NCBI RefSeq assembly: GCF_003932715.1
Contig: NZ_CP020700.1
Coordinates: forward strand, 7,152,501 to 7,216,500
DNA: 64,000 bases
Direction of reading: 5' to 3'
From: Streptomyces tsukubensis
GTDB lineage: Bacteria; Actinomycetota; Actinomycetes; Streptomycetales; Streptomycetaceae
Positions within the stretch are counted from its first letter, which is position 1. Each line of letters begins with the position of its first letter. Below are positions 1-64,000 of the stretch, piece by piece. The translations under genes and the position numbers were made by a program. The notes beneath the pieces are model-generated. The model was not told the origin of the DNA, did no database searches, and worked only from the letters and a program-made list of their open reading frames with translations.

Positions 1-438
1 GCCGGAGCCGATCTCCAGATACCTGGCGGGTTTGGTCTCGGCGAGCAGACCGTACAGGGACAGGGCGTCCAGGGGCGGCAGCCAGGTGTTGCCCCAGTAG
101 GGGACGGTGCCCAGCTCCCTCCCCTCGACGGAGATCCCGGCGAGCAGATCGGCAAGGCTCAGAAAGCCCGTCAGTCGCTCGGCATAGGTATCGCGGTGCT
201 TTTCCAGTAACTCTCGTACCGGGGTGAGTTCGGCGCGGGGCTCCGGCACCACCATATGGTCGAGAAAGACCGGCTTGACCAGTCCGGCGGCCCACATGGT
301 CAGCCCGAAGGCGGTGGGCCTGCGCTCCAGCCGGTCGAGACCGCGCTGGATGAGGGGAAACCGTTCGAACACCGTGGGGGAGGGTTCGCCGGCGGAGTTG
401 GGGGTCTGGGCACGCAAGGAGAGAAGCCTTTCGGTCAT
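1..438 (-). CDS. class I SAM-dependent methyltransferase, N-terminal part (cut by left edge)
   Basis: The first 146 residues are visible; the rest lies beyond position 1. The ATG is at 438. Near the break the protein reads PYWGNTWLPPLDA and then YLEIGSG. The latter is the SAM-binding motif I (E-x-G-x-G) at the start of the Rossmann fold, and an N-terminal lead of about 140 residues fits small bacterial class I methyltransferases that act on exported or secondary-metabolite substrates. The substrate cannot be told. Codon 77 (208-210, read on the minus strand) is TTA, the rare leucine codon read by the bldA tRNA in Streptomyces, so translation may be tied to development. The 230 bp upstream (439-668) show no gene and presumably hold its promoter. 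Confidence 0.75.
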   Translation of the reverse strand, partial: MTERLLSLRAQTPNSAGEPSPTVFERFPLIQRGLDRLERRPTAFGLTMWAAGLVKPVFLDHMVVPEPRAELTPVRELLEKHRDTYAERLTGFLSLADLLAGISVEGRELGTVPYWGNTWLPPLDALSLYGLLAETKPARYLEIGSG

Positions 439-668
439 GGAACGGCCGGGAAGGACGTGCTCTGAACCATGCTGTGGTGCTGCGGCGTCGCTGCGGTGCG
501 TGTCGTGCCGTTCGCGGCGTCGCGCAGATACGGGGCTGGGCGGGTGCGGCTGCTCCGGTTCGGTCGGCGGAGGATCGGGACGGGATGATCTTTTCCCCGG
601 ACCCGGGCCGGATATCCCGCCCGGTCCAAGCTGACTGGAACCCGGCGCTCCGGGGCGGATCCGGGTAC

Positions 669-758
669 GGCCCCGCCCGGGCCGCGCGTTCGGGGGATAC
701 GGGCGGGGCCGGGGCGCCCGGCCCGGCACCGTACGGAGGTACGGCCCCGGGCGCCCCG
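669..758. terminator. double hairpin terminator after the EF-hand gene
   Basis: There are two strong inverted repeats side by side. The first has an 11-bp perfect stem (669-679 with 700-710). The second has a 12-bp perfect stem (710-721 with 747-758) whose loop contains a further 6-bp hairpin (729-734 with 739-744). They lie 11 bp past the stop of the leftward EF-hand gene and upstream of the leftward methyltransferase, so they should insulate the two genes. There is no T-run, as is usual for actinobacterial terminators. Confidence 0.7.
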
Positions 759-768
759 CGGCGGTACG

Positions 769-1335
769 TCAGCCGACGTCGAGCGGGCCCAGCAGCCAGG
801 CGCCCGGGCCGTGGGGGTCCTCGTCGAAGTAGTACCCGCGGATCGCCTCCAGCAGATCGTCCCGGTGGATCAGCCCGTCCCCGTCGCCGTCGAGCCGCCC
901 GAAGACCTCCCGGGCGTCGGCCTCCGGCATGCCCATCAGCGCGCCCGTCCAGCGGACCTGCTCACCACGGGTCAGCCGTCCGTCGCCGTCCCCGTCCACC
1001 ACATCCATCAGGGCGTCGAGGAACGGTATGTATCCGGCGTCGAACGACTGGGGCGTCACCAGCAGCCCGGCGGCGAACGCCGCCCGGTACTCGCCTTCGT
1101 CGATCCTTCCGTCCCCGTCGGTATCGGCCACCCGCACCAGGTGCTCCCACAGCCCCACGGCCAGGCCCCGCAGCCGCTCCAGGTCCGCTGCCCCCTCTTC
1201 CCGGCCGAACGCGGCACCGAGCCTGCGCACCGCGGTCTCGAAGTCCTCGCGCTCGATGAAACCGTCACGGTCGGTGTCGTACGTCAGGAACCTGCGTGCG
1301 AGCTTCCGCTCCAGGAACCCGCTGATCTCCGGCAT
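769..1335 (-). CDS. EF-hand calcium-binding protein (calerythrin/calmodulin-like)
   Basis: A 188-aa soluble protein with four EF-hand loops in order: [13 protein letters not shown] (about residue 20), [13 protein letters not shown] (about 72), [13 protein letters not shown] (about 116) and [13 protein letters not shown] (about 150). All four carry the acidic 1-3-5 positions, though loop 3 ends in Gln rather than Glu and loop 4 in Asp-Leu, so affinities may differ. The size and layout match actinobacterial calerythrin-type calcium buffers or sensors. The ATG at 1335 was chosen because the reading frame further upstream has no conserved sequence. It is divergent from the GNAT gene across 174 bp. 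The partner or target is unknown. Confidence 0.85.
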
Positions 1336-1509
1336 GTGTTCCGCCCTTGTTCTCGTGGTCGCCGGGGCATCCGCCCCGTCTCGGTCTACCCCTGCCGAAC
1401 CCGCCCCGACCGTCCGGAATCCTGTTCGGAAACCCGTCCGGGTCCGCACCACCGACCGCCCGGCCGCACGGGCCAGGGCACTGTCAGTGGCGTCTGGTTG
1501 GATGCGGCC

Positions 1510-2394
1510 ATGGCTGACAGGGTTCACGACGACTCGTTCCTGCGCGCCGCGGCGGAAGCGTATTTCGACGCGGTGCCCCGCTCCTCCGCCCGGGCCGAGG
1601 ACTTCGGCGCGCTGACCCTCTTCGTGCCCGGGGGCCCGGGAGGGGGCTGGCCCCGGTTCGCGCGCCCCGCCCCCGGGAGCCGTATCACGTCCGCCGATGT
1701 GACCCGGGTGCGCGCCCGGCAGCGGGAGCTGGGGGCGCCTGAGCGGTTCGAATGGGTCGCGGAAACGGCACCGGCGCTGCGCGCCGCGGCGGAGGGCGCC
1801 GGGCTCGCGGTCCAGGAGTATCCCCTGATGGTGCTGGCACCGGGCGAGGCGTCGTCCGCCGTGCCGGAGCTCGCGGACGGGGCGCGGATACGGGTGCTCC
1901 GGGCCGGTGACGCGGAGCTGCCGGGCGCCCTCGCCGTGGCGGGGCTCGTCTTCGGCTCCCGGCCCGCCGCGGACGGTACGGCACCGGAGGAGCGGACCCT
2001 GCTGGTGGCGGAGGCGGAGCGGGTGAAGGCCGACGGCACCCTCTCCCGTACGGAGGACCGGATCCGGGCCGGGCTGCTCGGGGTCGCGGCAGCCGTCACG
2101 GGGGACGGGGAGATCCTCTGCTCGGGGCAGCATCTGCCGTCGGCCGGGGCGACCGAGATCGTCGGGGTGGCGACCCTGCCGTCGGCGCGCCGGCGCGGTC
2201 TGGGCTTCGCCGTCACGGCGGCGCTGATCTCCGACGCCCGGTCGGCGGGAGCCTCGCTGGTGGTGCTCTCGGCGGCGGACGAATCGGTCGCCCGGCTCTA
2301 TGCCCGCCTCGGTTTCCGCCGGATCGGCATGATGCTCGTCGCGGAACCGCCTGCGGCCGACCCGCACGCCGGACCGGACGGCTCCGGCGTGTGA
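1510..2394 (+). CDS. GNAT family N-acetyltransferase
   Basis: A 294-aa protein. The C-terminal half (about residues 120-275) has the GNAT core: [15 protein letters not shown] is motif A, with the acetyl-CoA pyrophosphate loop (R-R-x-G-L-G), followed by the helix and the [12 protein letters not shown] strand typical of motif B. The N-terminal 110 residues are a degenerate GNAT-like half, as in two-domain members. The ATG at 1510 is preferred; an in-frame TTG lies 12 bp upstream. The acetyl acceptor is not predictable. The gene faces the leftward epimerase gene, with 115 bp between their stops. Confidence 0.75.
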
Positions 2395-2509
2395 CGGGGC
2401 GGCAGAGCGGCGGATGACGCGGGCACCGGGCGCGGAGGCCGGTGGGGGACCGGACCCCGCGCCCGGACACGGCCCCGGGCACCGGGCCGCGGGCAGCGGG
2501 ACCGGCCGG

Positions 2510-3451
2510 TCAGCCGGCCGGCAGGGTGGCGGCGGCGAGGGCCTCGTCGACGGCCGACGGCAGCCAGTCCCCGACCGGGGAGAAGCGGAATCCCAGATCC
2601 GCGGCGCGGGCGTTGCTCATGGCGTAGTGGCGGTCGAAGGAGTACGGCGAGGCCTCCTCGCCCTCGGCCACCGTCCGGAATCGGGGGGCGCGGCCGGTCC
2701 TGGCGGTGACGGCGGCGGTCAGGCCGTGGACGTCGAGGGTCCCGTCGGAGCAGGCGTTGAGCGGGCCCGTGAAATCGGTCTCCGTGGCCGCCCACAGCAG
2801 GCAGTCCGCCATCTCCTCGTGGTGGACGAACGACGAGGGGAGCGCCCGTGCGTGGACCGCGATCTCCTCGCCCCGCACGATGCGGTCGGTGTAGTGGGCC
2901 AGCCGGCCCGTGAAGTCCTGTGCGCCCCCGCCGAGTACATGGGCGACCCGTACCGTGGCGAACTCGAAGGGCGCCTCACGGGTGAACACGGCCTCGGCCT
3001 GGCGCTTGCCCTCCGAGTAGTGCGCGTCCAGGAACTCCTGGTCGCGCCAGGGCAGCCCCGGGTCCACCGGCCGGCCCACCGGGTTCACGGTCCCCTCCGA
3101 CAGAAGAGTGTCCTCCGGTACGGGCGGAAGCGCCGTCGTCGCCGGGTTGTAGACCTCGATGGTCGAGGTCATGACGTACCGCCGGGTCCGCCCGCCGAAG
3201 ACACGGACGGCCTCGGCCGCCTGGAGGGGGCTGTAGCAGAACTGGTCGGAGACCGCGTCGAAGGTACGGGACCCCAGGGCCGCTTCGAGCGCCGCAGGGT
3301 CGTTGCGGTCGGCGACGACGTGGTCGACGCCCGGAGGCGGCGGGGTCGAACCCCGGTTGACGAGGGTGACCCGGTGCCCGGCGGCCTGGAGGCGCCGGAC
3401 CAGGAGTATGCCGAAGTATCGGCTGCCGCCGATCACACAGATTCTTTGCAT
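2510..3451 (-). CDS. NAD-dependent epimerase/dehydratase-like reductase (extended SDR)
   Basis: A 313-aa protein beginning [14 protein letters not shown], a glycine-rich Rossmann turn (G-G-S-x-x-F-G) of the atypical extended SDR type related to the chloroplast RNA-binding/epimerase group. STIEVYN and the YSEGKRQAE motif (Y-x-x-x-K) give the SDR catalytic Tyr and Lys. The role is probably a sugar-nucleotide or small-molecule oxidoreduction in the cytoplasm. It is transcribed divergently from the adjacent LysR gene (70 bp apart), a layout in which the LysR protein usually controls its neighbour. A GAGGG ribosome site precedes the ATG at 3451. Confidence 0.75.
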
Positions 3452-3521
3452 GCCCTCATCGTGAAGTCCTAGGGTCCTCAGTGGAACTGGTCTGTTACTG
3501 GATGTGTATAAAGGAAAACTG
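3452..3521. promoter_or_regulatory. divergent promoter region, epimerase/LysR
   Basis: This 70-bp gap separates two divergent genes. It contains the short symmetric elements CCTAGG and CAGTGGAACTG, possible half-sites for the LysR protein, and TATAAA just before the LysR coding region. Overlapping divergent promoters with LysR binding between them is the usual arrangement for this family. The exact sites cannot be assigned by eye. Confidence 0.4.
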
Positions 3522-4424
3522 TTGATTGATGTGCAGCGGCTCCGAGTGCTGCGGCAGGTGGCGGAGTGCGGGAGCTTCAATCGCGCGGCGGCGGCGCTGG
3601 GGCTCACACCGTCCGCGGTCTCCCAGCACATCGCCGCGCTGGAACGGACCGTCGGTACCCCCGTGGTGACCCGCAGCACCCGGGGGGCCGCTCTCACCGA
3701 GGCGGGCCGGATCATGGTGGCCGCGGCGGAGTCGGTCGCCGCCGAACTCGCCCACGCCCGCCGGCAGGTGGATCTGCTGGGCTCGGGCCGCCCCCGGCTC
3801 ACCGTCGCGACCTTCACCAGCGGCGGCAGGTTTCTGCTGCCCGGCGCCCTCGCCGCGCTGACGGCGGCCTGCCCCGACGCCATGCTCCATGTGCGGGAGG
3901 CCGAACCCGAGGACGCCCTGCGACAGGTCCGCCAGGGGGCCGTACAGCTCGCGCTGGCCTACTGCTTCGACGGCCCCCTGCCGGGCGGGCGCGCCGGAGT
4001 GGAATGGATCCCGCTGCTCGACGATCCGCTGCGCATCGTCCTGCCCGCCGGTCACCGGCTCGCGGACCGTACCGCACTCGACCTCGGTGAACTGGCGTCC
4101 GAGCCCTGGGTACTGGGCTGTCTGAGGACCGAGGAGTATCTGCGGCGCTACGCCGCACGGGCGGGTTTCGCCCCGCAGGTGCGTGGTACGACGACCGACT
4201 ACTTCTTCGCCTGCTCCCTCGTCGCCGCGGGGCTGGGAGTGGGGCTCGTCCCGTCCATCGCGCTGGCGCAGGAGATGCCCCCGGGAGTGTGTGCCGTTCC
4301 GGTCGCGGAGCCGGAGCCGGTCCGGCGCATCGGGATCGCCGTGATCGGCCGCCGCCGGGACGATCCCCTGCTCGCCGCGTTGACCGGGGCGCTGCGGGAC
4401 CGGGCGGCGGCCGTCGGCCGGTGA
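3522..4424 (+). CDS. LysR family transcriptional regulator
   Basis: About 300 aa. The N-terminal winged helix-turn-helix reads LRVLRQVAECGSFNRAAAAL then TPSAVSQHIAALE, the LysR signature. Residues 85-290 form the periplasmic-binding-like co-inducer domain. I place the start at TTG 3522, which has AAAGGA six bases upstream and gives the family-typical opening MIDVQRLRVL; an in-frame GTG at 3504 would add six residues. It probably regulates the divergent reductase gene. The gene ends at a perfect hairpin shared with the converging GH16 gene. Confidence 0.85.
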   Translation: MIDVQRLRVLRQVAECGSFNRAAAALGLTPSAVSQHIAALERTVGTPVVTRSTRGAALTEAGRIMVAAAESVAAELAHARRQVDLLGSGRPRLTVATFTSGGRFLLPGALAALTAACPDAMLHVREAEPEDALRQVRQGAVQLALAYCFDGPLPGGRAGVEWIPLLDDPLRIVLPAGHRLADRTALDLGELASEPWVLGCLRTEEYLRRYAARAGFAPQVRGTTTDYFFACSLVAAGLGVGLVPSIALAQEMPPGVCAVPVAEPEPVRRIGIAVIGRRRDDPLLAALTGALRDRAAAVGR

Positions 4425-4448
4425 CGGACGGACGACGGGCCCGGGGGA

Positions 4449-4479
4449 CCGGACCGGCACCCTCGCGGTGCCGGTCCGG
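4449..4479. terminator. bidirectional hairpin terminator
   Basis: A perfect 13-bp inverted repeat (4449-4461 with 4467-4479) with a 5-nt loop lies in the 69-bp gap between the converging LysR and glycanase genes. It should terminate both transcripts. Confidence 0.75.
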
Positions 4480-4493
4480 CCGCCGCGGTGCCG

Positions 4494-5951
4494 TCAGTTC
4501 GCGGTCACGGTGTCCTCGAACGAGGTGCCCGCGGTGCGGTAGGCCGCCACCCGGGACGCGACCTCGGCCGGGGTCAGGACCCGGTCCTTGACATGGAGCA
4601 CATAGTCGACCTGCTGCTCGTAGGTCCTGGGCGCGGTGGACGTCTGGCCCGCGAGGCTCGTCAGCCACTGGTTGAACGCGATCAGCATCCCGCGCTCCGG
4701 GAGATAGGCGGAGCTGTGCGTGCCGAAGAGCCTGCCGTCGACGTAGTAGCGGATGTCCTGGTCGTCGATGGTGAACACCAGATCGCGCCAGCCGTCGAAG
4801 CTCTGCCGCTCCACGGTGTGCGTGTTCAGGACCTGCCCGGTCGTGGGGTGGTACGTCTCCCAGGACGTGGTGAAGAAGGCGTTCGAGGTCTCGCCCCAGC
4901 CGCCGTTGGGCAGATACTCGAAGTCGTACTCCGCGTAGTCGTCGGCCATCGGGGACTTGAGGTCGTTGATGGCGAAGAACGTCTGGATCACATGGTCGCC
5001 GTCGGGACCACTGACCGGGGCGTCGCTGAACTTCACCCGGGCCGCGTAGGTCCCGTTGCGGAACTTCATGGTGTTGGTGGAGATCTCGGCCTGCCGGGTA
5101 CTGGCCGCGGTGCCCTCGGTGGAGGTGCTCAGCTTGAGCAGGGTGCTGCCGCCCTCGGTGCCGAAGCCGATGTTCTGCGGGGACCAGGTGGCCCCGGGGA
5201 CCCCCGGGCCGCCGCCCCAGCTGCGGATCATCCAGCCGTTCGCCGTGAGCCGGGGATCGTTCGCCGCGGTGTAGGCGAAGTCGTCGAAGAGGGTCTGGGC
5301 GGGCGGCGGATCGACCGGACCGCCGGGCTCCGTGCCCCAGACGGTGGTGCCGGACAGCTGCGCGGTGACCTTCGGCCAGTCCGCGTAGGCCGACTGCGCG
5401 GCCCCGAAGGAGTGGTCGTCGCTCTGGACCAGCTGCTGCCAGTCGGTGCGGTGGAAACGCACCTGGATATCACCGGAGTCGGCGCCCGGGGCGAGGGTGC
5501 CCGCGGCGGCCGAGAAACCTATCTCCAGATAGCGGTCGGCCGTCGCCGTGGGCCGGGCGAGGGTACCGAAGGAGCCGGTGACGTTGGAGCAGCCCCGGAC
5601 CGCCCAGTCGCAGGCGAACCGGTAGTTGGTGGTGGCCGCATCGGCCTTGAGGTAGTAGCGGAGCTTGACACTGCTGAGCGGTACGGCGGCCGTACCCGTG
5701 TTACGGATCTTGAACCAGGGTGCGGACTGGCTTGCGGTGGCACCGCTCACGCCGGTGCGGTACTGCACGGCGAGGGTGCTGCCCGAGGTGGACGCCACGG
5801 TGGTGGGGACCGTGCTCGCGGTGCGGGGCGCACCCGTGGTGCCGGACGCGTTCGCGGTGCCGGGGATCGCCGCGAGCCCGGCGGTGCCGAGGATCATCGC
5901 AAGCGCACCGGCCGCGGTGGTACGCAGCCGGCTGTGGGGGGTTCTTCGCAT
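4494..5951 (-). CDS. secreted CBM3 plus GH16-type glycoside hydrolase
   Basis: 485 aa. Residues 1-36 are a Sec signal peptide (MRRTPHSRLR, a hydrophobic stretch, then ANA). Residues about 58-207 resemble a family 3 carbohydrate-binding module (WFKIRNTG, DIQVRFHRTDW), and a short Pro linker follows. Residues about 220-485 form a GH16-like jelly roll with EYDFE at 341-345, matching the E-x-D-x-E nucleophile/acid-base motif. It should bind crystalline polysaccharide and cleave a beta-glucan outside the cell; the exact substrate is open. ATG 5951 has GGAGAGG upstream. No CebR-type operator is visible. A hairpin sits in its leader (see the 5952-6262 entry). Confidence 0.8.
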   Translation of the reverse strand: MRRTPHSRLRTTAAGALAMILGTAGLAAIPGTANASGTTGAPRTASTVPTTVASTSGSTLAVQYRTGVSGATASQSAPWFKIRNTGTAAVPLSSVKLRYYLKADAATTNYRFACDWAVRGCSNVTGSFGTLARPTATADRYLEIGFSAAAGTLAPGADSGDIQVRFHRTDWQQLVQSDDHSFGAAQSAYADWPKVTAQLSGTTVWGTEPGGPVDPPPAQTLFDDFAYTAANDPRLTANGWMIRSWGGGPGVPGATWSPQNIGFGTEGGSTLLKLSTSTEGTAASTRQAEISTNTMKFRNGTYAARVKFSDAPVSGPDGDHVIQTFFAINDLKSPMADDYAEYDFEYLPNGGWGETSNAFFTTSWETYHPTTGQVLNTHTVERQSFDGWRDLVFTIDDQDIRYYVDGRLFGTHSSAYLPERGMLIAFNQWLTSLAGQTSTAPRTYEQQVDYVLHVKDRVLTPAEVASRVAAYRTAGTSFEDTVTAN

Positions 5952-6262
5952 GATCTGCCTCTCCGATACGGATCGGGACGGAAGAAATCGCCCGGCCGGA
6001 GCCGGGCGACTGCCCATGATCGTACTGAAGAGCGAACGGGAAAAGTGCTGTTGAGCAGAGTGTGAAGCGTCTTCGGTACGTGAGGAACAACCCGTTTCGG
6101 CAAGGGAGTTGAGGGTATCCGGCCCGCGGCGGACCCCTGGCCGAAAGGAGTGGGGGCGGCAGCCCGGACACCGGCCGGCGGCGACCGCCCGGACTGTCGC
6201 CCGCCGCGTCCCCTCCCCTACAGTGCGTGACGGCGTACCCCCTGTCGAAGAGGAGCAGACCC
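5952..6262. promoter_or_regulatory. divergent intergenic region, glycanase/P450
   Basis: These 311 bp lie between the divergent glycanase and P450 genes and hold no gene. A perfect 8-bp stem with a 6-nt loop (5988-5995 with 6002-6009) lies 37-58 bp ahead of the glycanase ATG, so it would be in its mRNA leader. The AT-richer segment around 6010-6110 probably contains the glycanase promoter. I see no clear operator. Confidence 0.4.
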
Positions 6263-7582
6263 GTGGTCACCTCCGTCCGCCCCGGCCCGCCCCCTCCGGC
6301 CGGGCGCCCGGTGCCCGCGCTGGACCCCGCCGTCGTCGGACGCTGGCGGGCCGCCGGTGGAGAGCTCGTCGAGCTGTTCGCCGAGGCGCAGCAGCGGCTC
6401 GGCGGACTCGCCGCGCTTCCCCTCGGGCCGCGCCCGACCGTGCTGGTCACCTCCCCCGAGGCGGTGCAGCAGGTCCTCGCGCTCCGCCCCGAACGCTATG
6501 TGAAGCGCTCGCACCGGGCCCGGCTCCTCATCGGCGACGGCGTGCTGGCCGCGACGGGCGAGGCGTGGAAGAGGCAGCGGAAGCTGCTCCAGTCCCAGTT
6601 CACCGGCCGGGGCATGCGCCGGTACGAGGAACGGATCGCGGTCGCGGCCGGGGTCGCCGCTGCCCGCTGGGACGGGTACGCGGCGACCGGCGAGGTCTTC
6701 GACGTCGGCGAGGAGATGCGCCGCTTCGCCCTGGACACCATCTGGCGGGCCCTGACCGGACACCCCCTCGACCCCGCTGTGGAACACGATCTGGCCTCCG
6801 TGCCCGCGGTGGTGGCCGCCCTGCCCAGCCTGCCCGCGGACGCGACGGCCGCCGAGGCGGCCGTCGCCGCCGAACTGGCCCGGATCGACGCCCTGGCGAG
6901 CCGGGCCGTCGCGGCGGCCCGAGCCGGGGCCGGACCCGACGGGCCGGGCCTGCTGAACGTACTGCTGGAGGCGGCCGACACCCGCCCCGAATACACCGAC
7001 CGGTTGATCCGGGACGAGCTGGTCACCCTGCTGCTCGCCGGTCACGAGACCACGGCCACCACCCTGACCTGGCTGTATCTGCTGCTCGACCGGCACCCCG
7101 AGGCACGGCAGTGGGCCTTGGCCGCAGGTGCCGAAGGCTCGCCCGAGCGCAGCCGGGCCGTCCAGGCCCTGGTCCACGAGACGCTGCGCTTCTATCCGTC
7201 GGCCTGGATGCTGCCGCGCTGCGCCGCGGAGGACGATGTGCTGGCCGGTCACCGGGTCGAGGCGGGCACCGACGTGCTCGTCTGCCCGTATCTGACACAC
7301 CGTGATCCGGCCGTCTGGGAGGACCCGGAACGGTTCGACCCGGAGCGCTTCACCACGCCCGGCCGCCGCCCGGCGCACCCGGGCAGCTATCTCCCGTTCG
7401 GCCTCGGCCCCCGGGCCTGCCTGGGCCTGCAGTTCGCCCTCCGGGAGTCGACCGCCCTGCTGGAACGGCTGCTGCCCGCCCACACTCCCCGCTTCCGCTC
7501 GGTCCCGGCCGGCACGGTGTACGGGATCACCGTCCGCCCCGACGGACCGGCCCCCGCCACGCTCCTGCCGCCCGCGCAGTAG
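6263..7582 (+). CDS. cytochrome P450
   Basis: 439 aa. AGHETT is the I-helix oxygen-activation motif, ETLR the K-helix E-x-x-R, FDPERF the meander region, and FGLGPRACLG the heme-ligand loop with its invariant Cys. The general style (ETLRFYPSAWMLPR, PFGLGPRACLG) resembles the actinobacterial P450s found with terpene synthases more than the CYP105/107 macrolide type. The start GTG 6263 is chosen for the AAGAGGAG site about eight bases upstream; GTG 6227 is also in frame. It lies 322 bp upstream of the 2-MIB operon on the same strand, so an oxidation of a terpene is a reasonable inference but is not shown. No ferredoxin gene is adjacent. Confidence 0.85.
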   Translation: MVTSVRPGPPPPAGRPVPALDPAVVGRWRAAGGELVELFAEAQQRLGGLAALPLGPRPTVLVTSPEAVQQVLALRPERYVKRSHRARLLIGDGVLAATGEAWKRQRKLLQSQFTGRGMRRYEERIAVAAGVAAARWDGYAATGEVFDVGEEMRRFALDTIWRALTGHPLDPAVEHDLASVPAVVAALPSLPADATAAEAAVAAELARIDALASRAVAAARAGAGPDGPGLLNVLLEAADTRPEYTDRLIRDELVTLLLAGHETTATTLTWLYLLLDRHPEARQWALAAGAEGSPERSRAVQALVHETLRFYPSAWMLPRCAAEDDVLAGHRVEAGTDVLVCPYLTHRDPAVWEDPERFDPERFTTPGRRPAHPGSYLPFGLGPRACLGLQFALRESTALLERLLPAHTPRFRSVPAGTVYGITVRPDGPAPATLLPPAQ

Positions 7583-7904
7583 CCCCGCCCCCTCGTAAGC
7601 CCGTACACCGAGGGTGATCTCCCCTGCTCCGGCGCACTCCGGATCGTTGCGGGGAGTGAAACCCACCATGCGCTCGTACGTTCGTATGACCATGAGTGCG
7701 GTTCTGCGCACCGTAAACCTCCACGGCATGGAGTTCACCGGTTCGTAGGACGAAATGACTCTCTTCATGGCTGAACGGTCCTCACAGCACCTACGGTTCT
7801 GGCGGGTCCGGGGGATGACCGCCCCCGATTCCCTCGCATCTCATCCACACCTTCAGCACTGCGCCGATGCTCAACGCTGCCCTCGTGAAGGAGAGCACTG
7901 CCCG
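7583..7904 (+). promoter_or_regulatory. upstream region of the 2-MIB operon
   Basis: A 322-bp gap without a credible gene. It includes a weak 6-bp inverted repeat just after the P450 stop and a small inverted repeat GTGCG-6-CGCAC at 7696-7711. The operon promoter is expected here, but no clear -35/-10 pair stands out. An in-frame extension of the shell protein back to 7755 exists; I rejected it because a ribosome site (AAGGAGAG) precedes ATG 7905. Confidence 0.4.
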
Positions 7905-9320
7905 ATGACCGTGGACACCAGCCCGGAGCCGCAACAGCAGGACCCGCGCCCGCAGAGCAGCCTGGGCACTGCGGCTGCCCGCAACCTCGCCACCACGACC
8001 AAATCCGCCCCGCAGATGCAGGAGATCACCTCCCGCTGGCTGCTCAGGATGCTGCCGTGGGTCGAGGTCTCCGGCGGAACGTACCGGGTGAACCGCCGTC
8101 TCACCTACACCGTGGGCGACGGACGCATCGAGTTCGTCCAGGACGGTGCCGAGGTCCGGGTGATCCCCCAGGAACTCGGTGAACTCTCCCTGCTGCGCGG
8201 CTTCGACGACGCCGAGGTGCTGTCCGCGATCGCGGGCCGGTGCGTCCAGCGCGACTTCCGCGCCGGTGAGGTGATCGTGGAGCGCGGCACCCCCGCCGAG
8301 CAGATCCACCTGATCGCCCACGGCCGGATCGAGCAGATCTCGGAAGGCCCCTACGGCGACGAGACCGTGACCGGTGTCCTCGCCGACGGCGACCGCTTCG
8401 GCCAGAGCGCACTGCTCGACGCCGACGGGGTCTGGGAGTACACCGCCGTCGCCAGGACCGCCGGAACCCTGCTCACGCTCGCCCGGACCGACTTCGCCGC
8501 CGTGACCGCAGGTTCCCCCGCCCTCCAGACGCATCTGCGGGAGTTCGTCTCCCTGCCGGAACAGCGGCAGAACCGGCTCGGCGAGGCCGAGATCGCGATG
8601 TCCGCGGGCCATGAGGGCGAGGCCGTCCTCCCCGGCGCCTTCGTGGACTACGAACTGAAGCCCAGGGAGTACGAACTCTCCCTCGCCCAGACGGTTCTGA
8701 AGGTCCACACCCGCGTGGCCGACCTCTACAGCAAGCCGATGAACCAGACCGAGCAGCAGTTGCGGCTCACCATCGAGGCGCTGCGCGAGCGCCAGGAGTA
8801 CGAGCTGATCAACAACCGCGACTTCGGGCTGCTGCACAACACGGCCTTCAACCAGCGGATCCAGCCCCACTCCGGCCCGCCCACCCCCGACGACCTCGAC
8901 GAGCTGATCAGCCGCCGCCGCGGCTCCCGCTTCATCTTCGCCCACCCCAGGGCGATCGCCGCGATGGGCCGGGAGTTCAACGCCCGCGGTCTCTACCCGG
9001 ACCACGTCGACGTCGGCGGACAGAGCGTGCCCGCCTGGCGCGGGGTGCCGATCCTGCCCTGCAACAAGATCCCCATCACCAAGGAGAACACCAGCTCCAT
9101 CCTGGTGATGCGGACCGGCGAGGACAACCAGGGCGTCATCGGCCTCAACCAGACCGGACTGCCGGACGAGTACGAACCCGGGGTCTCGGTGCGCTTCATG
9201 GGCATCGACGAGAAGGCGATCATCTCCTATCTGGTGACCACCTACTTCTCCGCCGCCGTCCTGGTCCCCGACGCGCTCGGGGTGCTGGAGAACGTGCAGA
9301 TCGCCCGTACCGGAAGCTGA
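7905..9320 (+). CDS. family 2B encapsulin-type shell protein with cyclic-nucleotide-binding-like domain (EshA-like)
   Basis: 471 aa. Residues about 1-90 are the N-arm and start of the shell fold, about 92-210 a cNMP-binding-like beta barrel inserted in it ([16 protein letters not shown] to LQTHL), and about 225-471 the remainder of the HK97-like capsid fold typical of SrpI/EshA proteins. This domain order defines family 2B encapsulins, which in actinomycetes occur beside 2-MIB synthase and are known or proposed to enclose it. In the phosphate-binding cassette (166-181) the usual Glu is Gln167 and the usual Arg is Tyr179, so classical cAMP binding is doubtful. It is the first gene of the operon, with 46 bp to the synthase. 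Older annotations call it a Crp/Fnr regulator, but no helix-turn-helix is visible. Confidence 0.88.
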
Positions 9321-9366
9321 GCGGGCCGGTGCGGACCACCTCACCCGCAGGAGGAGTGGTGCGGTC

Positions 9367-10530
9367 ATGAGCACCGAAGCACCGCGGTGGATCCCGGGCG
9401 GACCGACCGGTCTGGGTACGGCGGCCCTGATCCCGGTGCGCCCCGCGGAGCCGCCCCGGTCCGAGGCCGCCCCGGCCCCGGACCGGGCCCCGGCCCCCGT
9501 CCCGCCCCCGGCGGCGGATCCCGGCGGCCCGGCCGCCGGACCACCGCCCCCCGGCAGCCCCGTCCCCGGCCTCTACCACCATCCCGTAACCGAGTACGAC
9601 CGGGGCCGGGCCGCCGAGGTCGACCGGCTCATCAAGATCTGGGCCATCGAGGAGATCGAGCTGTATCCCCCCGAGTGGGCGGAGCAGTTCGAGGGCTTCC
9701 AGGTGGGGATGTACATGACCGTCTGCCACCCCGACGCCCCCACGGTCGGGCAGCTGATGGTCGCCGCCCGGCTGATGGTCGCCGAGAACGCGGTCGACGA
9801 CTGCTACTGCGAGGACCACGGCGGTTCGCCCGACGGACTCGGCGGCCGGCTGCTGCTGGCCCATACCGCGCTCGACCCCGTGCACACCACCGCCGAGTAC
9901 CGGGCGCCCTGGGGCGAATCGCTGAAGGCGGACGCCCCCCGGAGGGCGTACCGCTCCGCCATGGACCACTTCCTGGAGGCGGCCACCCCGTCCCAGGCGG
10001 ACCGGTTCCGGCACGATATGGCCCGGCTCCACCTCGGCTACCTCGCCGAAGGCGCCTGGGACCAGACGGATTACGTACCGGAGGTGTGGGAGTACCTGTC
10101 CATGCGGCAGTTCAACAACTTCCGCCCCTGCCCCACCATCACCGACACCGTCGGGGGCTACGAGCTGCCCGCCGACCTCCACGCCCGGCCCGAGCTCCAG
10201 CGGGTCATCGCCCTCGCCTCCAACGCCACCACCATCGTCAACGACCTCTACTCGTACACCAAGGAACTGGACAGCCCCGGCCGGCATCTGAACCTGCCCG
10301 TCGTGATCGCCGAACGCGAGAACCGGTCCGAGCGCGACGCGTACCTCAAGGCGGTCGAGGTCCACAACGAGCTGATGCACGCCTTCGAGGCCGAGGCCGC
10401 AGCCCTGTCCGCCGCCTTCCCCCTGCCGGTCCTGACGCGCTTTCTGCGCGGTCTGGCCGTCTGGGTCGACGGCAACCACCACTGGCACCGCAGCAACACC
10501 TACCGCTACAGCCTGCCCGACTTCTGGTAA
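9367..10530 (+). CDS. mic: 2-methylisoborneol synthase
   Basis: 387 aa, cytoplasmic class I terpene cyclase. It converts 2-methyl-GPP to the volatile 2-methylisoborneol. The first metal motif is DDCYCED (144-150), the D-D-x-x-x-x-D variant specific to this enzyme, and the second is NDLYSYTKE (292-300), the NSE triad. Residues 1-68 are rich in Pro, Ala and Gly and look disordered; in this family such an extension precedes the catalytic domain and is the likely cargo-loading segment for the upstream shell. An AGGAGG-type site lies just before ATG 9367. The order shell-synthase-methyltransferase matches known actinobacterial 2-MIB operons. The symbol follows the cyanobacterial naming. Confidence 0.95.
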   Translation: MSTEAPRWIPGGPTGLGTAALIPVRPAEPPRSEAAPAPDRAPAPVPPPAADPGGPAAGPPPPGSPVPGLYHHPVTEYDRGRAAEVDRLIKIWAIEEIELYPPEWAEQFEGFQVGMYMTVCHPDAPTVGQLMVAARLMVAENAVDDCYCEDHGGSPDGLGGRLLLAHTALDPVHTTAEYRAPWGESLKADAPRRAYRSAMDHFLEAATPSQADRFRHDMARLHLGYLAEGAWDQTDYVPEVWEYLSMRQFNNFRPCPTITDTVGGYELPADLHARPELQRVIALASNATTIVNDLYSYTKELDSPGRHLNLPVVIAERENRSERDAYLKAVEVHNELMHAFEAEAAALSAAFPLPVLTRFLRGLAVWVDGNHHWHRSNTYRYSLPDFW

Positions 10531-10562
10531 CCACGACCTCCGGCAAGGAAGGGAAACCGTCG

Positions 10563-11441
10563 TTGTCTCTGTCCGACGTGACCACCCGTGACACCGTCAC
10601 CATCCCCGGCCCGGCGACGCCCTACCAGGGCGACATCGCCCGCTACTGGGACCACGAGGCCAGACCCGTCAACCTCCGCCTCGGCGATGTCGACGGTCTC
10701 TACCACCACCACTACGGCATCGGCGACGTCGACCACGCCGCCCTCGGGGAGCCCGGCGCCCCGGACCGGGAGGAGCGGCTGATCGCCGAACTCCACCGGC
10801 TGGAATCCGCCCAGACCCAGGTCCTCCTCGACCACCTCGGGCCCGTCCAGCGGGACGACACCCTGGTCGACGCGGGCTGCGGACGCGGCGGCTCCATGGT
10901 CATGGCCCACCAGCGCTTCGGCTGCTCCGTCGAGGGCGTCACCCTCTCGGTCAAGCAGGCCGACTTCGCCAACCGGCGCGCCAAGGAACTGGGCATGGAG
11001 GACTCCGTCCGGGCCCGGGTCTGCAATATGCTCGGCATGCCGTTCGCCACCGGCGAGGCCGCGGCCTCCTGGAACAACGAGTCCAGCATGTACGTCGACC
11101 TGCAGGACCTGTTCGCCGAACACTCCCGGATCCTCTCCGTGGGCGGACGCTACGTCACGATCACCGGCTGCTGGAACCCGATCTACGGCCAGCCCTCGAA
11201 ATGGGTCTCCCAGATCAACGCCCACTTCGAGTGCAATATCCACTCCCGCCGCGAATACCTGCGGGCCATGGCGGACAACCGGCTCGTCCCGCAGGCGGTC
11301 GTCGACCTGACCGCCGAAACGTTGCCCTACTGGGAGCTGCGCGCCACCTCGTCCCTGACCACGGGCATCGAGGAGGCGTTCATCAACTCCTACAAGGACG
11401 GTTCGTTCCAGTATCTGCTGATCGCGGCCGACCGGGTCTGA
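10563..11441 (+). CDS. mtf: geranyl diphosphate 2-C-methyltransferase
   Basis: About 292 aa. It uses SAM to methylate C2 of geranyl diphosphate, supplying 2-methyl-GPP to the preceding cyclase. Family-specific sequence near the N terminus includes YQGDIARYW and LGDVDGLYHHHYGIG; VDAGCGRGGS (about 102-111) is SAM motif I. TTG 10563 follows AAGGAAGGG by nine bases and is preferred, with GTG 10578 as the alternative. It starts 32 bp after the synthase, so it is cotranscribed, and it ends before a strong terminator. The symbol is borrowed from the cyanobacterial operon. Confidence 0.93.
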   Translation: MSLSDVTTRDTVTIPGPATPYQGDIARYWDHEARPVNLRLGDVDGLYHHHYGIGDVDHAALGEPGAPDREERLIAELHRLESAQTQVLLDHLGPVQRDDTLVDAGCGRGGSMVMAHQRFGCSVEGVTLSVKQADFANRRAKELGMEDSVRARVCNMLGMPFATGEAAASWNNESSMYVDLQDLFAEHSRILSVGGRYVTITGCWNPIYGQPSKWVSQINAHFECNIHSRREYLRAMADNRLVPQAVVDLTAETLPYWELRATSSLTTGIEEAFINSYKDGSFQYLLIAADRV

Positions 11442-11473
11442 GGTCTCCGCACCGCCCGTGCGGTACGGAAGGA

Positions 11474-11510
11474 GGCGGCCCGCCCCCGCTCGTCGCGGGG
11501 GCGGGCCGCC
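11474..11510 (+). terminator. terminator of the 2-MIB operon
   Basis: A perfect 15-bp GC stem (11474-11488 with 11496-11510) with a 7-nt loop, 32 bp after the methyltransferase stop. Confidence 0.85.
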
Positions 11511-11542
11511 CGCCCCGTTTGCGGACGGTGCAGGATGCCGTC

Positions 11543-11971
11543 ATGAAGATCGACCACTTGACGCATATCCCGGACCCGGAGGGCGTGCACCCCGCGGTCC
11601 CCTACACCCATGTCGTGACCGGCGCCGGACGGTGGGTCGCCGTCTCCGGACAGATCGCCCTCGACGAAAAGGGGCAGCTCGTCGGCCCCGGGGACCCGCT
11701 GGCCCAGGCCCGTCGGGTCTTCACCAACCTCGGCCGCTGTCTGGCGGCCGCCGGCGCGGGCTTCGACGATGTGGTGCGGCTGACCTACTACATGGCGGAC
11801 ATCGCCCATCTGAAGGAGGTCGCCGTCGCGCGGAACGAGGTGATGGACCCGGCACGGCTCCCGGCGTCGTCGGCGTTCCAGGTCGTGTCGCTGGTGTCGC
11901 CGGAGTTCCTGATGGAGATCGAAGCCGACGCGATCGTCCCCGCCGACCGGGAGCTGCCCGGACGAGGGTGA
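11543..11971 (+). CDS. RidA/YjgF-family protein
   Basis: 142 aa, one Rid/YER057c fold; such proteins form trimers that hydrolyse enamines/imines or act in small-molecule pathways. The fold shows in VSGQIALDE, NLGRCLAAAGAGFDDVVRLTYYM and MEIEADAIV. The position of the catalytic arginine in true RidA (in the stretch PARSCVEV) reads PASSAFQV here, with Ser in its place, so the archetypal imine deaminase activity is unlikely and it belongs to another Rid subgroup. It lies alone after the 2-MIB terminator, 102 bp downstream. Function unknown. Confidence 0.8.
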   Translation: MKIDHLTHIPDPEGVHPAVPYTHVVTGAGRWVAVSGQIALDEKGQLVGPGDPLAQARRVFTNLGRCLAAAGAGFDDVVRLTYYMADIAHLKEVAVARNEVMDPARLPASSAFQVVSLVSPEFLMEIEADAIVPADRELPGRG

Positions 11972-12183
11972 GACGCCGATCCGGGGGACGGCGCCGGAAC
12001 CGTGGCCGCCGTATCAAGGGACCGTGAACACTCCATGGCACAGAAAATGCCGCAAAGGAGATGTCGACCGGATGAAAGCCGCCAATCGGCCGGTGATTTG
12101 ATGGTGGTTCGTACGGTAATGGCGGGTCCGGGAATTCCTCCGGAACGTTGACGTAAATCGGGCGCGGCGGCACGCTCCTCCGC
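11972..12183 (+). promoter_or_regulatory. upstream region of the ROK regulator gene
   Basis: A 212-bp gap, AT-richer than its surroundings between about 12030 and 12150. It contains an imperfect palindrome, AATCGGCCGGTGATT (12084-12098), a possible autoregulatory ROK site, and TTGACG at about 12147. No full promoter can be assigned with confidence. Confidence 0.3.
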
Positions 12184-13326
12184 ATGCCCAGGACCGAGCC
12201 CACCGCGCTGACCCTCCTCCGCCGCACCCACGAGGCGCAGGTGGTCGAGGTGCTGCGCCGGCTGGGCGCGGTCAGCCGCGCCGGGCTGGCACAGCACACC
12301 GGGCTGTCCCGCACCGCGCTGTCGTCCATCACCGCCGCCCTGATCGAACGGGCGGTCGTCGTCGCCGGTCCCGCCCCGGCCGATGGGGTACGCGGTCGGG
12401 GCAGGCCCGTCGAACTGCTCCGCCTCCACCCGGCCACCGGCCGCTGCGCGGGCGTCGACCTGGGCCGCGGCCGGGTCCGGGCGGTCGTCGCCAACGCAGC
12501 CCACGAAATCATCGCCTCCGGGGCCCGCGCCTGGCCGCCCGACGCCCCCTGGGAGCAGCGCACCGGCGCGGCGCTGGAACTCCTGGACGAACTCCTCGAC
12601 GGCTCCGCGACCGGCCTGGAAGGCATCGGGATCGGTCTCGTCGGACCGGTCACGGAACCGGGCGAACGGGCCGGGGCGCTGGTGGCGCTCCTCCGCGAGC
12701 GCTACGGCGCACCGGTCCTGGCCGAGAACAACACCCGGCTCGCGGCGCTCGCCGAAGCCGTGCACGGCGCCGGAGCCGGGGTCCGGCACGCGGTCTACGT
12801 CCGGCTGTCGCACGGGGTCGGCGGCGGACTCGTCGTCGACGGGCGGCTGCTGGGCGGCGCGGGCGGTACGGCGGGGGAGATCGGACATGTCACCGCCGAG
12901 CCCGGCGGGCCGCGCTGCCGCTGCGGAAACCACGGCTGTCTGGAGCTGTACGCCTCGCTGCCCGCGGTGACGGCGGCCGGGGGCACCGGCGACGAGGAGG
13001 CCGTGGCCCGGGCCGGCCGGCTGACCGGAAGGGTCCTCGCCGGACTGTGCACCACGGTCAACCCCGAACTGCTGATCATCGGCGGGGAACTCGCCGCGCT
13101 GGGACCGCGGCTGCTCGGCCCGCTGGAGTCCGAACTGCGGGCCCGTACCCTGCCCGCCGCACTGGCGGGACTGCGCGTCGTCACCGCGCAACTGGGGGAC
13201 GAGGGCGGGGCGCTCGGTGCCATCGCCCTGGTCCGCCAGGAGGCGCCCGTAGCGGTGGCGCGCGGCGGGGCCCGGAGCGCCTTCGTACCGCTCGCCGCGT
13301 GTACCGGGCCGGGAAGCGCCGGCTGA
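12184..13326 (+). CDS. ROK family transcriptional regulator
   Basis: 380 aa. The N-terminal winged helix reads [21 protein letters not shown] then [10 protein letters not shown]. The ROK ATPase-like fold follows, with the zinc site made of His235 (GEIGH) and [10 protein letters not shown] (245-254). The usual catalytic Asp of sugar kinases (E-N-D-A-N) is replaced (ENNTR), so this is a sensor without kinase activity. It precedes, on the same strand, a permease, ATPase, binding protein, sulfatase and DUF4838 gene, and most likely represses them until a sugar-like ligand is present. The 278-bp gap downstream suggests a separate promoter for the transporter genes. Confidence 0.85.
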
Positions 13327-13604
13327 CCTCTCCCGCACCTGCCGAACCCCTGCCGGGCCCGCGTGCCCCGGCACCGCGCTCCCTCCGGAGCACGGCGGCC
13401 CGGGATCCGTACCGCCGTGCGGTCCTTGCACCGGGAGCGTTCCGTGCCCCGGTGACCCGCCGCGCCGGCGCACCGAACCACCCTCTCCCGCCTACTCGTT
13501 GGCCGTGCCGCTCCCCGTGCCGTGCTCTGCGCCGTGGTCCGTGGGCCCGGCCCCGTACCCCGTTCCTCCACTCCGTACGCCCCAGGACCCAGAGGCGGCC
13601 CTCC

Positions 13605-14450
13605 ATGCCCCGCACCACCGCACGACCCTCCCCTTCCCCACCCACCGCGGTGCCGCCGCGCGCCGCCCCGGCCGGTACGACCCGCCGGACCCGGGGCCCG
13701 GTGACGGCCGCCCGTCTGACGGGAGTCCTCTCCCTCGTCGCCGGTATCGCGCTCTGGCATCTGGCGGCCGCACTGGGCACGGTCGGCGTCCCCGGCCCCG
13801 GGCCGGTCGCGGCCCGGGGCGCGGAACTCCTCCGGGACGGGACCCTGGCCACCGACGCCCTGGTCTCGCTGCGCCGGGTGCTCACCGGCTGGGCGCTCGG
13901 CACCGCGGCCGCGATCCCCGTCGGCGCGCTGATGGGCTGGTACCCCCTGGCCCGGGCGCTGCTGGAGCCCTGGGTGCAGTTCTTCCGCGTCGTACCGCCC
14001 CTGGCGATCATCCCGCTGACGATCGTGCTCCTCGGCATCGACGAGCCCGCCAAGATCACCGTGATCTTCCTGGCGGCCTTCCTCTCCACCGTGGTCTCCG
14101 TCTTCCAGGGCGTCGTCGCGGTGGACCGGACCCTCGTCGACGCGGCCCGGGTGCTGGGCGCCCGGGATCCCGGAATCTTCGTCCGGGTGGTGGTCCCGGC
14201 CACCGTGCCGTTCCTCTTCGTCGGGGCCCGGGTCGGTCTGGGGGCCGCGTGGTCCACGCTCGTCGCCGCCGAACTCATCGCAGCCCAGCAGGGGCTGGGC
14301 TACCGGATGCAGCAGGCCCAGCTCTACTACGACCTCGAAACGATCTTCGTCGGGATCGTCGGCATCGGCACTCTCGGGCTGCTGATGGACCGACTGCTGA
14401 TCGCCGCCGAACGCCGGGCCACGGTCTGGCAGGAAAGGAGGGCGGTATGA
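13605..14450 (+). CDS. ABC transporter permease, SsuC/TauC type
   Basis: 281 aa. About six membrane segments follow a charged, Pro-rich 45-residue N terminus. The EAA-loop region reads [31 protein letters not shown] when taken in two parts ([10 protein letters not shown] then VVVPATVPF), the docking site for the ATPase, as in sulfonate/nitrate/taurine importers. ATG 13605 is chosen; the frame is open far upstream but lacks family sequence there. It overlaps the ATPase gene by ATGA, showing translational coupling. Confidence 0.82.
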
Positions 14451-15343
14451 CCCCCGCCGGACCCCCGCCCGGAAGCTCGGCCGAACCCCTGCCCGAACCC
14501 CTGCCCGAACCCCTGAACGGACCCCTGACCGGGACCCCCGCCCCGCCGCCGCCCCTGATCTCCTTTCGGGACACGACCCGTCACTTCCCAGGCCCCGACG
14601 GCGGGTTCACCGCCCTCGACGGCGTCGACCTCGATGTCGCCGAGGGGGAGTTCACCGTACTCGTCGGCCCGTCCGGCTGCGGGAAGTCGACCCTCCTCGG
14701 CATCGCCGCCGGACTCGTCGAGCCGAGCCGCGGCGAGGTGCGGCTCGACGGCCGCCCGGTCCGCCGCCCGGGCCCGGACCGCGGCATGGTCTTCCAGCAG
14801 TACGCCCTCTTCCCCTGGCTCACCGTCCGCGGCAACGTCGAGTTCGGGCTCCGTACCGCCCGCGTGCCACGGGCCGAACGCCGCCGCAGGGCAGCCCACT
14901 TCATCGACCTGGTGGGCCTCACCGATTTCGCCGACGCCCTGCCCAAAACCCTGTCCGGCGGAATGCGGCAGCGCTGTGCGATCGCCCGCGCCTACGCCGC
15001 CGACCCCCGGGTGCTCCTGATGGACGAGCCCTTCGGCGCGCTCGACTCCCTGACCAGGTCCCGGCTCCAGGAGCAGCTGCTGGAGATGTGGGAGCGGGAG
15101 CGCAGAACCGTCCTCTTCGTCACCCACGACGTCGACGAGGCCGTGTTCCTCGCCGACCGGGTGATCGTCATGGCCGCCCGGCCGGGCCGCATCCACCGGA
15201 CCGTCGACATCGGTCTGCCCCGGCCCAGGACCGCCGCCACCCGGCTGACCGACTCCTTCACCGCACTGCGTACCGAAATCTGGCGCGCCGTCCACGAGCA
15301 GGAACCCCGCACCACTCCGACTCCCACCCCCTTGGAGCCCTGA
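14447..15343 (+). CDS. ABC transporter ATP-binding protein, SsuB/TauB type
   Basis: 298 aa. Walker A is GPSGCGKST, the Q-loop is FQQYALFPW, the signature is LSGGMRQR, Walker B is [11 protein letters not shown], and the H-loop is VTHDVDEA. This is the nitrate/sulfonate/taurine ATPase group. The first 35 residues are an unusual Pro/Glu/Leu-rich tail created by short in-frame repeats ([10 protein letters not shown]), absent from the core fold. It overlaps the permease stop by 4 bp, with AAAGGAGGG upstream, and is followed by the binding protein after 6 bp. Confidence 0.85.
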
Positions 15344-15349
15344 ATCCCC

Positions 15350-16357
15350 ATGTCCACCTCCTCTCATCGCCGCCGCACCCTCGCCGCGGCCGCCGTCCTC
15401 GCCGTACTGGCCACCGGCGGCTGCACCGCGGCCTCCGCGGACGGCGACGGCACCCGGTCGGTCGACTTCGGCTATATCGCGGACTACAACCAGGCCGGGC
15501 TGCTGGCCGTCGCCCGGGAGCGCGGGCTCTGGAAGGAGCACGGCATCCGCGCCACGTACAAGGTCTTCACCGACGGCCCCACCCAGATCACCGCCCTGGG
15601 CGCCGGCGACCTCGACTTCGGCACCATCGGCCCCGGTGCCGCCTGGCTGCCCGCCTCGGGCCGGGCCACCGTCGTCGCCGTCAACCAGCTGGGCCGCGCG
15701 GACCGGGTCGTCGCCCTGCCCGGCCGGGGCATCTCCCGGACCGCCGATCTGAAGGGCAAACGCGTCGCCGTCCCCGAGGGCACCTCCGGCGACATGATCC
15801 TCGGGCTCGCCCTGGACCGGGCCGGACTCTCCCGCGACGACGTCAAGATCGTCCCCATGGCCCCGGCCACCGCCGTCTCCGCCCTGGCCTCCCGCCAGGT
15901 GGACGCCGCCGCGCTCTGGTACCCGCTGCTGGCGACCGTGGAGAAGCGGATCCCCGGTCTGGTCCGGCTCGCCGAGAGCGCCGATTTCGCCGCCGATTTC
16001 GCCTTCCCCAGCTCCGTCGTGGCCGCACCCGGTGCCGTCGGGAAGGACCGCGAACTGGTCGAGGACGTCGTCCGGGTCCTCCAGAAGGCCAACGACTTCC
16101 GGCACAAGAACCCCGGCAAGACGATCGACATCACCGCCCGGTTCCTCCGGCTCGACCGCGACGCGGTCGCCGCCGACGCCCGCAACACCCAGCCCCTGTC
16201 CACAGCCGAACTGGTGACGGCGGGCCGCGACGGAACCGTCGCCCGCTGGTTCACCGCCCTCCAGGGCTTCTTCGTCCGCGCGGGCAAACTCGATGCCCCC
16301 GTACCGGTGGAGAAGTTCTACGCCGGTGACCTCTACCAGCGGGCGGCGGCCCGATGA
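15350..16357 (+). CDS. ABC transporter substrate-binding lipoprotein, SsuA/NrtA-like
   Basis: 335 aa. The signal peptide ends in the lipobox ATGGC with Cys25, so the mature protein is lipid-anchored outside the membrane. The body is a two-lobed periplasmic-binding fold (VDFGYIADYNQAGLLAVARERGLW, GAGDLDFGTIGPGA, DLKGKRVAVPEGT), as in binding proteins for sulfonates, sulfate esters, nitrate or thiamine precursors. It couples by ATGA overlap to the sulfatase gene, which makes a sulfated or sulfonated ligand, or a product of desulfation, the best guess. Confidence 0.82.
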   Translation: MSTSSHRRRTLAAAAVLAVLATGGCTAASADGDGTRSVDFGYIADYNQAGLLAVARERGLWKEHGIRATYKVFTDGPTQITALGAGDLDFGTIGPGAAWLPASGRATVVAVNQLGRADRVVALPGRGISRTADLKGKRVAVPEGTSGDMILGLALDRAGLSRDDVKIVPMAPATAVSALASRQVDAAALWYPLLATVEKRIPGLVRLAESADFAADFAFPSSVVAAPGAVGKDRELVEDVVRVLQKANDFRHKNPGKTIDITARFLRLDRDAVAADARNTQPLSTAELVTAGRDGTVARWFTALQGFFVRAGKLDAPVPVEKFYAGDLYQRAAAR

Positions 16358-17991
16358 CCGGCCCCGCGTCCCCCCGCCCCGCCGACGGCACCCCCCGGCG
16401 CAACATCCTCTTCCTGATGACCGACCAGCACCGCACCGACACCATCGGCGCCTACGGTGCCACCGGCGGACACACCCCCCACCTCGACGGACTCGCTGCC
16501 TCCGGCACCCGGCTCGACCGCTGCTACACGCCCACGTCCATCTGCACCCCGGCCCGGGCCAGCCTGCTCACCGGTTACGCCCCCTTCCGACACCGCCTCC
16601 TCGCCAACTACGAACGGAACGTCGGATTCGCCGAGGACCTCGCCGACGACCAGTTCACCTTCACCACCCCGCTCACCGAGGCCGGCTACCGGCTCGGACT
16701 GATCGGCAAATGGCATACCGGAGTACGGCGCCTCCCGGCCGACTTCGGATTCGAGGGGCCCTACCTGCCGGGCTGGCACAACCCCGTCACCCACCCCGAC
16801 TACCTCGACTACCTCGACGCCCGCGGACTTCCGCCGTACGCGATCACCGACCCGGTCCGCACCAGGCTCCCCGGCGGCGGCCCCGGACCGCTGCTCGCGG
16901 CCCGGCTGCGACAGCCCGTCGAAGCGACCTTCGAACACTATCTGGCGACCCGCGCCATCGAACTCCTGCACCGCTGGGCCGACGAGGACGCCGCCGACGG
17001 CACAGCCCGCCCGTTCTTCCTCGCCACCCACTTCTTCGGCCCCCATCTGCCCTATCTGCTGCCCGACGCCTACTACGACCTGATCGACCCGGCGACCGTA
17101 CGGCTCCCCGAATCCCTCGCGGAGACCTTCGAGAACAAACCCCCGGTCCAGCGCAACTACAGCGCCCTCTGGGGGCACGACAGCCTCACCGAGGACGAGT
17201 ACCGCAAGCTGATCGCCGCCTACCACGGCTATGTCGCCCTGATCGACCACCAGATCGGCCGGATCCGGGGCGCCGTCGCGGACCTCGGACTCGACGCCTC
17301 CACCGCCGTGCTCTTCACCGCCGACCACGGCGAGTTCACCGGCTCGCACCGGATGCACGACAAGGGGCCGGCGATGTACGAGGACGTCTACCGCATCCCC
17401 GGACTGCTCCGGGTCCCCGGAGCCCCCGGGGGAGTGGTCCGCCCGGAGTTCGCCACGCTCACCGATCTCACCGCCACGATCCTCGACCTCGCGGGCTGCG
17501 ACCCCGCGCCCGCCGTCGACGGGCGCAGTCTGCTGCCGCTCACCGGCGGCGGCCCGGCCCCCGACTCCTGGCCGCGTCATGTGGTCGGCGAGTTCCACGG
17601 CCACCACTTCCCCTATCCGCAACGCATGCTCAGGGACGCCCGCTTCAAGATCGTGGTCAATCCCGAGTCGCTGTGCGAGCTGTACGACCTCGACCACGAC
17701 CCCCATGAACTCCGCAACGCCTGGGACGATCCGGCCCTGCGCGACGACCGCGACCGGCTGGTCCGGAGCCTGTACCGGCTGCTGGTCGAACGCGGGGACA
17801 ACTTCCACCACTGGATGGCGGCCGTCCTCGACACCGGCGGTCCGCCCGGTGACACCTCCCTCGGCTCCTTCGAGTCCGCCGCCGGAGCGGAGCCCGGAGC
17901 GGTTCCCGCCGTACCGGAGGACGCATCCCCCGCCCCCCGCCCGCTGCCCGCCCCGGAAGGACACCGCGCCCATGTCTCCCGAACCCCGTGA
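16354..17991 (+). CDS. sulfatase (formylglycine, Cys type)
   Basis: 545 aa. LFLMTDQHRTDT supplies metal-binding Asp residues near the N terminus. Cys64 in ICTPARASLLTG fits C-x-P-x-R, the site converted to formylglycine by an FGE-type enzyme. GKWHTG and FTADHGEFTGSHR hold further catalytic and metal residues. It hydrolyses a sulfate ester. No signal peptide is visible, so it probably acts in the cytoplasm after import. The Pro-rich last 60 residues look disordered. It overlaps the binding-protein gene by 4 bp and the DUF4838 gene by 20 bp. Confidence 0.88.
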   Translation: MTGPASPRPADGTPRRNILFLMTDQHRTDTIGAYGATGGHTPHLDGLAASGTRLDRCYTPTSICTPARASLLTGYAPFRHRLLANYERNVGFAEDLADDQFTFTTPLTEAGYRLGLIGKWHTGVRRLPADFGFEGPYLPGWHNPVTHPDYLDYLDARGLPPYAITDPVRTRLPGGGPGPLLAARLRQPVEATFEHYLATRAIELLHRWADEDAADGTARPFFLATHFFGPHLPYLLPDAYYDLIDPATVRLPESLAETFENKPPVQRNYSALWGHDSLTEDEYRKLIAAYHGYVALIDHQIGRIRGAVADLGLDASTAVLFTADHGEFTGSHRMHDKGPAMYEDVYRIPGLLRVPGAPGGVVRPEFATLTDLTATILDLAGCDPAPAVDGRSLLPLTGGGPAPDSWPRHVVGEFHGHHFPYPQRMLRDARFKIVVNPESLCELYDLDHDPHELRNAWDDPALRDDRDRLVRSLYRLLVERGDNFHHWMAAVLDTGGPPGDTSLGSFESAAGAEPGAVPAVPEDASPAPRPLPAPEGHRAHVSRTP

Positions 17992-20224
17992 CCCCGCCTC
18001 CCGCCCCGGCCGCAGAACCCTGCTGAGAACGGCGGCCGGTACCGCCGCCGTCACCGTGGCGGGCGGGCTCGCCGCCGCCCCGGCGGCCGCCCGCGAACTC
18101 CCCCGCGGCCCGCGCCGCCGCAGATCCCCCGCACCCCTGCCGGTGGCCGGGACCACCGTCGTGTGGTGGTCCTCCGACGGCCCCCCCGATCCGGCGTCCG
18201 ACCCGGTCGCCTTCGCCGCCGCCGAGCTGGCCCGCTACCTCGGACGCATCACCGGACGGCCGCTCCCGCGGCACCGCGCGGACCGGCCGGGCCGGGGCGT
18301 GGCCCTGCTGCCCGCGTCCGCCGCGCCCGTCGAGCAGGGTGTCCCCGCCGCCCTCGCCGCGGCCGGGGACAGCCTGCTCGCCGGCCGCGGCGAGGACGCG
18401 CACGCCGTCGTCGTGGGACCCGCCGGAGCACTCGCGGCGGGCCGCGGCCCGCGGGCCGTGCTGTACGCCGTCTACGCACTCCTCGAACGCGCCGGAGTCC
18501 GGTTCTTCGCCCCCGCCTTCCCCTCCTACCAGGGCCGCGCGGAGCGGGTACCGCACCATCCGTCCCTCGTCCTGTCCGGCACCCACGGCACCGTCGAGGA
18601 ACCCGCCTGGACCTGGCGGCGCAAGTACGTCGAGGAGGGCACCAGCCACACCGCCGAAGGGCTGGTCCTGCTGCTCGACTGGATGGCGAAGAACCGGCTC
18701 AACACCCTCGTCCACCCCTCCGACTACAACCACTGGTCCGTGATCACCTGGGACCGGGTCCGGTCGGCCGTGGCCCCCGAGGCGGCCCGGCGCGGCATCG
18801 TCGTCGAGGTCGGCGGCCACGGCTACGAGAGCTTCCTGCCCCGCGAGCGGTACCCCGCCTACTACACCGGCGGCGCGAGCGTCTTCGACGTCCACAACCC
18901 CGACGCCCTCGACGCCTACGTCCGGGCCGTCGTCGCCCATCTCGCCGCCCGGCCCGAGATCACCGTCTTCGACTGCTGGCCCCCGGACACGGCGACCTGG
19001 CCCGCCGGGGCGGTTGCCGCCTTCGGAACGGTCGCCAACGCGGAGGCGCATGTGGTGAACACCCTGCGCACCGCACTGGCCACGGCCCTGCCCGGGGTAC
19101 GGGTGGAACGCATCGCCTACGGCGCGGCCATCGCCCCGCCCACACCCGGCCGGGGCTTCCACCCCGAAGTGCTGATCGACTTCGCCCCGTACGAACGCAC
19201 CTACCAGCACGCCGTCGACGATCCCGCCTCCGCCGCCAACGCCCCGCTCGCGGCGCTGCTGCGGTCCTGGTCCGAAGCGGCCGAGGGGCCGCTCGCGGTC
19301 TACGACTACAACCGCCGCTACCGGTGGCGGTCGCTGCCGGTCCGCCCGCTCGGGATCCTGGCCGCCGACGCCCGCTTCTACGCCTCCCTCGGCATCGACG
19401 GACTGGGCTCCTACGCGGAGCCCGCCGACTGGCTGCCCTTCGAGGCGGTCCACCTCTTCTCGGCACGGCTCGCCCGCGACCCCGGAACCGACCCGGACCA
19501 CTGGCTGGCCGGATATCTGGCCGACCGCTTCGGCTCCGCCGCCGGACACCTCGCCGACTACTACGCCCGGACCACCGCCGACCCCGACGGATTCACCGTG
19601 CCCGCCTACGCCTCGGCCGCCGAGACCGGCTACCGGGCCGCCGCGGCGGCGCTCGACCGGGCCCTGACCGTGCTCGCCGGACGGGAGGAGTACCCCGTCG
19701 CCGCGCTGCTCAGGTCCCATATCGACCTCGCGCTCGCCGATGTGGCGATCACCACGGCACCGACCGCAGCCGCCCGCACCACCGCCCGCGCCGCCTACCG
19801 GACCCTCCTGGAGGAACACCGCTTCCGCGGGCTCGTCCTCCAGGACATCCGGTCCGTCCAGCGCTGGGGCGGCACCCTCGCGCACCGGGACGGGCACGCC
19901 GTCTACCGGCTCCCCGCCCACGCCGCCCCCGTCGAGAGCGGGCTGACCGTCGCCCGCGGCGGCTCGGCCACCGTCCGGCTGCGGGCGCAGGACGTCGACT
20001 GGCGCGGACACACCGTGACCTGGAGCGCAACGGCGCCCCCGGGGCTGGTCCCCGGCACGGTCTCCGGGACGCTCGCCCCCGCCGGAGCCGCGGACGCCGT
20101 CCACCGGCTCGTCCTCACGGCGTCCGCCTCCCTCACCCCCGGCAGCCGTACCGTCACCTTCACCTTCCGCACCGAGGACGGCACCGTGCTGCCCCCCGCC
20201 CGCCTCACGGTGACCGTGATCTGA
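17972..20224 (+). CDS. TAT-exported DUF4838 protein (GH67-N-like, putative glycan hydrolase)
   Basis: 750 aa. The N terminus carries RPGRRTLLRTAAGTAAVT, a twin-arginine signal, followed by an Ala-rich h-region. Residues about 45-160 match the beta-sandwich that precedes alpha-glucuronidase barrels, with VLYAVYALLERAGVRFFAP as a hallmark of DUF4838 proteins. Residues 200-560 look like a TIM barrel (MAKNRLNTLVHPSDYNHW, FDCWPPDTATW), and a C-terminal beta domain follows. It probably cleaves an acidic or sulfated glycan outside the cell and feeds the importer and sulfatase encoded just upstream. Activity has not been demonstrated for most of this family. Its start lies 20 bp inside the sulfatase gene. 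Confidence 0.75.
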   Translation: MSPEPRDPASRPGRRTLLRTAAGTAAVTVAGGLAAAPAAARELPRGPRRRRSPAPLPVAGTTVVWWSSDGPPDPASDPVAFAAAELARYLGRITGRPLPRHRADRPGRGVALLPASAAPVEQGVPAALAAAGDSLLAGRGEDAHAVVVGPAGALAAGRGPRAVLYAVYALLERAGVRFFAPAFPSYQGRAERVPHHPSLVLSGTHGTVEEPAWTWRRKYVEEGTSHTAEGLVLLLDWMAKNRLNTLVHPSDYNHWSVITWDRVRSAVAPEAARRGIVVEVGGHGYESFLPRERYPAYYTGGASVFDVHNPDALDAYVRAVVAHLAARPEITVFDCWPPDTATWPAGAVAAFGTVANAEAHVVNTLRTALATALPGVRVERIAYGAAIAPPTPGRGFHPEVLIDFAPYERTYQHAVDDPASAANAPLAALLRSWSEAAEGPLAVYDYNRRYRWRSLPVRPLGILAADARFYASLGIDGLGSYAEPADWLPFEAVHLFSARLARDPGTDPDHWLAGYLADRFGSAAGHLADYYARTTADPDGFTVPAYASAAETGYRAAAAALDRALTVLAGREEYPVAALLRSHIDLALADVAITTAPTAAARTTARAAYRTLLEEHRFRGLVLQDIRSVQRWGGTLAHRDGHAVYRLPAHAAPVESGLTVARGGSATVRLRAQDVDWRGHTVTWSATAPPGLVPGTVSGTLAPAGAADAVHRLVLTASASLTPGSRTVTFTFRTEDGTVLPPARLTVTVI

Positions 20225-20378
20225 CGGCGATCCGGCGGTGATCCGACGGTGATGGACACAAGGGGCGCCGGGCGGACCGCCTTCAAAGGTGATGTGCAGC
20301 TCACCCGGCACCCCTTGAATCATGGGTGGATCAGGTGGTTAGCATATGAGCGCCACCTAGCTCGAAAGAGAAGTGCCT

Positions 20379-21824
20379 GTGACTGTCATCGAGGATTCGT
20401 TCACCAACTGGAAGAACCGTGAGGAGATCGCCGAGTCGATGATCCCGATCATCGGGAAGCTGCAGCGCGAGCGGGATGTCACCGTCCTGCTGCACAGCCG
20501 CTCCCTGGTGAACAAGTCGGTGGTCAGCATCCTCAAGACCCACAGGTTCGCCCGGCAGATCGCGGGCGAGGAGCTCTCGGTCACCGAGACCATGCCGTTC
20601 CTCGAAGCACTGACCACGCTCGACCTCGGTCCCTCCCAGATCGACCTCGGCATGCTCGCCGCCACCTACCGGGCCGACAGCCGCGGACTGTCCGTCGCCG
20701 ACTTCACCGCCGAAGCGGTCGCCGGCGCCACCGGCGCCAACAAGATCGACCGCCGCGAACCCCGCGACGTCGTCCTCTACGGCTTCGGCCGCATCGGCCG
20801 GCTGGTCGCCCGGCTGCTCATCGAGAAGGCCGGCTCCGGCAACGGACTGCGCCTGCGGGCCGTCGTCGTCCGCCGCGGCGCCGGACAGGACATCGTCAAG
20901 CGCGCCTCGCTGCTGCGCCGCGACTCCATCCACGGCCAGTTCCAGGGCACGATCACCGTCGACGAGGCGAACGACACCATCGTCGCCAACGGCAACGAGA
21001 TCAAGGTGATCTACTCCGACGACCCGGCGAAGGTCGACTACACGGAGTACGGCATCAAGGACGCCATCCTCATCGACAACACCGGCCGCTGGCGCGACCG
21101 CGAGGGGCTCTCCAACCATCTGCGCCCCGGTATTGCCAAGGTCGTCCTGACCGCCCCGGCCAAGGGCGACGTCCCCAATGTCGTGCACGGCGTCAACCAC
21201 GACATGATCAAGCCGGACGAGCAGATCATCTCCTGCGCCTCCTGCACCACCAACGCGATCGTGCCGCCGCTGAAGGCGATGGCCGACGAGTACGGGGTGC
21301 TGCGCGGCCACGTCGAGACGGTCCACTCGTTCACCAACGACCAGAACCTGCTGGACAACTACCACAAGTCCGACCGGCGGGGCCGCTCCGCGCCGCTCAA
21401 TATGGTGATCACCGAGACCGGGGCCGCGTCCGCCGTCGCCAAGGCGCTGCCCGATCTCCAGGCCCGGATCACCGGCAGCTCCATCCGGGTCCCCGTACCG
21501 GACGTGTCCATCGCCATCCTCAGCCTCCGGCTGGAGCGCGAGACCACCCGCGAGGAGGTCCTCGACTACCTCCGCGAGGTGTCGCTGACCTCGCCGATGA
21601 AGCGTCAGATCGACTTCACCACGGCGCCCGACGCGGTCTCCAGCGACTTCATCGGCTCGCGCCACGCGTCGATCGTCGACGCCGGGGCCACCAAGGTCGA
21701 GGGCGACGACGCCATCCTCTACCTCTGGTACGACAACGAGTTCGGCTACTCCTGCCAGGTGATCCGGGTCGTCCAGCACGTCTCCGGAGTCGAGTACCCG
21801 ACCTTCCCGGCACCGGTCGCCTGA
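20379..21824 (+). CDS. gap: glyceraldehyde-3-phosphate dehydrogenase, long form
   Basis: 481 aa against about 335 for canonical GAPDH; the extra 125 residues are an N-terminal helical domain (DSFTNWKNREEIAESM) typical of an actinobacterial subtype. The Rossmann motif is YGFGRIGR (134-141). The catalytic site is SCASCTTN with Cys289, and the C-terminal LWYDNEFGYS is present. It oxidises GAP to 1,3-bisphosphoglycerate with NAD(P). GTG 20379 gives the family-typical opening MTVIEDS, with AGAGAAG six bases upstream; GTG 20373 is an alternative. Upstream, TTGAAT (20315) and TAGCAT (20340) could be promoter elements, but their spacing of 19 is long. Confidence 0.92.
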   Translation: MTVIEDSFTNWKNREEIAESMIPIIGKLQRERDVTVLLHSRSLVNKSVVSILKTHRFARQIAGEELSVTETMPFLEALTTLDLGPSQIDLGMLAATYRADSRGLSVADFTAEAVAGATGANKIDRREPRDVVLYGFGRIGRLVARLLIEKAGSGNGLRLRAVVVRRGAGQDIVKRASLLRRDSIHGQFQGTITVDEANDTIVANGNEIKVIYSDDPAKVDYTEYGIKDAILIDNTGRWRDREGLSNHLRPGIAKVVLTAPAKGDVPNVVHGVNHDMIKPDEQIISCASCTTNAIVPPLKAMADEYGVLRGHVETVHSFTNDQNLLDNYHKSDRRGRSAPLNMVITETGAASAVAKALPDLQARITGSSIRVPVPDVSIAILSLRLERETTREEVLDYLREVSLTSPMKRQIDFTTAPDAVSSDFIGSRHASIVDAGATKVEGDDAILYLWYDNEFGYSCQVIRVVQHVSGVEYPTFPAPVA

Positions 21825-21853
21825 TCGCCTGATCCGGTGAACCCGCGATGACC

Positions 21854-21896
21854 GGGGCCGTTCCGGGGAGCACAGCCGGCTCCCCGGAACGGCCCC
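21854..21896. terminator. bidirectional hairpin terminator
   Basis: A perfect 17-bp stem (21854-21870 with 21880-21896) with a 9-nt loop, between the converging GAPDH and MarR genes. It is the strongest hairpin I found in the window. Confidence 0.85.
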
Positions 21897-21921
21897 CGCA
21901 CGTGCGGGGCTTGTGCGCCTG

Positions 21922-22467
21922 CTACTGCTCCGCCGGGCGCGGCGCGGGCAGCGCGGACCCGGTGGTACGGCGGCCCGGCTCCCGGTCGTGCGCGGGCAGG
22001 GCCGCCATCGCCGCGGGCTCCAGCCACGAGAGCACCGTGGTCAGCACCCGCATCGTCCGGGCCAGATCCTCCCGTCCGACGATCCGGTCGATCTCCCGCT
22101 GAAGTCCGGAGATCACCCCGTGGACCTTCCCCTCCAGCTCCCGCCCGGCCTCGGTGAGCGTGATCACCTGGCGCCGGCCGTCGGTCGGATCGGGGGAGCG
22201 GCCCACCAGCCCGGACCGCTCCAGATCGCTGATCAGCAGCGTCCCGGACGGCCGGGCCAGCGCCAGCGAGGTGACGAAGTCGTGCTGGAGCATCCGCCCG
22301 TCCGGAGTGCGCCAGAGCCGCACCAGCGCGGCGGCTTGGGCGTAGGTGACACCGTGCGGCCGCAGCGCCGCCGAGAGCCGGTCCTGGACCAGCCGGGCGG
22401 TCAGCGTCAGCAGACCGCTGAGGTGGTTCTCGGATCCGCGGAACAGTGCGTCGGTGTGGTTCTCCAC
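21922..22467 (-). CDS. MarR family transcriptional regulator
   Basis: 181 aa. The winged helix-turn-helix spans about residues 35-110, with LARPSGTLLISDLERSGLVGRSPDPTDGRRQVITLTEAG carrying the recognition helix and the D-x-R-x wing of MarR proteins. The start is GTG 22467 (MENHTDALF); a TTG at 22500 would add 11 residues. It is the last gene of the long leftward run and starts 5 bp after the preceding methyltransferase stop. A natural hypothesis is that it represses the whole run from the palindromic promoter at 35513-35553. Confidence 0.82.
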   Translation of the reverse strand: MENHTDALFRGSENHLSGLLTLTARLVQDRLSAALRPHGVTYAQAAALVRLWRTPDGRMLQHDFVTSLALARPSGTLLISDLERSGLVGRSPDPTDGRRQVITLTEAGRELEGKVHGVISGLQREIDRIVGREDLARTMRVLTTVLSWLEPAAMAALPAHDREPGRRTTGSALPAPRPAEQ

Positions 22468-22472
22468 CCGGC

Positions 22473-23381
22473 TCAGGCTACCTTCCTGCGGGCCCGCCAA
22501 CTGGCCGACTGACTGTGCCGCTCCACCATCACCACGTCCTCGCAGCCGAGTTCGGCGAGCAGTTTCGGATGGTCCGTACGGGAGTACTCCAGCATGAAGG
22601 GCTCCACGTTGTTGCGGACCATGCCCTCGCGCTGCCGCCAGTCGCGTTCGTTCTCCGGGATGGCCCAGTCGAAGAAGCCGAGGAAGCCGCCGGGGGCGCA
22701 GACCCGGACCATCTCCGAGACCGTCCGGCGGATCTGGTAGGCGGGCATCTCGTGGAGGAGATGCGATTCGTGGACCACGTCGAAGCTGCCGTCGTCGAAC
22801 GCCGACAGGTCACCGGCGTCCATATGGTAGAAGCTGACGTTGCGGATCCCCAGCTCGTCGGCGCGGCGCCGGGCCCAGCGCAGCACCGAGGGCGACAGGT
22901 CCACCCCGACGACCTCGGCCTCCGGGAAGACCTGGGCGTAGACGAAGGCCGTCGCCCCCGTCCCGGCGCCCACTTCCAGGATCCGCCGCGGGCGCACCCC
23001 CCGGTCCAGTACCTGGCTCTCGACCCACCACCGGATCTGTTCGCGCTTGCCGAGCGGGAAGTCCTCCGCCATCCGCTCCAGCCGGTACCCCATGGAGGGG
23101 TGCATCCAGTGCAGCCCCTTCATATGGTGGACCGGGTTGGCGATGTAGTACGCGGGGAAGTCGGCCGGCCGCCGCCGGCCGGGGGCCAGCAGATCCGACA
23201 GATCGCCCGGACCGGTCGCCTTCGGGGCCCGGCGCATCTCCCAGCGGATCACCGCCCGGGAGAGCCTGGGGTGCTTCTTCGCCAGCCGCAGCGAGAGCAG
23301 GGTGGGCCGCCAGCCCTCCGGCAGCGGCGGGCGGGTGCGGGGCGGAGGCGGTGCGCCGCCGGGCTTCGTGGTCTCAGGCAT
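22473..23381 (-). CDS. class I SAM-dependent methyltransferase
   Basis: 302 aa. A Pro-rich N terminus and about 110 residues of lead precede ILEVGAGTGATAF (SAM motif I), VVGVDLSPSVL (acidic end of beta-2) and MDAGDLSAFDDGSFDVVHESHLLHE in two adjoining stretches (motifs II-III). It methylates an unknown small molecule in the cytoplasm. Its architecture resembles the second methyltransferase of this run (24278-25378), including the unusual S/T-x-x-x-HEMPA segment, so the two may be paralogues acting on related substrates. Its start overlaps the VOC gene stop by 8 bp. Confidence 0.82.
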   Translation of the reverse strand: MPETTKPGGAPPPPRTRPPLPEGWRPTLLSLRLAKKHPRLSRAVIRWEMRRAPKATGPGDLSDLLAPGRRRPADFPAYYIANPVHHMKGLHWMHPSMGYRLERMAEDFPLGKREQIRWWVESQVLDRGVRPRRILEVGAGTGATAFVYAQVFPEAEVVGVDLSPSVLRWARRRADELGIRNVSFYHMDAGDLSAFDDGSFDVVHESHLLHEMPAYQIRRTVSEMVRVCAPGGFLGFFDWAIPENERDWRQREGMVRNNVEPFMLEYSRTDHPKLLAELGCEDVVMVERHSQSASWRARRKVA

Positions 23382-23952
23382 CGGTCGCCTCCGGGTCGGG
23401 GACGTATCGGGGTTCGTCCGGGTAGCGCGGGGTGTCCGGGTCTTCGAGGTTCTGCTCTTCGACGCACCGTTCGTTGGGCGCCTGGAGCTTGATGATGTTG
23501 TGGTCGGGGTCGAGCAGGGTGAGGAGCCTTCCGTACTGTCCGTTGAACTCGGGGGTGAAGTACGGGACGTCCATGGCCTGCAGATGGGCCCGGACCGCGT
23601 CGAGGTCGTCGACCTGGTAGGTGACGGAGACCGGGGTGTCCCAGACGTCCGCGGGCCGTCCCTTGGGCAGCCCCCGGCCGGTGATCTCGACACGGCGGTT
23701 GTCCGGTCCGACCAGGACCGCCATCCGGAAGGGGCGGTTCGGGACCCGGATCGGGATGTCGAACTCCAGCTTGAAACCGAGGACGTTGCGGTACCAGCGG
23801 ACCGCGCGCGGCTGGTCCACGGAGCGGATGGTGATCATGCTGGTCCGCCAGAGGACGGGGGCGTCGCCCTGGCCGGGCTCCCGGGTCAGCCAGGCCGGCG
23901 CAGCCACCGCCGCCCCGGGCGGCGCACCGGCCGGGGCCCCGGCGCCGCTCAT
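23374..23952 (-). CDS. VOC (glyoxalase/dioxygenase) superfamily protein
   Basis: 192 aa. It has one pair of vicinal-oxygen-chelate beta-alpha-beta units: ITIRSVDQPRAVRWYRNVLGFKLEF opens the fold (in two parts, ITIRSVDQPRAV and WYRNVLGF), and LLDPDHNIIKLQAP closes it with the conserved D-P-x-x-N. Possible metal ligands are the acidic residue in VEITG and others that I cannot assign. The last 35 residues are acidic and Pro-rich. It may isomerise, open a ring, or bind the product of the flanking methyltransferases. It overlaps both neighbours, so it is translationally coupled. Confidence 0.75.
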   Translation of the reverse strand: MSGAGAPAGAPPGAAVAAPAWLTREPGQGDAPVLWRTSMITIRSVDQPRAVRWYRNVLGFKLEFDIPIRVPNRPFRMAVLVGPDNRRVEITGRGLPKGRPADVWDTPVSVTYQVDDLDAVRAHLQAMDVPYFTPEFNGQYGRLLTLLDPDHNIIKLQAPNERCVEEQNLEDPDTPRYPDEPRYVPDPEATDA

Positions 23953-24281
23953 GAGCCCGCCGCCCGGCGCCGGGCGTCCGCCGCCCGGTGCGTGGCCTCC
24001 GGACCCAGATAGTCCGCGGCCAGCGGGGTCAGGATGCGGTCGAAGAAGGCGTCCCGCTCGGCCCGCCACTCGCCCGCCGCGGCGTCGGGGACCGGATACG
24101 ATTCGGCGGCTCCGGCCGGGAGCGTGCCGTTCTCGGTGAGCAGGTGCTCCAGGACCCGGATCCGGTCGCGCTGGACGTAGATCTCGCCCGCCAGGGCCAG
24201 CACCATGCCGAGGAGTTTGTCGACCGCGGGGTCCTCGAAGAAGACCATCTGGCCGTCCGTGATGCCTGCGGGGTTCTTCAT
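23949..24281 (-). CDS. small conserved-context hypothetical protein
   Basis: 110 aa, not recognised. The sequence is helical and acidic in the middle (VDKLLGMVLALAGEIYVQRDR then IRVLEHLLTENG), suggesting a short amphipathic or coiled-coil segment at about residues 18-55, with a charged C terminus. No membrane span, Cys cluster or signal is visible. It overlaps the gene on each side by 4 bp (ATGA both times), so it is made together with the two methyltransferases and the VOC protein and may be a partner subunit of one of them. Confidence 0.65.
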   Translation of the reverse strand: MKNPAGITDGQMVFFEDPAVDKLLGMVLALAGEIYVQRDRIRVLEHLLTENGTLPAGAAESYPVPDAAAGEWRAERDAFFDRILTPLAADYLGPEATHRAADARRRAAGS

Positions 24282-25378
24282 ACCGGCTTCCTTCCCGTGA
24301 CCAGGCGCCAGCCGCCGGCCCGGGCCCGGCGCGGGTCCGGGGGCGCGGCGGAGCCGTACGCCTTCTTGTCCCCGTGCCGGAACGCGTCCACCACGGTGGT
24401 GGTGACCTCCGTATAGCCCGCGTCCACGAGGGGCTTCTCCAGATCGGCCCTGAAGAAGTCGGACATAAACGGCTCGTTGTTGATGTGGGCGTGCCAATCC
24501 ATCATGAACAGGCCGTAGGTGGTGGGCAGTTCGCCCGCCGTGTAGATGGCGAACCGGCCGCCGGGCGCCAGCAGCCGGAAGCTCTCCCGGACGATTGCGG
24601 CGATATGGTCCGCGGGCATCTCGTGGAAGATCATCGTCGAGGTGGCCAGCTCGAACGAACCGCTCTCGAAGCCGGTGTCGGCCGCGTCCTTCTGGACGAA
24701 GCGGATCGGCAGTCCCCGCTCCCCGGCCTTCAGATGGGCCCATGCGAGGAAGGGGGCGGCCAGATCGACCCCGATGACCTCGGCGCCGGGGAAGGTCTCG
24801 GCGAGCCCGAAGGTGCCGTCGCCGGTGCCGCAGCCCAGGTCGATGATCCGCCGGTAGTCGCCCCGGGGCAGTGCCTCGGTCTTCGCCCGGTGGATGGAGC
24901 CCACGTTCTCCAGCCCGGCGAAGTGGATCCGGGTCCCGAAGTCGTAGACCGGCCCGTCGAGGTCGTCCTGCCAGTAGCCGCCCTTCTCCAGATGGTAGTC
25001 GGTATCGGCGTAGTACGCGGGCATCGGCAGCTCCGGGTCCAGCTCGGGCCCGTCGCCGGAGGCCATACGCTCCGTCAGCTCCTCCCGGCGGGACTCGATA
25101 TAGGCGTGGGTGCCGTGCGGTCCGTACTTCATCAGCAGCTGGGTGTGCCGCTGCAGGTACATGAAGTACCGGAAGAGCGCGGAGTCCTCGATGACCTCGC
25201 CGATCTCGGTGGTCTCCGCGGGCGCCCGGCCGTGCTCGGCGGCCCAGTCCTCCGCACGGGCGTCGAACAGGTCGAGCAGCGGGTGGTGGAGTTTGGCCCA
25301 GCCGATGCGCAGGCCGAGGTAGAAGTCCAGATAGGCGCGTTCGGTGCCCGTGACGGGCTCGTCGTTCAGTCCCAGCAT
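24278..25378 (-). CDS. class I SAM-dependent methyltransferase
   Basis: 366 aa. A helical N-terminal 165 residues (LDFYLGLRIGWAKLHHPLLD) precede IIDLGCGTGDGTFG (motif I), VIGVDLAAPFL and MIFHEMPADHIAAIVRESFRLLAPGG, read as two contiguous stretches that form motifs II-III. The substrate is unknown; the long N-terminal helical cap suggests a bulky small molecule. It begins 65 bp after the oligopeptide-type binding-protein gene and leads the four overlapping downstream genes. Confidence 0.82.
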   Translation of the reverse strand: MLGLNDEPVTGTERAYLDFYLGLRIGWAKLHHPLLDLFDARAEDWAAEHGRAPAETTEIGEVIEDSALFRYFMYLQRHTQLLMKYGPHGTHAYIESRREELTERMASGDGPELDPELPMPAYYADTDYHLEKGGYWQDDLDGPVYDFGTRIHFAGLENVGSIHRAKTEALPRGDYRRIIDLGCGTGDGTFGLAETFPGAEVIGVDLAAPFLAWAHLKAGERGLPIRFVQKDAADTGFESGSFELATSTMIFHEMPADHIAAIVRESFRLLAPGGRFAIYTAGELPTTYGLFMMDWHAHINNEPFMSDFFRADLEKPLVDAGYTEVTTTVVDAFRHGDKKAYGSAAPPDPRRARAGGWRLVTGRKPV

Positions 25379-25443
25379 GGGAGTCCTTTCGCAGACGGTG
25401 CGGTGGTACGGGACGGGGGCGCGGGTCGGGGTTGCGGGGCCGG

Positions 25444-27021
25444 TCAGCCTCCGATGCGGATACCGCGGAGGTTGAGCCGGCCGAGCGTCAGTGCCTTCTC
25501 GTCCACCCCGCTGATCTCGGCCCGGGTGGCCATCAGCAGTTCGGGGTAGACGGGCGGCAGCTCGACGGCGTTCTCGGTGAGTGCGCGGTTGAGCCGGGCG
25601 GCGATCCGGGCGCGTTCGGCCTCCGGGGCGGTGCCGAAGAGCCGGACGAAGTCCCGGTCGTAGGCGGCGTCGCGGTAGCCGGGGTTCTGCCGGGACGCGG
25701 TGCGGTAGACGGTGAACTGGGAGAGCGGCATCACACCGCCGACCAGGCCGTACTCCTGGACCGTGAGGGACATGTCGTAGTCCCGGACCAGCCAGCGGCG
25801 GTTCCAGTTGGCCGGGTCGGCCACATCGAGGCTGACCTTGAGACCGAGCCGGCCCCAGTTCTCGGCCAGCACCTGGGCGATGTCGCGGGCGGCGCCGCTG
25901 GTCGACACCATGATCCGGAAGGTGGTGTTCCGGGGGATGCCGGAGCGGGTCAGCAGTTCGGCGGCCCGGTCGAGGTCGGCCCGATCCGGATAGGGCCGGT
26001 AGTCCGCTTCATGGCCGGTGACCAGCGGGCCGAGGGGGCCCTGCGCGGTACGGGCCCGGCCGTGGAAGACGGCCTCCCGGACGCCTTCGCGGTCCATGGC
26101 GAAGGCCAGGGCGCGCCGGAAGTCCGGCCGGTCGAAGGGCCGGCGGGTCAGGTTCATCATGGCCCGTACGCCGCCGGTGCCCTGGACCGCGTGGAGCCGT
26201 AGCGAGGTATCGCGCCGGATGCCCGCGACATCGACGGGCTGTACCCCGGTGGCGATATGGATCCGGCCTTCCCGCAGATTGACCAGCCGGGTGGACGGGT
26301 CGGGTACGGAGGTCATCTCGATGGCCCGCAGCGCGGGCTTCTCGCCCCAGTAGCCGTCGAAGCGGACCATCCTCATCGACTGGCCGGTGACGACCTTGTC
26401 GATCCGGAACGGGCCGGTGCCCACCAGCTCGGCCTTCTCGGCCATGAAGTCCTGGTGGCTGACGGGGATCCGGGCCAGCTGGTCGGGCAGGATCCCGTAC
26501 GGCATGCGCAGTTCGATCCGGACGGTCGTCGGGTCGACGGCGACGGCCTGTTTGAACCAGGGCGAGAGCAGCGACAGGAACTGACTCCGGCCCCGGCTGC
26601 CGGGGATGAAGTTGAGTCCGGCGGCTATGTGCTCGGCCGTCAGCTCGTCCCCGTTGTGGAAGCGGACGCCCGGACGGAGCCGGACGGTCCAGGAGACCCC
26701 GCCGGGTCCGGCCGCGGGCGGCGCGGCGGCGAGCTGGGGGACGAGCTTTCCCGCGGTGTCATGGGTGTAGAGGGCGTCGGTGGCGGGTTCGGTCACCCAG
26801 CGGACGTTCTGCGAGTTGGAGTAGAGGGGGGCGTAGCCGACGGGGATCTCGAAGAGCCCGACGGACAGGGTGCCGGAGCCGGATCCGCTGCCCCCGGAGT
26901 CGGGGTCGGTACAGGCCGCGACGGCGGCCCCGGCGGCGATCGCCGAGGCCGTCCGCAGCAGATCGCGGCGGCTGGGACGGCGGGTGGGGCCGATGGATCT
27001 CCTGGTGGTGGACGTGGTCAT
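25444..27021 (-). CDS. ABC transporter substrate-binding lipoprotein (peptide/opine/nickel type)
   Basis: 525 aa, SBP family 5. The N terminus combines a twin-arginine-like SRRDLLRTASA with a lipobox ending in AAC (VAACTD), so it is probably exported by TAT and lipid-anchored. The fold is shown by LRPGVRFHNGDELTAEHIA, GTGPFRIDK and RRALAFAMDREGV. It captures the imported ligand, which in this family may be an oligopeptide, an opine or another small polar molecule. Its permeases and ATPases are encoded just upstream, 30 bp away. Confidence 0.88.
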   Translation of the reverse strand: MTTSTTRRSIGPTRRPSRRDLLRTASAIAAGAAVAACTDPDSGGSGSGSGTLSVGLFEIPVGYAPLYSNSQNVRWVTEPATDALYTHDTAGKLVPQLAAAPPAAGPGGVSWTVRLRPGVRFHNGDELTAEHIAAGLNFIPGSRGRSQFLSLLSPWFKQAVAVDPTTVRIELRMPYGILPDQLARIPVSHQDFMAEKAELVGTGPFRIDKVVTGQSMRMVRFDGYWGEKPALRAIEMTSVPDPSTRLVNLREGRIHIATGVQPVDVAGIRRDTSLRLHAVQGTGGVRAMMNLTRRPFDRPDFRRALAFAMDREGVREAVFHGRARTAQGPLGPLVTGHEADYRPYPDRADLDRAAELLTRSGIPRNTTFRIMVSTSGAARDIAQVLAENWGRLGLKVSLDVADPANWNRRWLVRDYDMSLTVQEYGLVGGVMPLSQFTVYRTASRQNPGYRDAAYDRDFVRLFGTAPEAERARIAARLNRALTENAVELPPVYPELLMATRAEISGVDEKALTLGRLNLRGIRIGG

Positions 27022-27051
27022 GACGGGCTCCTTGTTCGGGGTCGGCGGCCG

Positions 27052-27990
27052 TCAGGCGGTCAGATGGCAGGCGGCGGTATGGCCGGGGGCGATGTCGACG
27101 GCGTCGGGGCGGGCCCCGGCGCACTTCTCGACGGCGTGCGGGCAGCGGGTGCGGAAGCGGCAGCCGCTGGGCGGATCGACCGCGGACGGTACGTCCCCGG
27201 TGAGCGGCAGCAGGGTCCGGCGGCGGCGCGGATCGGGTACGGGGACGCTGTCGAGCAGCGACCGGGTGTAGGGGTGGGCGGGCCGGTCGAAGACCTCGTC
27301 GGCATCGCCGGACTCCACGACATGCCCCAGGTACATCACCAGCACCTCGTCGGCGAGCAGTCTGGCCACGTCGATCTCATGGGTGATCAGCAGATACGTC
27401 AGCCCGAGGTCGTCGCGGAGATCGCAGAGCAGATTGACCAGACCGGCCTTGACGCTGACGTCGAGACTGGCCGTCGGCTCGTCGAGGACGAGGACCCTCG
27501 GCTCGGCGGCGAGCGCCCTGGCGATGGTGACCCGCTGGAGCTCGCCACCGGAGACGTCGGCGGGGTAGCGGTCGAGGAATTCGGCAGGCAGGGAGGTCAG
27601 TTCGAGCAGCTGCCGGATCCGGGCGGCGCGGCCCCGGGCGTCGAGGTCGCGGCGGTGGATGCGCAGCGGCTGGTCGAGGGCGTGCCCGATGGTCTTGCGC
27701 CGGTTCAGGGCCGACCAGGGGTTCTGGGCGACGAGCTGGATCCGCCGCTCCCCGGTCACGGTGATGGTGCCGGAGGTGGGGCTCAGCAGCCCGAGGAGGA
27801 GTTTGGCCACGGTGGACTTGCCGCAGCCGGATTCTCCGATCACGGCGAGCGTCCGGCCGCCGTCGATGCGGAAGCCGACGTCGTCGACGGCGTGGACGGT
27901 ACGGGTGCCCCGGCCGCGCAGCCGGGGGCCGCCGTGACCCCGGAGGGTGAAGTGCTTGGTGAGGCCGGCGGCCTCGACGACCGCGGTCAT
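27052..27990 (-). CDS. ABC transporter ATP-binding protein, DppF/OppF type
   Basis: 312 aa. Walker A is GESGCGKST, the signature VSGGELQR and Walker B VLVLDEPTASLD, and the C-terminal oligopeptide-specific extension carries the Cys pattern GCRFRTRCPHAVEKC, which often binds an iron-sulfur cluster. It forms a heterodimer with the ATPase encoded upstream, whose stop it overlaps by 4 bp. Confidence 0.88.
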   Translation of the reverse strand: MTAVVEAAGLTKHFTLRGHGGPRLRGRGTRTVHAVDDVGFRIDGGRTLAVIGESGCGKSTVAKLLLGLLSPTSGTITVTGERRIQLVAQNPWSALNRRKTIGHALDQPLRIHRRDLDARGRAARIRQLLELTSLPAEFLDRYPADVSGGELQRVTIARALAAEPRVLVLDEPTASLDVSVKAGLVNLLCDLRDDLGLTYLLITHEIDVARLLADEVLVMYLGHVVESGDADEVFDRPAHPYTRSLLDSVPVPDPRRRRTLLPLTGDVPSAVDPPSGCRFRTRCPHAVEKCAGARPDAVDIAPGHTAACHLTA

Positions 27991-29063
27991 GCCGCGTCCT
28001 CCTCGGCGTGGTGGCAGCGGACCAGGGATCCGGCGACCGTGCGGAGCGCGGGCACCTGTTCGCCGCAGACGGCGTCCGCACGCGGACAGCGGGGCGCGAA
28101 CGCGCAGCCGGGGATCCGGTTGGCCCCCGCCGCCGAGCCTTCGATCACCTTGATCCGCTCGCCGCGGGTGTAACGGCTGGGCAGGGCGCGCAGCAGCGCC
28201 CGGGTGTAGGGGTGGCGGGGCGCGTCGAAGAGTGCACCGACCGGCGCGCTCTCCACCAGCCGCCCCGCGTACATCACCCCGGCCCGGTCGCAGATCTGGG
28301 CGATGACACCGAGGTCGTGGCTGACGAACACGATGCCGATGCCGAGCCGGTCCCGCAGATCCAGCAGGAGCCGCAGCACCTGGGCCTGGACCGTCGCGTC
28401 GAGGGTGGTGGTCGGCTCGTCGGCCAGGAGCAGCGCGGGGCGGCGGGCGAGGGCGGCGAGCATGATCAGCAGCCGTTGGAGCTGGCCGCCGGAGAATTCG
28501 AAGGGGTAGCCGTCGAGCCGTTCGGCGACGGCCCGCAGACCGACCTGGTCGAGGAGTTCGGTGACCTCGGCGGGGTCGCGGTCCCCGAGGAACCAGCGCA
28601 GTTGCTTGCGCAGCGGGGTGACCGGGCTGAGGGAGGTCATGGGGCGCTGCGGTACGAGTCCGATGCCGGTGCCGCGGACCGAACGCAGCCCGGCGGCGTC
28701 GAGCCGCAGGAGGTCGGTGTCCCGGAACCGCAGGGTGGTGGCATCGGTGACGGCGACGGACGGCAGCAGTCGCATGATCGCGGAGAGGACGGTGCTCTTT
28801 CCGCTGCCGGACTCCCCGACCAGGCCGAAGATCTCACCGGGTTCGAGCCGGAAGGAGACGTCGCGGACGGCGGGCACCGGCCCCCGCGCGGTGTCGAAGA
28901 CGACGCTGAGATCCTCGACCTCCAGCAGCGGCGCGGTCCGGCCCGGTTCCCAGGGCCTGCCGTTGCGGGCCCGCTCCCCGGCCGTGGGACCGATGGTGGG
29001 ACCGGCCGGGTCCCCGACCGTGCGACCGGCGGCGGGCCCGCCCCGGCCCGTGCGGTTCTTCAT
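27987..29063 (-). CDS. ABC transporter ATP-binding protein, DppD/OppD type
   Basis: 358 aa. Walker A is GESGSGKST, the signature FSGGQLQR and Walker B LLLADEPTTTLD, with a C-terminal Cys motif GCAFAPRCPRADAVC. About 45 residues of Gly/Arg/Pro-rich leader precede the ATPase core and look dispensable. The ATG at 29063 overlaps the permease stop (TGATG), so translation is coupled. Confidence 0.87.
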   Translation of the reverse strand: MKNRTGRGGPAAGRTVGDPAGPTIGPTAGERARNGRPWEPGRTAPLLEVEDLSVVFDTARGPVPAVRDVSFRLEPGEIFGLVGESGSGKSTVLSAIMRLLPSVAVTDATTLRFRDTDLLRLDAAGLRSVRGTGIGLVPQRPMTSLSPVTPLRKQLRWFLGDRDPAEVTELLDQVGLRAVAERLDGYPFEFSGGQLQRLLIMLAALARRPALLLADEPTTTLDATVQAQVLRLLLDLRDRLGIGIVFVSHDLGVIAQICDRAGVMYAGRLVESAPVGALFDAPRHPYTRALLRALPSRYTRGERIKVIEGSAAGANRIPGCAFAPRCPRADAVCGEQVPALRTVAGSLVRCHHAEEDAA

Positions 29064-29971
29064 CAGCGCTCTCCTCGGTCGAGCAGATCGTTGGCGCCGT
29101 CGCCGAGCAGGCCGAAGCCGACCGTGGCGACGAGCAGGACGAGACCGGGCATGACGCAGTACCACCAGGCCCCGGCCATCAGATAGCGGGTGGCGTCCGC
29201 GATGACCCCGCCGAGCGTCGGCGTCGGCGGCTGCACGCCCACCCCGAGGAAGCCGAGGGCGCCCTCCGCGAAGACCGCGACCGCCATCCAGAGGCAGCTC
29301 TGCACGATGACCGGCGGCAACACGTTGACCAGCAGCTCGTTGCCGATGATCCGGCGGCGGGGGACCCCGAGCAGCCTCAGCGCCGAGATGTAGTCCTCCT
29401 GTACTTCGGCGAGGGTCGCGGCCCGGGCGACCCGGGCGAAGTAGGGCGTCGCGGCGATCGCGATCAGCAGCACGATCTTCCCCGCCGCGCCGATCTCGAC
29501 CGGACCGAGATGGAAGGAGGTGACGCCGGTGATCCCGAGGACGACCATCGCGAAGACGAACAGCGGCACGGTCTGGATCGCCTCGAAGATCCGCATGATC
29601 AGTTCGTCGGGCCAGCGCCCGGCGCAGTATCCGGCGGCGATGCCCAGCGGCAGGGCGACCAGCAGTCCGATGCCGACGCTGAAGACGGCCACCAGCACCG
29701 AGACCCGGGCCCCGGACGCGACCCGGGACAGCAGATCGCGGCCGAGGTGGTCGGTGCCGAACCAGTGGGCGGCGGAGGGGCCTTCGAGCGGTGCCCCGGT
29801 CCGGGCCAGCGGATCGGGGGTGAACAGCGGACCGAAGGCCGCGAAGAGCAGATAGCCGGTGACGAGGGCGACACCGAGGACGGTGAGCGCCTTGATGTGG
29901 CGGCCCTTGACGACGATGCGCCGCCGGGGGCGGGACCGGGTGCGGACCTGGGGCTGGATGATCGTGGTCAT
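29063..29971 (-). CDS. ABC transporter permease, DppC type
   Basis: 302 aa. It has a basic N terminus, then about six membrane segments. HWFGTDHLGRDLLSRV is the DppC signature following the first helix, and the EAA loop reads SALRLLGVPRRRIIGNELL. It pairs with the DppB-type permease encoded 3 bp upstream to form the membrane channel. Confidence 0.88.
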   Translation of the reverse strand: MTTIIQPQVRTRSRPRRRIVVKGRHIKALTVLGVALVTGYLLFAAFGPLFTPDPLARTGAPLEGPSAAHWFGTDHLGRDLLSRVASGARVSVLVAVFSVGIGLLVALPLGIAAGYCAGRWPDELIMRIFEAIQTVPLFVFAMVVLGITGVTSFHLGPVEIGAAGKIVLLIAIAATPYFARVARAATLAEVQEDYISALRLLGVPRRRIIGNELLVNVLPPVIVQSCLWMAVAVFAEGALGFLGVGVQPPTPTLGGVIADATRYLMAGAWWYCVMPGLVLLVATVGFGLLGDGANDLLDRGER

Positions 29972-29974
29972 GGC

Positions 29975-30934
29975 TCAGGCACCTGCGAATTTCTGCCGTA
30001 CGCGAGGGTTGAGCGCCGCGTAGAGGATGTCGACGATCAGATTGGCGAGCAGGAAGAACACCGCGAGGGCGAGCGTGGCGCCGACCGCGAGGGGATAGTC
30101 CTGGCGGCGGATCCCGTCCACCAGCAGCCGCCCCATTCCGGGCAGGTTGAAGAGGTTCTCGATCAGGACGGAGCCGCTGAGCATGACCCCGACCAGCTGT
30201 CCGACGACCGCGGTGGTCGGCAGCAGCGAGTTGCGGAAGGCGAGGGAGTGGTTGATGCGCCGTTCGGACAGGCCCATGGCGTGGCCGAAGCGGACGTAGT
30301 CGGTACGGACGGCTTCGAGCATGGACACCCGCAGGGTGCTCGCGGTGACGCCGAAGGTGCCGAGCCCGAGCACGAACGCGGGCAGGACCAGGGCCCGGAG
30401 GTGGCCCAGGGGGTCCTCGCTGAAGCCGACCCAGCCGCTGGACGGCAGCACCCCCGGCAGATAGAGCCCGAAGAGCAGGATCAGCAGGGCGCCCAGCCAG
30501 AAGCTGGGGACGGCGATGGAGAGATTGCCCATCACCCGCACGGCGGCGTCCGCGGCGGTGTCGCGGCGGGCGGCCGCGAACCGGCCGGCGAGCAGCGCCA
30601 GCGGAATCCAGAACGCCAGCGAGACGGCGGTCAGCTCCAGGGTGACCGGCAGCCGGAGCATCAGCTCGTCGACCACGGGCTCCCCGGTGAAGATGGAGTC
30701 CCCGAGGTCCCCGGTCAGGATCCGGCCCAGCTCCGCCGCGTACTGGACGAACAGCGGCCGGTCGAGGCCCAGTTCCCGTTCCACCTGGGCGATCTCCGCC
30801 TCGGTGGCGTCGGCTCCCACGATCAGATAGGCCGGGCTGCCCGGCGCCATCCGCATGAGGAAGAAGACGAGGGTCAGGACGATGAGGAGGACCACCGCCA
30901 TGGCGGCCGCCCGGCGCAGTACATGGCCTGCCAA
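29975..30934 (-). CDS. ABC transporter permease, DppB type
   Basis: 319 aa with six predicted membrane helices. It has LVLTLVFFLMRMAPGSPA at the end of helix 1, the large extracytoplasmic loop of DppB proteins, and an EAA loop around YVRFGHAMGLSERRI. The start is TTG 30934 with GGGAGG five bases upstream, matching the family N terminus MAGHVLRRAA. It is the first of the five transporter genes, 28 bp after the NAD(P)-binding fusion gene. Confidence 0.87.
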   Translation of the reverse strand: MAGHVLRRAAAMAVVLLIVLTLVFFLMRMAPGSPAYLIVGADATEAEIAQVERELGLDRPLFVQYAAELGRILTGDLGDSIFTGEPVVDELMLRLPVTLELTAVSLAFWIPLALLAGRFAAARRDTAADAAVRVMGNLSIAVPSFWLGALLILLFGLYLPGVLPSSGWVGFSEDPLGHLRALVLPAFVLGLGTFGVTASTLRVSMLEAVRTDYVRFGHAMGLSERRINHSLAFRNSLLPTTAVVGQLVGVMLSGSVLIENLFNLPGMGRLLVDGIRRQDYPLAVGATLALAVFFLLANLIVDILYAALNPRVRQKFAGA

Positions 30935-30962
30935 CGGAACCTCCCTTCGAGGGCCGGGCCGC

Positions 30963-31994
30963 TCACCGCGGGCCGGGTGCGGACGGTGTCTGCCGCTGTG
31001 TGTAGTGGTCCCGGAAGACGCGGTAGGCGGCGACCAGCTCCGGATCGTGCTCCTCGGAGCCCTCGGGCCGCAGCAGCCCGAACCGGAACACGCCCTCGCC
31101 GCGCTCGTTGTGGACCATCACCCAGTACTCGGGCTTGCCCGAGTGCCGGCCCGGGCCCTCGCCGAACTGCAGACGCCACCGGGTGCGCCGGGAAAAGTGC
31201 AGTTCGGGGCCTTCGAAGTAGTTGACGTACCGCTCGCTGACCTGCCAGTCCGTGAAATGGACCTTCGCCTCGGCCATCGCCTCGCCGGTGCTGCCGCCGA
31301 AGACCGCCAGATGGACCCGGCCGAGCCGCCGGAGGTCGAAGAGGAAGTCGACGATGTTCACGGACGGGGTGACCGCGTCGAACGCCTCCGCCGGGGCCAG
31401 TTCGCCGTCGAGCACCTCCAGGGCCCGGCCCGACTGATCGTGGCGCCCGACGAGTTCGGCGACGACGGCGGCCACATCGGCGCGGGTCACCTTCCCCCGC
31501 GCCAGGCCCTCGCCGAGGACGACCCGCCCGGTGGGTTCGGCGTCGGTGAGCCCGCCCGGCCGCAGGACGCTCCAGTCCAGTCCGCTGCCCGCCAGATGAG
31601 CCTCCGCCTTCGCCTTGATCTCCAGGTACGGCCGCAGGAATTCGGGCGCCCGCCCGGGAGCGTCCGTGCCCTTGGAGGTGACGAGGACGAACCGCCGTAC
31701 CCCCTGCCGTACACAGGCGTCGACGAGCGCGCAGCAGCCGGTGTTGTCGAGCCGTTCGGCGTCCTCCACCGCACCACCGCCCGGCCCGGCCAGCCAGACC
31801 ACGGCATCCGCACCGGCCACGGCCAGGTCCAGTTCGCCGGGGTCCGCGGCGGCCAGATCGCAGCGGTGGGCCTCGGCGCCGGGCACCGGCCCTTCGGAAC
31901 GGGTCAGCGCCCGGGTGGCGTGCCCGGCGGCAGTGAGCAGCGGGATCAGCCTGCGGCCGGTACGGCCGGTGGCTCCCGCGAGGACGATCAGCAT
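30963..31994 (-). CDS. NAD(P)-binding (NmrA/SDR-a5-like) protein with extra C-terminal domain
   Basis: 343 aa. Residues 1-205 form an atypical SDR: LIVLAGATGRTGRRL (G-x-x-G-x-x-G), then VLVTSKGTD and WSVLRPGGLTD. Residues about 206-343 are a second domain that I do not recognise (VNIVDFLFDLRRLGRVHLAVFG, read in parts; later VHFTDWQVSERYVNYFEGPELHF), rich in aromatics and beta-strand-like. It may bind a substrate or act as a small-molecule-binding partner. The fusion is unusual. Being inside the long run, the protein probably reduces or senses a pathway intermediate. Confidence 0.65.
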   Translation of the reverse strand: MLIVLAGATGRTGRRLIPLLTAAGHATRALTRSEGPVPGAEAHRCDLAAADPGELDLAVAGADAVVWLAGPGGGAVEDAERLDNTGCCALVDACVRQGVRRFVLVTSKGTDAPGRAPEFLRPYLEIKAKAEAHLAGSGLDWSVLRPGGLTDAEPTGRVVLGEGLARGKVTRADVAAVVAELVGRHDQSGRALEVLDGELAPAEAFDAVTPSVNIVDFLFDLRRLGRVHLAVFGGSTGEAMAEAKVHFTDWQVSERYVNYFEGPELHFSRRTRWRLQFGEGPGRHSGKPEYWVMVHNERGEGVFRFGLLRPEGSEEHDPELVAAYRVFRDHYTQRQTPSAPGPR

Positions 31995-32055
31995 GGTGAC
32001 TCCAGGTCTGGGGATCCGGATGGGGGTGGGGTGGGCGGTGGGGCCGGGGGAGTGC

Positions 32056-33570
32056 TCAGAACTCGTAGCCGGGAGGCGGCCCCGGCTCGGTGGACGTCCA
32101 TACGCTCTTGGTCCAGGTGTAGAGGCGGACGGCGTCGGGGCCGCCCTCGCGGCCGTACCCGGACCGGCCGACCCCGCCGAACGGCACGCTGTCGGAGAGC
32201 ATCCGGTAGGTGTTCAGCCAGACCGTGCCCACGCGCAGCCGGGCCGCCATCCGGTGGGCGCGACCCAGGTCGCCGGTCCAGACCCCGGCGGCGAGCCCGA
32301 AGTCGGTGGCATGGGCCAGTTCCAGGGCCTCCTCCTCGGTGTCGAACGGCATCGCCGCCAGTACGGGGCCGAAGATCTCCTCCCGCATCACCGTCATCTC
32401 CGGGGTCACTCCCGTGAACAGCGTCGGCGGTACGTAGAAGCCGCCCGCGAGGCGCTCGTCGTCCGGGACCGGAGCGGCCGCCTCACGTATCGCGCCCTCC
32501 GCGAGACCTGCTTCGATCATCCGCAGGGTCTTGTCCCGCTGCCCCGGGGTGACATGCGGCCCCACCTGCACGGACCGCTCCCGCGGATCACCGACCCGCA
32601 GCTCCGCCACGGCCTTGCGCAGCCGGGCGACGAACGGTTCGTACACCTCTCGCTGGACCAGCAGTCGGGAGCCCGCGATGCACATCTGTCCGGTGGCGCT
32701 GAACGCGCCCAGCAGTACGGAGGCCAGCGCCCCGTCCAGATCCGCGTCCGCGAAGACGATCTGCGGTGATTTGCCGCCCAGCTCCATCGCGGTCGGGGTG
32801 AGCCGGGCCGCCGCTTCGGCGGCGATCGCCCGCCCGGTGCTGTCGGCGCCGGTGAAGACGATCAGGTCGGCGCGCGGGTCCGACACCAGGGCCCGGCCGG
32901 TGTCCGCGTCTCCGGTGACGATCTGCGCCACGCCCTCCGGGAGCCCCGCTTCGAGGAGCACCTCCGCCAGCATCAGCGCCGTCAGCGGGGTCTCCTCGGC
33001 GGGTTTGAGGAGACTGACGTTGCCGAAGGCCAGCGCGGGGGCGATCTTCTTCGCGGCGAAGACATAGGGGACGTTCCACGGGATGATCCCGATCGCGACC
33101 CCGTACGGTTCACGGCGGGTGTACGTGTGGAAGGGGCCCGGTACGTCGAGGGTGTCCCCGGTGACCTTGTCCGCGAGCCCGCCGTAGTAGGCGAAGCAGG
33201 CGGCGGCGCGGGTGGCCTCGCGGCGGGTGTCCTTGAGGAGCTTCCCGGTGTTGAGGGTCTCGGCCCCGGCGAACTCCTCGACCCGGCTGTCCAGGAGTTC
33301 GGCGGTGCGCAGCAGGATCCGGCCGCGGCGTTCGGCGGGCATTCCGCGCCAGTCCGCGAGGGCGGTCCGGGCGGTGTCGTAGGCGGTGGCGACCGCGTCC
33401 GCGGTCATCCGCCCGACGCGCCGGACCGGTCGGCCGTCGATCGGGCTGACGATCAGGGAGTCCGCGGTCGCCGGCTCCGGCGGCCCGGGCTCGTCGCGGG
33501 AGTCGTCCGTGTCGTTGCCGGACCGGGCGGGAGCCGCGGGGACGGAGGTGGACGGTGCGGGGGTGGGCAT
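32056..33570 (-). CDS. aldehyde dehydrogenase
   Basis: 504 aa. GIIPWNVPYVFAAKKIAPAL opens the NAD-binding site, ELGGKSP holds the general-base Glu, and GQMCIAGSRL holds the catalytic Cys. GGVGRSGYGREGG is the C-terminal signature. It oxidises an aldehyde to an acid with NAD(P). The closest general type is the betaine/gamma-aminobutyraldehyde/hydroxymuconic-semialdehyde group; the exact substrate is open. The first 35 residues are a low-complexity tail. It lies 15 bp after the maleate-isomerase-like gene. Confidence 0.88.
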   Translation of the reverse strand: MPTPAPSTSVPAAPARSGNDTDDSRDEPGPPEPATADSLIVSPIDGRPVRRVGRMTADAVATAYDTARTALADWRGMPAERRGRILLRTAELLDSRVEEFAGAETLNTGKLLKDTRREATRAAACFAYYGGLADKVTGDTLDVPGPFHTYTRREPYGVAIGIIPWNVPYVFAAKKIAPALAFGNVSLLKPAEETPLTALMLAEVLLEAGLPEGVAQIVTGDADTGRALVSDPRADLIVFTGADSTGRAIAAEAAARLTPTAMELGGKSPQIVFADADLDGALASVLLGAFSATGQMCIAGSRLLVQREVYEPFVARLRKAVAELRVGDPRERSVQVGPHVTPGQRDKTLRMIEAGLAEGAIREAAAPVPDDERLAGGFYVPPTLFTGVTPEMTVMREEIFGPVLAAMPFDTEEEALELAHATDFGLAAGVWTGDLGRAHRMAARLRVGTVWLNTYRMLSDSVPFGGVGRSGYGREGGPDAVRLYTWTKSVWTSTEPGPPPGYEF

Positions 33571-33585
33571 ATACGGGGTTTCCCT

Positions 33586-34329
33586 TCAGTGTTCGGCCAG
33601 CAGTCGGCCGGCGCCCTCGACCCGGTCGGTGATGCCGTGCTCGCGCAGCGCCGTCCAGAGGGTCGCCGTGTTGATCGCGACCACCGGCAGGGCGAGCCGC
33701 CGCTCCAGCTCCGCGGCGAGACCGGCGAACCAGAGGTTGGTGCCGACCTGCACGATCGCGTCGGGTGCGGTCGCCGCCAGCTCCTCGACGACGGGCACGA
33801 TGTCCTCCTCGCCGACCTCCGCGATCTGGGTGGCCGAGGTGCAGAGCAGCGACCGCAGCCCGGTGACCGTGAACCCGGCTTCGGTGAAGTAGCGCCGTAC
33901 CTCCGTGTCGTTGACCGGCCGATAGGGGCTGAGGACGGCGATCCTGCGGGCGCCCAGGGCCCGCAGCGCCCGGGTGCAGGCGGTGGATCCGGCGGTCACG
34001 GGCACCCCGGCCAGGGCGGCGACCTCCGATTCGTACGCCCGCGCCCCCTCGGTTCCGCCGTAGAAGGTGGGTGCCGACATGCCGAGCAGTACCCGGTCCG
34101 GCCGGCAGTCGAGCACCGAGCGGAGTGCGCCTGGCACCCCCCTGCGCACGTCGGTGAGGAGCCGGGTGGTGTCGTCGTCGCTGGCCACGGAGGGGGCGGG
34201 GACCGGCATCCGCCCGGTGTGGACGGTGACCCCGGGCGGGGCCAGCGACCGGTACTCGGCCTCCACGACCGTATTGGTGGACGGGACGAGGACCGCGAGC
34301 CTGGCCCGCTGCCCGCCGATCCTCAGCAC
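33586..34329 (-). CDS. Asp/Glu racemase superfamily, maleate isomerase/arylmalonate decarboxylase-like
   Basis: 247 aa. LAVLVPSTNTVVEAEYRSL is the family's N-terminal signature (P-S-x-N-T-V-x-E). The two regions that normally hold the catalytic cysteines read LLGMSAPTFYGG and QVGTNLWFAG; neither contains Cys, so a two-cysteine racemase/isomerase mechanism looks impossible. The one Cys in TAGSTACTRAL is at a different position. GTG 34329 overlaps the monooxygenase stop by 7 bp. The context beside an aromatic-type FAD hydroxylase recalls nicotinate degradation, where such pairs occur, but the chemistry here must differ. Confidence 0.72.
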   Translation of the reverse strand: MLRIGGQRARLAVLVPSTNTVVEAEYRSLAPPGVTVHTGRMPVPAPSVASDDDTTRLLTDVRRGVPGALRSVLDCRPDRVLLGMSAPTFYGGTEGARAYESEVAALAGVPVTAGSTACTRALRALGARRIAVLSPYRPVNDTEVRRYFTEAGFTVTGLRSLLCTSATQIAEVGEEDIVPVVEELAATAPDAIVQVGTNLWFAGLAAELERRLALPVVAINTATLWTALREHGITDRVEGAGRLLAEH

Positions 34330-35501
34330 GGCAGCAGTCCCTGTCCGCGGACCGCGCGCAGCATCGAGGCGTCGAGCAGCCAGTCGCGGGCCTTCGCCGG
34401 GTCGGCTGCGGTGGCGGCCAGTTCCGCCTGGGCGGCGCGCCTGCGCTCCGGGTCCTTCTCGCCCAGGGCGCGGGCATTGCGGTCGGTGATGACCTTGACG
34501 TATTCGAGTGCGGTACGGCGGCGGCGGTCCGCCCAGGAGTCGAGTGCCTCGTCCGTCCAGGGCGCGGATCCGTCCCGCACCCCGGCGGGCCGCAGCGCCG
34601 CCGCGAGGGCGAAGGCGTCGTGGATCCCGTTGTTCATGCCCATACCGCCGATGGGGCTGTTGATGTGCGCGGCGTCGCCGATCAGCAGCACCCGGCCGGC
34701 CCGGAAGCGTTCTGCGACCCGCTGGTGCACGGAGTAGAGCTGGTGGTGAAGGACGGTGTACGGCTCCGGACGGGCGACGACGCCCTGGAGCATCCGCTCC
34801 CACTCCGCCGGGTCGGTGACGTCCTCCCGTACGGGGAACAGCACCCGCCAGGCGTCGGGAGCCCGCAGCAGCACCACGTACTCGTCGGGGTCGGAGATGT
34901 AGGCGACTTTCGCCAGTCCTTCGAGATGGTCCTCGAAGCGGAAGTCGGTCAGCAGTACCAGATAGCGGTCCTCGTAGGTGAAGCCCTCGAATCCGATGTC
35001 CAGTGCCCGGCGGACGGCGCCGGGGGCGCCGCCCGCGTCGATCAGATGGCCGGCCTGGGTGACCAGGGGTCCGTCGGGGCCTTCGGCACGGACGACGGTC
35101 CCGTGGTCGTCCTGGGACACCCCGAGGACCCGGTGGCCGAAGCGGACCCGGTCCCCGAGCCGTTCGAGGAGCAGGGCGGAGAGCTTGTGCTGTTCGGCCT
35201 GGAGGCGGAAGGGGAAACCGGTGTCCCGGGCGAGGTGGGCGTGGTCGAAATCTGCGACGAGTCCGCGTTCGCGGTCCCGGTGCTGGTAGACGGGGGCCTT
35301 CAGGCCCTGGGCGATCAGCGGTTCGGCAAGCCCGACGCGGTGGAGGAGGTCGAGGGTCGGCGGATGGAAGGTGGAGGCCCGCGGCTGGGTGCTGATCGAG
35401 TCGGCGGCTTCGAACACCTCGACGGTCAGACCGTGTTCGGCGAGCAGGAGGGCGGTGGTCAGACCCACGGGGCCCGCACCGGCAACAAGGACATCTGGCA
35501 T
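34323..35501 (-). CDS. FAD-dependent monooxygenase (PheA/TfdB/UbiH-like)
   Basis: 392 aa. GAGPVGLTTALLLAEHG binds FAD, LIDAGGAPGAVRRAL resembles the D-G-x-x-S-x-V-R region, and VLLIGDAAHINSPIGGMGMN is the G-D motif contacting the flavin ribityl. It should hydroxylate an aromatic or heterocyclic ring, or carry out a related oxidation, with NAD(P)H and O2. It is the first gene of the run. GGGAGG precedes ATG 35501, and a promoter overlapped by an inverted repeat lies immediately upstream. Confidence 0.85.
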   Translation of the reverse strand: MPDVLVAGAGPVGLTTALLLAEHGLTVEVFEAADSISTQPRASTFHPPTLDLLHRVGLAEPLIAQGLKAPVYQHRDRERGLVADFDHAHLARDTGFPFRLQAEQHKLSALLLERLGDRVRFGHRVLGVSQDDHGTVVRAEGPDGPLVTQAGHLIDAGGAPGAVRRALDIGFEGFTYEDRYLVLLTDFRFEDHLEGLAKVAYISDPDEYVVLLRAPDAWRVLFPVREDVTDPAEWERMLQGVVARPEPYTVLHHQLYSVHQRVAERFRAGRVLLIGDAAHINSPIGGMGMNNGIHDAFALAAALRPAGVRDGSAPWTDEALDSWADRRRRTALEYVKVITDRNARALGEKDPERRRAAQAELAATAADPAKARDWLLDASMLRAVRGQGLLPC

Positions 35502-35512
35502 GATTGCCTCCC

Positions 35513-35553
35513 AGTTGTTAGGGGATAAAACAACTTTGCCGACAGGCCGTCAA
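35513..35553 (-). promoter_or_regulatory. promoter with overlapping operator for the 35.5-21.9 kb run
   Basis: Read on the minus strand, TTGACG (35553-35548) and TTTTAT (35530-35525) are 17 bp apart, a good vegetative -35/-10 pair. A perfect inverted repeat AGTTGTT-9-AACAACT (35513-35519 with 35529-35535) covers the -10. It is AT-rich in a very GC-rich setting and has the size of a MarR or TetR operator. The candidate repressor is the MarR protein at the end of the run. Confidence 0.6.
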
Positions 35554-35648
35554 TACTTTTGGCCGAATGGGTCCGGCCGAAAAACGGGGGAATCGGGGTG
35601 GGAGCATGGCGCGAATGCGCCGTAGGGTCCCGGCCGTGCCGGATGGGT

Positions 35649-36494
35649 TCAGGTTCCGGAGAGCAGCCGCCGGGCGGAGCGCACCACTGCCTCGTCGATC
35701 AGTCCGCCGTCGGCGTCCAGGCCGACCGCGGCCCCTGAGGCCAGCGCCCGCTCATGCCGTTCGACCAGGTCACGGGCGCCCGCCAGTTGTCTCTCGGTGG
35801 GTGTGAACACCTCGTTGACGACGGCGAGTTGAGCGGGGTGGATACAGGCGCGGCCGCGGAACCCCAGGGCGCGGAATCCCAGGGTGGTCCGTCGCAGCGC
35901 CTCGGTGTCCCGGACGTCCGTGCTCACCGGTGCCGGGGGAGGCGGTAGTCCCGCGGCCGCCGACGCCAGCACGATCCGGGAGCGTGCGTAGAGCAGCTCC
36001 AGCCCCTCCGGGCCCGGTTCGGTGCCGAGTTCGGCCCGGAGGTCCGCCTCGCCGAGCTGGAGCCGGACCACCCGGGGCGCCCGGGCGATCTCCGGTGCCG
36101 CCAGCACGCCCGCCGCCGTTTCGACCAGGGCGACGATCCCGAAGGTGCCCGCGGCGAGTCCGTACCGCTCCTCGGCCGCCCCCAGCGGAGCCCCGAGCGC
36201 GGCCGGTCCCGCGGCCGCACCGGTCTTCGCCGCGACGACCCCGGCGACCCCGGGCACCGCCACGGCGGCGGCGTCCTCGATTCCGGCGGCCCCCGGATTC
36301 ACCCGTACCCAGATCCTCGGACCGGCGCCGGGCGCATTCCGCGCCAGCCACTCCGCCGCGCTCCTGCGCGCCCCGGCCCGGGCGGGCGGCGGTACCGCGT
36401 CCTCCAGATCGACGATGATCTCGTCGGTCTCCAGGCCGAGGGCCTTGTCCAGCTTGCGGGGCGCATCGGCGGGAACGTACAGCGCGGATCTCAC
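35649..36494 (-). CDS. HpcH/HpaI or CitE-like CoA-ester lyase/aldolase
   Basis: 281 aa. It opens MRSALYVPADAPRKLDKAL; DEIIVDLEDAVPPPARAGAR is the CitE/MclA signature with a metal-binding Asp; RIWVRVNP and VALVETAAGV hold the conserved Arg and Glu; GRACIHPAQ is the C-terminal motif. Such enzymes cleave malyl-CoA, citramalyl-CoA or a related beta-hydroxyacyl-CoA. GTG 36494 lies 39 bp after the amidohydrolase stop, so the two form an operon. The divergent CoA-transferase could make its CoA ester. Confidence 0.82.
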   Translation of the reverse strand: MRSALYVPADAPRKLDKALGLETDEIIVDLEDAVPPPARAGARRSAAEWLARNAPGAGPRIWVRVNPGAAGIEDAAAVAVPGVAGVVAAKTGAAAGPAALGAPLGAAEERYGLAAGTFGIVALVETAAGVLAAPEIARAPRVVRLQLGEADLRAELGTEPGPEGLELLYARSRIVLASAAAGLPPPPAPVSTDVRDTEALRRTTLGFRALGFRGRACIHPAQLAVVNEVFTPTERQLAGARDLVERHERALASGAAVGLDADGGLIDEAVVRSARRLLSGT

Positions 36495-36533
36495 GGCCCG
36501 CTCCCGTTCCCCGGCCGGCCCGGGGCCGGCAGG

Positions 36534-38018
36534 TCAGTCGCGGCGCAGATAGCGGCCCGTGGGCTCATCCGCCACCTCCGGTCCGCCGTCACCGAGCCGG
36601 TACGCGATCCGCCCGCCGACCACCGTCGTCACCGGCCAGCCCCGGACCCGTACGCCCTCGAAGGGGCAGTGGTCCTGGCCCGACAGCAGCAGCTCGGCCC
36701 GGACCTCCTGCTCCAGTCCGGGATCGACGACCGTGAAGTCGGCGTCGTAGCCGACCGCGAGGCTGCCCTTGCGGCCCCAGAGGTTGTACGCCCGCGCGGG
36801 CCGGGCCGAAGCCAGTTCCGCGATCCTGGTCAGCGGGATGCCCCGGCGGTGGAACCCTTCGCTCAGCAGCACCGGATACAGCAGGGCGCTGCCGCCGAAC
36901 CCCGGGCGGGCGGGCCACAGCTCGTCCCCCTTCTCCTCCTCCATACAGCAGGCGTGGTCGGAGGCGACCCAGTCGACGGATCCGTCGCGGACGCCCTCCC
37001 AGAGCCGTTCGGCGTCCCGGGCCGTACGGATCGGCGGATTCACCTTGCCGCCGAGACCGCCGCGGGCGTCCAGCGTCTCGTGGTCGAGACAGAGGTGGTG
37101 GAGGGTGACCTCGAACCGCATGTCGGTGCCGTGGTGGCGGCGGGCGGTGAGCGCCGACTCCAGCGCGTCCGCACTGGAGAGATGGAGCAGATTGACCCGG
37201 GCGCCCGCATGCGCGGCGAGCGTCGCCGCCTCCCCGATGGCGACCTGTTCGGTCAGCGGGGGCCGCCCGTCCGAGTAGGCCCGCAGATTCTGCGGCGCCC
37301 CGCTCGCCCGGACCCGTTCGATGAACACCCTCATCAGCTCGGCCTGTTCGCAGTGGAGCGAAAGGGAGAGCCGCAGTTCGGGGTGGTCCCGCTGGGTGCG
37401 GGCGAGCTGCTCCAGGATCAGATAGAGATGGCCGAGGTCGTACTCGTCCCCCATGGTGAACGAGCGGGCGTCCCGGCTGTTCGCCGCGAGGTCGAAGCCC
37501 TTGTAGAACATGTAGTACTTGAACGAGGTCACCCCGTGGTCCGCGACCAGGGACGGGATCTCGGTGATCTGGTCGACGGTCATCGGCGCCAGATGGAAGC
37601 CGTAGTCGGTGTAGGAGCGGCCCTGCACCGCGCCCAGCACCTCGGGAAAGATCTCCCGGTAGCTGCCGGTGCGGTTCAGATAGTGCTGCCCGGTACGGAA
37701 GTACGAGAGCACCGAGGTGACCCCGCCGACCAGGGACGAACGGGTCTCCTCGGCCGCATCGAGCCCGAGGTCGCGGTAGATCCCCAGATGGTAGTGGGCG
37801 TCGACGGCACCGGGGAGCACCACGCGGTCCCGGGCGTCGAGCACCTCGGCCGCTTCCGCGGTCGGCAGATCGTCACCGATCGCCGCGATCCGGCCGCCGG
37901 AAACGGCGAGGTCGGCGCGGACTTCGCCGTGGTACGGCACCACCAGAAGGCCGCCCTTGACGAGCAGGTCGTATCGAGTCATACGGATCGGGCCGGTCAG
38001 GGGGATCCGACCGGCCAT
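36534..38018 (-). CDS. amidohydrolase, dihydropyrimidinase/hydantoinase/allantoinase type
   Basis: 494 aa. DAHYHLG is the H-x-H metal site, SFKYYMFYKG holds the Lys that becomes carboxylated to bridge two metals, LHCEQAE and LLHLSSADAL hold two further His, and ASDHACC holds the catalytic Asp. It hydrolyses a cyclic amide or imide ring. I chose ATG 38018 because GGAGGAGG lies just before it; ATG 37982, closer to the family's usual start (MTRYDLLVKGG), has no good ribosome site. It is divergent from the CoA-transferase gene. Confidence 0.85.
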   Translation of the reverse strand: MAGRIPLTGPIRMTRYDLLVKGGLLVVPYHGEVRADLAVSGGRIAAIGDDLPTAEAAEVLDARDRVVLPGAVDAHYHLGIYRDLGLDAAEETRSSLVGGVTSVLSYFRTGQHYLNRTGSYREIFPEVLGAVQGRSYTDYGFHLAPMTVDQITEIPSLVADHGVTSFKYYMFYKGFDLAANSRDARSFTMGDEYDLGHLYLILEQLARTQRDHPELRLSLSLHCEQAELMRVFIERVRASGAPQNLRAYSDGRPPLTEQVAIGEAATLAAHAGARVNLLHLSSADALESALTARRHHGTDMRFEVTLHHLCLDHETLDARGGLGGKVNPPIRTARDAERLWEGVRDGSVDWVASDHACCMEEEKGDELWPARPGFGGSALLYPVLLSEGFHRRGIPLTRIAELASARPARAYNLWGRKGSLAVGYDADFTVVDPGLEQEVRAELLLSGQDHCPFEGVRVRGWPVTTVVGGRIAYRLGDGGPEVADEPTGRYLRRD

Positions 38019-38067
38019 CACCTCCTCCGGGATGAAGGGCCGCTACTGCCGGGCCTGTTCCAAAAAA

Positions 38068-38139
38068 CGTAACGCCGTTCTACATTCAAGCGCCAGGGTC
38101 GTGAACGAGAATTCGTAACAGCGTTCCGCTCACCGGAAC
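38068..38139. promoter_or_regulatory. paired repeats in the divergent catabolic promoter region
   Basis: Two similar 14-mers, CGTAACGCCGTTCT (38068-38081) and CGTAACAGCGTTCC (38114-38127), match at 11 of 14 positions and start 46 bp apart. The second runs into a perfect inverted repeat GTTCCG-5-CGGAAC (38123-38139). They lie in the 162-bp gap between the divergent amidohydrolase and CoA-transferase genes and are good candidates for binding by the IclR protein encoded at 41980-42861. Confidence 0.5.
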
Positions 38140-38180
38140 GGGCCCGCTCCACAGGAACAGCTCCGACCGCGGGAGGACCG

Positions 38181-39473
38181 ATGGCACGACCGGCACCGCA
38201 GCCCCACCACGACCACGACTCCCCACCACCGCCCCCCGAACCGGCCCGGACCCCGGGCACCCGGCCGCCGCACCCCCCGGGCCCCCTGGCCGGAACCCTC
38301 GTCCTCGACCTCGCCACCCTCTTCGCGGGCCCCCTCGCGGCCACCGTCCTCGGTGACTTCGGCGCGGAGGTCATCAAGGTCGAACACCCCGCCAAGGGCG
38401 ACCCGTCCCGCACCCACGGCCCGGCCAAGGACGGACACGGCCTCTGGTGGAAGATGCTCGGCCGCAACAAGAAGGCCGTCACCTGCGATCTCGGCACCGA
38501 AGAAGGCGCGGAGCTGCTGCGTGCGCTCGCCGCCGACGCGGACGTCCTCATCGAGAACTTCCGCCCGGGGACCCTGGAGCGCTGGGGCCTCGCCCCCGAG
38601 GAGCTCCGGCGGATCAACCCCCGGCTGGTGATCGCCCGGGTCACCGGCTTCGGCCAGTTCGGCCCCTACGCCCGCCGGCCCGGCTTCGGCACCCTCGCGG
38701 AGTCGATGAGCGGATTCGCCGCCGCCACCGGTGAACCCGACGGGCCGCCCACCCTGCCACCGTTCGGCCTCGCCGATGGAATCGCCGCACTGACCTGCGT
38801 CAACGCGATTCTGATGGCGCTACGGCACCGGGACACCGGCCAAGGCGACGGCCGCGGCCAGATCGTCGATCTGGCCATCATCGAACCGCTGGTCACCCTG
38901 CTCGGGCCCCAGCCGATGATCTGGGACCAGCTCGGCCGGGTCCAGGAACGCACCGGAAACCGCTCCGTCAACAACGCGCCCCGCAACACCTACCGCACCA
39001 GGGACGGCCGCTGGGTCGCCGTCTCCACCAGCGCCCAGAACATCGCCGAACGCGTGATGAGGCTCGTCGGCCATCCGCAGGTCATCGACGAACCCTGGTT
39101 CTCGGGCGGCGCGGGCCGCGCCGCCCACGCCGACCTCCTCGACGCCCACGTCGGTGACTGGATCGCCGCCCGCGACGCCGCCGAGGTGGTCGACGCCTTC
39201 GAAGCGGCCCAGGCGGCCGTCGCCCTCGTCTACGACATCCGGGACGTCTTCGACGACCCCCAGTACCGGGCCCTGGACACCGTCACCACCGTCGACGACC
39301 CCGACCTCGGACCCCTGCGGATGCAGAACGTCCTCTTCCGGCTCTCCGATACCCCCGGGTCGATCCGCAGCACCGGCGCCGCCGTCGGAGCCCACAACGC
39401 CGAGGTCTACGGCGAACGGCTCGGCCTCGGCCCCGACGATCTCGACCGACTCCATGCGAAGGGCGTCATCTGA
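38181..39473 (+). CDS. CaiB/BaiF (class III) CoA-transferase
   Basis: 430 aa. GTLVLDLATLFAGPLAATVLGDFGAEVIKVEHP, read in parts, is the family opening; VLIENFRPGTLERWGL and RVTGFGQFGPYARRPGF follow, and the aspartate that forms the CoA-anhydride intermediate is expected near LADGIAAL. It transfers CoA from a donor ester to a carboxylic acid. The first 35 residues are a His/Pro-rich tail. A ribosome site (GGGAGGA) precedes ATG 38181, and the stop is 2 bp from the cyclase-family gene. Confidence 0.87.
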   Translation: MARPAPQPHHDHDSPPPPPEPARTPGTRPPHPPGPLAGTLVLDLATLFAGPLAATVLGDFGAEVIKVEHPAKGDPSRTHGPAKDGHGLWWKMLGRNKKAVTCDLGTEEGAELLRALAADADVLIENFRPGTLERWGLAPEELRRINPRLVIARVTGFGQFGPYARRPGFGTLAESMSGFAAATGEPDGPPTLPPFGLADGIAALTCVNAILMALRHRDTGQGDGRGQIVDLAIIEPLVTLLGPQPMIWDQLGRVQERTGNRSVNNAPRNTYRTRDGRWVAVSTSAQNIAERVMRLVGHPQVIDEPWFSGGAGRAAHADLLDAHVGDWIAARDAAEVVDAFEAAQAAVALVYDIRDVFDDPQYRALDTVTTVDDPDLGPLRMQNVLFRLSDTPGSIRSTGAAVGAHNAEVYGERLGLGPDDLDRLHAKGVI

Positions 39474-39475
39474 CG

Positions 39476-40339
39476 ATGCGTACGATCGACCTCGCCCAGC
39501 CCCTGCGGCGCGGCATGCCCCAGTCGCCCAACCACCCCCCGTTCCGGATGGCCCTGGAACGCCGCCACGGCGATCTGCTGCGCCCCGACGGCGGCTCGGC
39601 CGCCAACGAGATCATCGTCATGGGAGGCCATGTCGGCACCCATGTCGACGCCCTCGCCCATGTCTCGCAGGACGGACTCCTGTACGGCGGACTGCGCCCC
39701 GCCGACATCAGCGACCATCTCGGTTTCGACGCACTCGGCATCGACACCTTCGAACCGTACGTGGGACGGGCCCTGCTCCTCGACATCGCAGCCGTACACG
39801 GAGTGCCGGTCCTCCCCGCCGGGTACGAGATCACCCCCGGCGACCTGGAACGCGCGGCTGCCGGACTCGAACCCCGGCCCGGGGACGTCCTGCTCATCGG
39901 CACCGGCTGGTCCCGGCACTGGGCCGACGCCACCGCCTTCATCGGCCGGGAGCAGGGGGTGCCGGGGCCGGGCGAGGCCGCGGGCCGCTGGCTCGCCGGG
40001 CACCGCCCCCGGGCCGTGGGCGGCGAGACCATCGCCTTCGAGCACCTCGCGCCCGGACAGGGGCACGCCACCCTGCCCGTCCACCGGATCCTGCTGGTCG
40101 AGTCGGGCGTCAACATCGTGGAGACGATGAAGCTCGACGAACTGCTCGACAGCGGGGTACGGGAGTTCACCCTGGTGCTCAATCCGCTGCCGGTCGTGGG
40201 TGCGACGGGAGCGCCGGTACGCCCGCTGGCCCTGCTCCCCGACCCCGGCCCTGCCCCGGGGGCTCCAGCCCCTCCGGCGCCACCGGGAGGCTCCGCCGCG
40301 ACGGACGGCCCCCGTACGGACGGGGGTAACCGGTCATGA
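39476..40339 (+). CDS. cyclase family (kynurenine formamidase-like) metal hydrolase
   Basis: 287 aa. GGHVGTHVDALAHV contains H-x-G-T-H-x-D-x-x-x-H, the zinc/manganese site that defines the family; the members known best hydrolyse N-formyl or cyclic amides. FTLVLNPLPVVGATGAPVRPLA, in parts, is the usual C-terminal strand. The last 35 residues are Pro/Gly-rich. It probably opens or trims an amide intermediate together with the amidohydrolase encoded divergently. ATG is 2 bp after the CoA-transferase stop, and ATGA overlaps the MmgE/PrpD gene. Confidence 0.83.
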   Translation: MRTIDLAQPLRRGMPQSPNHPPFRMALERRHGDLLRPDGGSAANEIIVMGGHVGTHVDALAHVSQDGLLYGGLRPADISDHLGFDALGIDTFEPYVGRALLLDIAAVHGVPVLPAGYEITPGDLERAAAGLEPRPGDVLLIGTGWSRHWADATAFIGREQGVPGPGEAAGRWLAGHRPRAVGGETIAFEHLAPGQGHATLPVHRILLVESGVNIVETMKLDELLDSGVREFTLVLNPLPVVGATGAPVRPLALLPDPGPAPGAPAPPAPPGGSAATDGPRTDGGNRS

Positions 40340-41802
40340 ACGGGAACTCCCGTACGGCAGCGAACGCGATCGGGACCGGGACCGCGTCGGAGCCCGGCGC
40401 GTCGACCGATCCCCGTACCGCGGTCCAGCAGCTCGCCCGGTTCGCCGTGGACTGCCGGGACCGGGGACTGCCCCCCGAGGTCGCCGCCGATGTGACCGGC
40501 CGGGTCCTCGACGTCGTCGGCAACTGTCTGGCCGGGCGGGCCGAGGGCGGCCCGGCCGAGGCCGTGCTGGACACCGTGCGCGCCATGGGCGGCAGCCCCC
40601 GGGCCAGCCTCTTCGGGGAGGCCGGCCGGCTCCCGGCCGCCCAGGCCGCCCTGGTCAACGGCACTCTCGCCCATACCCTCGACTTCGACGACACCCATCT
40701 GCCGTCCGTACTGCACCCCAGCGCCTCCGTTGTACCCGCCGCCCTCGCCGCCGCCGAGGAGACCGGGGCGAGCGGAGCCCGGCTCGCGGCGGCCGTCGCC
40801 GCCGGTATCGAGATCTGCAACCGCCTCGGCATGGCGTCGTACGTCCCCGGGATCCGTAACTCCCTCTTCTTCGAGAAGGGCCAGCACGCCACGTCCATCT
40901 GCGGCACCCTCGGCGCCGCGGCCGCCGTCGCCCTGCTCTACGGACTCGACGAACAGGGCGTGGCCGACGCCCTCGGGATCGCCGCCAGCATGGGCTCGGG
41001 CATTCTGGAGGCCAACCGCACCGGAGGCACCGTCAAACGGATCCACTGCGGCTGGGCGGCCCACTCCGGTGTGATGGCCGCGGCCCTCGCCCACGCCGGG
41101 ATCACCGGCCCGCCGACCGTCCTGGAGGGACGATTCGGCTTCTTCCGGGCCTGGCTGGACGGCACCTGCGATACGGAAGCCCTGCTCGGCGGGCTCGGTG
41201 AACGGTGGGAGACGCTGCGGACGGTCTACAAGCCCTACCCCTCCAACCATTTCACCCACCCCGCCGTCGACTGCGCCCTGGCCCTGCGCGCCGAAGGCCT
41301 CGACCCCGGTGACATCGCCTCCGCCGAACTGGGCCTGCCCGCTCCCACCCTGCGGACCGTGGCCGAGCCCCGGGACGAGAAGGTCCGCCCCCGTACCCCG
41401 TACCACGCCAAGTTCTCCGGACCCTTCACCGTCGCCACCGCCCTCCTCGGCGGCGGCGGACTCGGCGTCCACCTCGACGACTTCACCCCCGAAACCCTGG
41501 GCGACCCCGGAAGGCTCGCCCTGGCGGCGCGGGTCACCTGCTTCGCCGACGACCGGGCGAGCGAGATCTTCCCCACCGCCTTCGCGGCCGTCCTGCGGGT
41601 CCGCACCCGCGGCGGGGCCCTGCTGGAGAAACGGGTCGACTCCTCCCGCGGCGGCCCCGGCCATCCGCTGAGCCGGGCCGAGCTGCTGACCAAGTTCCGG
41701 CTGAACGCGGAGCGCGGTACAACCCCGGAACGGGCCCGGCAACTCGCGCACGCCGTAGGCTCGTTGCCCACGGCGCCCGATACCCGGGCGCTGTTCGACT
41801 GA
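40336..41802 (+). CDS. MmgE/PrpD family protein
   Basis: 488 aa. The family signature NGTLAHTLDFDDTHLPSVLHPSA (in two parts: NGTLAHTLDFDDTH and PSVLHPSA) is intact. GIAASMGSGILEANRTGGTVKRIHCGWA, in parts, and YPSNHFTHPAVD follow. Known members are 2-methylcitrate dehydratase, cis-aconitate decarboxylase and iminodisuccinate epimerase, so hydration, decarboxylation or epimerisation of a dicarboxylate or tricarboxylate is likely. It is third in the operon with the CoA-transferase and cyclase genes, and 177 bp separate it from the IclR gene. Confidence 0.82.
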   Translation: MNGNSRTAANAIGTGTASEPGASTDPRTAVQQLARFAVDCRDRGLPPEVAADVTGRVLDVVGNCLAGRAEGGPAEAVLDTVRAMGGSPRASLFGEAGRLPAAQAALVNGTLAHTLDFDDTHLPSVLHPSASVVPAALAAAEETGASGARLAAAVAAGIEICNRLGMASYVPGIRNSLFFEKGQHATSICGTLGAAAAVALLYGLDEQGVADALGIAASMGSGILEANRTGGTVKRIHCGWAAHSGVMAAALAHAGITGPPTVLEGRFGFFRAWLDGTCDTEALLGGLGERWETLRTVYKPYPSNHFTHPAVDCALALRAEGLDPGDIASAELGLPAPTLRTVAEPRDEKVRPRTPYHAKFSGPFTVATALLGGGGLGVHLDDFTPETLGDPGRLALAARVTCFADDRASEIFPTAFAAVLRVRTRGGALLEKRVDSSRGGPGHPLSRAELLTKFRLNAERGTTPERARQLAHAVGSLPTAPDTRALFD

Positions 41803-41979
41803 CACCCCGCGGCCCCTGGGGCGGAACCGCGTTCCTATCATCGGAATCTCACCGGCCGGCCCGGAACCGCCGCGGCGGGCGCCGTGCCGGTCCGGCCGGG
41901 ACCCGGGCGGCACCCCGCCGCCCGGTGCGGGGTCCGCCCGGACACCAGACCACGACCGCTCCACGGGCAGGGGACGCGC

Positions 41980-42861
41980 ATGCCGACCGACACCACCGAA
42001 ACCACAGCCGCCACAGCCACCACCACCGACAGCACAGCCGCCTCCGGTACCCGGGCCGCGCCCCGGGGTTCCGCGGGCGGCAGCCAGAGCGCGTCCACCG
42101 TCGAACGCTCCGCCGACGTCCTGCTGCTCTTCGCCGAACCCGGCGCCATCACCCTCGGCGTCACCGAGATCGCCGACCGGCTCGGCCTCTCCAAGCCCAC
42201 CGTGCACCGCATCCTGACCTCCCTGCGGCTGCGCGGCCTCGTCGAACTCGACGAGGACACCCGCCGCTATGCGCTGGGGCTCTCCACCATGCGCCTCGGC
42301 CTGGCCTACCTCGACCGCATCGACGTCCGCCGGCTCGCCGCCCCCGAACTGACCCGGCTCTCCCGGCTCAGCGACGAGACCGCCACCCTGTCGATCCGCA
42401 CCGGCGACAGCCGCGTCTACGTCGACCAGGTCACCCCCAGCCGGGAGGTCATCATGGCGGTCCGGCTCGGCGTGCCCTATCCACTCCACGCGGGCGCGTC
42501 CTCCAAGGCCTTTCTGGCGTTCCTGCCCGACGACGAGATCACCGCCTATCTGGACCGGGCCCCGCTGACCCGGCTCACCGATGCCACCCCCGCCGACCCG
42601 GCGGCCCTCCGGAAGGACATCGCGGCCATCCGCCGCCGCGGCTACGCCCGCTCCAGCGGCGAACGGCAGCCCGGCTCCTCGTCGGTCGCCGCCCCCGTCC
42701 TCGACCACCACGGCCACCCCGTCGGAGTGATCAGCATCAGCGGCCCCCGCGAACGCTTCCGGAAGGAGGCCGGCCGCTGCGCCGAGGCACTGCTGGAGAC
42801 CGTCGGACGGCTCTCGGCACAGATGGGGTACGGGGCGGAGCCCGGATCCGGCGGACGCTGA
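41980..42861 (+). CDS. IclR family transcriptional regulator
   Basis: 293 aa. A Thr/Ala-rich tail (1-40) precedes the winged helix-turn-helix (VTEIADRLGLSKPTVHRILTSL, in parts). The IclR effector domain follows, with GVPYPLHAGASSKAFLAFLP and SSSVAAPVLDHHGHPVGVISISGP, in parts. It probably controls the flanking catabolic genes through the repeats at 38068-38139. ATG 41980 has GGGGA upstream. Confidence 0.87.
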   Translation: MPTDTTETTAATATTTDSTAASGTRAAPRGSAGGSQSASTVERSADVLLLFAEPGAITLGVTEIADRLGLSKPTVHRILTSLRLRGLVELDEDTRRYALGLSTMRLGLAYLDRIDVRRLAAPELTRLSRLSDETATLSIRTGDSRVYVDQVTPSREVIMAVRLGVPYPLHAGASSKAFLAFLPDDEITAYLDRAPLTRLTDATPADPAALRKDIAAIRRRGYARSSGERQPGSSSVAAPVLDHHGHPVGVISISGPRERFRKEAGRCAEALLETVGRLSAQMGYGAEPGSGGR

Positions 42862-43026
42862 CCGCAGCGGGTACCGGGCCTCCCCGGACGGCCCCACGGC
42901 CGCCCCGCTCCGGTCGCCGGACCCCGGACACAAGGGAACAATGGTGCCGGTACGGGCACAAACGATGCGGTGGGCGCCCGGCGGGCGGACCCCGGCCCGG
43001 TGACGCCCGGCGGAGGGATGATCACC

Positions 43027-45573
43027 GTGACGACTTCGCCCTTCGGGTCCGGGGACCCGTTCTCCGACCTGTTCAACCGGTTCTTCGGGATGAGCCCCGC
43101 GGCCTCCCCGCCCGCCGTCCAGCGCGTGCCCATCGGCCGGCTGCTCAGCGACTCCGCGCACGAACTGCTCGCGGCGGCCGGCGCCCGCGCGGCCCGGGAC
43201 GGATCCGACCTCGACACCCCGCACCTGCTCTGGGCCGCGACCCAGGTGCCCGCGGGGCGGCAGGTGCTGGAGCACGCCGGAGCCGACCCCGACCGGCTCG
43301 CCGAGGACGTCGCCCGTACCCTCCCTTCCGGCGGCGGCGACGAGGAACCCTCCCTCACCCCGGCCGCCAAACGGGCCCTCCTCGCCGCCCACGCCCGCTC
43401 CCAGGCCGCGGGCGCCTCCTACATCGGCCCCGAGCACATCCTCGCCGCCCTCGCCGACGACCCCCGCTCCGGACTGGGCACGGCCCTGCGCTCGGAAGGC
43501 GTCCCCTCCGGGGCCCTGGGCGGCCCGGCACCCGGGCGGAACGCCGAAGGCCCCCGCGGCGGCGGGGACACCCCGACCCTCGACCAGTACGGCCGCGACC
43601 TCACCGAAGAGGCCAGGGGCGGACGCCTCGACCCGGTCGTCGGCCGGGCCCAGGAGATCGAACAGACGGTGGAGGTCCTCTCCCGCCGCACCAAGAACAA
43701 CCCGGTGCTCATCGGCGACCCCGGCGTCGGCAAGACCGCGATCGTGGAAGGCCTGGCCCAGCGGATCGTCGCCGACGAGGTGCCGAAGGCCCTGCGGGAC
43801 CGCCGGGTCGTCTCCCTGGACCTGCCGGGACTGGTCGCCGGCTCCAAGTACCGCGGCGAGTTCGAGGAGCGGCTGAAGAAGGTCATCGACGAGGTCACCG
43901 CCGCCGACAAGAGCATCGTCCTCTTCATCGACGAACTCCACACCGTCGTCGGCGCGGGCGGGGGCGGCGAGGGCGCCATGGACGCCGGGAACATCCTCAA
44001 GCCCGCGCTCGCCCGCGGCGACCTCAGCGTCGTCGGCGCCACCACCATCGACGAGTACCGCAAGCACATCGAGAAGGACGCCGCGCTCGAACGCCGCTTC
44101 CAGCCCGTGATGGTGCCCGAGCCGACCGTCGACGAGACCGTGGAGATCCTCCGCGGGCTGCGCGACTCCTACGAGGCCCACCACCAGGTCCGCTTCACCG
44201 ACGAGGCCCTCGACGCGTCCGCCGCGCTCTCCGACCGCTATCTCACCGACCGCTTCCTGCCCGACAAGGCCATCGACCTGATGGACCAGGCCGGAGCCCG
44301 CGTCGGACTGCGGAACGTCGGCGGACCCTCCCCCTCCGCGGACCTCGAAGACCGGCTCACCAAGCTCCGCCGGGAGAAGGACGAGGCCGTCGGCGCCGAG
44401 GACTACGAACGCGCGGGGTCCCTCAAGGAGAGGATCCGGCAGACCGAGAAGGAGATCGGCGAGCAGGGCCGGGAACGGGAACAGACCGCGAGCGTCACCG
44501 CCGACGACATCGCCGAGGTGCTCTCGGCCCGTACCGGCATCCCGGTCTCCCAGCTGACCGAGACCGAACGCGAACGCCTGCTCAAACTGGAGGACTCCCT
44601 CCACGAACGCGTCGTCGGCCAGGAGGAGGCCGTCACCGCCGTCTCCCAGGCCGTCCGCAGGGGCCGGGCCGGAATGGGCGACCCCGACCGCCCCACCGGC
44701 AGCTTCCTCTTCCTCGGCCCCACCGGCGTCGGCAAGACGGAGCTGGCGAAGGCCCTGGCCGAGCTGCTCTTCGGCGACGCCGACCGGATGGTCCGCTTCG
44801 ACATGAGCGAATTCCAGGAGCGGCACACCGTCTCCCGGCTCGTCGGCTCGCCCCCCGGCTACATCGGCTACGAAGAGGCCGGACAACTCACCGAGGCGGT
44901 GCGCCGCAAACCGTACAGCGTCGTCCTCTTCGACGAGGTCGAGAAGGCCCACCCGGACGTCTTCAACCTGCTGCTCCAGGTCCTCGACGACGGCCGGCTC
45001 ACCGATGCCCAGGGCCGTACCGTCGACTTCCGCCACACCGTGGTCATCATGACCAGCAATATCGGCTCCCAGCGGATCCTGGCGCACCACGGGGAGGTCG
45101 CCGCCATCAAGGACGAGCTGATGAGCGACCTGAAGGCGCACTTCCGCCCCGAGTTCCTCAACCGCGTCGACGAGGTCATCGTCTTCCACGCACTGACCCG
45201 TGACGACCTCGTCCACATCGTCGACCTGCTGCTCGACCGCAGCCGGCGCAGGCTCCACGCCCAGCACATCGGCCTGGAGGTCACCGAACCCGCCAAGGAA
45301 CTCCTCGCCAACCGCGGATACCAGCCCGAGTTCGGCGCCCGGCCGCTGCGGCGCACCCTCCAGACGGAACTCGACAACCGCCTGTCGACGCTGCTCCTGG
45401 ACGGCAGCCTCGACCCCGGCGACACGGTCGTCGCCGACGCGGCCGACGGTGAACTGAAGCTCTCCGTCAAGGAATCCGCCAACAGCACCGACGGCACCGA
45501 CGGCACCGACGGCAGCGGCGGTACGGCGGACGGGGCCGCCGGAGCAGCGGACACCGCCGGACCGGGTGCCTGA
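43027..45573 (+). CDS. HSP100 AAA+ chaperone (ClpC-like body, no visible ClpP loop)
   Basis: 848 aa. Residues about 30-150 are a Clp N-domain. AAA-1 has GDPGVGKT and [13 protein letters not shown]. The short middle segment [12 protein letters not shown] is UVR-like as in ClpC, not the long ClpB coiled coil. AAA-2 has [23 protein letters not shown] and [11 protein letters not shown]. Between SNIGSQ and FRPEFLNR, where ClpA/ClpC/ClpX carry the L/I-G-F/L tripeptide that docks to ClpP, I see no such tripeptide, so it probably works as a disaggregase or unfoldase alone. The C-terminal 40 residues are low-complexity. GTG 43027 is preferred (GGAGGG nine bases upstream); ATG 43018 is possible. Its stop is 11 bp from that of the converging MFS gene. 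Confidence 0.85.
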
Positions 45574-45584
45574 GCGCAGCGGCG

Positions 45585-46982
45585 TCAGGACTCCCGGGCG
45601 CGCCCCGCCAGGACGGCGGCGAGCAGCGGGAACACCAGCAGCAGGGCGAAGGTCGAACCGAACGCGAACAGCGGATCGACCGGGGAGTTCAGCCCCGCGT
45701 TGAACAGGGCGGCGGCCAGCCCCATCACCGCGATCTGGCCGAGGTTCTGGGTGGTCTGGAGCGCACTGCCCGCATAGCCCTGACGGCCGGGCGGGCTGTG
45801 GCTGAGGGAGAGCAGGGTGACCGTGGGCGTCAGCATGCCCATCCCGAAGGCCGCGACGACCAGGGAGACCGCCGAGGTGGCCGGGGGTGTCGCGGGGAAC
45901 GCCCCGGCGACCGCGACGACCATGGCGCCGACCATGACGAGCGCGCCGACCGTGACGGTGCGATGGCGCGGCCAGTGCGCCGGCCACCGGCCCTGGAGCC
46001 AGGAACCGGCGGCCCAGAGGAGTGCCGCGCCCGTGAAGGCGATGCCCGTCTGTACCGGCGGCACCTTGCGTTCGGAGTCCAGCATCAGCGGAACGAACGC
46101 CTCCAGGGTGAAGTAGGCACCCGACGCCAGACCGCGCAGCAGCACCGTCGCCGGCAGCCCCGGCGCGGCCCGCCAGGTGCCCGGCGGCAGCAGCTTCGGG
46201 GCGAAGACCACCAGCAGCACCAACCCGGTCCCGGCGCACACCAGATGCAGGACGTCCCAGTCCGATACGCCGTACTGGCCGAGCGCCGCGCCCAGGGCGA
46301 CCGCGGTCGCGATCAGCAGCGGCGGCCGGGGCCCCTTCTCCGGGGACTTCCCCTCCGCCGGTGCGGCGGCCCGGGCCCGGCGGACCAGCATCACGACGAT
46401 CGCCAGGGCCGGAAGCACATTGAGCATCGCCAGACCCAGGAACACCATCCGCCAGGACGACCAGGCCACCACAAGACCCGCGATCGGCGGCCCGATCAGC
46501 GAAGGAACGATCCAGCAGGTGCTCATCAACGCCAGCGCACGGGGCCGCAGCCGGTCGGGGAAGGAGTGGGCGATGGCGGTGTTGACGGCCACCGCGACCA
46601 TGCCCGCGGCCATTCCCTCCAGGAACCGGCCCGCGGCGAGCTGCCAGACGGTGGTGCTGGTACCGGAGACCAGCAGGGTGACCACCGCCATACCGACCCC
46701 CGCTGCGAGCGGCCGGTGCGGCCCCGAACGGTCCGCCCAACTGCCGCCGATCACCCCGCCGATCAGGCTCGCCGCGACGAAGCACCCGGCCACCAGGGGA
46801 TAGAGCGACACCCCGTCGAGCTGACGGGCGGCCAGCGGCAGGGTCGGCAGCACCGCGAGCGCCGCGAAGCCCTCCAGGAACATCACCACGGCGAAGGTGG
46901 CGGTCGCGGCACCGTACCGCCGTGAGAACAGCCCCTCACCGGGCGCCGTACCGGACTCCTGCACTGCTGGTTCACTGGTCAC
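45585..46982 (-). CDS. MFS transporter
   Basis: 465 aa with 12-14 membrane helices. GGSWADRSGPHRPLAAG is the loop 2-3 signature (G-x-x-x-D-R-x-G-x-x) and WIVPSLIGPPIAGLVV resembles motif C of drug antiporters (G-x-x-x-G-P-x-x-G), so efflux of a drug-like compound is likely. The start is GTG 46982 (MTSEPAVQESG); the upstream in-frame codons lack family sequence. It is divergent from the phosphotransferase gene. Substrate unknown. Confidence 0.82.
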   Translation of the reverse strand: MTSEPAVQESGTAPGEGLFSRRYGAATATFAVVMFLEGFAALAVLPTLPLAARQLDGVSLYPLVAGCFVAASLIGGVIGGSWADRSGPHRPLAAGVGMAVVTLLVSGTSTTVWQLAAGRFLEGMAAGMVAVAVNTAIAHSFPDRLRPRALALMSTCWIVPSLIGPPIAGLVVAWSSWRMVFLGLAMLNVLPALAIVVMLVRRARAAAPAEGKSPEKGPRPPLLIATAVALGAALGQYGVSDWDVLHLVCAGTGLVLLVVFAPKLLPPGTWRAAPGLPATVLLRGLASGAYFTLEAFVPLMLDSERKVPPVQTGIAFTGAALLWAAGSWLQGRWPAHWPRHRTVTVGALVMVGAMVVAVAGAFPATPPATSAVSLVVAAFGMGMLTPTVTLLSLSHSPPGRQGYAGSALQTTQNLGQIAVMGLAAALFNAGLNSPVDPLFAFGSTFALLLVFPLLAAVLAGRARES

Positions 46983-47145
46983 GAGCGCGGAACGTACAAC
47001 GCGCCCGTCGACACGTGCCAACGTTTTTGGGGCCCTCGGCCGGAGGGGTGCGTGTACGGAAAACGGCTCGACGCTCCCCGGCGCGGTCGGCTGGGATGGA
47101 CGGCGACCGCCCGCCGCCCGCGGGCCGATACCCGGGGAGACCGTG

Positions 47146-48051
47146 GTGGCACAGGCGACAACCGGAGGAACCCGGCCCGCGATCGGCGCCGCACTCGCCC
47201 GGCGACTGGTCGACGACCAGTTCCCGCGCTGGTCCGGTCTGCCGCTGGCACCCGTCGAACCCGGTGGCTCCGATCACGTGATCTTCCGCCTCGGCGGGGA
47301 GCTGTCGGTCCGGTTGCCGCGGCACGAGGAGGCCGTCGGGCAGGCCGCCAAGGAGTACACCTGGCTGCCCCGCCTCGCACCGCACCTGCCGCTGGCCGTC
47401 CCCGTACCGGTCGCCGTCGGCGAGCCCGGGTTCGGATATCCCTGGCCGTGGGCGGTCTCCCGTTGGCTGGACGGTGACACGGCGACCCCGGACGGCATCG
47501 GGGAATCGGCGGCCGCCGCCGAGACGCTGGCCGGTTTCCTCACCGCCCTCCAGCGGTTCGCCCCCGCGGGCCCGGAGGGTGCGGAGGCGCTGCGGGACCC
47601 CGCGCTCACTGCGGAGCCACTGGCCGCCCTGGACGGTGCCACCCGGGCGGCGATCGCCGCCACCGGCGGAGTGTTCGACGCGGCGGCGATGACCGCGGTA
47701 TGGGACGCGGCCCTGGCGGCACCGGCCCGGCAGAGCCCCCCGGTCTGGTTCCACGGCGACTTCCACACCGGCAATCTGCTGACCCGCGGCGGCCGGCCGA
47801 GCGCCGTCATCGACTTCGGCAGCCTCGGCCTGGGGGACCCGGCCCGGGACCTGATGATGGCCTTCACCCTGCTGTCGCCCCGGACCCGGCCGGTGTTCCG
47901 TGCCGCGCTCGGCGCCGACGAGGCGATGTGGACCCGCGGCCGGGGCTGGGCCCTGGCCACGGGTCTGAACGCGTACCGCCACTACGCCGCGGTGAACCCG
48001 AGGGTCGCCGCGCAGACGTCCCGGCAGATCGCGGCGGCGATCGCGGGGTAG
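47146..48051 (+). CDS. aminoglycoside phosphotransferase family kinase
   Basis: 301 aa, protein-kinase-like small-molecule kinase. VWFHGDFHTGNLL is the H-G-D-x-x-x-x-N catalytic loop (H-x-D base), and AVIDFGSLGLGDPARDLM carries the metal-binding D-F-G and the following D-P. The N-lobe has VIFRLGGELSVRLPR with the ATP-binding Lys position occupied by Arg. It is related to aminoglycoside and macrolide kinases, but many chromosomal members have other substrates. GTG 47146 is seven bases after GGGGAG. Confidence 0.8.
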   Translation: MAQATTGGTRPAIGAALARRLVDDQFPRWSGLPLAPVEPGGSDHVIFRLGGELSVRLPRHEEAVGQAAKEYTWLPRLAPHLPLAVPVPVAVGEPGFGYPWPWAVSRWLDGDTATPDGIGESAAAAETLAGFLTALQRFAPAGPEGAEALRDPALTAEPLAALDGATRAAIAATGGVFDAAAMTAVWDAALAAPARQSPPVWFHGDFHTGNLLTRGGRPSAVIDFGSLGLGDPARDLMMAFTLLSPRTRPVFRAALGADEAMWTRGRGWALATGLNAYRHYAAVNPRVAAQTSRQIAAAIAG

Positions 48052-48079
48052 CCGGTCCCCGGTGGAGCGGCTACCCCGC
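48043..48079. terminator. bidirectional hairpin terminator
   Basis: A perfect 12-bp stem (48043-48054 with 48068-48079) with a 13-nt loop. It includes the TAG stop of the kinase gene and lies 18 bp before the stop of the converging hydrolase gene. Confidence 0.75.
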
Positions 48080-48096
48080 CGACGGGTCAGGACGGG

Positions 48097-50910
48097 TCAG
48101 GACGCGTCGCGCACCGTGCCCCTCACCTCCGGACCCGTACCGTTGCCGTCCTCGTCGAGCAGTGCCAGCGTTACGGTTTCCACCGGTTCGCGCTCGGCGT
48201 CCGCGACCGTCGGCACGGTGATGTCCATCTCGGTGCCGCCGACGGGGAACTCCGCAACGAAGGAGGTGTACGCCGGCCAGGTCTTCGACAGCGGGCGCTC
48301 CGGCGACGGCGATGCCCAGAACTGCTCACCCAACCAGACCGGATCCACGTCCCGGGTGGACAGTTCGGGACTCCCGCCCGTCACCGGCGCGATCCCGATA
48401 TTGGCCGCGAAGTACCCCGTGTCGACGGGCTCGGACAGGGAGAGCCGCCAGGTCAGGGCGGCGCCTTCGGTGACGCTGTCGGAGACCGGCACGATGCTGA
48501 TCGTCGGCATCGGGTCGTCGTTCTCGACGAGGACCCGCCCCCTGTCGGAGCCGACGGCCGCGTTCCGCACCGCCTTGACGTATGCCGTACGGGACAGGTC
48601 GTTGCCGTAACGCGTATTGCCCTCGACGGTGATCGACACATCGACGGCAGCCGTGCCCGGCGCGACCGTCACCAGTTCGGAGACCACCTGTTCGCCGTCC
48701 GGCGTGGGCACGAACAGCCGCACCTGGCCGCTGCCCTTGCCGGAGACCGTGACCGGCACCCGGTAGGTCCGTACGCCCGCATCGCCCTCCTGCACGGTCA
48801 GCATGCCGAGGTCGACCCGGGGCAGCTCCGAGTTCTGCACGGCGGGCGTGCCCGGACGCCAGCCCCAGGCGTCCATCAGCCAGATCTGGCCCCGCATGCT
48901 GCGCGGTACCAGCTCCAGCGCCCGGATGTTCCTCAGATCCACCCCGGCGGTGTTCGCCGCCGTCAGCGGGACCCGCACCTCACGGGCCCAGTGCGCGGTG
49001 ATCCGCCCGGTCCCGGGCAGACCGTCGATCCGCACCCCGCCGAGGACGGCCCGCCGCCCGGAGGTGTCGGTGACGGCGACGTCCATCCGGTTGTCGCGGG
49101 TGTTGGGCGGGACGGCGATCCGCAGCGCCAGCGCCTCGGAGCCCGCCACGGAGACGGGGTCCGGCACGGTCATGCGCACCGGCGGCGTTCCGCTGCGCGA
49201 CCACGCAGCCCAGCGCGCCGTCACGGCGTACCGGCCCTCCTCCGGCGTGACCTTCCAGCGGGCGAAGTGCGCCGAGTTCCAGTCCGTCGTATCCCGGTCC
49301 TGGCAGCCGGACGTGTGCTCCGCCGGGATCTGCAGGCACACCGAGCCGCCGGTCACGGCGACCGACGGATCCGGTACGACCACGGGCGTCCGGTGGCCGC
49401 CGACCGCGTGGGTGAACACCCGGGCGGGCGCGGCCGACGGCGCGCTGCGCCCGGAGCCGTCCAGCAGCGGACGCACCCGGTCGTCACCCCCGGCGAACAG
49501 CCGGGCCGCCGCCGCTATGTACGTATTGCCGGCCTTCTGCTGCTGGGTCGCGGTCAGCCGGGGCGCCGCACCGGGTGAGCAGACCCGGTCCGGCCCGTCG
49601 AAGGAGCCGAAATCGTCCTCCGCCGGGGCCTTCGTCTGGCCCGGGGTCCACTCGCTGTTGAAGTAGTTGTGGTTGGCCCCCATCAGATACGCCGCGCTGT
49701 GGAGCGCGGTCACGCTGCCGGAGCCGCGGGCGCCGTCGACGTAGATCTGGCCCTGGAGGTTGGACACATCGCCGTCGCAGCCGGGCAGCAGCGTCAGCGA
49801 GGGCACGTCCGGCGCCGGGTTCTGTCCGAAGATCGTGGGGCCGATCAGGACCGTACCGCGGATCGTCCAGCTCACCGGGCCGTGGTAGCCGTCCTCGGCG
49901 GCCGGAGGCCGGTGGAGGCTGTCGAGCGCGGCACGGTTGACGCCCTCGCCGCCCCGCGAATGCCCGACGAGCAGCACCCGGGAGAGATCGGCCGGAGCCG
50001 CCCGGCGCACCGCGTCCGGCGCCGTCCCGCCGCGCGACCACGCCGCCCAGCGCGCCAGGTGCAGGCGGACCAGGGAGGAACGGGCCTGCGCCCCCAGGTC
50101 CATCGTGTCGTTGTCCTGGGCGTTGATGCCGTTGGCGGATATCGAGACCGTCACATGGCCCTGCGAGGCGAGCAGCTTCTGGGTGTGCAGATAGCCGCGG
50201 TGGCTCAGGATCGGCCGGGTGCCGCGCGGGCACGGCCAGACGAGCGGCGCTGCGCCCTTCGCGTTGTAGCAGGTGGCGTGCCTGCCGTGCAGGAACAGGG
50301 CGACCGGGCGCTTGCCGGGCGCGCCCACGGGGGAGACGACGGTGCCCCGCATCTCCACCGCGGTGGGATAGCCGGGGAGCCGTACGGAGGGCAGGGTGTA
50401 CTCGCCGGAGACCGTACGGTACGGGCCGGGGAGCCCGGGATCGACGGCGTTCACCGGCCCCGGGGCGGCGGGCGGCGCCGCGGGCGGGCTCTGACGGCGG
50501 GCCTCGGCCGCGGCAGCCGCCCGGCCCGCCGCGTCCAGCCTGCGGCCCGCGGCTATCACCCGGAGATCGTCGCCGAGGCCCGTGGGCGACTCGCCGAGCT
50601 CCAGGGTGAACCTCCGCTGGGCCGCGTCGGCCCGCGGATGGCCCAGAAGCCGCTCCCCGGCGAAGAACGCGATCCGCGCGTCTCCGACCGGCACCGGCTC
50701 CGGCGCGGTCCACACCAGACGGCCGCCTCCGGCGGAACCGGCCGCCGGGGGTATCCAGCGCCAGTCGGGCGGCAGGGCACCCGGAGCGCCGGGAGCGGGG
50801 GCGGTCACCGCCCGCGCATCGGGCGGCCGGGCGGTCGCCGTCCCGGGCGTCGCCGCCGCCAGCGCCAGCACCGCTGCGGCAGCGGTGACGATGCGCGTCA
50901 CACGGATCAC
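48097..50910 (-). CDS. large secreted alpha/beta hydrolase with Calx-beta-like repeats
   Basis: 937 aa. Residues 1-27 are a Sec signal (cleavage near TATA-RP). About 150-480 form an alpha/beta hydrolase: FLHGRHATCYN is the oxyanion region and LLVGHSRGGEG holds the nucleophile Ser318. About 490-720 are beta-rich. The C-terminal 220 residues carry two Calx-beta-like repeats (DLGMLTVQEGDAG and VLVENDDPMPTISIVPVSDSV, the second in parts), calcium-binding modules of extracellular proteins. It is probably an extracellular esterase or peptidase of unknown substrate. GTG 50910 follows GAGGAG. Confidence 0.78.
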   Translation of the reverse strand: MIRVTRIVTAAAAVLALAAATPGTATARPPDARAVTAPAPGAPGALPPDWRWIPPAAGSAGGGRLVWTAPEPVPVGDARIAFFAGERLLGHPRADAAQRRFTLELGESPTGLGDDLRVIAAGRRLDAAGRAAAAAEARRQSPPAAPPAAPGPVNAVDPGLPGPYRTVSGEYTLPSVRLPGYPTAVEMRGTVVSPVGAPGKRPVALFLHGRHATCYNAKGAAPLVWPCPRGTRPILSHRGYLHTQKLLASQGHVTVSISANGINAQDNDTMDLGAQARSSLVRLHLARWAAWSRGGTAPDAVRRAAPADLSRVLLVGHSRGGEGVNRAALDSLHRPPAAEDGYHGPVSWTIRGTVLIGPTIFGQNPAPDVPSLTLLPGCDGDVSNLQGQIYVDGARGSGSVTALHSAAYLMGANHNYFNSEWTPGQTKAPAEDDFGSFDGPDRVCSPGAAPRLTATQQQKAGNTYIAAAARLFAGGDDRVRPLLDGSGRSAPSAAPARVFTHAVGGHRTPVVVPDPSVAVTGGSVCLQIPAEHTSGCQDRDTTDWNSAHFARWKVTPEEGRYAVTARWAAWSRSGTPPVRMTVPDPVSVAGSEALALRIAVPPNTRDNRMDVAVTDTSGRRAVLGGVRIDGLPGTGRITAHWAREVRVPLTAANTAGVDLRNIRALELVPRSMRGQIWLMDAWGWRPGTPAVQNSELPRVDLGMLTVQEGDAGVRTYRVPVTVSGKGSGQVRLFVPTPDGEQVVSELVTVAPGTAAVDVSITVEGNTRYGNDLSRTAYVKAVRNAAVGSDRGRVLVENDDPMPTISIVPVSDSVTEGAALTWRLSLSEPVDTGYFAANIGIAPVTGGSPELSTRDVDPVWLGEQFWASPSPERPLSKTWPAYTSFVAEFPVGGTEMDITVPTVADAEREPVETVTLALLDEDGNGTGPEVRGTVRDAS

Positions 50911-51211
50911 GGTGATCTCCTCGTTCGTCGTTCACCGCCCGCGGCCGTTCCCCGTGGTTCGCCGTGCGCCGCAGTTCGCCTGCGGCAGGTCCATCCGCCG
51001 ACAGGTCTGCTGACACCCCGTGAGAACCGCGACGACGCGCGGGCATTCGTCGTCTCCGGAGGACGGTCGACGCGAGCCGGAGGTTGCATCAGCACCAGGG
51101 GATTTCCCCGCTTCACGCCGCCGCGGCGGCGGCGCCCGCCTGTGGGATCCTGCCAACGGGACGGCGGGCAGCCCGGGGCACCGGGGCCGCAGCGGAAGGA
51201 AGGGGCCCAAG
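50911..51211. promoter_or_regulatory. divergent intergenic region, hydrolase/hypothetical
   Basis: 301 bp between divergent genes with no credible coding sequence. It contains a long GC palindrome centred near 51125 (GCCGCCGCGGCGGC) and probably the promoters of both neighbours. No operator can be named. Confidence 0.4.
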
Positions 51212-51739
51212 ATGACGGGGGAGCGAAACGGAAACGCCCCGGACGCATCCGGGGAGTACGGGACGTACGAGGTCGGTGAGCCCGGCGAGGTGAGCCGGCG
51301 CGGCAGGGGCACACACACCCCCTACCCGGACGAGGTTCCCGTCGTGGCGCGCGTCGCGCGGGCTCTGGAGGCCCTCGGCGCGACCGATCCCCGCTTCGAG
51401 GTGTACGCCACCGGCGGACCGGGCTGGCTGGCCGACTGGGACGGCGAGCTGGGCGGCTCCGCAGTGGGGATCGTCTTCGAAGGCGCGGGGCCCGACGCCG
51501 CCGACGTCCGTCTCTTCCTGGACCGCTGGATGTTCGAGTGCATCCCCTCGGCCGATCTGCCGGACCTCCTGACGGCGGTCTTCACACGCCGGGCCGCCAT
51601 CACCGTGGAGCGGTGGCTCTACTTCTGGCGGGTGGACGTCCTCACGGTGACCGTCGGCGAGCGGACGTACTCCACCGGGGACGGCCATGACCCGGAGCGC
51701 CGGTGGAGCCCGTGGGAGAACGACCTCCGCACGGCATAG
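51212..51739 (+). CDS. hypothetical protein
   Basis: 175 aa, not recognised. The first 45 residues are polar and Gly/Glu-rich, then a compact alpha/beta region (VARVARALEALGATDPRFEVY, in parts; VGIVFEGAGPDAADVRLFLDRWMF; VERWLYFWRVDVLTVTVGERTY). No signal or membrane segment. GGAAGGAAGGGG precedes ATG 51212. It stands alone, converging on cobF. Confidence 0.6.
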   Translation: MTGERNGNAPDASGEYGTYEVGEPGEVSRRGRGTHTPYPDEVPVVARVARALEALGATDPRFEVYATGGPGWLADWDGELGGSAVGIVFEGAGPDAADVRLFLDRWMFECIPSADLPDLLTAVFTRRAAITVERWLYFWRVDVLTVTVGERTYSTGDGHDPERRWSPWENDLRTA

Positions 51740-51774
51740 CCCCCGCCGGTGGCGACGAAGGCCGTCGTATCGCC

Positions 51775-52530
51775 TCAGCCCCTGCGCAGCAGATACGTGT
51801 CCATGATCCACCCCTTGCGCTCCCGGGCCTCCGCCCGCAGACGCTCGATGCGCTCCGAAACCTCCGCGAGCCGCCCCTGCACCAGGATCTCGTCCGCCGT
51901 ACCGACGTACGCACCCCAGTAGATGTACGCGTCCTGGTCCAGATGGCGGGTGAAGGCGGTACGGGCGTCCAGCATCACCACCACATCGTCGACGCCCTCC
52001 GGCCAGCCCTCCGCGAGCCGCCGCCCGGTGGTGATCTGCACCGGGCGGGCCACCCGGTTCAGCCCGGTCCGGTGGCGGGCCAGCAGCGCCGACACCGAGC
52101 TGATGCCCGGCACCACCTCGTGGTCGAAGAGGACCGTGCCGCGGGCCGCCACCTCCTCCAGGACCCCGAGGGTGGAGTCGTACAGCGCGGGATCGCCCCA
52201 CACCAGGAACGCCCCGCACTCGCCGTCGCCCAGATCGTCCGCGATGAACCGCTCGAACAGATCGGCCCGGCGGACACGCCAGTCGTCGACGGCGCGCACG
52301 TACTCAGAGGTCTCCCGGTCCCGCTCCGGATCCCGGCCTTCGACCAGACGGTACGAGCCGGGCTCCCGGTGGGCGTCGAGAATGTCCCGCCGCAGCCCGG
52401 TCAGGTCCGCCTTCACCTCGCCCTTCTCCAGGATGAAGAAGGCGTCCGCGGCCTTCAGCGCCTTGACCGCCTGGAGCGTCAGATGATCGGGGTCGCCCGC
52501 CCCGATGCCGATCACGTAAATCTTCCTCAC
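51775..52530 (-). CDS. cobF: precorrin-6A synthase (deacetylating)
   Basis: 251 aa, tetrapyrrole methyltransferase fold. KIYVIGIGAGDPDHLTLQAVKAL, in parts, is the SAM-binding opening (G-x-G-x-G-D), and VVPGISSVSALLARHR is the second family motif. In aerobic cobalamin synthesis CobF methylates C1 of the corrin precursor and releases the acetyl group. GTG 52530 is preferred (GAGGGAGA nine bases upstream). No other cob genes and no cobalamin riboswitch are seen nearby; the isolated position beside the DUF309 gene is common in Streptomyces, as far as I recall. Confidence 0.9.
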   Translation of the reverse strand: MRKIYVIGIGAGDPDHLTLQAVKALKAADAFFILEKGEVKADLTGLRRDILDAHREPGSYRLVEGRDPERDRETSEYVRAVDDWRVRRADLFERFIADDLGDGECGAFLVWGDPALYDSTLGVLEEVAARGTVLFDHEVVPGISSVSALLARHRTGLNRVARPVQITTGRRLAEGWPEGVDDVVVMLDARTAFTRHLDQDAYIYWGAYVGTADEILVQGRLAEVSERIERLRAEARERKGWIMDTYLLRRG

Positions 52531-52592
52531 CCGCAGAGTCTCCCTCACGGCCTTCCCCCGGCCGCAGGCGGACCCCTCTCAGCCTCGCAGCC

Positions 52593-53072
52593 TCAGGTGA
52601 GGGTCAGCCGCGGCGCCTCGGCCCGCGGATCGACCGGCGCGCCCCCGCGGGCCAGCCGCTCCGTGAGGTCCCGGGCCCAGGCCGTCAGCCCCGACACGTC
52701 CACGTCGTACGGATCCCCGTAACCCGCGATCCGCTCCGCCCCGCGCTGCAGCAGCGTCACCCCGCCCTGAGCATTGCCGCGCGCCGCGTGCGTCAGCCCC
52801 ACGGCGAGCTGGGCCAGCCCCTGCCAGAGATCGCGCTCCGGCTCGGGCCGCGACTTCCAGGCATCCTCGAACACCTCGTGCGCGTGGAACGGCTTCCCCT
52901 CGTCCAGCAGCTTCTGCGCCGTCTCCAGCGTCTCGCGCGGCGCCCGCACCACCCCTTCGTCCTGGCGCGCCACCCCCGCCCGCCCGTACGGCAACGGCCG
53001 CCCCAAACCGTCCCGGGGCCGCGCACTGCGGGCGCGCCCTTCACTGTCCCGGTCTCTCGGTGCCCTGTCCAC
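52593..53072 (-). CDS. DUF309 domain-containing protein
   Basis: 159 aa. FHAHEVFEDAWK (about 57-68) is the defining H-x-x-x-E motif, and DLWQGLAQLAVGLTHAARGN continues the helical bundle. The function is unknown; the conserved His/Glu pattern suggests a metal or small-ligand site. The GTG start at 53072 gives the opening MDRAPRDRDSEGRARSARPR, characteristic of this family in Streptomyces. It lies 62 bp upstream of cobF on the same strand and 116 bp from the divergent tRNA. Confidence 0.82.
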   Translation of the reverse strand: MDRAPRDRDSEGRARSARPRDGLGRPLPYGRAGVARQDEGVVRAPRETLETAQKLLDEGKPFHAHEVFEDAWKSRPEPERDLWQGLAQLAVGLTHAARGNAQGGVTLLQRGAERIAGYGDPYDVDVSGLTAWARDLTERLARGGAPVDPRAEAPRLTLT

Positions 53073-53188
53073 GTTCGGAATTCTCCCCGAAACCCCCACC
53101 CGCCCGCAGGCCACCGGCCGTACCCACCCGCCGAGTGGGGTAAAGTCTTCCCTGCAAGCCCGGCCGCAACGGCGGCGGGGCCAGCGAA

Positions 53189-53262
<74 letters not shown>

Positions 53263-53283
53263 CTTGTGTTTTCGCAGGTCGCA

Positions 53284-53315
53284 GGCGGTATCGGAGTAAT
53301 CCGGTGCCGCCTTTT
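53284..53315 (+). terminator. tRNA-Pro terminator
   Basis: An 11-bp stem including two G-U wobbles (53284-53294 with 53301-53311), a 6-nt loop, and TTTT at 53312-53315. This is a canonical intrinsic terminator 22 bp after the tRNA. Confidence 0.8.
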
Positions 53316-53814
53316 CGCTGTTCTTGGGGACCAGTTGGGGACCACGAGGTCCAGGTGTGTTGTCCCGGGACGTTGGTGACATGCGAGCGGGCGGCACCGG
53401 CCGTCGGCCGCGAGGTGGATCTTCGTCGTCAGTCCGCCGCGGGACCGTCCGAGGGCATGACGGGCGGCTCGCCGGCCGGGGCCCGTTGTGACGGACCCCG
53501 GCGGCGTGCTGGTGGGCACGGACGATCGTGGAGTCCACCGAGACGACCCGGTCCAGGTACTCCGCGTCGGCCTCGGCGAGGAGCGCGGCGAAGACACGCT
53601 CCCACGTGCCGTCGAGCGCCCACATCCGCAGCCTGCTGCGGGCGCCTTTCCACGAACCGCGCCGTTCGGGCAGGTCCGTCCACGGAGTGCCCGTCCGGTA
53701 CTTGAAGGCGATCGCGTCGATCACCTGCCGACGGTCACGCCACCCGCCACCCCGCCGGGGTGTCCGGTCCGGCAGCAGCGGTTCGATTCGCGCCCACTGC
53801 GCGCGTCGGACCAC
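53316..53814 (-). pseudogene. decayed IS5-type transposase fused to possible integrase tail
   Basis: On the minus strand, one frame reads AQWARIEPLLPDRTPRRGG, RQVIDAIAFKYRTGTPWTDLP and VVSVDSTIVRAHQHAAG, the N-terminal half of an IS5/IS427-group DDE transposase with the first catalytic Asp. The reading then shifts frame to HALGRSRGGLTTKIHLAADG and RCRPLA near 53385-53420, after which similarity stops; the DDE second half is missing. Some of the frame change could be the group's programmed frameshift, but the loss of the C-terminal half shows it is dead. From about 53385 to the tRNA the frame reads HLDLVVPNWSPRTAKRR, which resembles the last residues of actinobacterial tyrosine recombinases, so an integrase 3' end may remain. 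The family's usual N terminus is also damaged near 53814. Confidence 0.7.
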
Positions 53815-53854
53815 GACACGCCTTCGCCGGGTACGGCAGGCTCAGGGCCGAGTA

Positions 53855-54802
53855 CTACCGTTGGATCACCATCGTCCGGCTGCTGCGGAAGCCCTCGGTG
53901 CGGAAGGTTCCGGCAGCATCGCAGGGGCTGCGGGAGAGCAGGACCAGGTCGAGGCTCGGGGCCGCATCGGGCCAGGTCGGGAGCGCGGTGGCAGTGGGGT
54001 CCACCGTCACCACGAGGGACGGGTCGGACAACGCACGGAGGCTCACGAAGCGATCAGTGGTGACACCCCCCAGATGCGGGTCGAGCATCGCGGACGGGAC
54101 TGCGGAGAAGCCCAGTCGGCTTTTGAAATTGAAGAGTCCGGGCTGGACCACGTGCCCGAAGAGCGACGGATCGTTGCCCAGGGACGCGTACGACAGGCCG
54201 TGCTCACGGGCGAAGCGGAACGCCTCCGCGTAGGCGGCCCGCATCACCCGGCTCGCCCGCGCGCTCGGCGCGGCCGCGGAGAAGCGCATCTGGAGTACCG
54301 ACGCCCCGGGTCGGATCCACCAGATCGAGGTGACGACCGCCTTCCGGCCGTCGTAGACGAAGACGCTCATGTACTCGTCGCCGTTGTCGAGGAGACGGGT
54401 GCGGAATCTGCGGGCGTAGTCCTTGCCGCGCGCCATACCCGCGAGCTGCGCGTCGTACACGGGCAGGAACTCCTCGAAGACCTCCTCGGTCAGTCCGGAC
54501 CGGACGCTCAGGCGCAGCCCTCCCTCCTGCACGGCTCGGCGGCCCAGTCGGATGTTCCGCCGCTCGGTGCCCGATACCCGGGCGGTGAACTCCTCCTCGG
54601 ATGCGCCGAGTGGTGCCAGCCAGTTGACCCAGCGGGGACGGGTCAGAAATCCGAGGCGGTCCAGGACGGCGGGATCCGGATCCTCGTTGTCGTGGAGCCG
54701 GACCACGTCGACGGAGAGTTCCGCCACCGCGCGGGCATCGTGCTCGACGTCGTCACGCGTGACCTTCGCGATGACGAGGTCGTCCTGCTCAATGATCTCC
54801 AT
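53855..54802 (-). CDS. FemAB/BioF2-like GNAT acyltransferase
   Basis: 315 aa. The C-terminal GNAT-type core (about 110-270) shows VFVYDGRKAVVTSIWWIRPG, in parts, RASRVMRAAYAEAFRFAREHG and YASLGNDPSLFGHVVQPGLFNFKSRLGF, in parts, the pattern of the BioF2-like/FemAB group that moves an acyl or aminoacyl group to an amine. In this cluster it could acylate an N-hydroxylated or free amine of the product, or add an amino acid. It is the last gene of the leftward biosynthetic run, 39 bp after the MFS gene, and abuts the transposase remnant. Confidence 0.7.
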   Translation of the reverse strand: MEIIEQDDLVIAKVTRDDVEHDARAVAELSVDVVRLHDNEDPDPAVLDRLGFLTRPRWVNWLAPLGASEEEFTARVSGTERRNIRLGRRAVQEGGLRLSVRSGLTEEVFEEFLPVYDAQLAGMARGKDYARRFRTRLLDNGDEYMSVFVYDGRKAVVTSIWWIRPGASVLQMRFSAAAPSARASRVMRAAYAEAFRFAREHGLSYASLGNDPSLFGHVVQPGLFNFKSRLGFSAVPSAMLDPHLGGVTTDRFVSLRALSDPSLVVTVDPTATALPTWPDAAPSLDLVLLSRSPCDAAGTFRTEGFRSSRTMVIQR

Positions 54803-54841
54803 GTGTGTCCCTATCCTTGACGCGCTCGTGTTCTCTGCCGC

Positions 54842-56041
54842 TCAGCCCGTTGCGGCCGCCTCCGGCTCCTTCAGCCGATTGCCGTGCCGGGTGTAGACCG
54901 CCCAGATCACGACGGCGAGGGCCCAGATGGCCAGCGACGGCAGCCAGAACCGGTATCCACCGAGATGGCTGGCCCAGGCGAAGAGGAAGCCCGACAGCGG
55001 CACCGCACCGGTGATGAACATGCGGATGGTCGCGTTGGCCCGGCCGGCGACCTCCACGGGAATCGTCTCCTGCCGGTAGGTGATGGAGGCGACGTTGCTC
55101 CCTGCGACGGCAAAGCACTCGATCATGAAGCCGGCGACCTGGACGGGTGTCCACGGCGTCGCGACCAGGGTCAGAGAGGCGAGCCCCACCACCTGCCAAG
55201 CAAGAATTCGCCGCTCGGGGCCCCATCCGGGGAGGATCCTCGGCGCCAGGCGGCTCGCCACCGCACCCGACAACAGGCCGATCGCCATCAGCACCGAGAT
55301 GAGGGTGACGTTGATCTGCCGGTCGGCGAACTGCGTGATCAGTGCGGGCTCCAGCTGCCCGATCGCGATGTTGGTCATCGACATGGTGATCACGAGCCAG
55401 AGGATCTCCGGTTTGGCGACCCAGCGGAATCCGATGGTCAGGTCCCGGCGCAGAGCCGTCTTCTCCTCGTTGCCCGGCACCGGAGGCAGCAGCGCGGCGA
55501 CAGATCCGGCGCCCAGATAGAGCAGGGCTATGCACAGGGACGTGGCGGCGGGCCCCAGAAGCGAGAAGGCCGTGCCCCCGGCCAACAGCCCGATCACCTT
55601 GGAGAACTCAATGGCGGAGTTCAGCTTGGCAACTGCCAGAGCCCGGGCCGGCGCGCTCACCAAGGCGGGGATGAGCACGAACTGCCCGGTGATCGAGCTT
55701 GCGACACCGCCGAGACCCGACACCAGCACCAGCGCGGAGACGCTGACCGGATGGGAGATGAAGACGGCCAGCAGCACCAGGCACACCGCCTGCTGGACCT
55801 GGGCCAGAACAAAAATGCGACGCCTGTCGAACCGGTCGATGAGGGAGCCGATGACGGGTGAGGCGACGTAGCTGACGCCGCGCATCGCGAACGAGACCAG
55901 CGACATGGCTACCGAATCGGTCTCCGCCAGGACAGCGAGCGGGATCACGATGCCGAGTTGCCAGTCCGCGACCTTTGACAGCACGGTCGACCCGAGGAGG
56001 ACCCGGATTACCCGGGTGTCCGCCGGTGTCTGCGGGGTCAT
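54842..56041 (-). CDS. MFS transporter, enterobactin exporter (EntS)-like
   Basis: 399 aa with 12 membrane helices. PVIGSLIDRFDRRRIFVLAQ, in parts, is the loop 2-3 motif, and VASITYRQETIPVEVAGRANA, in parts, recalls the EntS/MFS_3 group that exports siderophores and peptides. It probably exports the product of this cluster. ATG 56041 has GGAG in its leader. A 585-bp non-coding gap separates it from the N-monooxygenase, so it may have its own promoter. Confidence 0.8.
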   Translation of the reverse strand: MTPQTPADTRVIRVLLGSTVLSKVADWQLGIVIPLAVLAETDSVAMSLVSFAMRGVSYVASPVIGSLIDRFDRRRIFVLAQVQQAVCLVLLAVFISHPVSVSALVLVSGLGGVASSITGQFVLIPALVSAPARALAVAKLNSAIEFSKVIGLLAGGTAFSLLGPAATSLCIALLYLGAGSVAALLPPVPGNEEKTALRRDLTIGFRWVAKPEILWLVITMSMTNIAIGQLEPALITQFADRQINVTLISVLMAIGLLSGAVASRLAPRILPGWGPERRILAWQVVGLASLTLVATPWTPVQVAGFMIECFAVAGSNVASITYRQETIPVEVAGRANATIRMFITGAVPLSGFLFAWASHLGGYRFWLPSLAIWALAVVIWAVYTRHGNRLKEPEAAATG

Positions 56042-56626
56042 GCGGTGCTCCAGTTGTCGTGTGGTGAGAGACCCCGGCCGGCGCTCATATGCCGTAAGGC
56101 CCGCCCTCACAGGCTCTTTGACGGAGAAACAGGTGGAAGTAATGCATCGTCAGTAGGCCTCGGATGCGGTGTGGGTCCTCCCTGCAGCCGCTGCCTTCCC
56201 GGATGGCAGGGTCGGAGACGGCAGGACGACCGCCCGGTTCTCGACGGGATCGTGCGGTGTTCCGGATCTGTAGGGCCAACCGGCCCCGGCCCACGCATGT
56301 CAAACGTGGTGGAACGGTGCTTCGGCCTTCCCACGGCGTGACGGGGCCGTTGTCACCCGCTGGGGCGTGTCCGCAGAGTGGCGCCGTCCGTCCGAGGGAC
56401 GGGGCCTGCGGCTCCCGCAGCTCTGCGGGAGAGTACTCGGGACATCCCGACAACGCAGGGGGAGTACCCCCACCCGCCCCGAGGGGCACAGGGGGAGAGT
56501 GAGCGTGCCGGGCGTCGCGGGGCAGGCGGGACTGTGCGGACACTGGTACAGAGCCCGCCGGCTTTTTGCAGGCGGCCGTCTTCCTCACTGCCCTCCCGAT
56601 GTGGGCGTGACATCTGTAGACAACCT
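56042..56626 (-). promoter_or_regulatory. long non-coding gap rich in inverted repeats
   Basis: 585 bp without a credible gene, between two same-strand genes. Around 56380-56470 inverted repeats are dense: CCGTCC/GGGACGG; a perfect 9-bp stem CTCCCGCAG-CT-CTGCGGGAG; then two related palindromic pieces, GAGAGTACTCGGG and GGGGGAGTACCCCC. The first two hairpins could end transcription of the N-monooxygenase gene, and the remainder probably holds a promoter for the MFS and acyltransferase genes. A structured leader or small RNA is possible. No iron-box-like palindrome was found. Confidence 0.4.
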
Positions 56627-57895
56627 CTAGGAAAGCGACCACGAGGCCAAACCGGAAAGTCGGCCGAGACGGTACCGCTCGCCCCCGACGATGGAGTTGA
56701 CGATGCGTGCGCTGCGCCACGACGCCAGGCTGAGATTGGGGTCCGCGATGCCGTGTGACTCCTCGGCGAAGTTCTGGACGTAGATCTGCAGGCCCTCGGG
56801 TCCGTCCCACTCCAGTGAGTAGTCCTCGCGGATCTCGAAGCGCTGGCCGTCCACCGTGACCCGCTCGCGCAGTGGTTCCAGGTAATCCGGGAAGTCGGCG
56901 CGGTAGCCGGTGCAGAAGATGACGATGTCCTCTGTTCGCCGTGCCGTGCGTCCACGGTCGTCGTCGTGCAGGGTCACGGTCAGCGCATCGCCGTCGCGGG
57001 CGAGGTCGAGCACGCGGTGGTTGGCGACGATCCGGTGCTCCAGCAGGCCGTCGGCGACCGTGCCGAGCTGGTAGAGGCGCCGGTAGATCCGCCGGAGCAG
57101 GTCCTCGGAGATGCCGTCGCTGGACAGGCGCTGCTGTTTCAGCAGATGGGAGCGCCGCTCGGCATCCAGGGAGTGGAAGTGCTCGACATAGGAGGGCGTG
57201 TACCAGTCGTTCGTGAAGGGCGAGTCGTCGATCGGCAGGAAGCCGGCGCGGCTGGAGACCCAGGTGAGGGACTGGGGCAGAGCCGCGTCGTCGGCGAGCA
57301 GGTAGTTGACCACCTCCGCGCCGCTCTGGCCCGCGCCCACCACCATGACGCGCCTGCCGGCGGTGGCCGGCCGACACGTCATGATGTCGCTGGAGTGCAA
57401 CACCTGGTCGCCCTGCAGGACAGCCGCGAAGTCGGGCAGGTACGGCGTCCGGCCGGAGCCGAGGGCCAGCGTGGCCGTCTGCGCGACTTCCCCGCTCTCG
57501 CACTCGATCTCGAAGCTGCCCTCGTTCAGCGAAACCGATTTCACCTTGTGCCCCCAGCGGACCGACGGGAGCTGCCGGGCCACCCAGCGGTAGTACTGCT
57601 CGAACTCCTGACGCGAGCTGCTCATCCCGTTCGCGACCGCAGACCGGAAGATCCGGCCCTCGTGCACCAGGAAGTTGAGATAGGTGAAGGGGTTGGTCGG
57701 GTCCACGAGGGTGACAAGGTCCTTGAGGAAAGAGACCTGGATCTCCGCCTCCGGCAGCATGAGTCCCGGATGCCACTGGAACTGCGGCTTGGCGTCGTAG
57801 AACCGTGCGGTGAGCCCGTCGACGGGCTGCGTGAGCGCCGCCAGACTCAGGTTGAAGGGCCCCACTCCGACCCCGATAACGTCGAACCTCTCCAT
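56627..57895 (-). CDS. L-lysine/L-ornithine N-monooxygenase
   Basis: 422 aa, SidA/IucD/PvdA family. DVIGVGVGPFNLSLAAL binds FAD, PGLMLPEAEIQVSFLKDLVTL is the substrate/flavin region, VMVVGAGQSGAEVVNYLL binds NADPH, and FCTGYRADFPDYL is the C-terminal A-T-G-Y-type motif. It hydroxylates the side-chain amine of lysine or ornithine, or a similar diamine, the first step to hydroxamates, nitrones and N-N bonded compounds. ATG 57895 has GAGGAAT upstream. It lies 84 bp after the kinase-like gene. Confidence 0.92.
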   Translation of the reverse strand: MERFDVIGVGVGPFNLSLAALTQPVDGLTARFYDAKPQFQWHPGLMLPEAEIQVSFLKDLVTLVDPTNPFTYLNFLVHEGRIFRSAVANGMSSSRQEFEQYYRWVARQLPSVRWGHKVKSVSLNEGSFEIECESGEVAQTATLALGSGRTPYLPDFAAVLQGDQVLHSSDIMTCRPATAGRRVMVVGAGQSGAEVVNYLLADDAALPQSLTWVSSRAGFLPIDDSPFTNDWYTPSYVEHFHSLDAERRSHLLKQQRLSSDGISEDLLRRIYRRLYQLGTVADGLLEHRIVANHRVLDLARDGDALTVTLHDDDRGRTARRTEDIVIFCTGYRADFPDYLEPLRERVTVDGQRFEIREDYSLEWDGPEGLQIYVQNFAEESHGIADPNLSLASWRSARIVNSIVGGERYRLGRLSGLASWSLS

Positions 57896-57979
57896 CGAGG
57901 ATTCCTCTCTGCGCGCGCCCGAGCTGCTCGACCGCCTCGCGTGGTCAGTGGTGGTCACGGTTGCTGTTGGGTCAGCCGG

Positions 57980-58852
57980 CTACCCCTGGCCGAAGTACCG
58001 GGCCAGTTTCGGGTGGGAGCACAACGCGGCCAGGCCGCGTTCCGTGTTGGCTTCCACCCCCGCGTGGTCGACTTGGTGGACGGTCCAGCCCAGGGAATCC
58101 GCGTACTCCCGGAAGAGCTTCGCCGTCTCGTCCTGCATACGGCTGAACGACTCCTCGCTGCGCTCGCCGGCCGGTCCGTAGTCCTCCAGCGCGCCTACGG
58201 CGCCGTTCTGGGCGGTGCGCCAGCGATAGGCGTAGGCGGAGGGGCCGTCGACGAGGATGCCGATGTCGGGGCGCAACAGTGACGAGCTGAAGATCACGTC
58301 GAGCAGTCCGCGGACAGTGCCGGCGAGCGAACCCACAGCTGCAGCCGCCGGGTCGCCCTCCTCCCTGCCCTGGAGCGCGAGCCGGTCGGCGACCGCGAGT
58401 TCCTTCAGGACGTGCTTGATGGGGTACGACTCCTGGACCACGACAGCGCCCCGGGCCACGGCTTGGCGGGTCACCTCGGATGCGAGGATGATGTTGCCCG
58501 CGATCTCCACAAAGGCCGCCGCGAGTGCTCCGGAGGCCCGGTTGTGCATGACGGGCTCGGCCGCGAGGTGGCGCTCCCACTGCTGCGCGTCCCAGACGTC
58601 GTAGCCGCGGGGGATGTCCAGCGGCTGCCCTTCCCGCAGCCCGCCGCCGTACAGGGTACGGAAGGACTCCAGCCACAGCTGCTGAAGGGGAACGGCCGGC
58701 CACGGGGTGGCGGTCTCCTCCAAGGCCGAACGCCAGGTGACCGTAACCACCTCCGCTCCGGCAGCCCGTGCGCGCTCCTCGAACGCCCGGCACAGGGTGC
58801 TCTTGCCGATCCCGTCGATGCCCAGGAAGGCGACGGTGAGTCCTTGGTTCAT
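57980..58852 (-). CDS. thymidylate-kinase-like P-loop protein
   Basis: 290 aa. FLGIDGIGKSTLCRAFEERA, in parts, is a P-loop (G-x-D-G-x-G-K-S-T) of the nucleotide/deoxynucleoside kinase type. VVVQESYPIKHVLKELAVADR resembles the region that carries the catalytic acidic residue and lid of dTMP kinases. It is longer than a housekeeping dTMP kinase (about 210 aa), and its middle 60 residues (WERHLAAEPVMHNRAS and neighbours) are unusual. In a biosynthetic cluster it may phosphorylate the product or an intermediate rather than dTMP. Confidence 0.72.
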   Translation of the reverse strand: MNQGLTVAFLGIDGIGKSTLCRAFEERARAAGAEVVTVTWRSALEETATPWPAVPLQQLWLESFRTLYGGGLREGQPLDIPRGYDVWDAQQWERHLAAEPVMHNRASGALAAAFVEIAGNIILASEVTRQAVARGAVVVQESYPIKHVLKELAVADRLALQGREEGDPAAAAVGSLAGTVRGLLDVIFSSSLLRPDIGILVDGPSAYAYRWRTAQNGAVGALEDYGPAGERSEESFSRMQDETAKLFREYADSLGWTVHQVDHAGVEANTERGLAALCSHPKLARYFGQG

Positions 58853-58925
58853 GGTTCTTGCCCTTCTCGGTCTTTCCTTCGTGCTGTCCGGGTGTTTGTG
58901 GCGCGCGGTGTGCTGTGTGGGCCGC

Positions 58926-60179
58926 TCAGCCCAGGTCGTCCAGACGCCGGGTGATCTCCTCGACGTAGCAACGCAGTCCCTCGATGCGGGAGGCGTCAAG
59001 ACCTTTGCGGACGAGCCCGGCGGCCGCAGCCCGGCTGTCGGCGGTGGCCAGTGCCTGGGCGAGGATCAGTTCGTAGCTCATCGGCCGGCCCGGGTCGAGT
59101 GAGCTGATCCAGCGCAGGCCCTCGACGTCGGCCAGGTCGAATCGAGTCAGTGCGCCCAGATCGGGAAAGTCGCCCAGCTCCCCGGGGTGGAGAAACAGCC
59201 GAGCTTCCATGCAGTGCCGGGAACGGTCCACGGGCAGTGTGTCCGGGGCGATGGCCTCCCCCCGGGCGATGCGCAGCTGGAGCTCGATCAGATCGGTGCC
59301 GGTCTGCCGTTCGGACATCCGGTAGGCCAGCGGGAGTCTGCCGTTGACCTCCAGAAAGTAGTAGCCGTCCGGCCCGGCGATGAACTCGACGGTCATGACG
59401 TTGCGCAGACCGAACGCGAGGGCGATACGGGCCGCGTCGACACGCATCGCCGCCAGAGTGGCGGCTCCGACGCCCGTGGCCGGAGCGACCTCCAGCAGCT
59501 TGAGCCCGTGCGAGATCAGCAAGCTCTCGCGCTCGCCGAGCGGAATCACGGTGCCGTGGTGGTCCACAGCCAACGAGACGCCGACGACCCGGTTGCCAGG
59601 AACGTACCGCTCCAGGTACCAGGCGGTGTCGGCGCCCCCATCGGCCAGCGCGTCCGCAACGTCCGCATACGAGTGCACGATGCGCACGCCCAGACCGCCT
59701 TCGCCGAAGTCCGGCTTGAGGACGGCGGGGAGGCCGATGTCCGCCAGCCGGGCGTGCACGTCCGCAAGGCCACGCGCGGTGGCGTGGGGCAGCACGGATA
59801 CGCCGATGTCCCGGGCCGCCCGGACGGCTGCAGCCTTGCTGCCGGCCAAGCGCAACGCGGCGGAAGGCGGGCCCACGTAGGCGACGTTCCTGGCTTCCAG
59901 GCCCTCGGCGAAGTCGGCGTCCTCTGCGAGCGCGCCGTAGCCCGGGTGGACACAGTCGACTCCGCTGCGGTCGACGGCCGCGAGAACCTGCTCGGCCGAG
60001 TCGTAGGTCTGCGCCTGCCCCCGGCCGGGAATCAGGACTGTCCGGTCGGCGTGGGTCAGGTGGATGTTCTGGGTGTCGTCGGCCGCAGCCAGTGCCGTCG
60101 TCCGGTAGCCGAGCCGGCGGGAGACCTGTGCTGCGTGGACGGCCACCGCTGCACGGTTGGCGATGAGGATGCTGCGCAT
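58926..60179 (-). CDS. stand-alone ATP-grasp protein, biotin-carboxylase-like
   Basis: 417 aa. ILIANRAAVAVHAAQVSRRLG is the biotin-carboxylase N-domain opening, VHPGYGALAEDADFAEGLE follows it, LKPDFGEGGLGVRIV is the ATP-grasp glycine loop, and VEFIAGPDGYYFLEVNGRL holds the Glu/Asn metal ligands and the Arg. Where carboxylases read E-M-N-T-R-I-Q-V-E-H, this reads EVNGRLPLAY: the Q-V and the general-base Glu are lost. There is no biotin carrier domain and no carboxyltransferase gene nearby. It is therefore probably an ATP-dependent ligase on an amino or carboxyl group. It lies 57 bp after the NRPS gene. Confidence 0.75.
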   Translation of the reverse strand: MRSILIANRAAVAVHAAQVSRRLGYRTTALAAADDTQNIHLTHADRTVLIPGRGQAQTYDSAEQVLAAVDRSGVDCVHPGYGALAEDADFAEGLEARNVAYVGPPSAALRLAGSKAAAVRAARDIGVSVLPHATARGLADVHARLADIGLPAVLKPDFGEGGLGVRIVHSYADVADALADGGADTAWYLERYVPGNRVVGVSLAVDHHGTVIPLGERESLLISHGLKLLEVAPATGVGAATLAAMRVDAARIALAFGLRNVMTVEFIAGPDGYYFLEVNGRLPLAYRMSERQTGTDLIELQLRIARGEAIAPDTLPVDRSRHCMEARLFLHPGELGDFPDLGALTRFDLADVEGLRWISSLDPGRPMSYELILAQALATADSRAAAAGLVRKGLDASRIEGLRCYVEEITRRLDDLG

Positions 60180-60236
60180 GGACGCTCCGCCTTTCGGGTT
60201 CGGGTGTTCAGGGGGCTGATGGACGGGGTGGCGTGC

Positions 60237-63200
60237 TCATCCGGACAGCCGGGACATCCAGCGCTCGCACGCCGCCGCGAGGCCACGTATCTGCTCCTCG
60301 CGGTCTACGTCCGCGCTGTACTGCCACGTCAGCCGCAGGAAGTCGGGTTCCGCCCCGGCGTAGACCTTGATCCGGTAGGGCTGGGTACGGTTGGGCGTCA
60401 TCTCGGTGCCCACTGCGGTGGCACGGACCCGGAACGGCGGTTCCAGGTCGTGTTCCCCCATGCGTGAGCCGAGGAAGTTCAGGTAGATATCGGCTGCCGG
60501 CAGTGCAGCGAGGCTGCCGCGGACCTCGTCCAGGTCGTGGAGGTAGCGCAGGGCTCCCCACGTCTGCTCCATGTCCCGGATGTCGGTGATCTGCTCGCGC
60601 AGCACCTGCGCCGTCTGCCGGTCGCTTGCTTCCTCGGGCAGTTCGAGCAGGTAGGGGGCGATGCTGTTGAGCCATCCGACCGCGTTCGCGAAACCGGGGC
60701 CTCCGGTGGGATCGGTGCGGCCGTGCCGGCACACATCGACGGCACCGACGCGACTGTTGGTCGCGTCGGCGGCAGCCGCGGCGAGGGCCGAAAGCAGCAG
60801 CTCCTCGACGCGGGCGGCGCCGGGGGCCGCGGGTCGTGGGATCAGCGTCTGGAGGGACTTGATGTGACTGAGGTGCATGCTGCCGTCCGGGCGGTCCGAG
60901 GGGAGTGGACGCAGAGACTCCCACCGCAGGGCCCGCCAGCGACGCAGGAACAATGCGCCCAGTGGGCCGTTCACCAAACGGCGGAGGACCGCGGCGTGGT
61001 CGGACCAGGACGAGGTGCCTGCCAGGGGGTGGACGACGCCGGCGGCGATCTCCCGGTAGGCCGTGACCAGTTCCCGCGCAATGACCTTCAGGGACATGCC
61101 GTCTGCCACGAGGTGGTGGAAGACCAGGAGCAGTACATCGCCGTCGGCGGAAGAAAAGTAGGCCGCCCTCCAGACGGGCCCGTCCCGCAGGCTCAGCGAT
61201 TGGTGCAGGCGGTCTGCCTCCTTCAGGAAAGCCTGGTCTCGGTCCCCGGGTCCGGGGCCGGAGAGATCGTGCCGGGACAGCGGTACGTCCGTCGGCCCCG
61301 AGTACGGCTCGGTCCTGATGCGGTTGCCCACCAGCCTCAGCCGTAGCGCGGAGTGGCGCCGGGCCAGGGCCGCCAGTGCCCCGGCGAGCGCTTCCCGGTC
61401 CACCGAGGCGTCGACATCGAGGACCAGCGAAACGTTGTAGTGGTCGCGGTCCTGGTAGTCCCATCCCAGGAAGCGATGCTGGGCGGGGGACAGGTCCGGT
61501 CGAGCTACTGTCTCCGGGGCGGGTACGGAAGCCGGCTCGAAGGCGCGTTCGGCCAGCTCGCCGAAGGTCCCGGTGGTGTACACGTCCGCAGGCCGGATTC
61601 GCAGACCGAGGTCGCCTGCCCGGATCGCCACTTCCATGGCACTGAGGCTGTCGCCCCCCAGGTCGAAAAAGTTGTCCTCCGGGTTGATCCGGGTGACGCC
61701 GAGGACGTCTCGCCAGATTCCGGCGAGGCCGTCACCTCCGTGCGGTCCGGGCCGGGCGAGCCTGCTGAGCGCGCGGCGGTCCGTCTTGCCGTTCGGGCTC
61801 AGCGGGATCTCCCGGACGGCGACGATGCGGTGCGGCACGGAGTAGGCGGGCAGGGCGCTGCCCAGCAGTGACCTCAGTTCGCCGGTGTCGACGGCGGCGC
61901 CCTCGGGCGGTACGACATACCCGACCAGCCGCAGCGCGTGGTGGCCCTGCTCGGCCACGACAGCGGCGGCGCGTACACCACCGAGCCGGAGGAGATGATC
62001 CTCGACCTCGGCCGGTTCCACCCGGTGGCCGCGGATCTTGACCTGGTCGTCGGTGCGACCCTCGTAGGCGATGCGGCCGTCGGAACGACGCCGGCCGAGG
62101 TCACCGGTGCGGTAGAGGCGTTCGCCGGGCCGGAAGGGATCGGGGATGAAGCGCTGGGCGGTCAGTTCGGGCCGGTCGAGGTAGCCGATCGCCAGACCCG
62201 GGCCGCCGATGTGGATCTCGCCGGTCTCGTCATCCGCGCAGCGACGCCCGTCCCGGAGGATCTCGACGACGGTGCGCGCAGCGGGGCGTCCGATGGTGAT
62301 GTCATCAGGCCGGACCTTCTCGGACAGCGAGTAGACAGAGGTCTCGGTGGGCCCGTAGATGTTCCACACAGCCCTGGCCTGGTCGAGTGACCTGGCCAGA
62401 GCAGGCGTCAGTGCCTCGCCGCCGGAGACGATCCGCAGGTGGCGGGGCGGTTGCCAGCCGTATGAGGTCAGTGCGGTGAAGAGGGACGGAGTGCCCATGA
62501 GGAAGGTGGCACCGCGTTCGGCGATGGCCTCGTCGAGCAGCCCGGGGTCGCGGGCGACGGCACGATCGACCACATGCACGGTGCCGCCGCAGATCAGCGG
62601 CAGGAGGATCTCCAGCTGGGCGAAGTCGAAAGAGAACGGGGCGAGCGCGAGCACCGAGTCCTCTTCGGTGAAGCAGAAGTCGTCCCGGCTGTACTGCAGG
62701 ATGTCGGCGATGCCGCGGTGGGTGAGCACTGCTCCTTTGGGGGTGCCGGTAGAGCCCGAGGTGTAGATGACGAAAGCGGCATGGTGGGCTTCGGACGTGC
62801 GGTCGAGGGCGGCGGTCCGCTGTCCGTCGCTGCCGGGCCGCTCGTCCGTGTACACGAGACGATGGTCGCCGGGGGGCGATGGAGGCTCGATGCCACGTCT
62901 GGTCAGCACGGCTGCCGGTCGGGCATCGTCGATCATGAAGCGCAGCCGGTCCGCGGGGTACTCGGGATCGAGGGGGAGGTAGGCGCAGCCGATCGTCAGG
63001 GCTGCGAGCAGACCCGCGACGAGGTCGCGGGAGCGGTCCAGGTGGATGGCGACCCGGTCGCCGGGACGTACCCCTGAAGCTTCCAGCAGCACTCCCAGCT
63101 CTTCGGCGCGAGCCATGAGCTGGCGGTAGGTCCAGGAGCCGTCCTGGTCTCGGACGGCGATTCGGCCGGGCACCCGGAGGGCCTGTTCACCCACCAGGGC

Positions 63201-64000
63201 GTGGACGGAATCGCCGCCCGGACGGCCGTGGCCCGCATCCTGTGCGGTGCTGGTCTGTTCGGTGGCGGTGAAGCACCGCTGGTACAGCGCGAGTTCCGCA
63301 TCCACGCACGCGAGGATCGTTTCGCTGCGCTTGAAGCCGTGCCGTTCCCCGGCGAAGACCCGGTGCAGGTACGGTGCCCTGTCGGGGCGCACACCTGACA
63401 GGAAGAGCTCCGCCTGGGCGGGCGGGCAGATCGGGTCGGCGTCGCCCTGCAGCAGGACGAACGGTCGTTCGACGCGGGCTGCGGCCAGGGCGGGCGACCG
63501 CTCCGCATAGCGCTGCGCGGTCTCGGGCCACGGACCGATGAGGGAGTCGAGATAGAAGGCCTCGAAGCCGCCGTTCTGCGACTCTCGCCAGGTTGCCGGG
63601 TCCAGAACGGGGTAGAGCAGCACGGCGCAGCAGTAGATGTCCTGTGTGGTGAGGGACACGGCTGCGGTCCAGCCACCGGCGCTCGCGCCGCGGATGGCGA
63701 GCCGAGCCGGGTCGGCGGTGCCCTCGGCCGCCAGGGCGCGGGCCACGGCAGCACAGTCGTCGACGTCGGCGATGCCCCAGGAGTGCCTCAGCCGGTTGCG
63801 GTACTCCCGGCCGTACCCGGTCGACCCGCTGTAATCGACGCCGACCACGCCGATCCCTCGGCTGGTGAGGTAGGCGATCTGCAGATCGTAGGCCCGGGGG
63901 AATCGCCCGGTGGGGCCGCTGTGTGCGAAGACGACGAAGGGGGGGCTCTCACCGGGCAGTCCGTTGTGGTCGGGATTGCGCGGCAGGAAGACCGTGGCAT
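60237..64000 (-). CDS. S9 peptidase / adenylation / carrier / epimerization-like NRPS fusion (start beyond window)
   Basis: At least 1,254 aa in one frame, still open at the right edge. From the edge to about 63240 it is a prolyl-oligopeptidase-type hydrolase: GVDYSGSTGYGREYR; AIRGASAGGW with the nucleophile Ser (codon at 63683-63681); LLQGDADPI with Asp; GERHGF with His. From about 63200 to 61760 it is an adenylation domain (YTSGSTGTPKGAV, NIYGPTETSVYS, YRTGDL, KIRGHRVEPAEVE, PLSPNGKTDRR). FFDLGGDSLSAME is the carrier domain, with the phosphopantetheine Ser at 61649-61647. From about 61480 to the stop it is a condensation-superfamily domain with HHLVADGMS; VGWLNSIAP, WGALRYL and YLNFLGS fit an epimerization domain better than a condensation one. 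No thioesterase or second module is visible. Confidence 0.85.
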   Translation of the reverse strand, partial: ATVFLPRNPDHNGLPGESPPFVVFAHSGPTGRFPRAYDLQIAYLTSRGIGVVGVDYSGSTGYGREYRNRLRHSWGIADVDDCAAVARALAAEGTADPARLAIRGASAGGWTAAVSLTTQDIYCCAVLLYPVLDPATWRESQNGGFEAFYLDSLIGPWPETAQRYAERSPALAAARVERPFVLLQGDADPICPPAQAELFLSGVRPDRAPYLHRVFAGERHGFKRSETILACVDAELALYQRCFTATEQTSTAQDAGHGRPGGDSVHALVGEQALRVPGRIAVRDQDGSWTYRQLMARAEELGVLLEASGVRPGDRVAIHLDRSRDLVAGLLAALTIGCAYLPLDPEYPADRLRFMIDDARPAAVLTRRGIEPPSPPGDHRLVYTDERPGSDGQRTAALDRTSEAHHAAFVIYTSGSTGTPKGAVLTHRGIADILQYSRDDFCFTEEDSVLALAPFSFDFAQLEILLPLICGGTVHVVDRAVARDPGLLDEAIAERGATFLMGTPSLFTALTSYGWQPPRHLRIVSGGEALTPALARSLDQARAVWNIYGPTETSVYSLSEKVRPDDITIGRPAARTVVEILRDGRRCADDETGEIHIGGPGLAIGYLDRPELTAQRFIPDPFRPGERLYRTGDLGRRRSDGRIAYEGRTDDQVKIRGHRVEPAEVEDHLLRLGGVRAAAVVAEQGHHALRLVGYVVPPEGAAVDTGELRSLLGSALPAYSVPHRIVAVREIPLSPNGKTDRRALSRLARPGPHGGDGLAGIWRDVLGVTRINPEDNFFDLGGDSLSAMEVAIRAGDLGLRIRPADVYTTGTFGELAERAFEPASVPAPETVARPDLSPAQHRFLGWDYQDRDHYNVSLVLDVDASVDREALAGALAALARRHSALRLRLVGNRIRTEPYSGPTDVPLSRHDLSGPGPGDRDQAFLKEADRLHQSLSLRDGPVWRAAYFSSADGDVLLLVFHHLVADGMSLKVIARELVTAYREIAAGVVHPLAGTSSWSDHAAVLRRLVNGPLGALFLRRWRALRWESLRPLPSDRPDGSMHLSHIKSLQTLIPRPAAPGAARVEELLLSALAAAAADATNSRVGAVDVCRHGRTDPTGGPGFANAVGWLNSIAPYLLELPEEASDRQTAQVLREQITDIRDMEQTWGALRYLHDLDEVRGSLAALPAADIYLNFLGSRMGEHDLEPPFRVRATAVGTEMTPNRTQPYRIKVYAGAEPDFLRLTWQYSADVDREEQIRGLAAACERWMSRLSG

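Follow-up and report, generated by a model that had tools for sequence, protein, structure and literature searches.

Here, we have analysed a stretch of 64,000 nucleotides of the Streptomyces tsukubensis genome (the window) and found at its edge a gene in which a complete S9 peptidase is fused in frame to a single NRPS module, made of an adenylation domain (A), a carrier domain (T) and an epimerase-like domain with Cys where epimerases have Glu (E*). The same fusion occurs in matching clusters of two other Streptomyces species, together with genes for phosphonate synthesis. We tentatively propose that the protein is a dedicated synthetase with one module and a built-in aminopeptidase, and that it serves a phosphonate pathway not characterised before. 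Most likely, the module would aminoacylate a phosphonate intermediate and the S9 domain would remove or transfer that group in cis.

The S9-A-T-E* protein is encoded by a single minus-strand frame of 1660 residues counted from its ATG (genome C1:7212737-7217719; L009:738-5720), which is open in the window sequence from 60237 to 63998, up to the window edge (Table 1). The earlier note on this DNA had described a peptidase running unbroken into an adenylation-carrier-epimerization-like module. Its reading of the gene was correct, as one open frame crosses the S9/A junction without a stop or a change of frame, and the extension past 64000 that it called for supplied the full N terminus, a propeller of ~400 residues. 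The Pfam families AMP-binding (residues 678-1014, 266 bits), AMP-binding_C (1071-1145, 37 bits), PP-binding (1165-1225, 47.9 bits) and Condensation, which covers the E* region (1243-1653, 96 bits), all match above their cut-offs, and the adenylation domain scores 383.8 bits with TIGR01733 (cut-off 317.4). The protein has both the adenylation domain and the carrier with a phosphopantetheine Ser that define an NRPS module; Pfam finds no thioesterase domain in the gene. At what we take, from GrsA, to be the specificity positions, the motif-anchored adenylation code is DFLMISIVYK in the window copy and DFLMISIIFK and DFLMVSIIFK in the relatives, and we know of no specificity that the window code matches. 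The A-T-E order and fold are common to the window protein, TycA (tyrocidine synthetase) and GrsA (gramicidin S synthetase), but the window protein differs from these in its Cys for the epimerase Glu, its extra N-terminal S9 domain and its phosphonate pathway partner.

Table 1. Positions of the fused synthetase, its domains and the neighbouring genes in the window.
Feature	Window position	Strand	Remarks
S9-A-T-E* synthetase CDS	60237..64000	-	C-terminal 1253/1660 aa in window; remaining 1219 bp to ATG past window edge
Peptidase_S9 Pfam match	63267..63890	-	residues 444-651
S9 triad	Ser513 63681-63683; Asp595 63435-63437; His627 63339-63341	-	
S9-to-A linker, in frame	63204..63266	-	residues 652-672; poorly conserved across species
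Adenylation domain	61764..63203	-	residues 673-1152; specificity positions by motif D-F-L-M-I-S-I-V-Y-K
Carrier (T) domain	61536..61742	-	residues 1160-1228; GGDS at 1188-1191, phosphopantetheine Ser1191
E* domain	60240..61508	-	residues 1238-1660; HHxxxDG 1368-1374; Cys1497 (60729-60731) at catalytic Glu position
Biotin-carboxylase-like ATP-grasp protein	58926..60179	-	conserved neighbour
P-loop kinase-like protein	57980..58999	-	conserved neighbour, 77-84% identical in relatives; sole Pfam match AAA_16, below cut-off
Lys/Orn N-monooxygenase-type flavoenzyme	56627..57958	-	at this place in window genome only, among three fusion clusters
MFS transporter	54842..56110	-	conserved neighbour
GNAT (PF13480) protein	53855..54802	-	25 bits, cut-off 22; conserved neighbour

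Judged from its sequence, the S9 domain is a whole peptidase of the puromycin-hydrolase type. It has the full-length S9 fold, with the N-terminal beta-propeller, which lies mostly past the window edge, followed by the hydrolase domain (Peptidase_S9, 128.1 bits against a curated cut-off of 22.6). The intact Ser-Asp-His triad claimed in the earlier note is confirmed by the alignment, where S513, D595 and H627 are invariant in 36/36 S9 rows; the position of the catalytic Ser is fixed by PDB 3azp, the S511A mutant of 3azo, whose mutated Ser aligns with S513. A fold comparison (VIA-align on Foldseek's best 1000, as was also done for E*) shows that the closest solved structures are puromycin-hydrolysing enzymes (3azo/3azp, and the Mycobacterium tuberculosis relative 7c72). 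These are single enzymes, whereas the window S9 is fused to A-T-E*, forms a long branch of its own and is altered near the active site, differing at 58 of the 279 columns that are constant in unfused S9s, including neighbours of the catalytic Ser and the HGGP motif. In a midpoint-rooted tree, the fused S9s are set apart from 33 unfused loci (35 tried; L002 and L003 gave no match), which are not a random sample since 29 of them were the top-scoring loci of the genus search. All 33 unfused proteins stop 8-27 residues past the S9 domain. We rejected the idea that the fused S9 arose recently by duplication from the other S9 in this genome, as the two are 51% identical and the fused copy is in a separate clade on a long branch. 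An anti-phage role was likewise rejected, PADLOC giving no match, and a literature search on Streptomyces S9 aminopeptidases found nothing useful.

The "epimerization-like" label of the earlier note holds for the fold of E* and its HHxxxDG motif, both of which are present, but not for the Glu of the ExHGR motif, which we take to be the catalytic epimerase residue. At this position, Cys is found in 4/4 E* rows and Glu in 19/19 ordinary E domains (taken from 30 other matches). A functioning epimerase was rejected since this Glu is missing. Because Cys sits where epimerases have Glu, formation of a D-amino acid by E* seems unlikely, and E* probably joins or releases; the replacement by itself is no proof of lost epimerization.

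The same in-frame fusion is found in Streptomyces aureocirculatus and S. alboflavus, in two independent assemblies; the order of the genes around it matches, and the fused gene evolves under purifying selection. A frameshift near 63220-63300, which the earlier note named as the result that would overturn its claim, or an assembly artefact is therefore rejected, and the fusion is a real, rare enzyme layout. No further S9-A-T-E* fusion was found among the matches listed for 392 genomes of the genus, where the best five candidates per genome were scored, nor in samples of 394 genomes from the class and 396 from the phylum, and none of the 2830 matching plasmid records covers 80% of the protein. 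The contig scan for relatives relied on exact matches to peptides of a single protein and hence catches close relatives only. In a fourth cluster, E* is not fused to an S9, and the 38 kb examined of its 56-kb contig gave no S9 match, so that S9 is not obligatory for the chemistry of E*. The earlier note knew of no N-terminal S9 domain as part of a synthetase; likewise, our literature search found no published description of the S9-A-T-E* architecture, which is conserved in three species. In one genome (G105), the listed match extends slightly past the S9 end and is an S9 of the same family fused to an S66 LD-carboxypeptidase-type domain, without an A domain.

The phosphonate pathway setting is invisible from the window edge. 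The cluster around the synthetase encodes a PEP mutase, a phosphonopyruvate decarboxylase, an Fe-ADH, a TauD oxygenase and several ligase-like proteins; a scan of neighbouring genes showed no second NRPS module. The PEP mutase of the window cluster carries EDKVYPKVNS, and EDKxxxxxNS, which we take to be the diagnostic motif, is found in 4/4 clusters; its TIGR02320 score (281.5 bits) is under the cut-off of 319.55. The decarboxylase exceeds its cut-off (TIGR03297, 348 bits against 312.5), and the Fe-ADH, a candidate phosphonoacetaldehyde reductase, scores 177.3 bits with TIGR03405, under the cut-off of 423.7. In S. aureocirculatus, the fusion cluster carries the only motif-bearing PEP mutase of the genome. 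DSM 40386 and NRRL ISP-5386 are presumably one strain. S. aureocirculatus DSM 40386T is reported, on the basis of 31P NMR, to make a C-P compound (PMC12723261). The argolaphos (alp) cluster of Streptomyces monomycini (PMC8976061) shares with the window cluster a PEP mutase, phosphonopyruvate decarboxylase, Fe-type reductase (in the window cluster a candidate), ATP-grasp, GNAT, NUDIX and MFS protein. A HEPD-type enzyme, a dehydrogenase, an aminotransferase and a nucleotidyltransferase are found only in alp, whose published gene table lists neither NRPS nor S9. An argolaphos-type cluster was rejected on account of this different gene set.

How the synthetase could work is suggested by its domains and neighbours. 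The A domain would load an amino acid on T. E*, which would no longer epimerize, could then hand the aminoacyl group over, at its HHxxxDG site, to a soluble 2-hydroxyethylphosphonate derivative as acceptor. The ATP-grasp, GNAT and ArgG-like ligase-like proteins may extend or decorate the aminoacylated acceptor, and the fused S9, acting in cis, would then cleave off or transfer the aminoacyl group, a step that would either complete the product or strip away a group that had protected it for a time; the order of these steps is guesswork. Relatives of this S9 strip the aminoacyl group from puromycin. S9 enzymes have a closed propeller cavity, with the active site between the propeller and the hydrolase domain; by this analogy the substrate would more probably be an aminoacylated soluble intermediate than a thioester bound to the carrier. 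It is more doubtful that the protein represents a new NRPS logic, in which an aminopeptidase acts as in-cis aminoacyl transferase or deprotector beside a Glu-to-Cys ex-epimerase that bonds phosphonate acceptors, so that a C-P intermediate would have an amino acid attached and removed, or relayed, by one chain. If the S9 domain does act on the module product, an intermediate could be edited, released or unmasked inside a single synthetase, which would be a natural template for aminoacylation coupled to deprotection. The S9-A-T-E* layout and the Cys variant of E* offer a signature by which phosphonate clusters can be mined; one such cluster is in a strain reported to produce a phosphonate.

Alternatively, the S9 domain may have the carrier-bound thioester as its substrate, or its function may be detoxifying or structural. 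If it worked in line as a thioesterase or aminoacyl transferase, it would take the aminoacyl group from T onto Ser513 for hydrolysis (editing) or for release to a phosphonate acceptor. We consider this unlikely, even though the S9 is on the same chain as A-T, the gene lacks a thioesterase domain and aminoacyl-S-T has a free alpha-amine that an aminopeptidase could recognise: a carrier protein would be expected to have difficulty reaching an active site between propeller and hydrolase domain, E* could already take care of release, and the S9 is N-terminal with E* last, unlike usual release domains, which lie C-terminal to the last carrier. A precedent is S. avermitilis NP_824819.1, described in PMC2605481 as NRPS modules with a DD-peptidase-like (S12) domain; that domain is of another family and C-terminal.

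Self-protection, in which the S9 would deaminoacylate the finished or re-imported phosphonate and inactivate it as puromycin hydrolase does puromycin, is less probable still. It would agree with the puromycin-hydrolysing activity of the closest structures and with the S9-S66 fusion of G105, as the S66 family includes the resistance peptidase MccF, but an enzyme that destroys the product would be self-defeating when fused to the synthetase. In favour of self-protection, an S9 peptidase is known as a separate protein from an antibiotic NRPS cluster, namely zeamine Zmn22, with a proposed role in late trimming (PMC3547906); it is likewise tied to an NRPS product, whereas the window S9 is within the synthetase chain. 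Peptidases usually activate peptide phosphonates rather than inactivate them (PMC13302981), which argues against self-protection. That the S9 is an inactive scaffold for docking or dimerization would fit the changes at otherwise constant columns near the catalytic Ser and HGGP, but is improbable given that the triad is retained in 3/3 fused copies and the dN/dS of the catalytic half is 0.16-0.31 among them (ratios with the window copy are rough because dS between it and the relatives is high, 0.58-0.96, those between the two relatives being safer). A chance fusion or misassembly that joined an NRPS gene to a housekeeping peptidase would not lack raw material, as the S9 part is matched in 380/392 genomes sampled in the genus. 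It is hardly credible in view of the two independent syntenic assemblies, which refute an artefact, the old S9 branch and the conserved catalytic residues.

The flavin N-monooxygenase of the window cluster has its best homologs in the two related genomes on contigs other than those of the fusion clusters, with 29-38% identity. By analogy with AlpF of the argolaphos cluster, the GNAT protein may be a ligase that depends on aminoacyl-tRNA.

Scanning genome contigs with the E* domain of the fused protein (the last domain, of epimerase fold with Cys in place of the epimerase Glu), we found two loci, L042 and L043. That both carry the peptidase (S9), adenylation (A), carrier (T) and E* domains in the identical in-frame order rules out an assembly artefact as the source of the fusion. 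Between the window protein and these two, identity is 66-68% in the propeller, 74% in the S9 hydrolase, 72.5% in A, 62% in T and 60% in E*, with scarcely any conservation in the S9-to-A linker. dN/dS (Nei-Gojobori) is 0.16-0.44 across all domains and all pairs of the three fused proteins.

Features of the fusion clusters and of related loci
Feature	Location	Strand	Observation
S9-A-T-E* protein	L042, Streptomyces aureocirculatus NRRL ISP-5386		ORF of 1823 aa, one frame
S9-A-T-E* protein	L043, S. alboflavus NRRL B-2373		ORF of 1729 aa, one frame
Argininosuccinate-synthase-related protein	L009:11814-13037 (window genome, outside window)	+	NF038212 580.8 bits, cut-off 425
Flavin N-monooxygenase, Lys/Orn family	window 56627-57958		between kinase and MFS genes; TIGR04439 265.8 bits, cut-off 700
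tRNA-Pro (ggg)	window 53189-53263		adjoins low end of cluster
Transposase piece, IS4/5 family	window 53041-53814		PF13340 75.9 bits
Phosphoglycerate mutase (iPGM)	L042:2-1396		TIGR01307 405.5 bits
Phosphoglycerate mutase (iPGM)	L043:374-1903		
S9-S66 fusion of genome G105	L097:1431-4643		PF02016 117.6 bits, PF17676 101.4 bits
Genes in the fourth cluster	L054:11017-14115; L054:3494-4903		

Residues 400-760, spanning the S9-A junction, matched 380 of 392 genomes of the genus; among the matches listed, the best-scoring part, only the window's genome matched the full query, and the other listed alignments ended at, or little past, the S9 end. One that extends further, in G105, belongs to an S9-S66 peptidase fusion lacking an A domain. 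With residues 600-760, both positive controls, genomes with the fusion, matched over the full length at 205-211 bits, and no further genome with the fusion turned up among 394 of the class or 396 of the phylum (E 1e-22); three other class genomes matched in the A part only. The genus, class and phylum samples overlap, and the window's genome is in every one. Among plasmid records, none covered 80% of the window protein. Published work describes a stand-alone S9 peptidase of an NRPS cluster, Zmn22 (PMC3547906), and an S12-type domain at an NRPS C-terminus (PMC2605481); an N-terminal S9 domain on an NRPS was not found in searches of open-access papers, a few of which were read.

A tree was built from 36 S9 domains (3 fused and 33 unfused, including unfused copies of the three fusion genomes); in it the fused domains form a single group (support 100/100) separated from the others by a long inner branch. 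All 33 unfused proteins terminate 8-27 residues past the domain. Among the unfused copies, 279 columns are conserved to 95% or more; the window S9 departs from 58 of them, and at 25 of these constant columns all three fused copies share one identical change, including G434S within the HGGP motif and, adjoining the Ser, G512A. The fused copy is old and altered, and the triad kept amid altered surroundings suggests a changed substrate. The S9 of G105, of the same puromycin-hydrolase-like family and sharing 52% identity with the window copy, is joined in frame to an LD-carboxypeptidase-type S66 domain, on its domain matches a second kind of fusion for such peptidases.

Upstream of the fusion gene, on the same strand and at gaps of 18, -50, -4 and 161 bases, come genes for an Fe-ADH, a phosphonopyruvate decarboxylase, a PEP mutase that bears the EDKxxxxxNS motif, and a TauD oxygenase. 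Downstream are a biotin-carboxylase-like ATP-grasp, a P-loop kinase-like protein, the flavin N-monooxygenase, an MFS transporter and a GNAT protein; divergent genes encode a protein without Pfam match, the argininosuccinate-synthase-related protein, a small unmatched protein, a second ATP-grasp-like protein and a NUDIX protein. When 16 genes of the region served as queries, 13 were found in each related cluster, so that conservation extends to the cluster, beyond the fusion gene alone; missing were the flavoenzyme, a flanking methylase and NUDIX (its place uncovered in S. aureocirculatus). Of the three clusters, only the window genome's contains the N-monooxygenase, suggestive of an N-hydroxylated congener.

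The argininosuccinate-synthase-related protein is kept in all three clusters at 73% identity; none of the neighbours scanned attains a lyase cut-off. Of lyase model NF002563, the ATP-grasp-like proteins match the first part only, the divergent one weakly (50.9 bits, cut-off 625) and without Pfam match. In both relatives an iPGM gene, possibly for PEP supply or as a resistant target copy, adjoins TauD; none was seen at the matching place in the window genome. The tRNA-Pro lies within the transposase piece's long reading frame, as at a mobile-island edge.

We take DSM 40386T and NRRL ISP-5386 to be one S. aureocirculatus strain. Its genome has six PF13714 matches, with the PEP-mutase motif solely in the cluster copy. 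According to a 2025 paper, DSM 40386T gave phosphonate 31P NMR signals and is placed among likely novel phosphonate producers; the fusion cluster's synthetase is not described in the part examined, and the word 'peptidase' is absent from the main text (PMC12723261).

The first three genes of argolaphos convert PEP through phosphonopyruvate and phosphonoacetaldehyde to 2-hydroxyethylphosphonate (PMC8976061). By likeness, PEP mutase, decarboxylase and Fe-ADH may make 2-hydroxyethylphosphonate here. The scanned neighbours showed no aminotransferase, so an amino acid may be attached as ester or amide; in valinophos, the ATP-grasp VlpF forms the ester between valine and a phosphonate alcohol (PMC12723261). 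We propose that A-T-E* would load an amino acid onto a phosphonate-alcohol-type acceptor, and that S9 would then remove it or hand it on. A competing view, S9 as in-line thioesterase, requires that the carrier arm enter a propeller-closed cavity.

In the family sample, one other genome of 394, of a different genus, has an E* relative (E 1e-50, 33% identical). Besides PEP mutase, decarboxylase and aminotransferase, its cluster encodes an A-T-C protein; T-E* forms a protein of its own there and bears the same Cys, so E* accompanies phosphonate genes outside the fusion too. No S9 matched within the 38 of 56 kb of contig searched, which suggests that S9 was added to the fused protein, or lost there. 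Adjoining these phosphonate NRPS genes are pyruvate-dehydrogenase E1 alpha/E1 beta/E2-like and methionyl-tRNA-synthetase-like genes, perhaps spare copies of a drug target.
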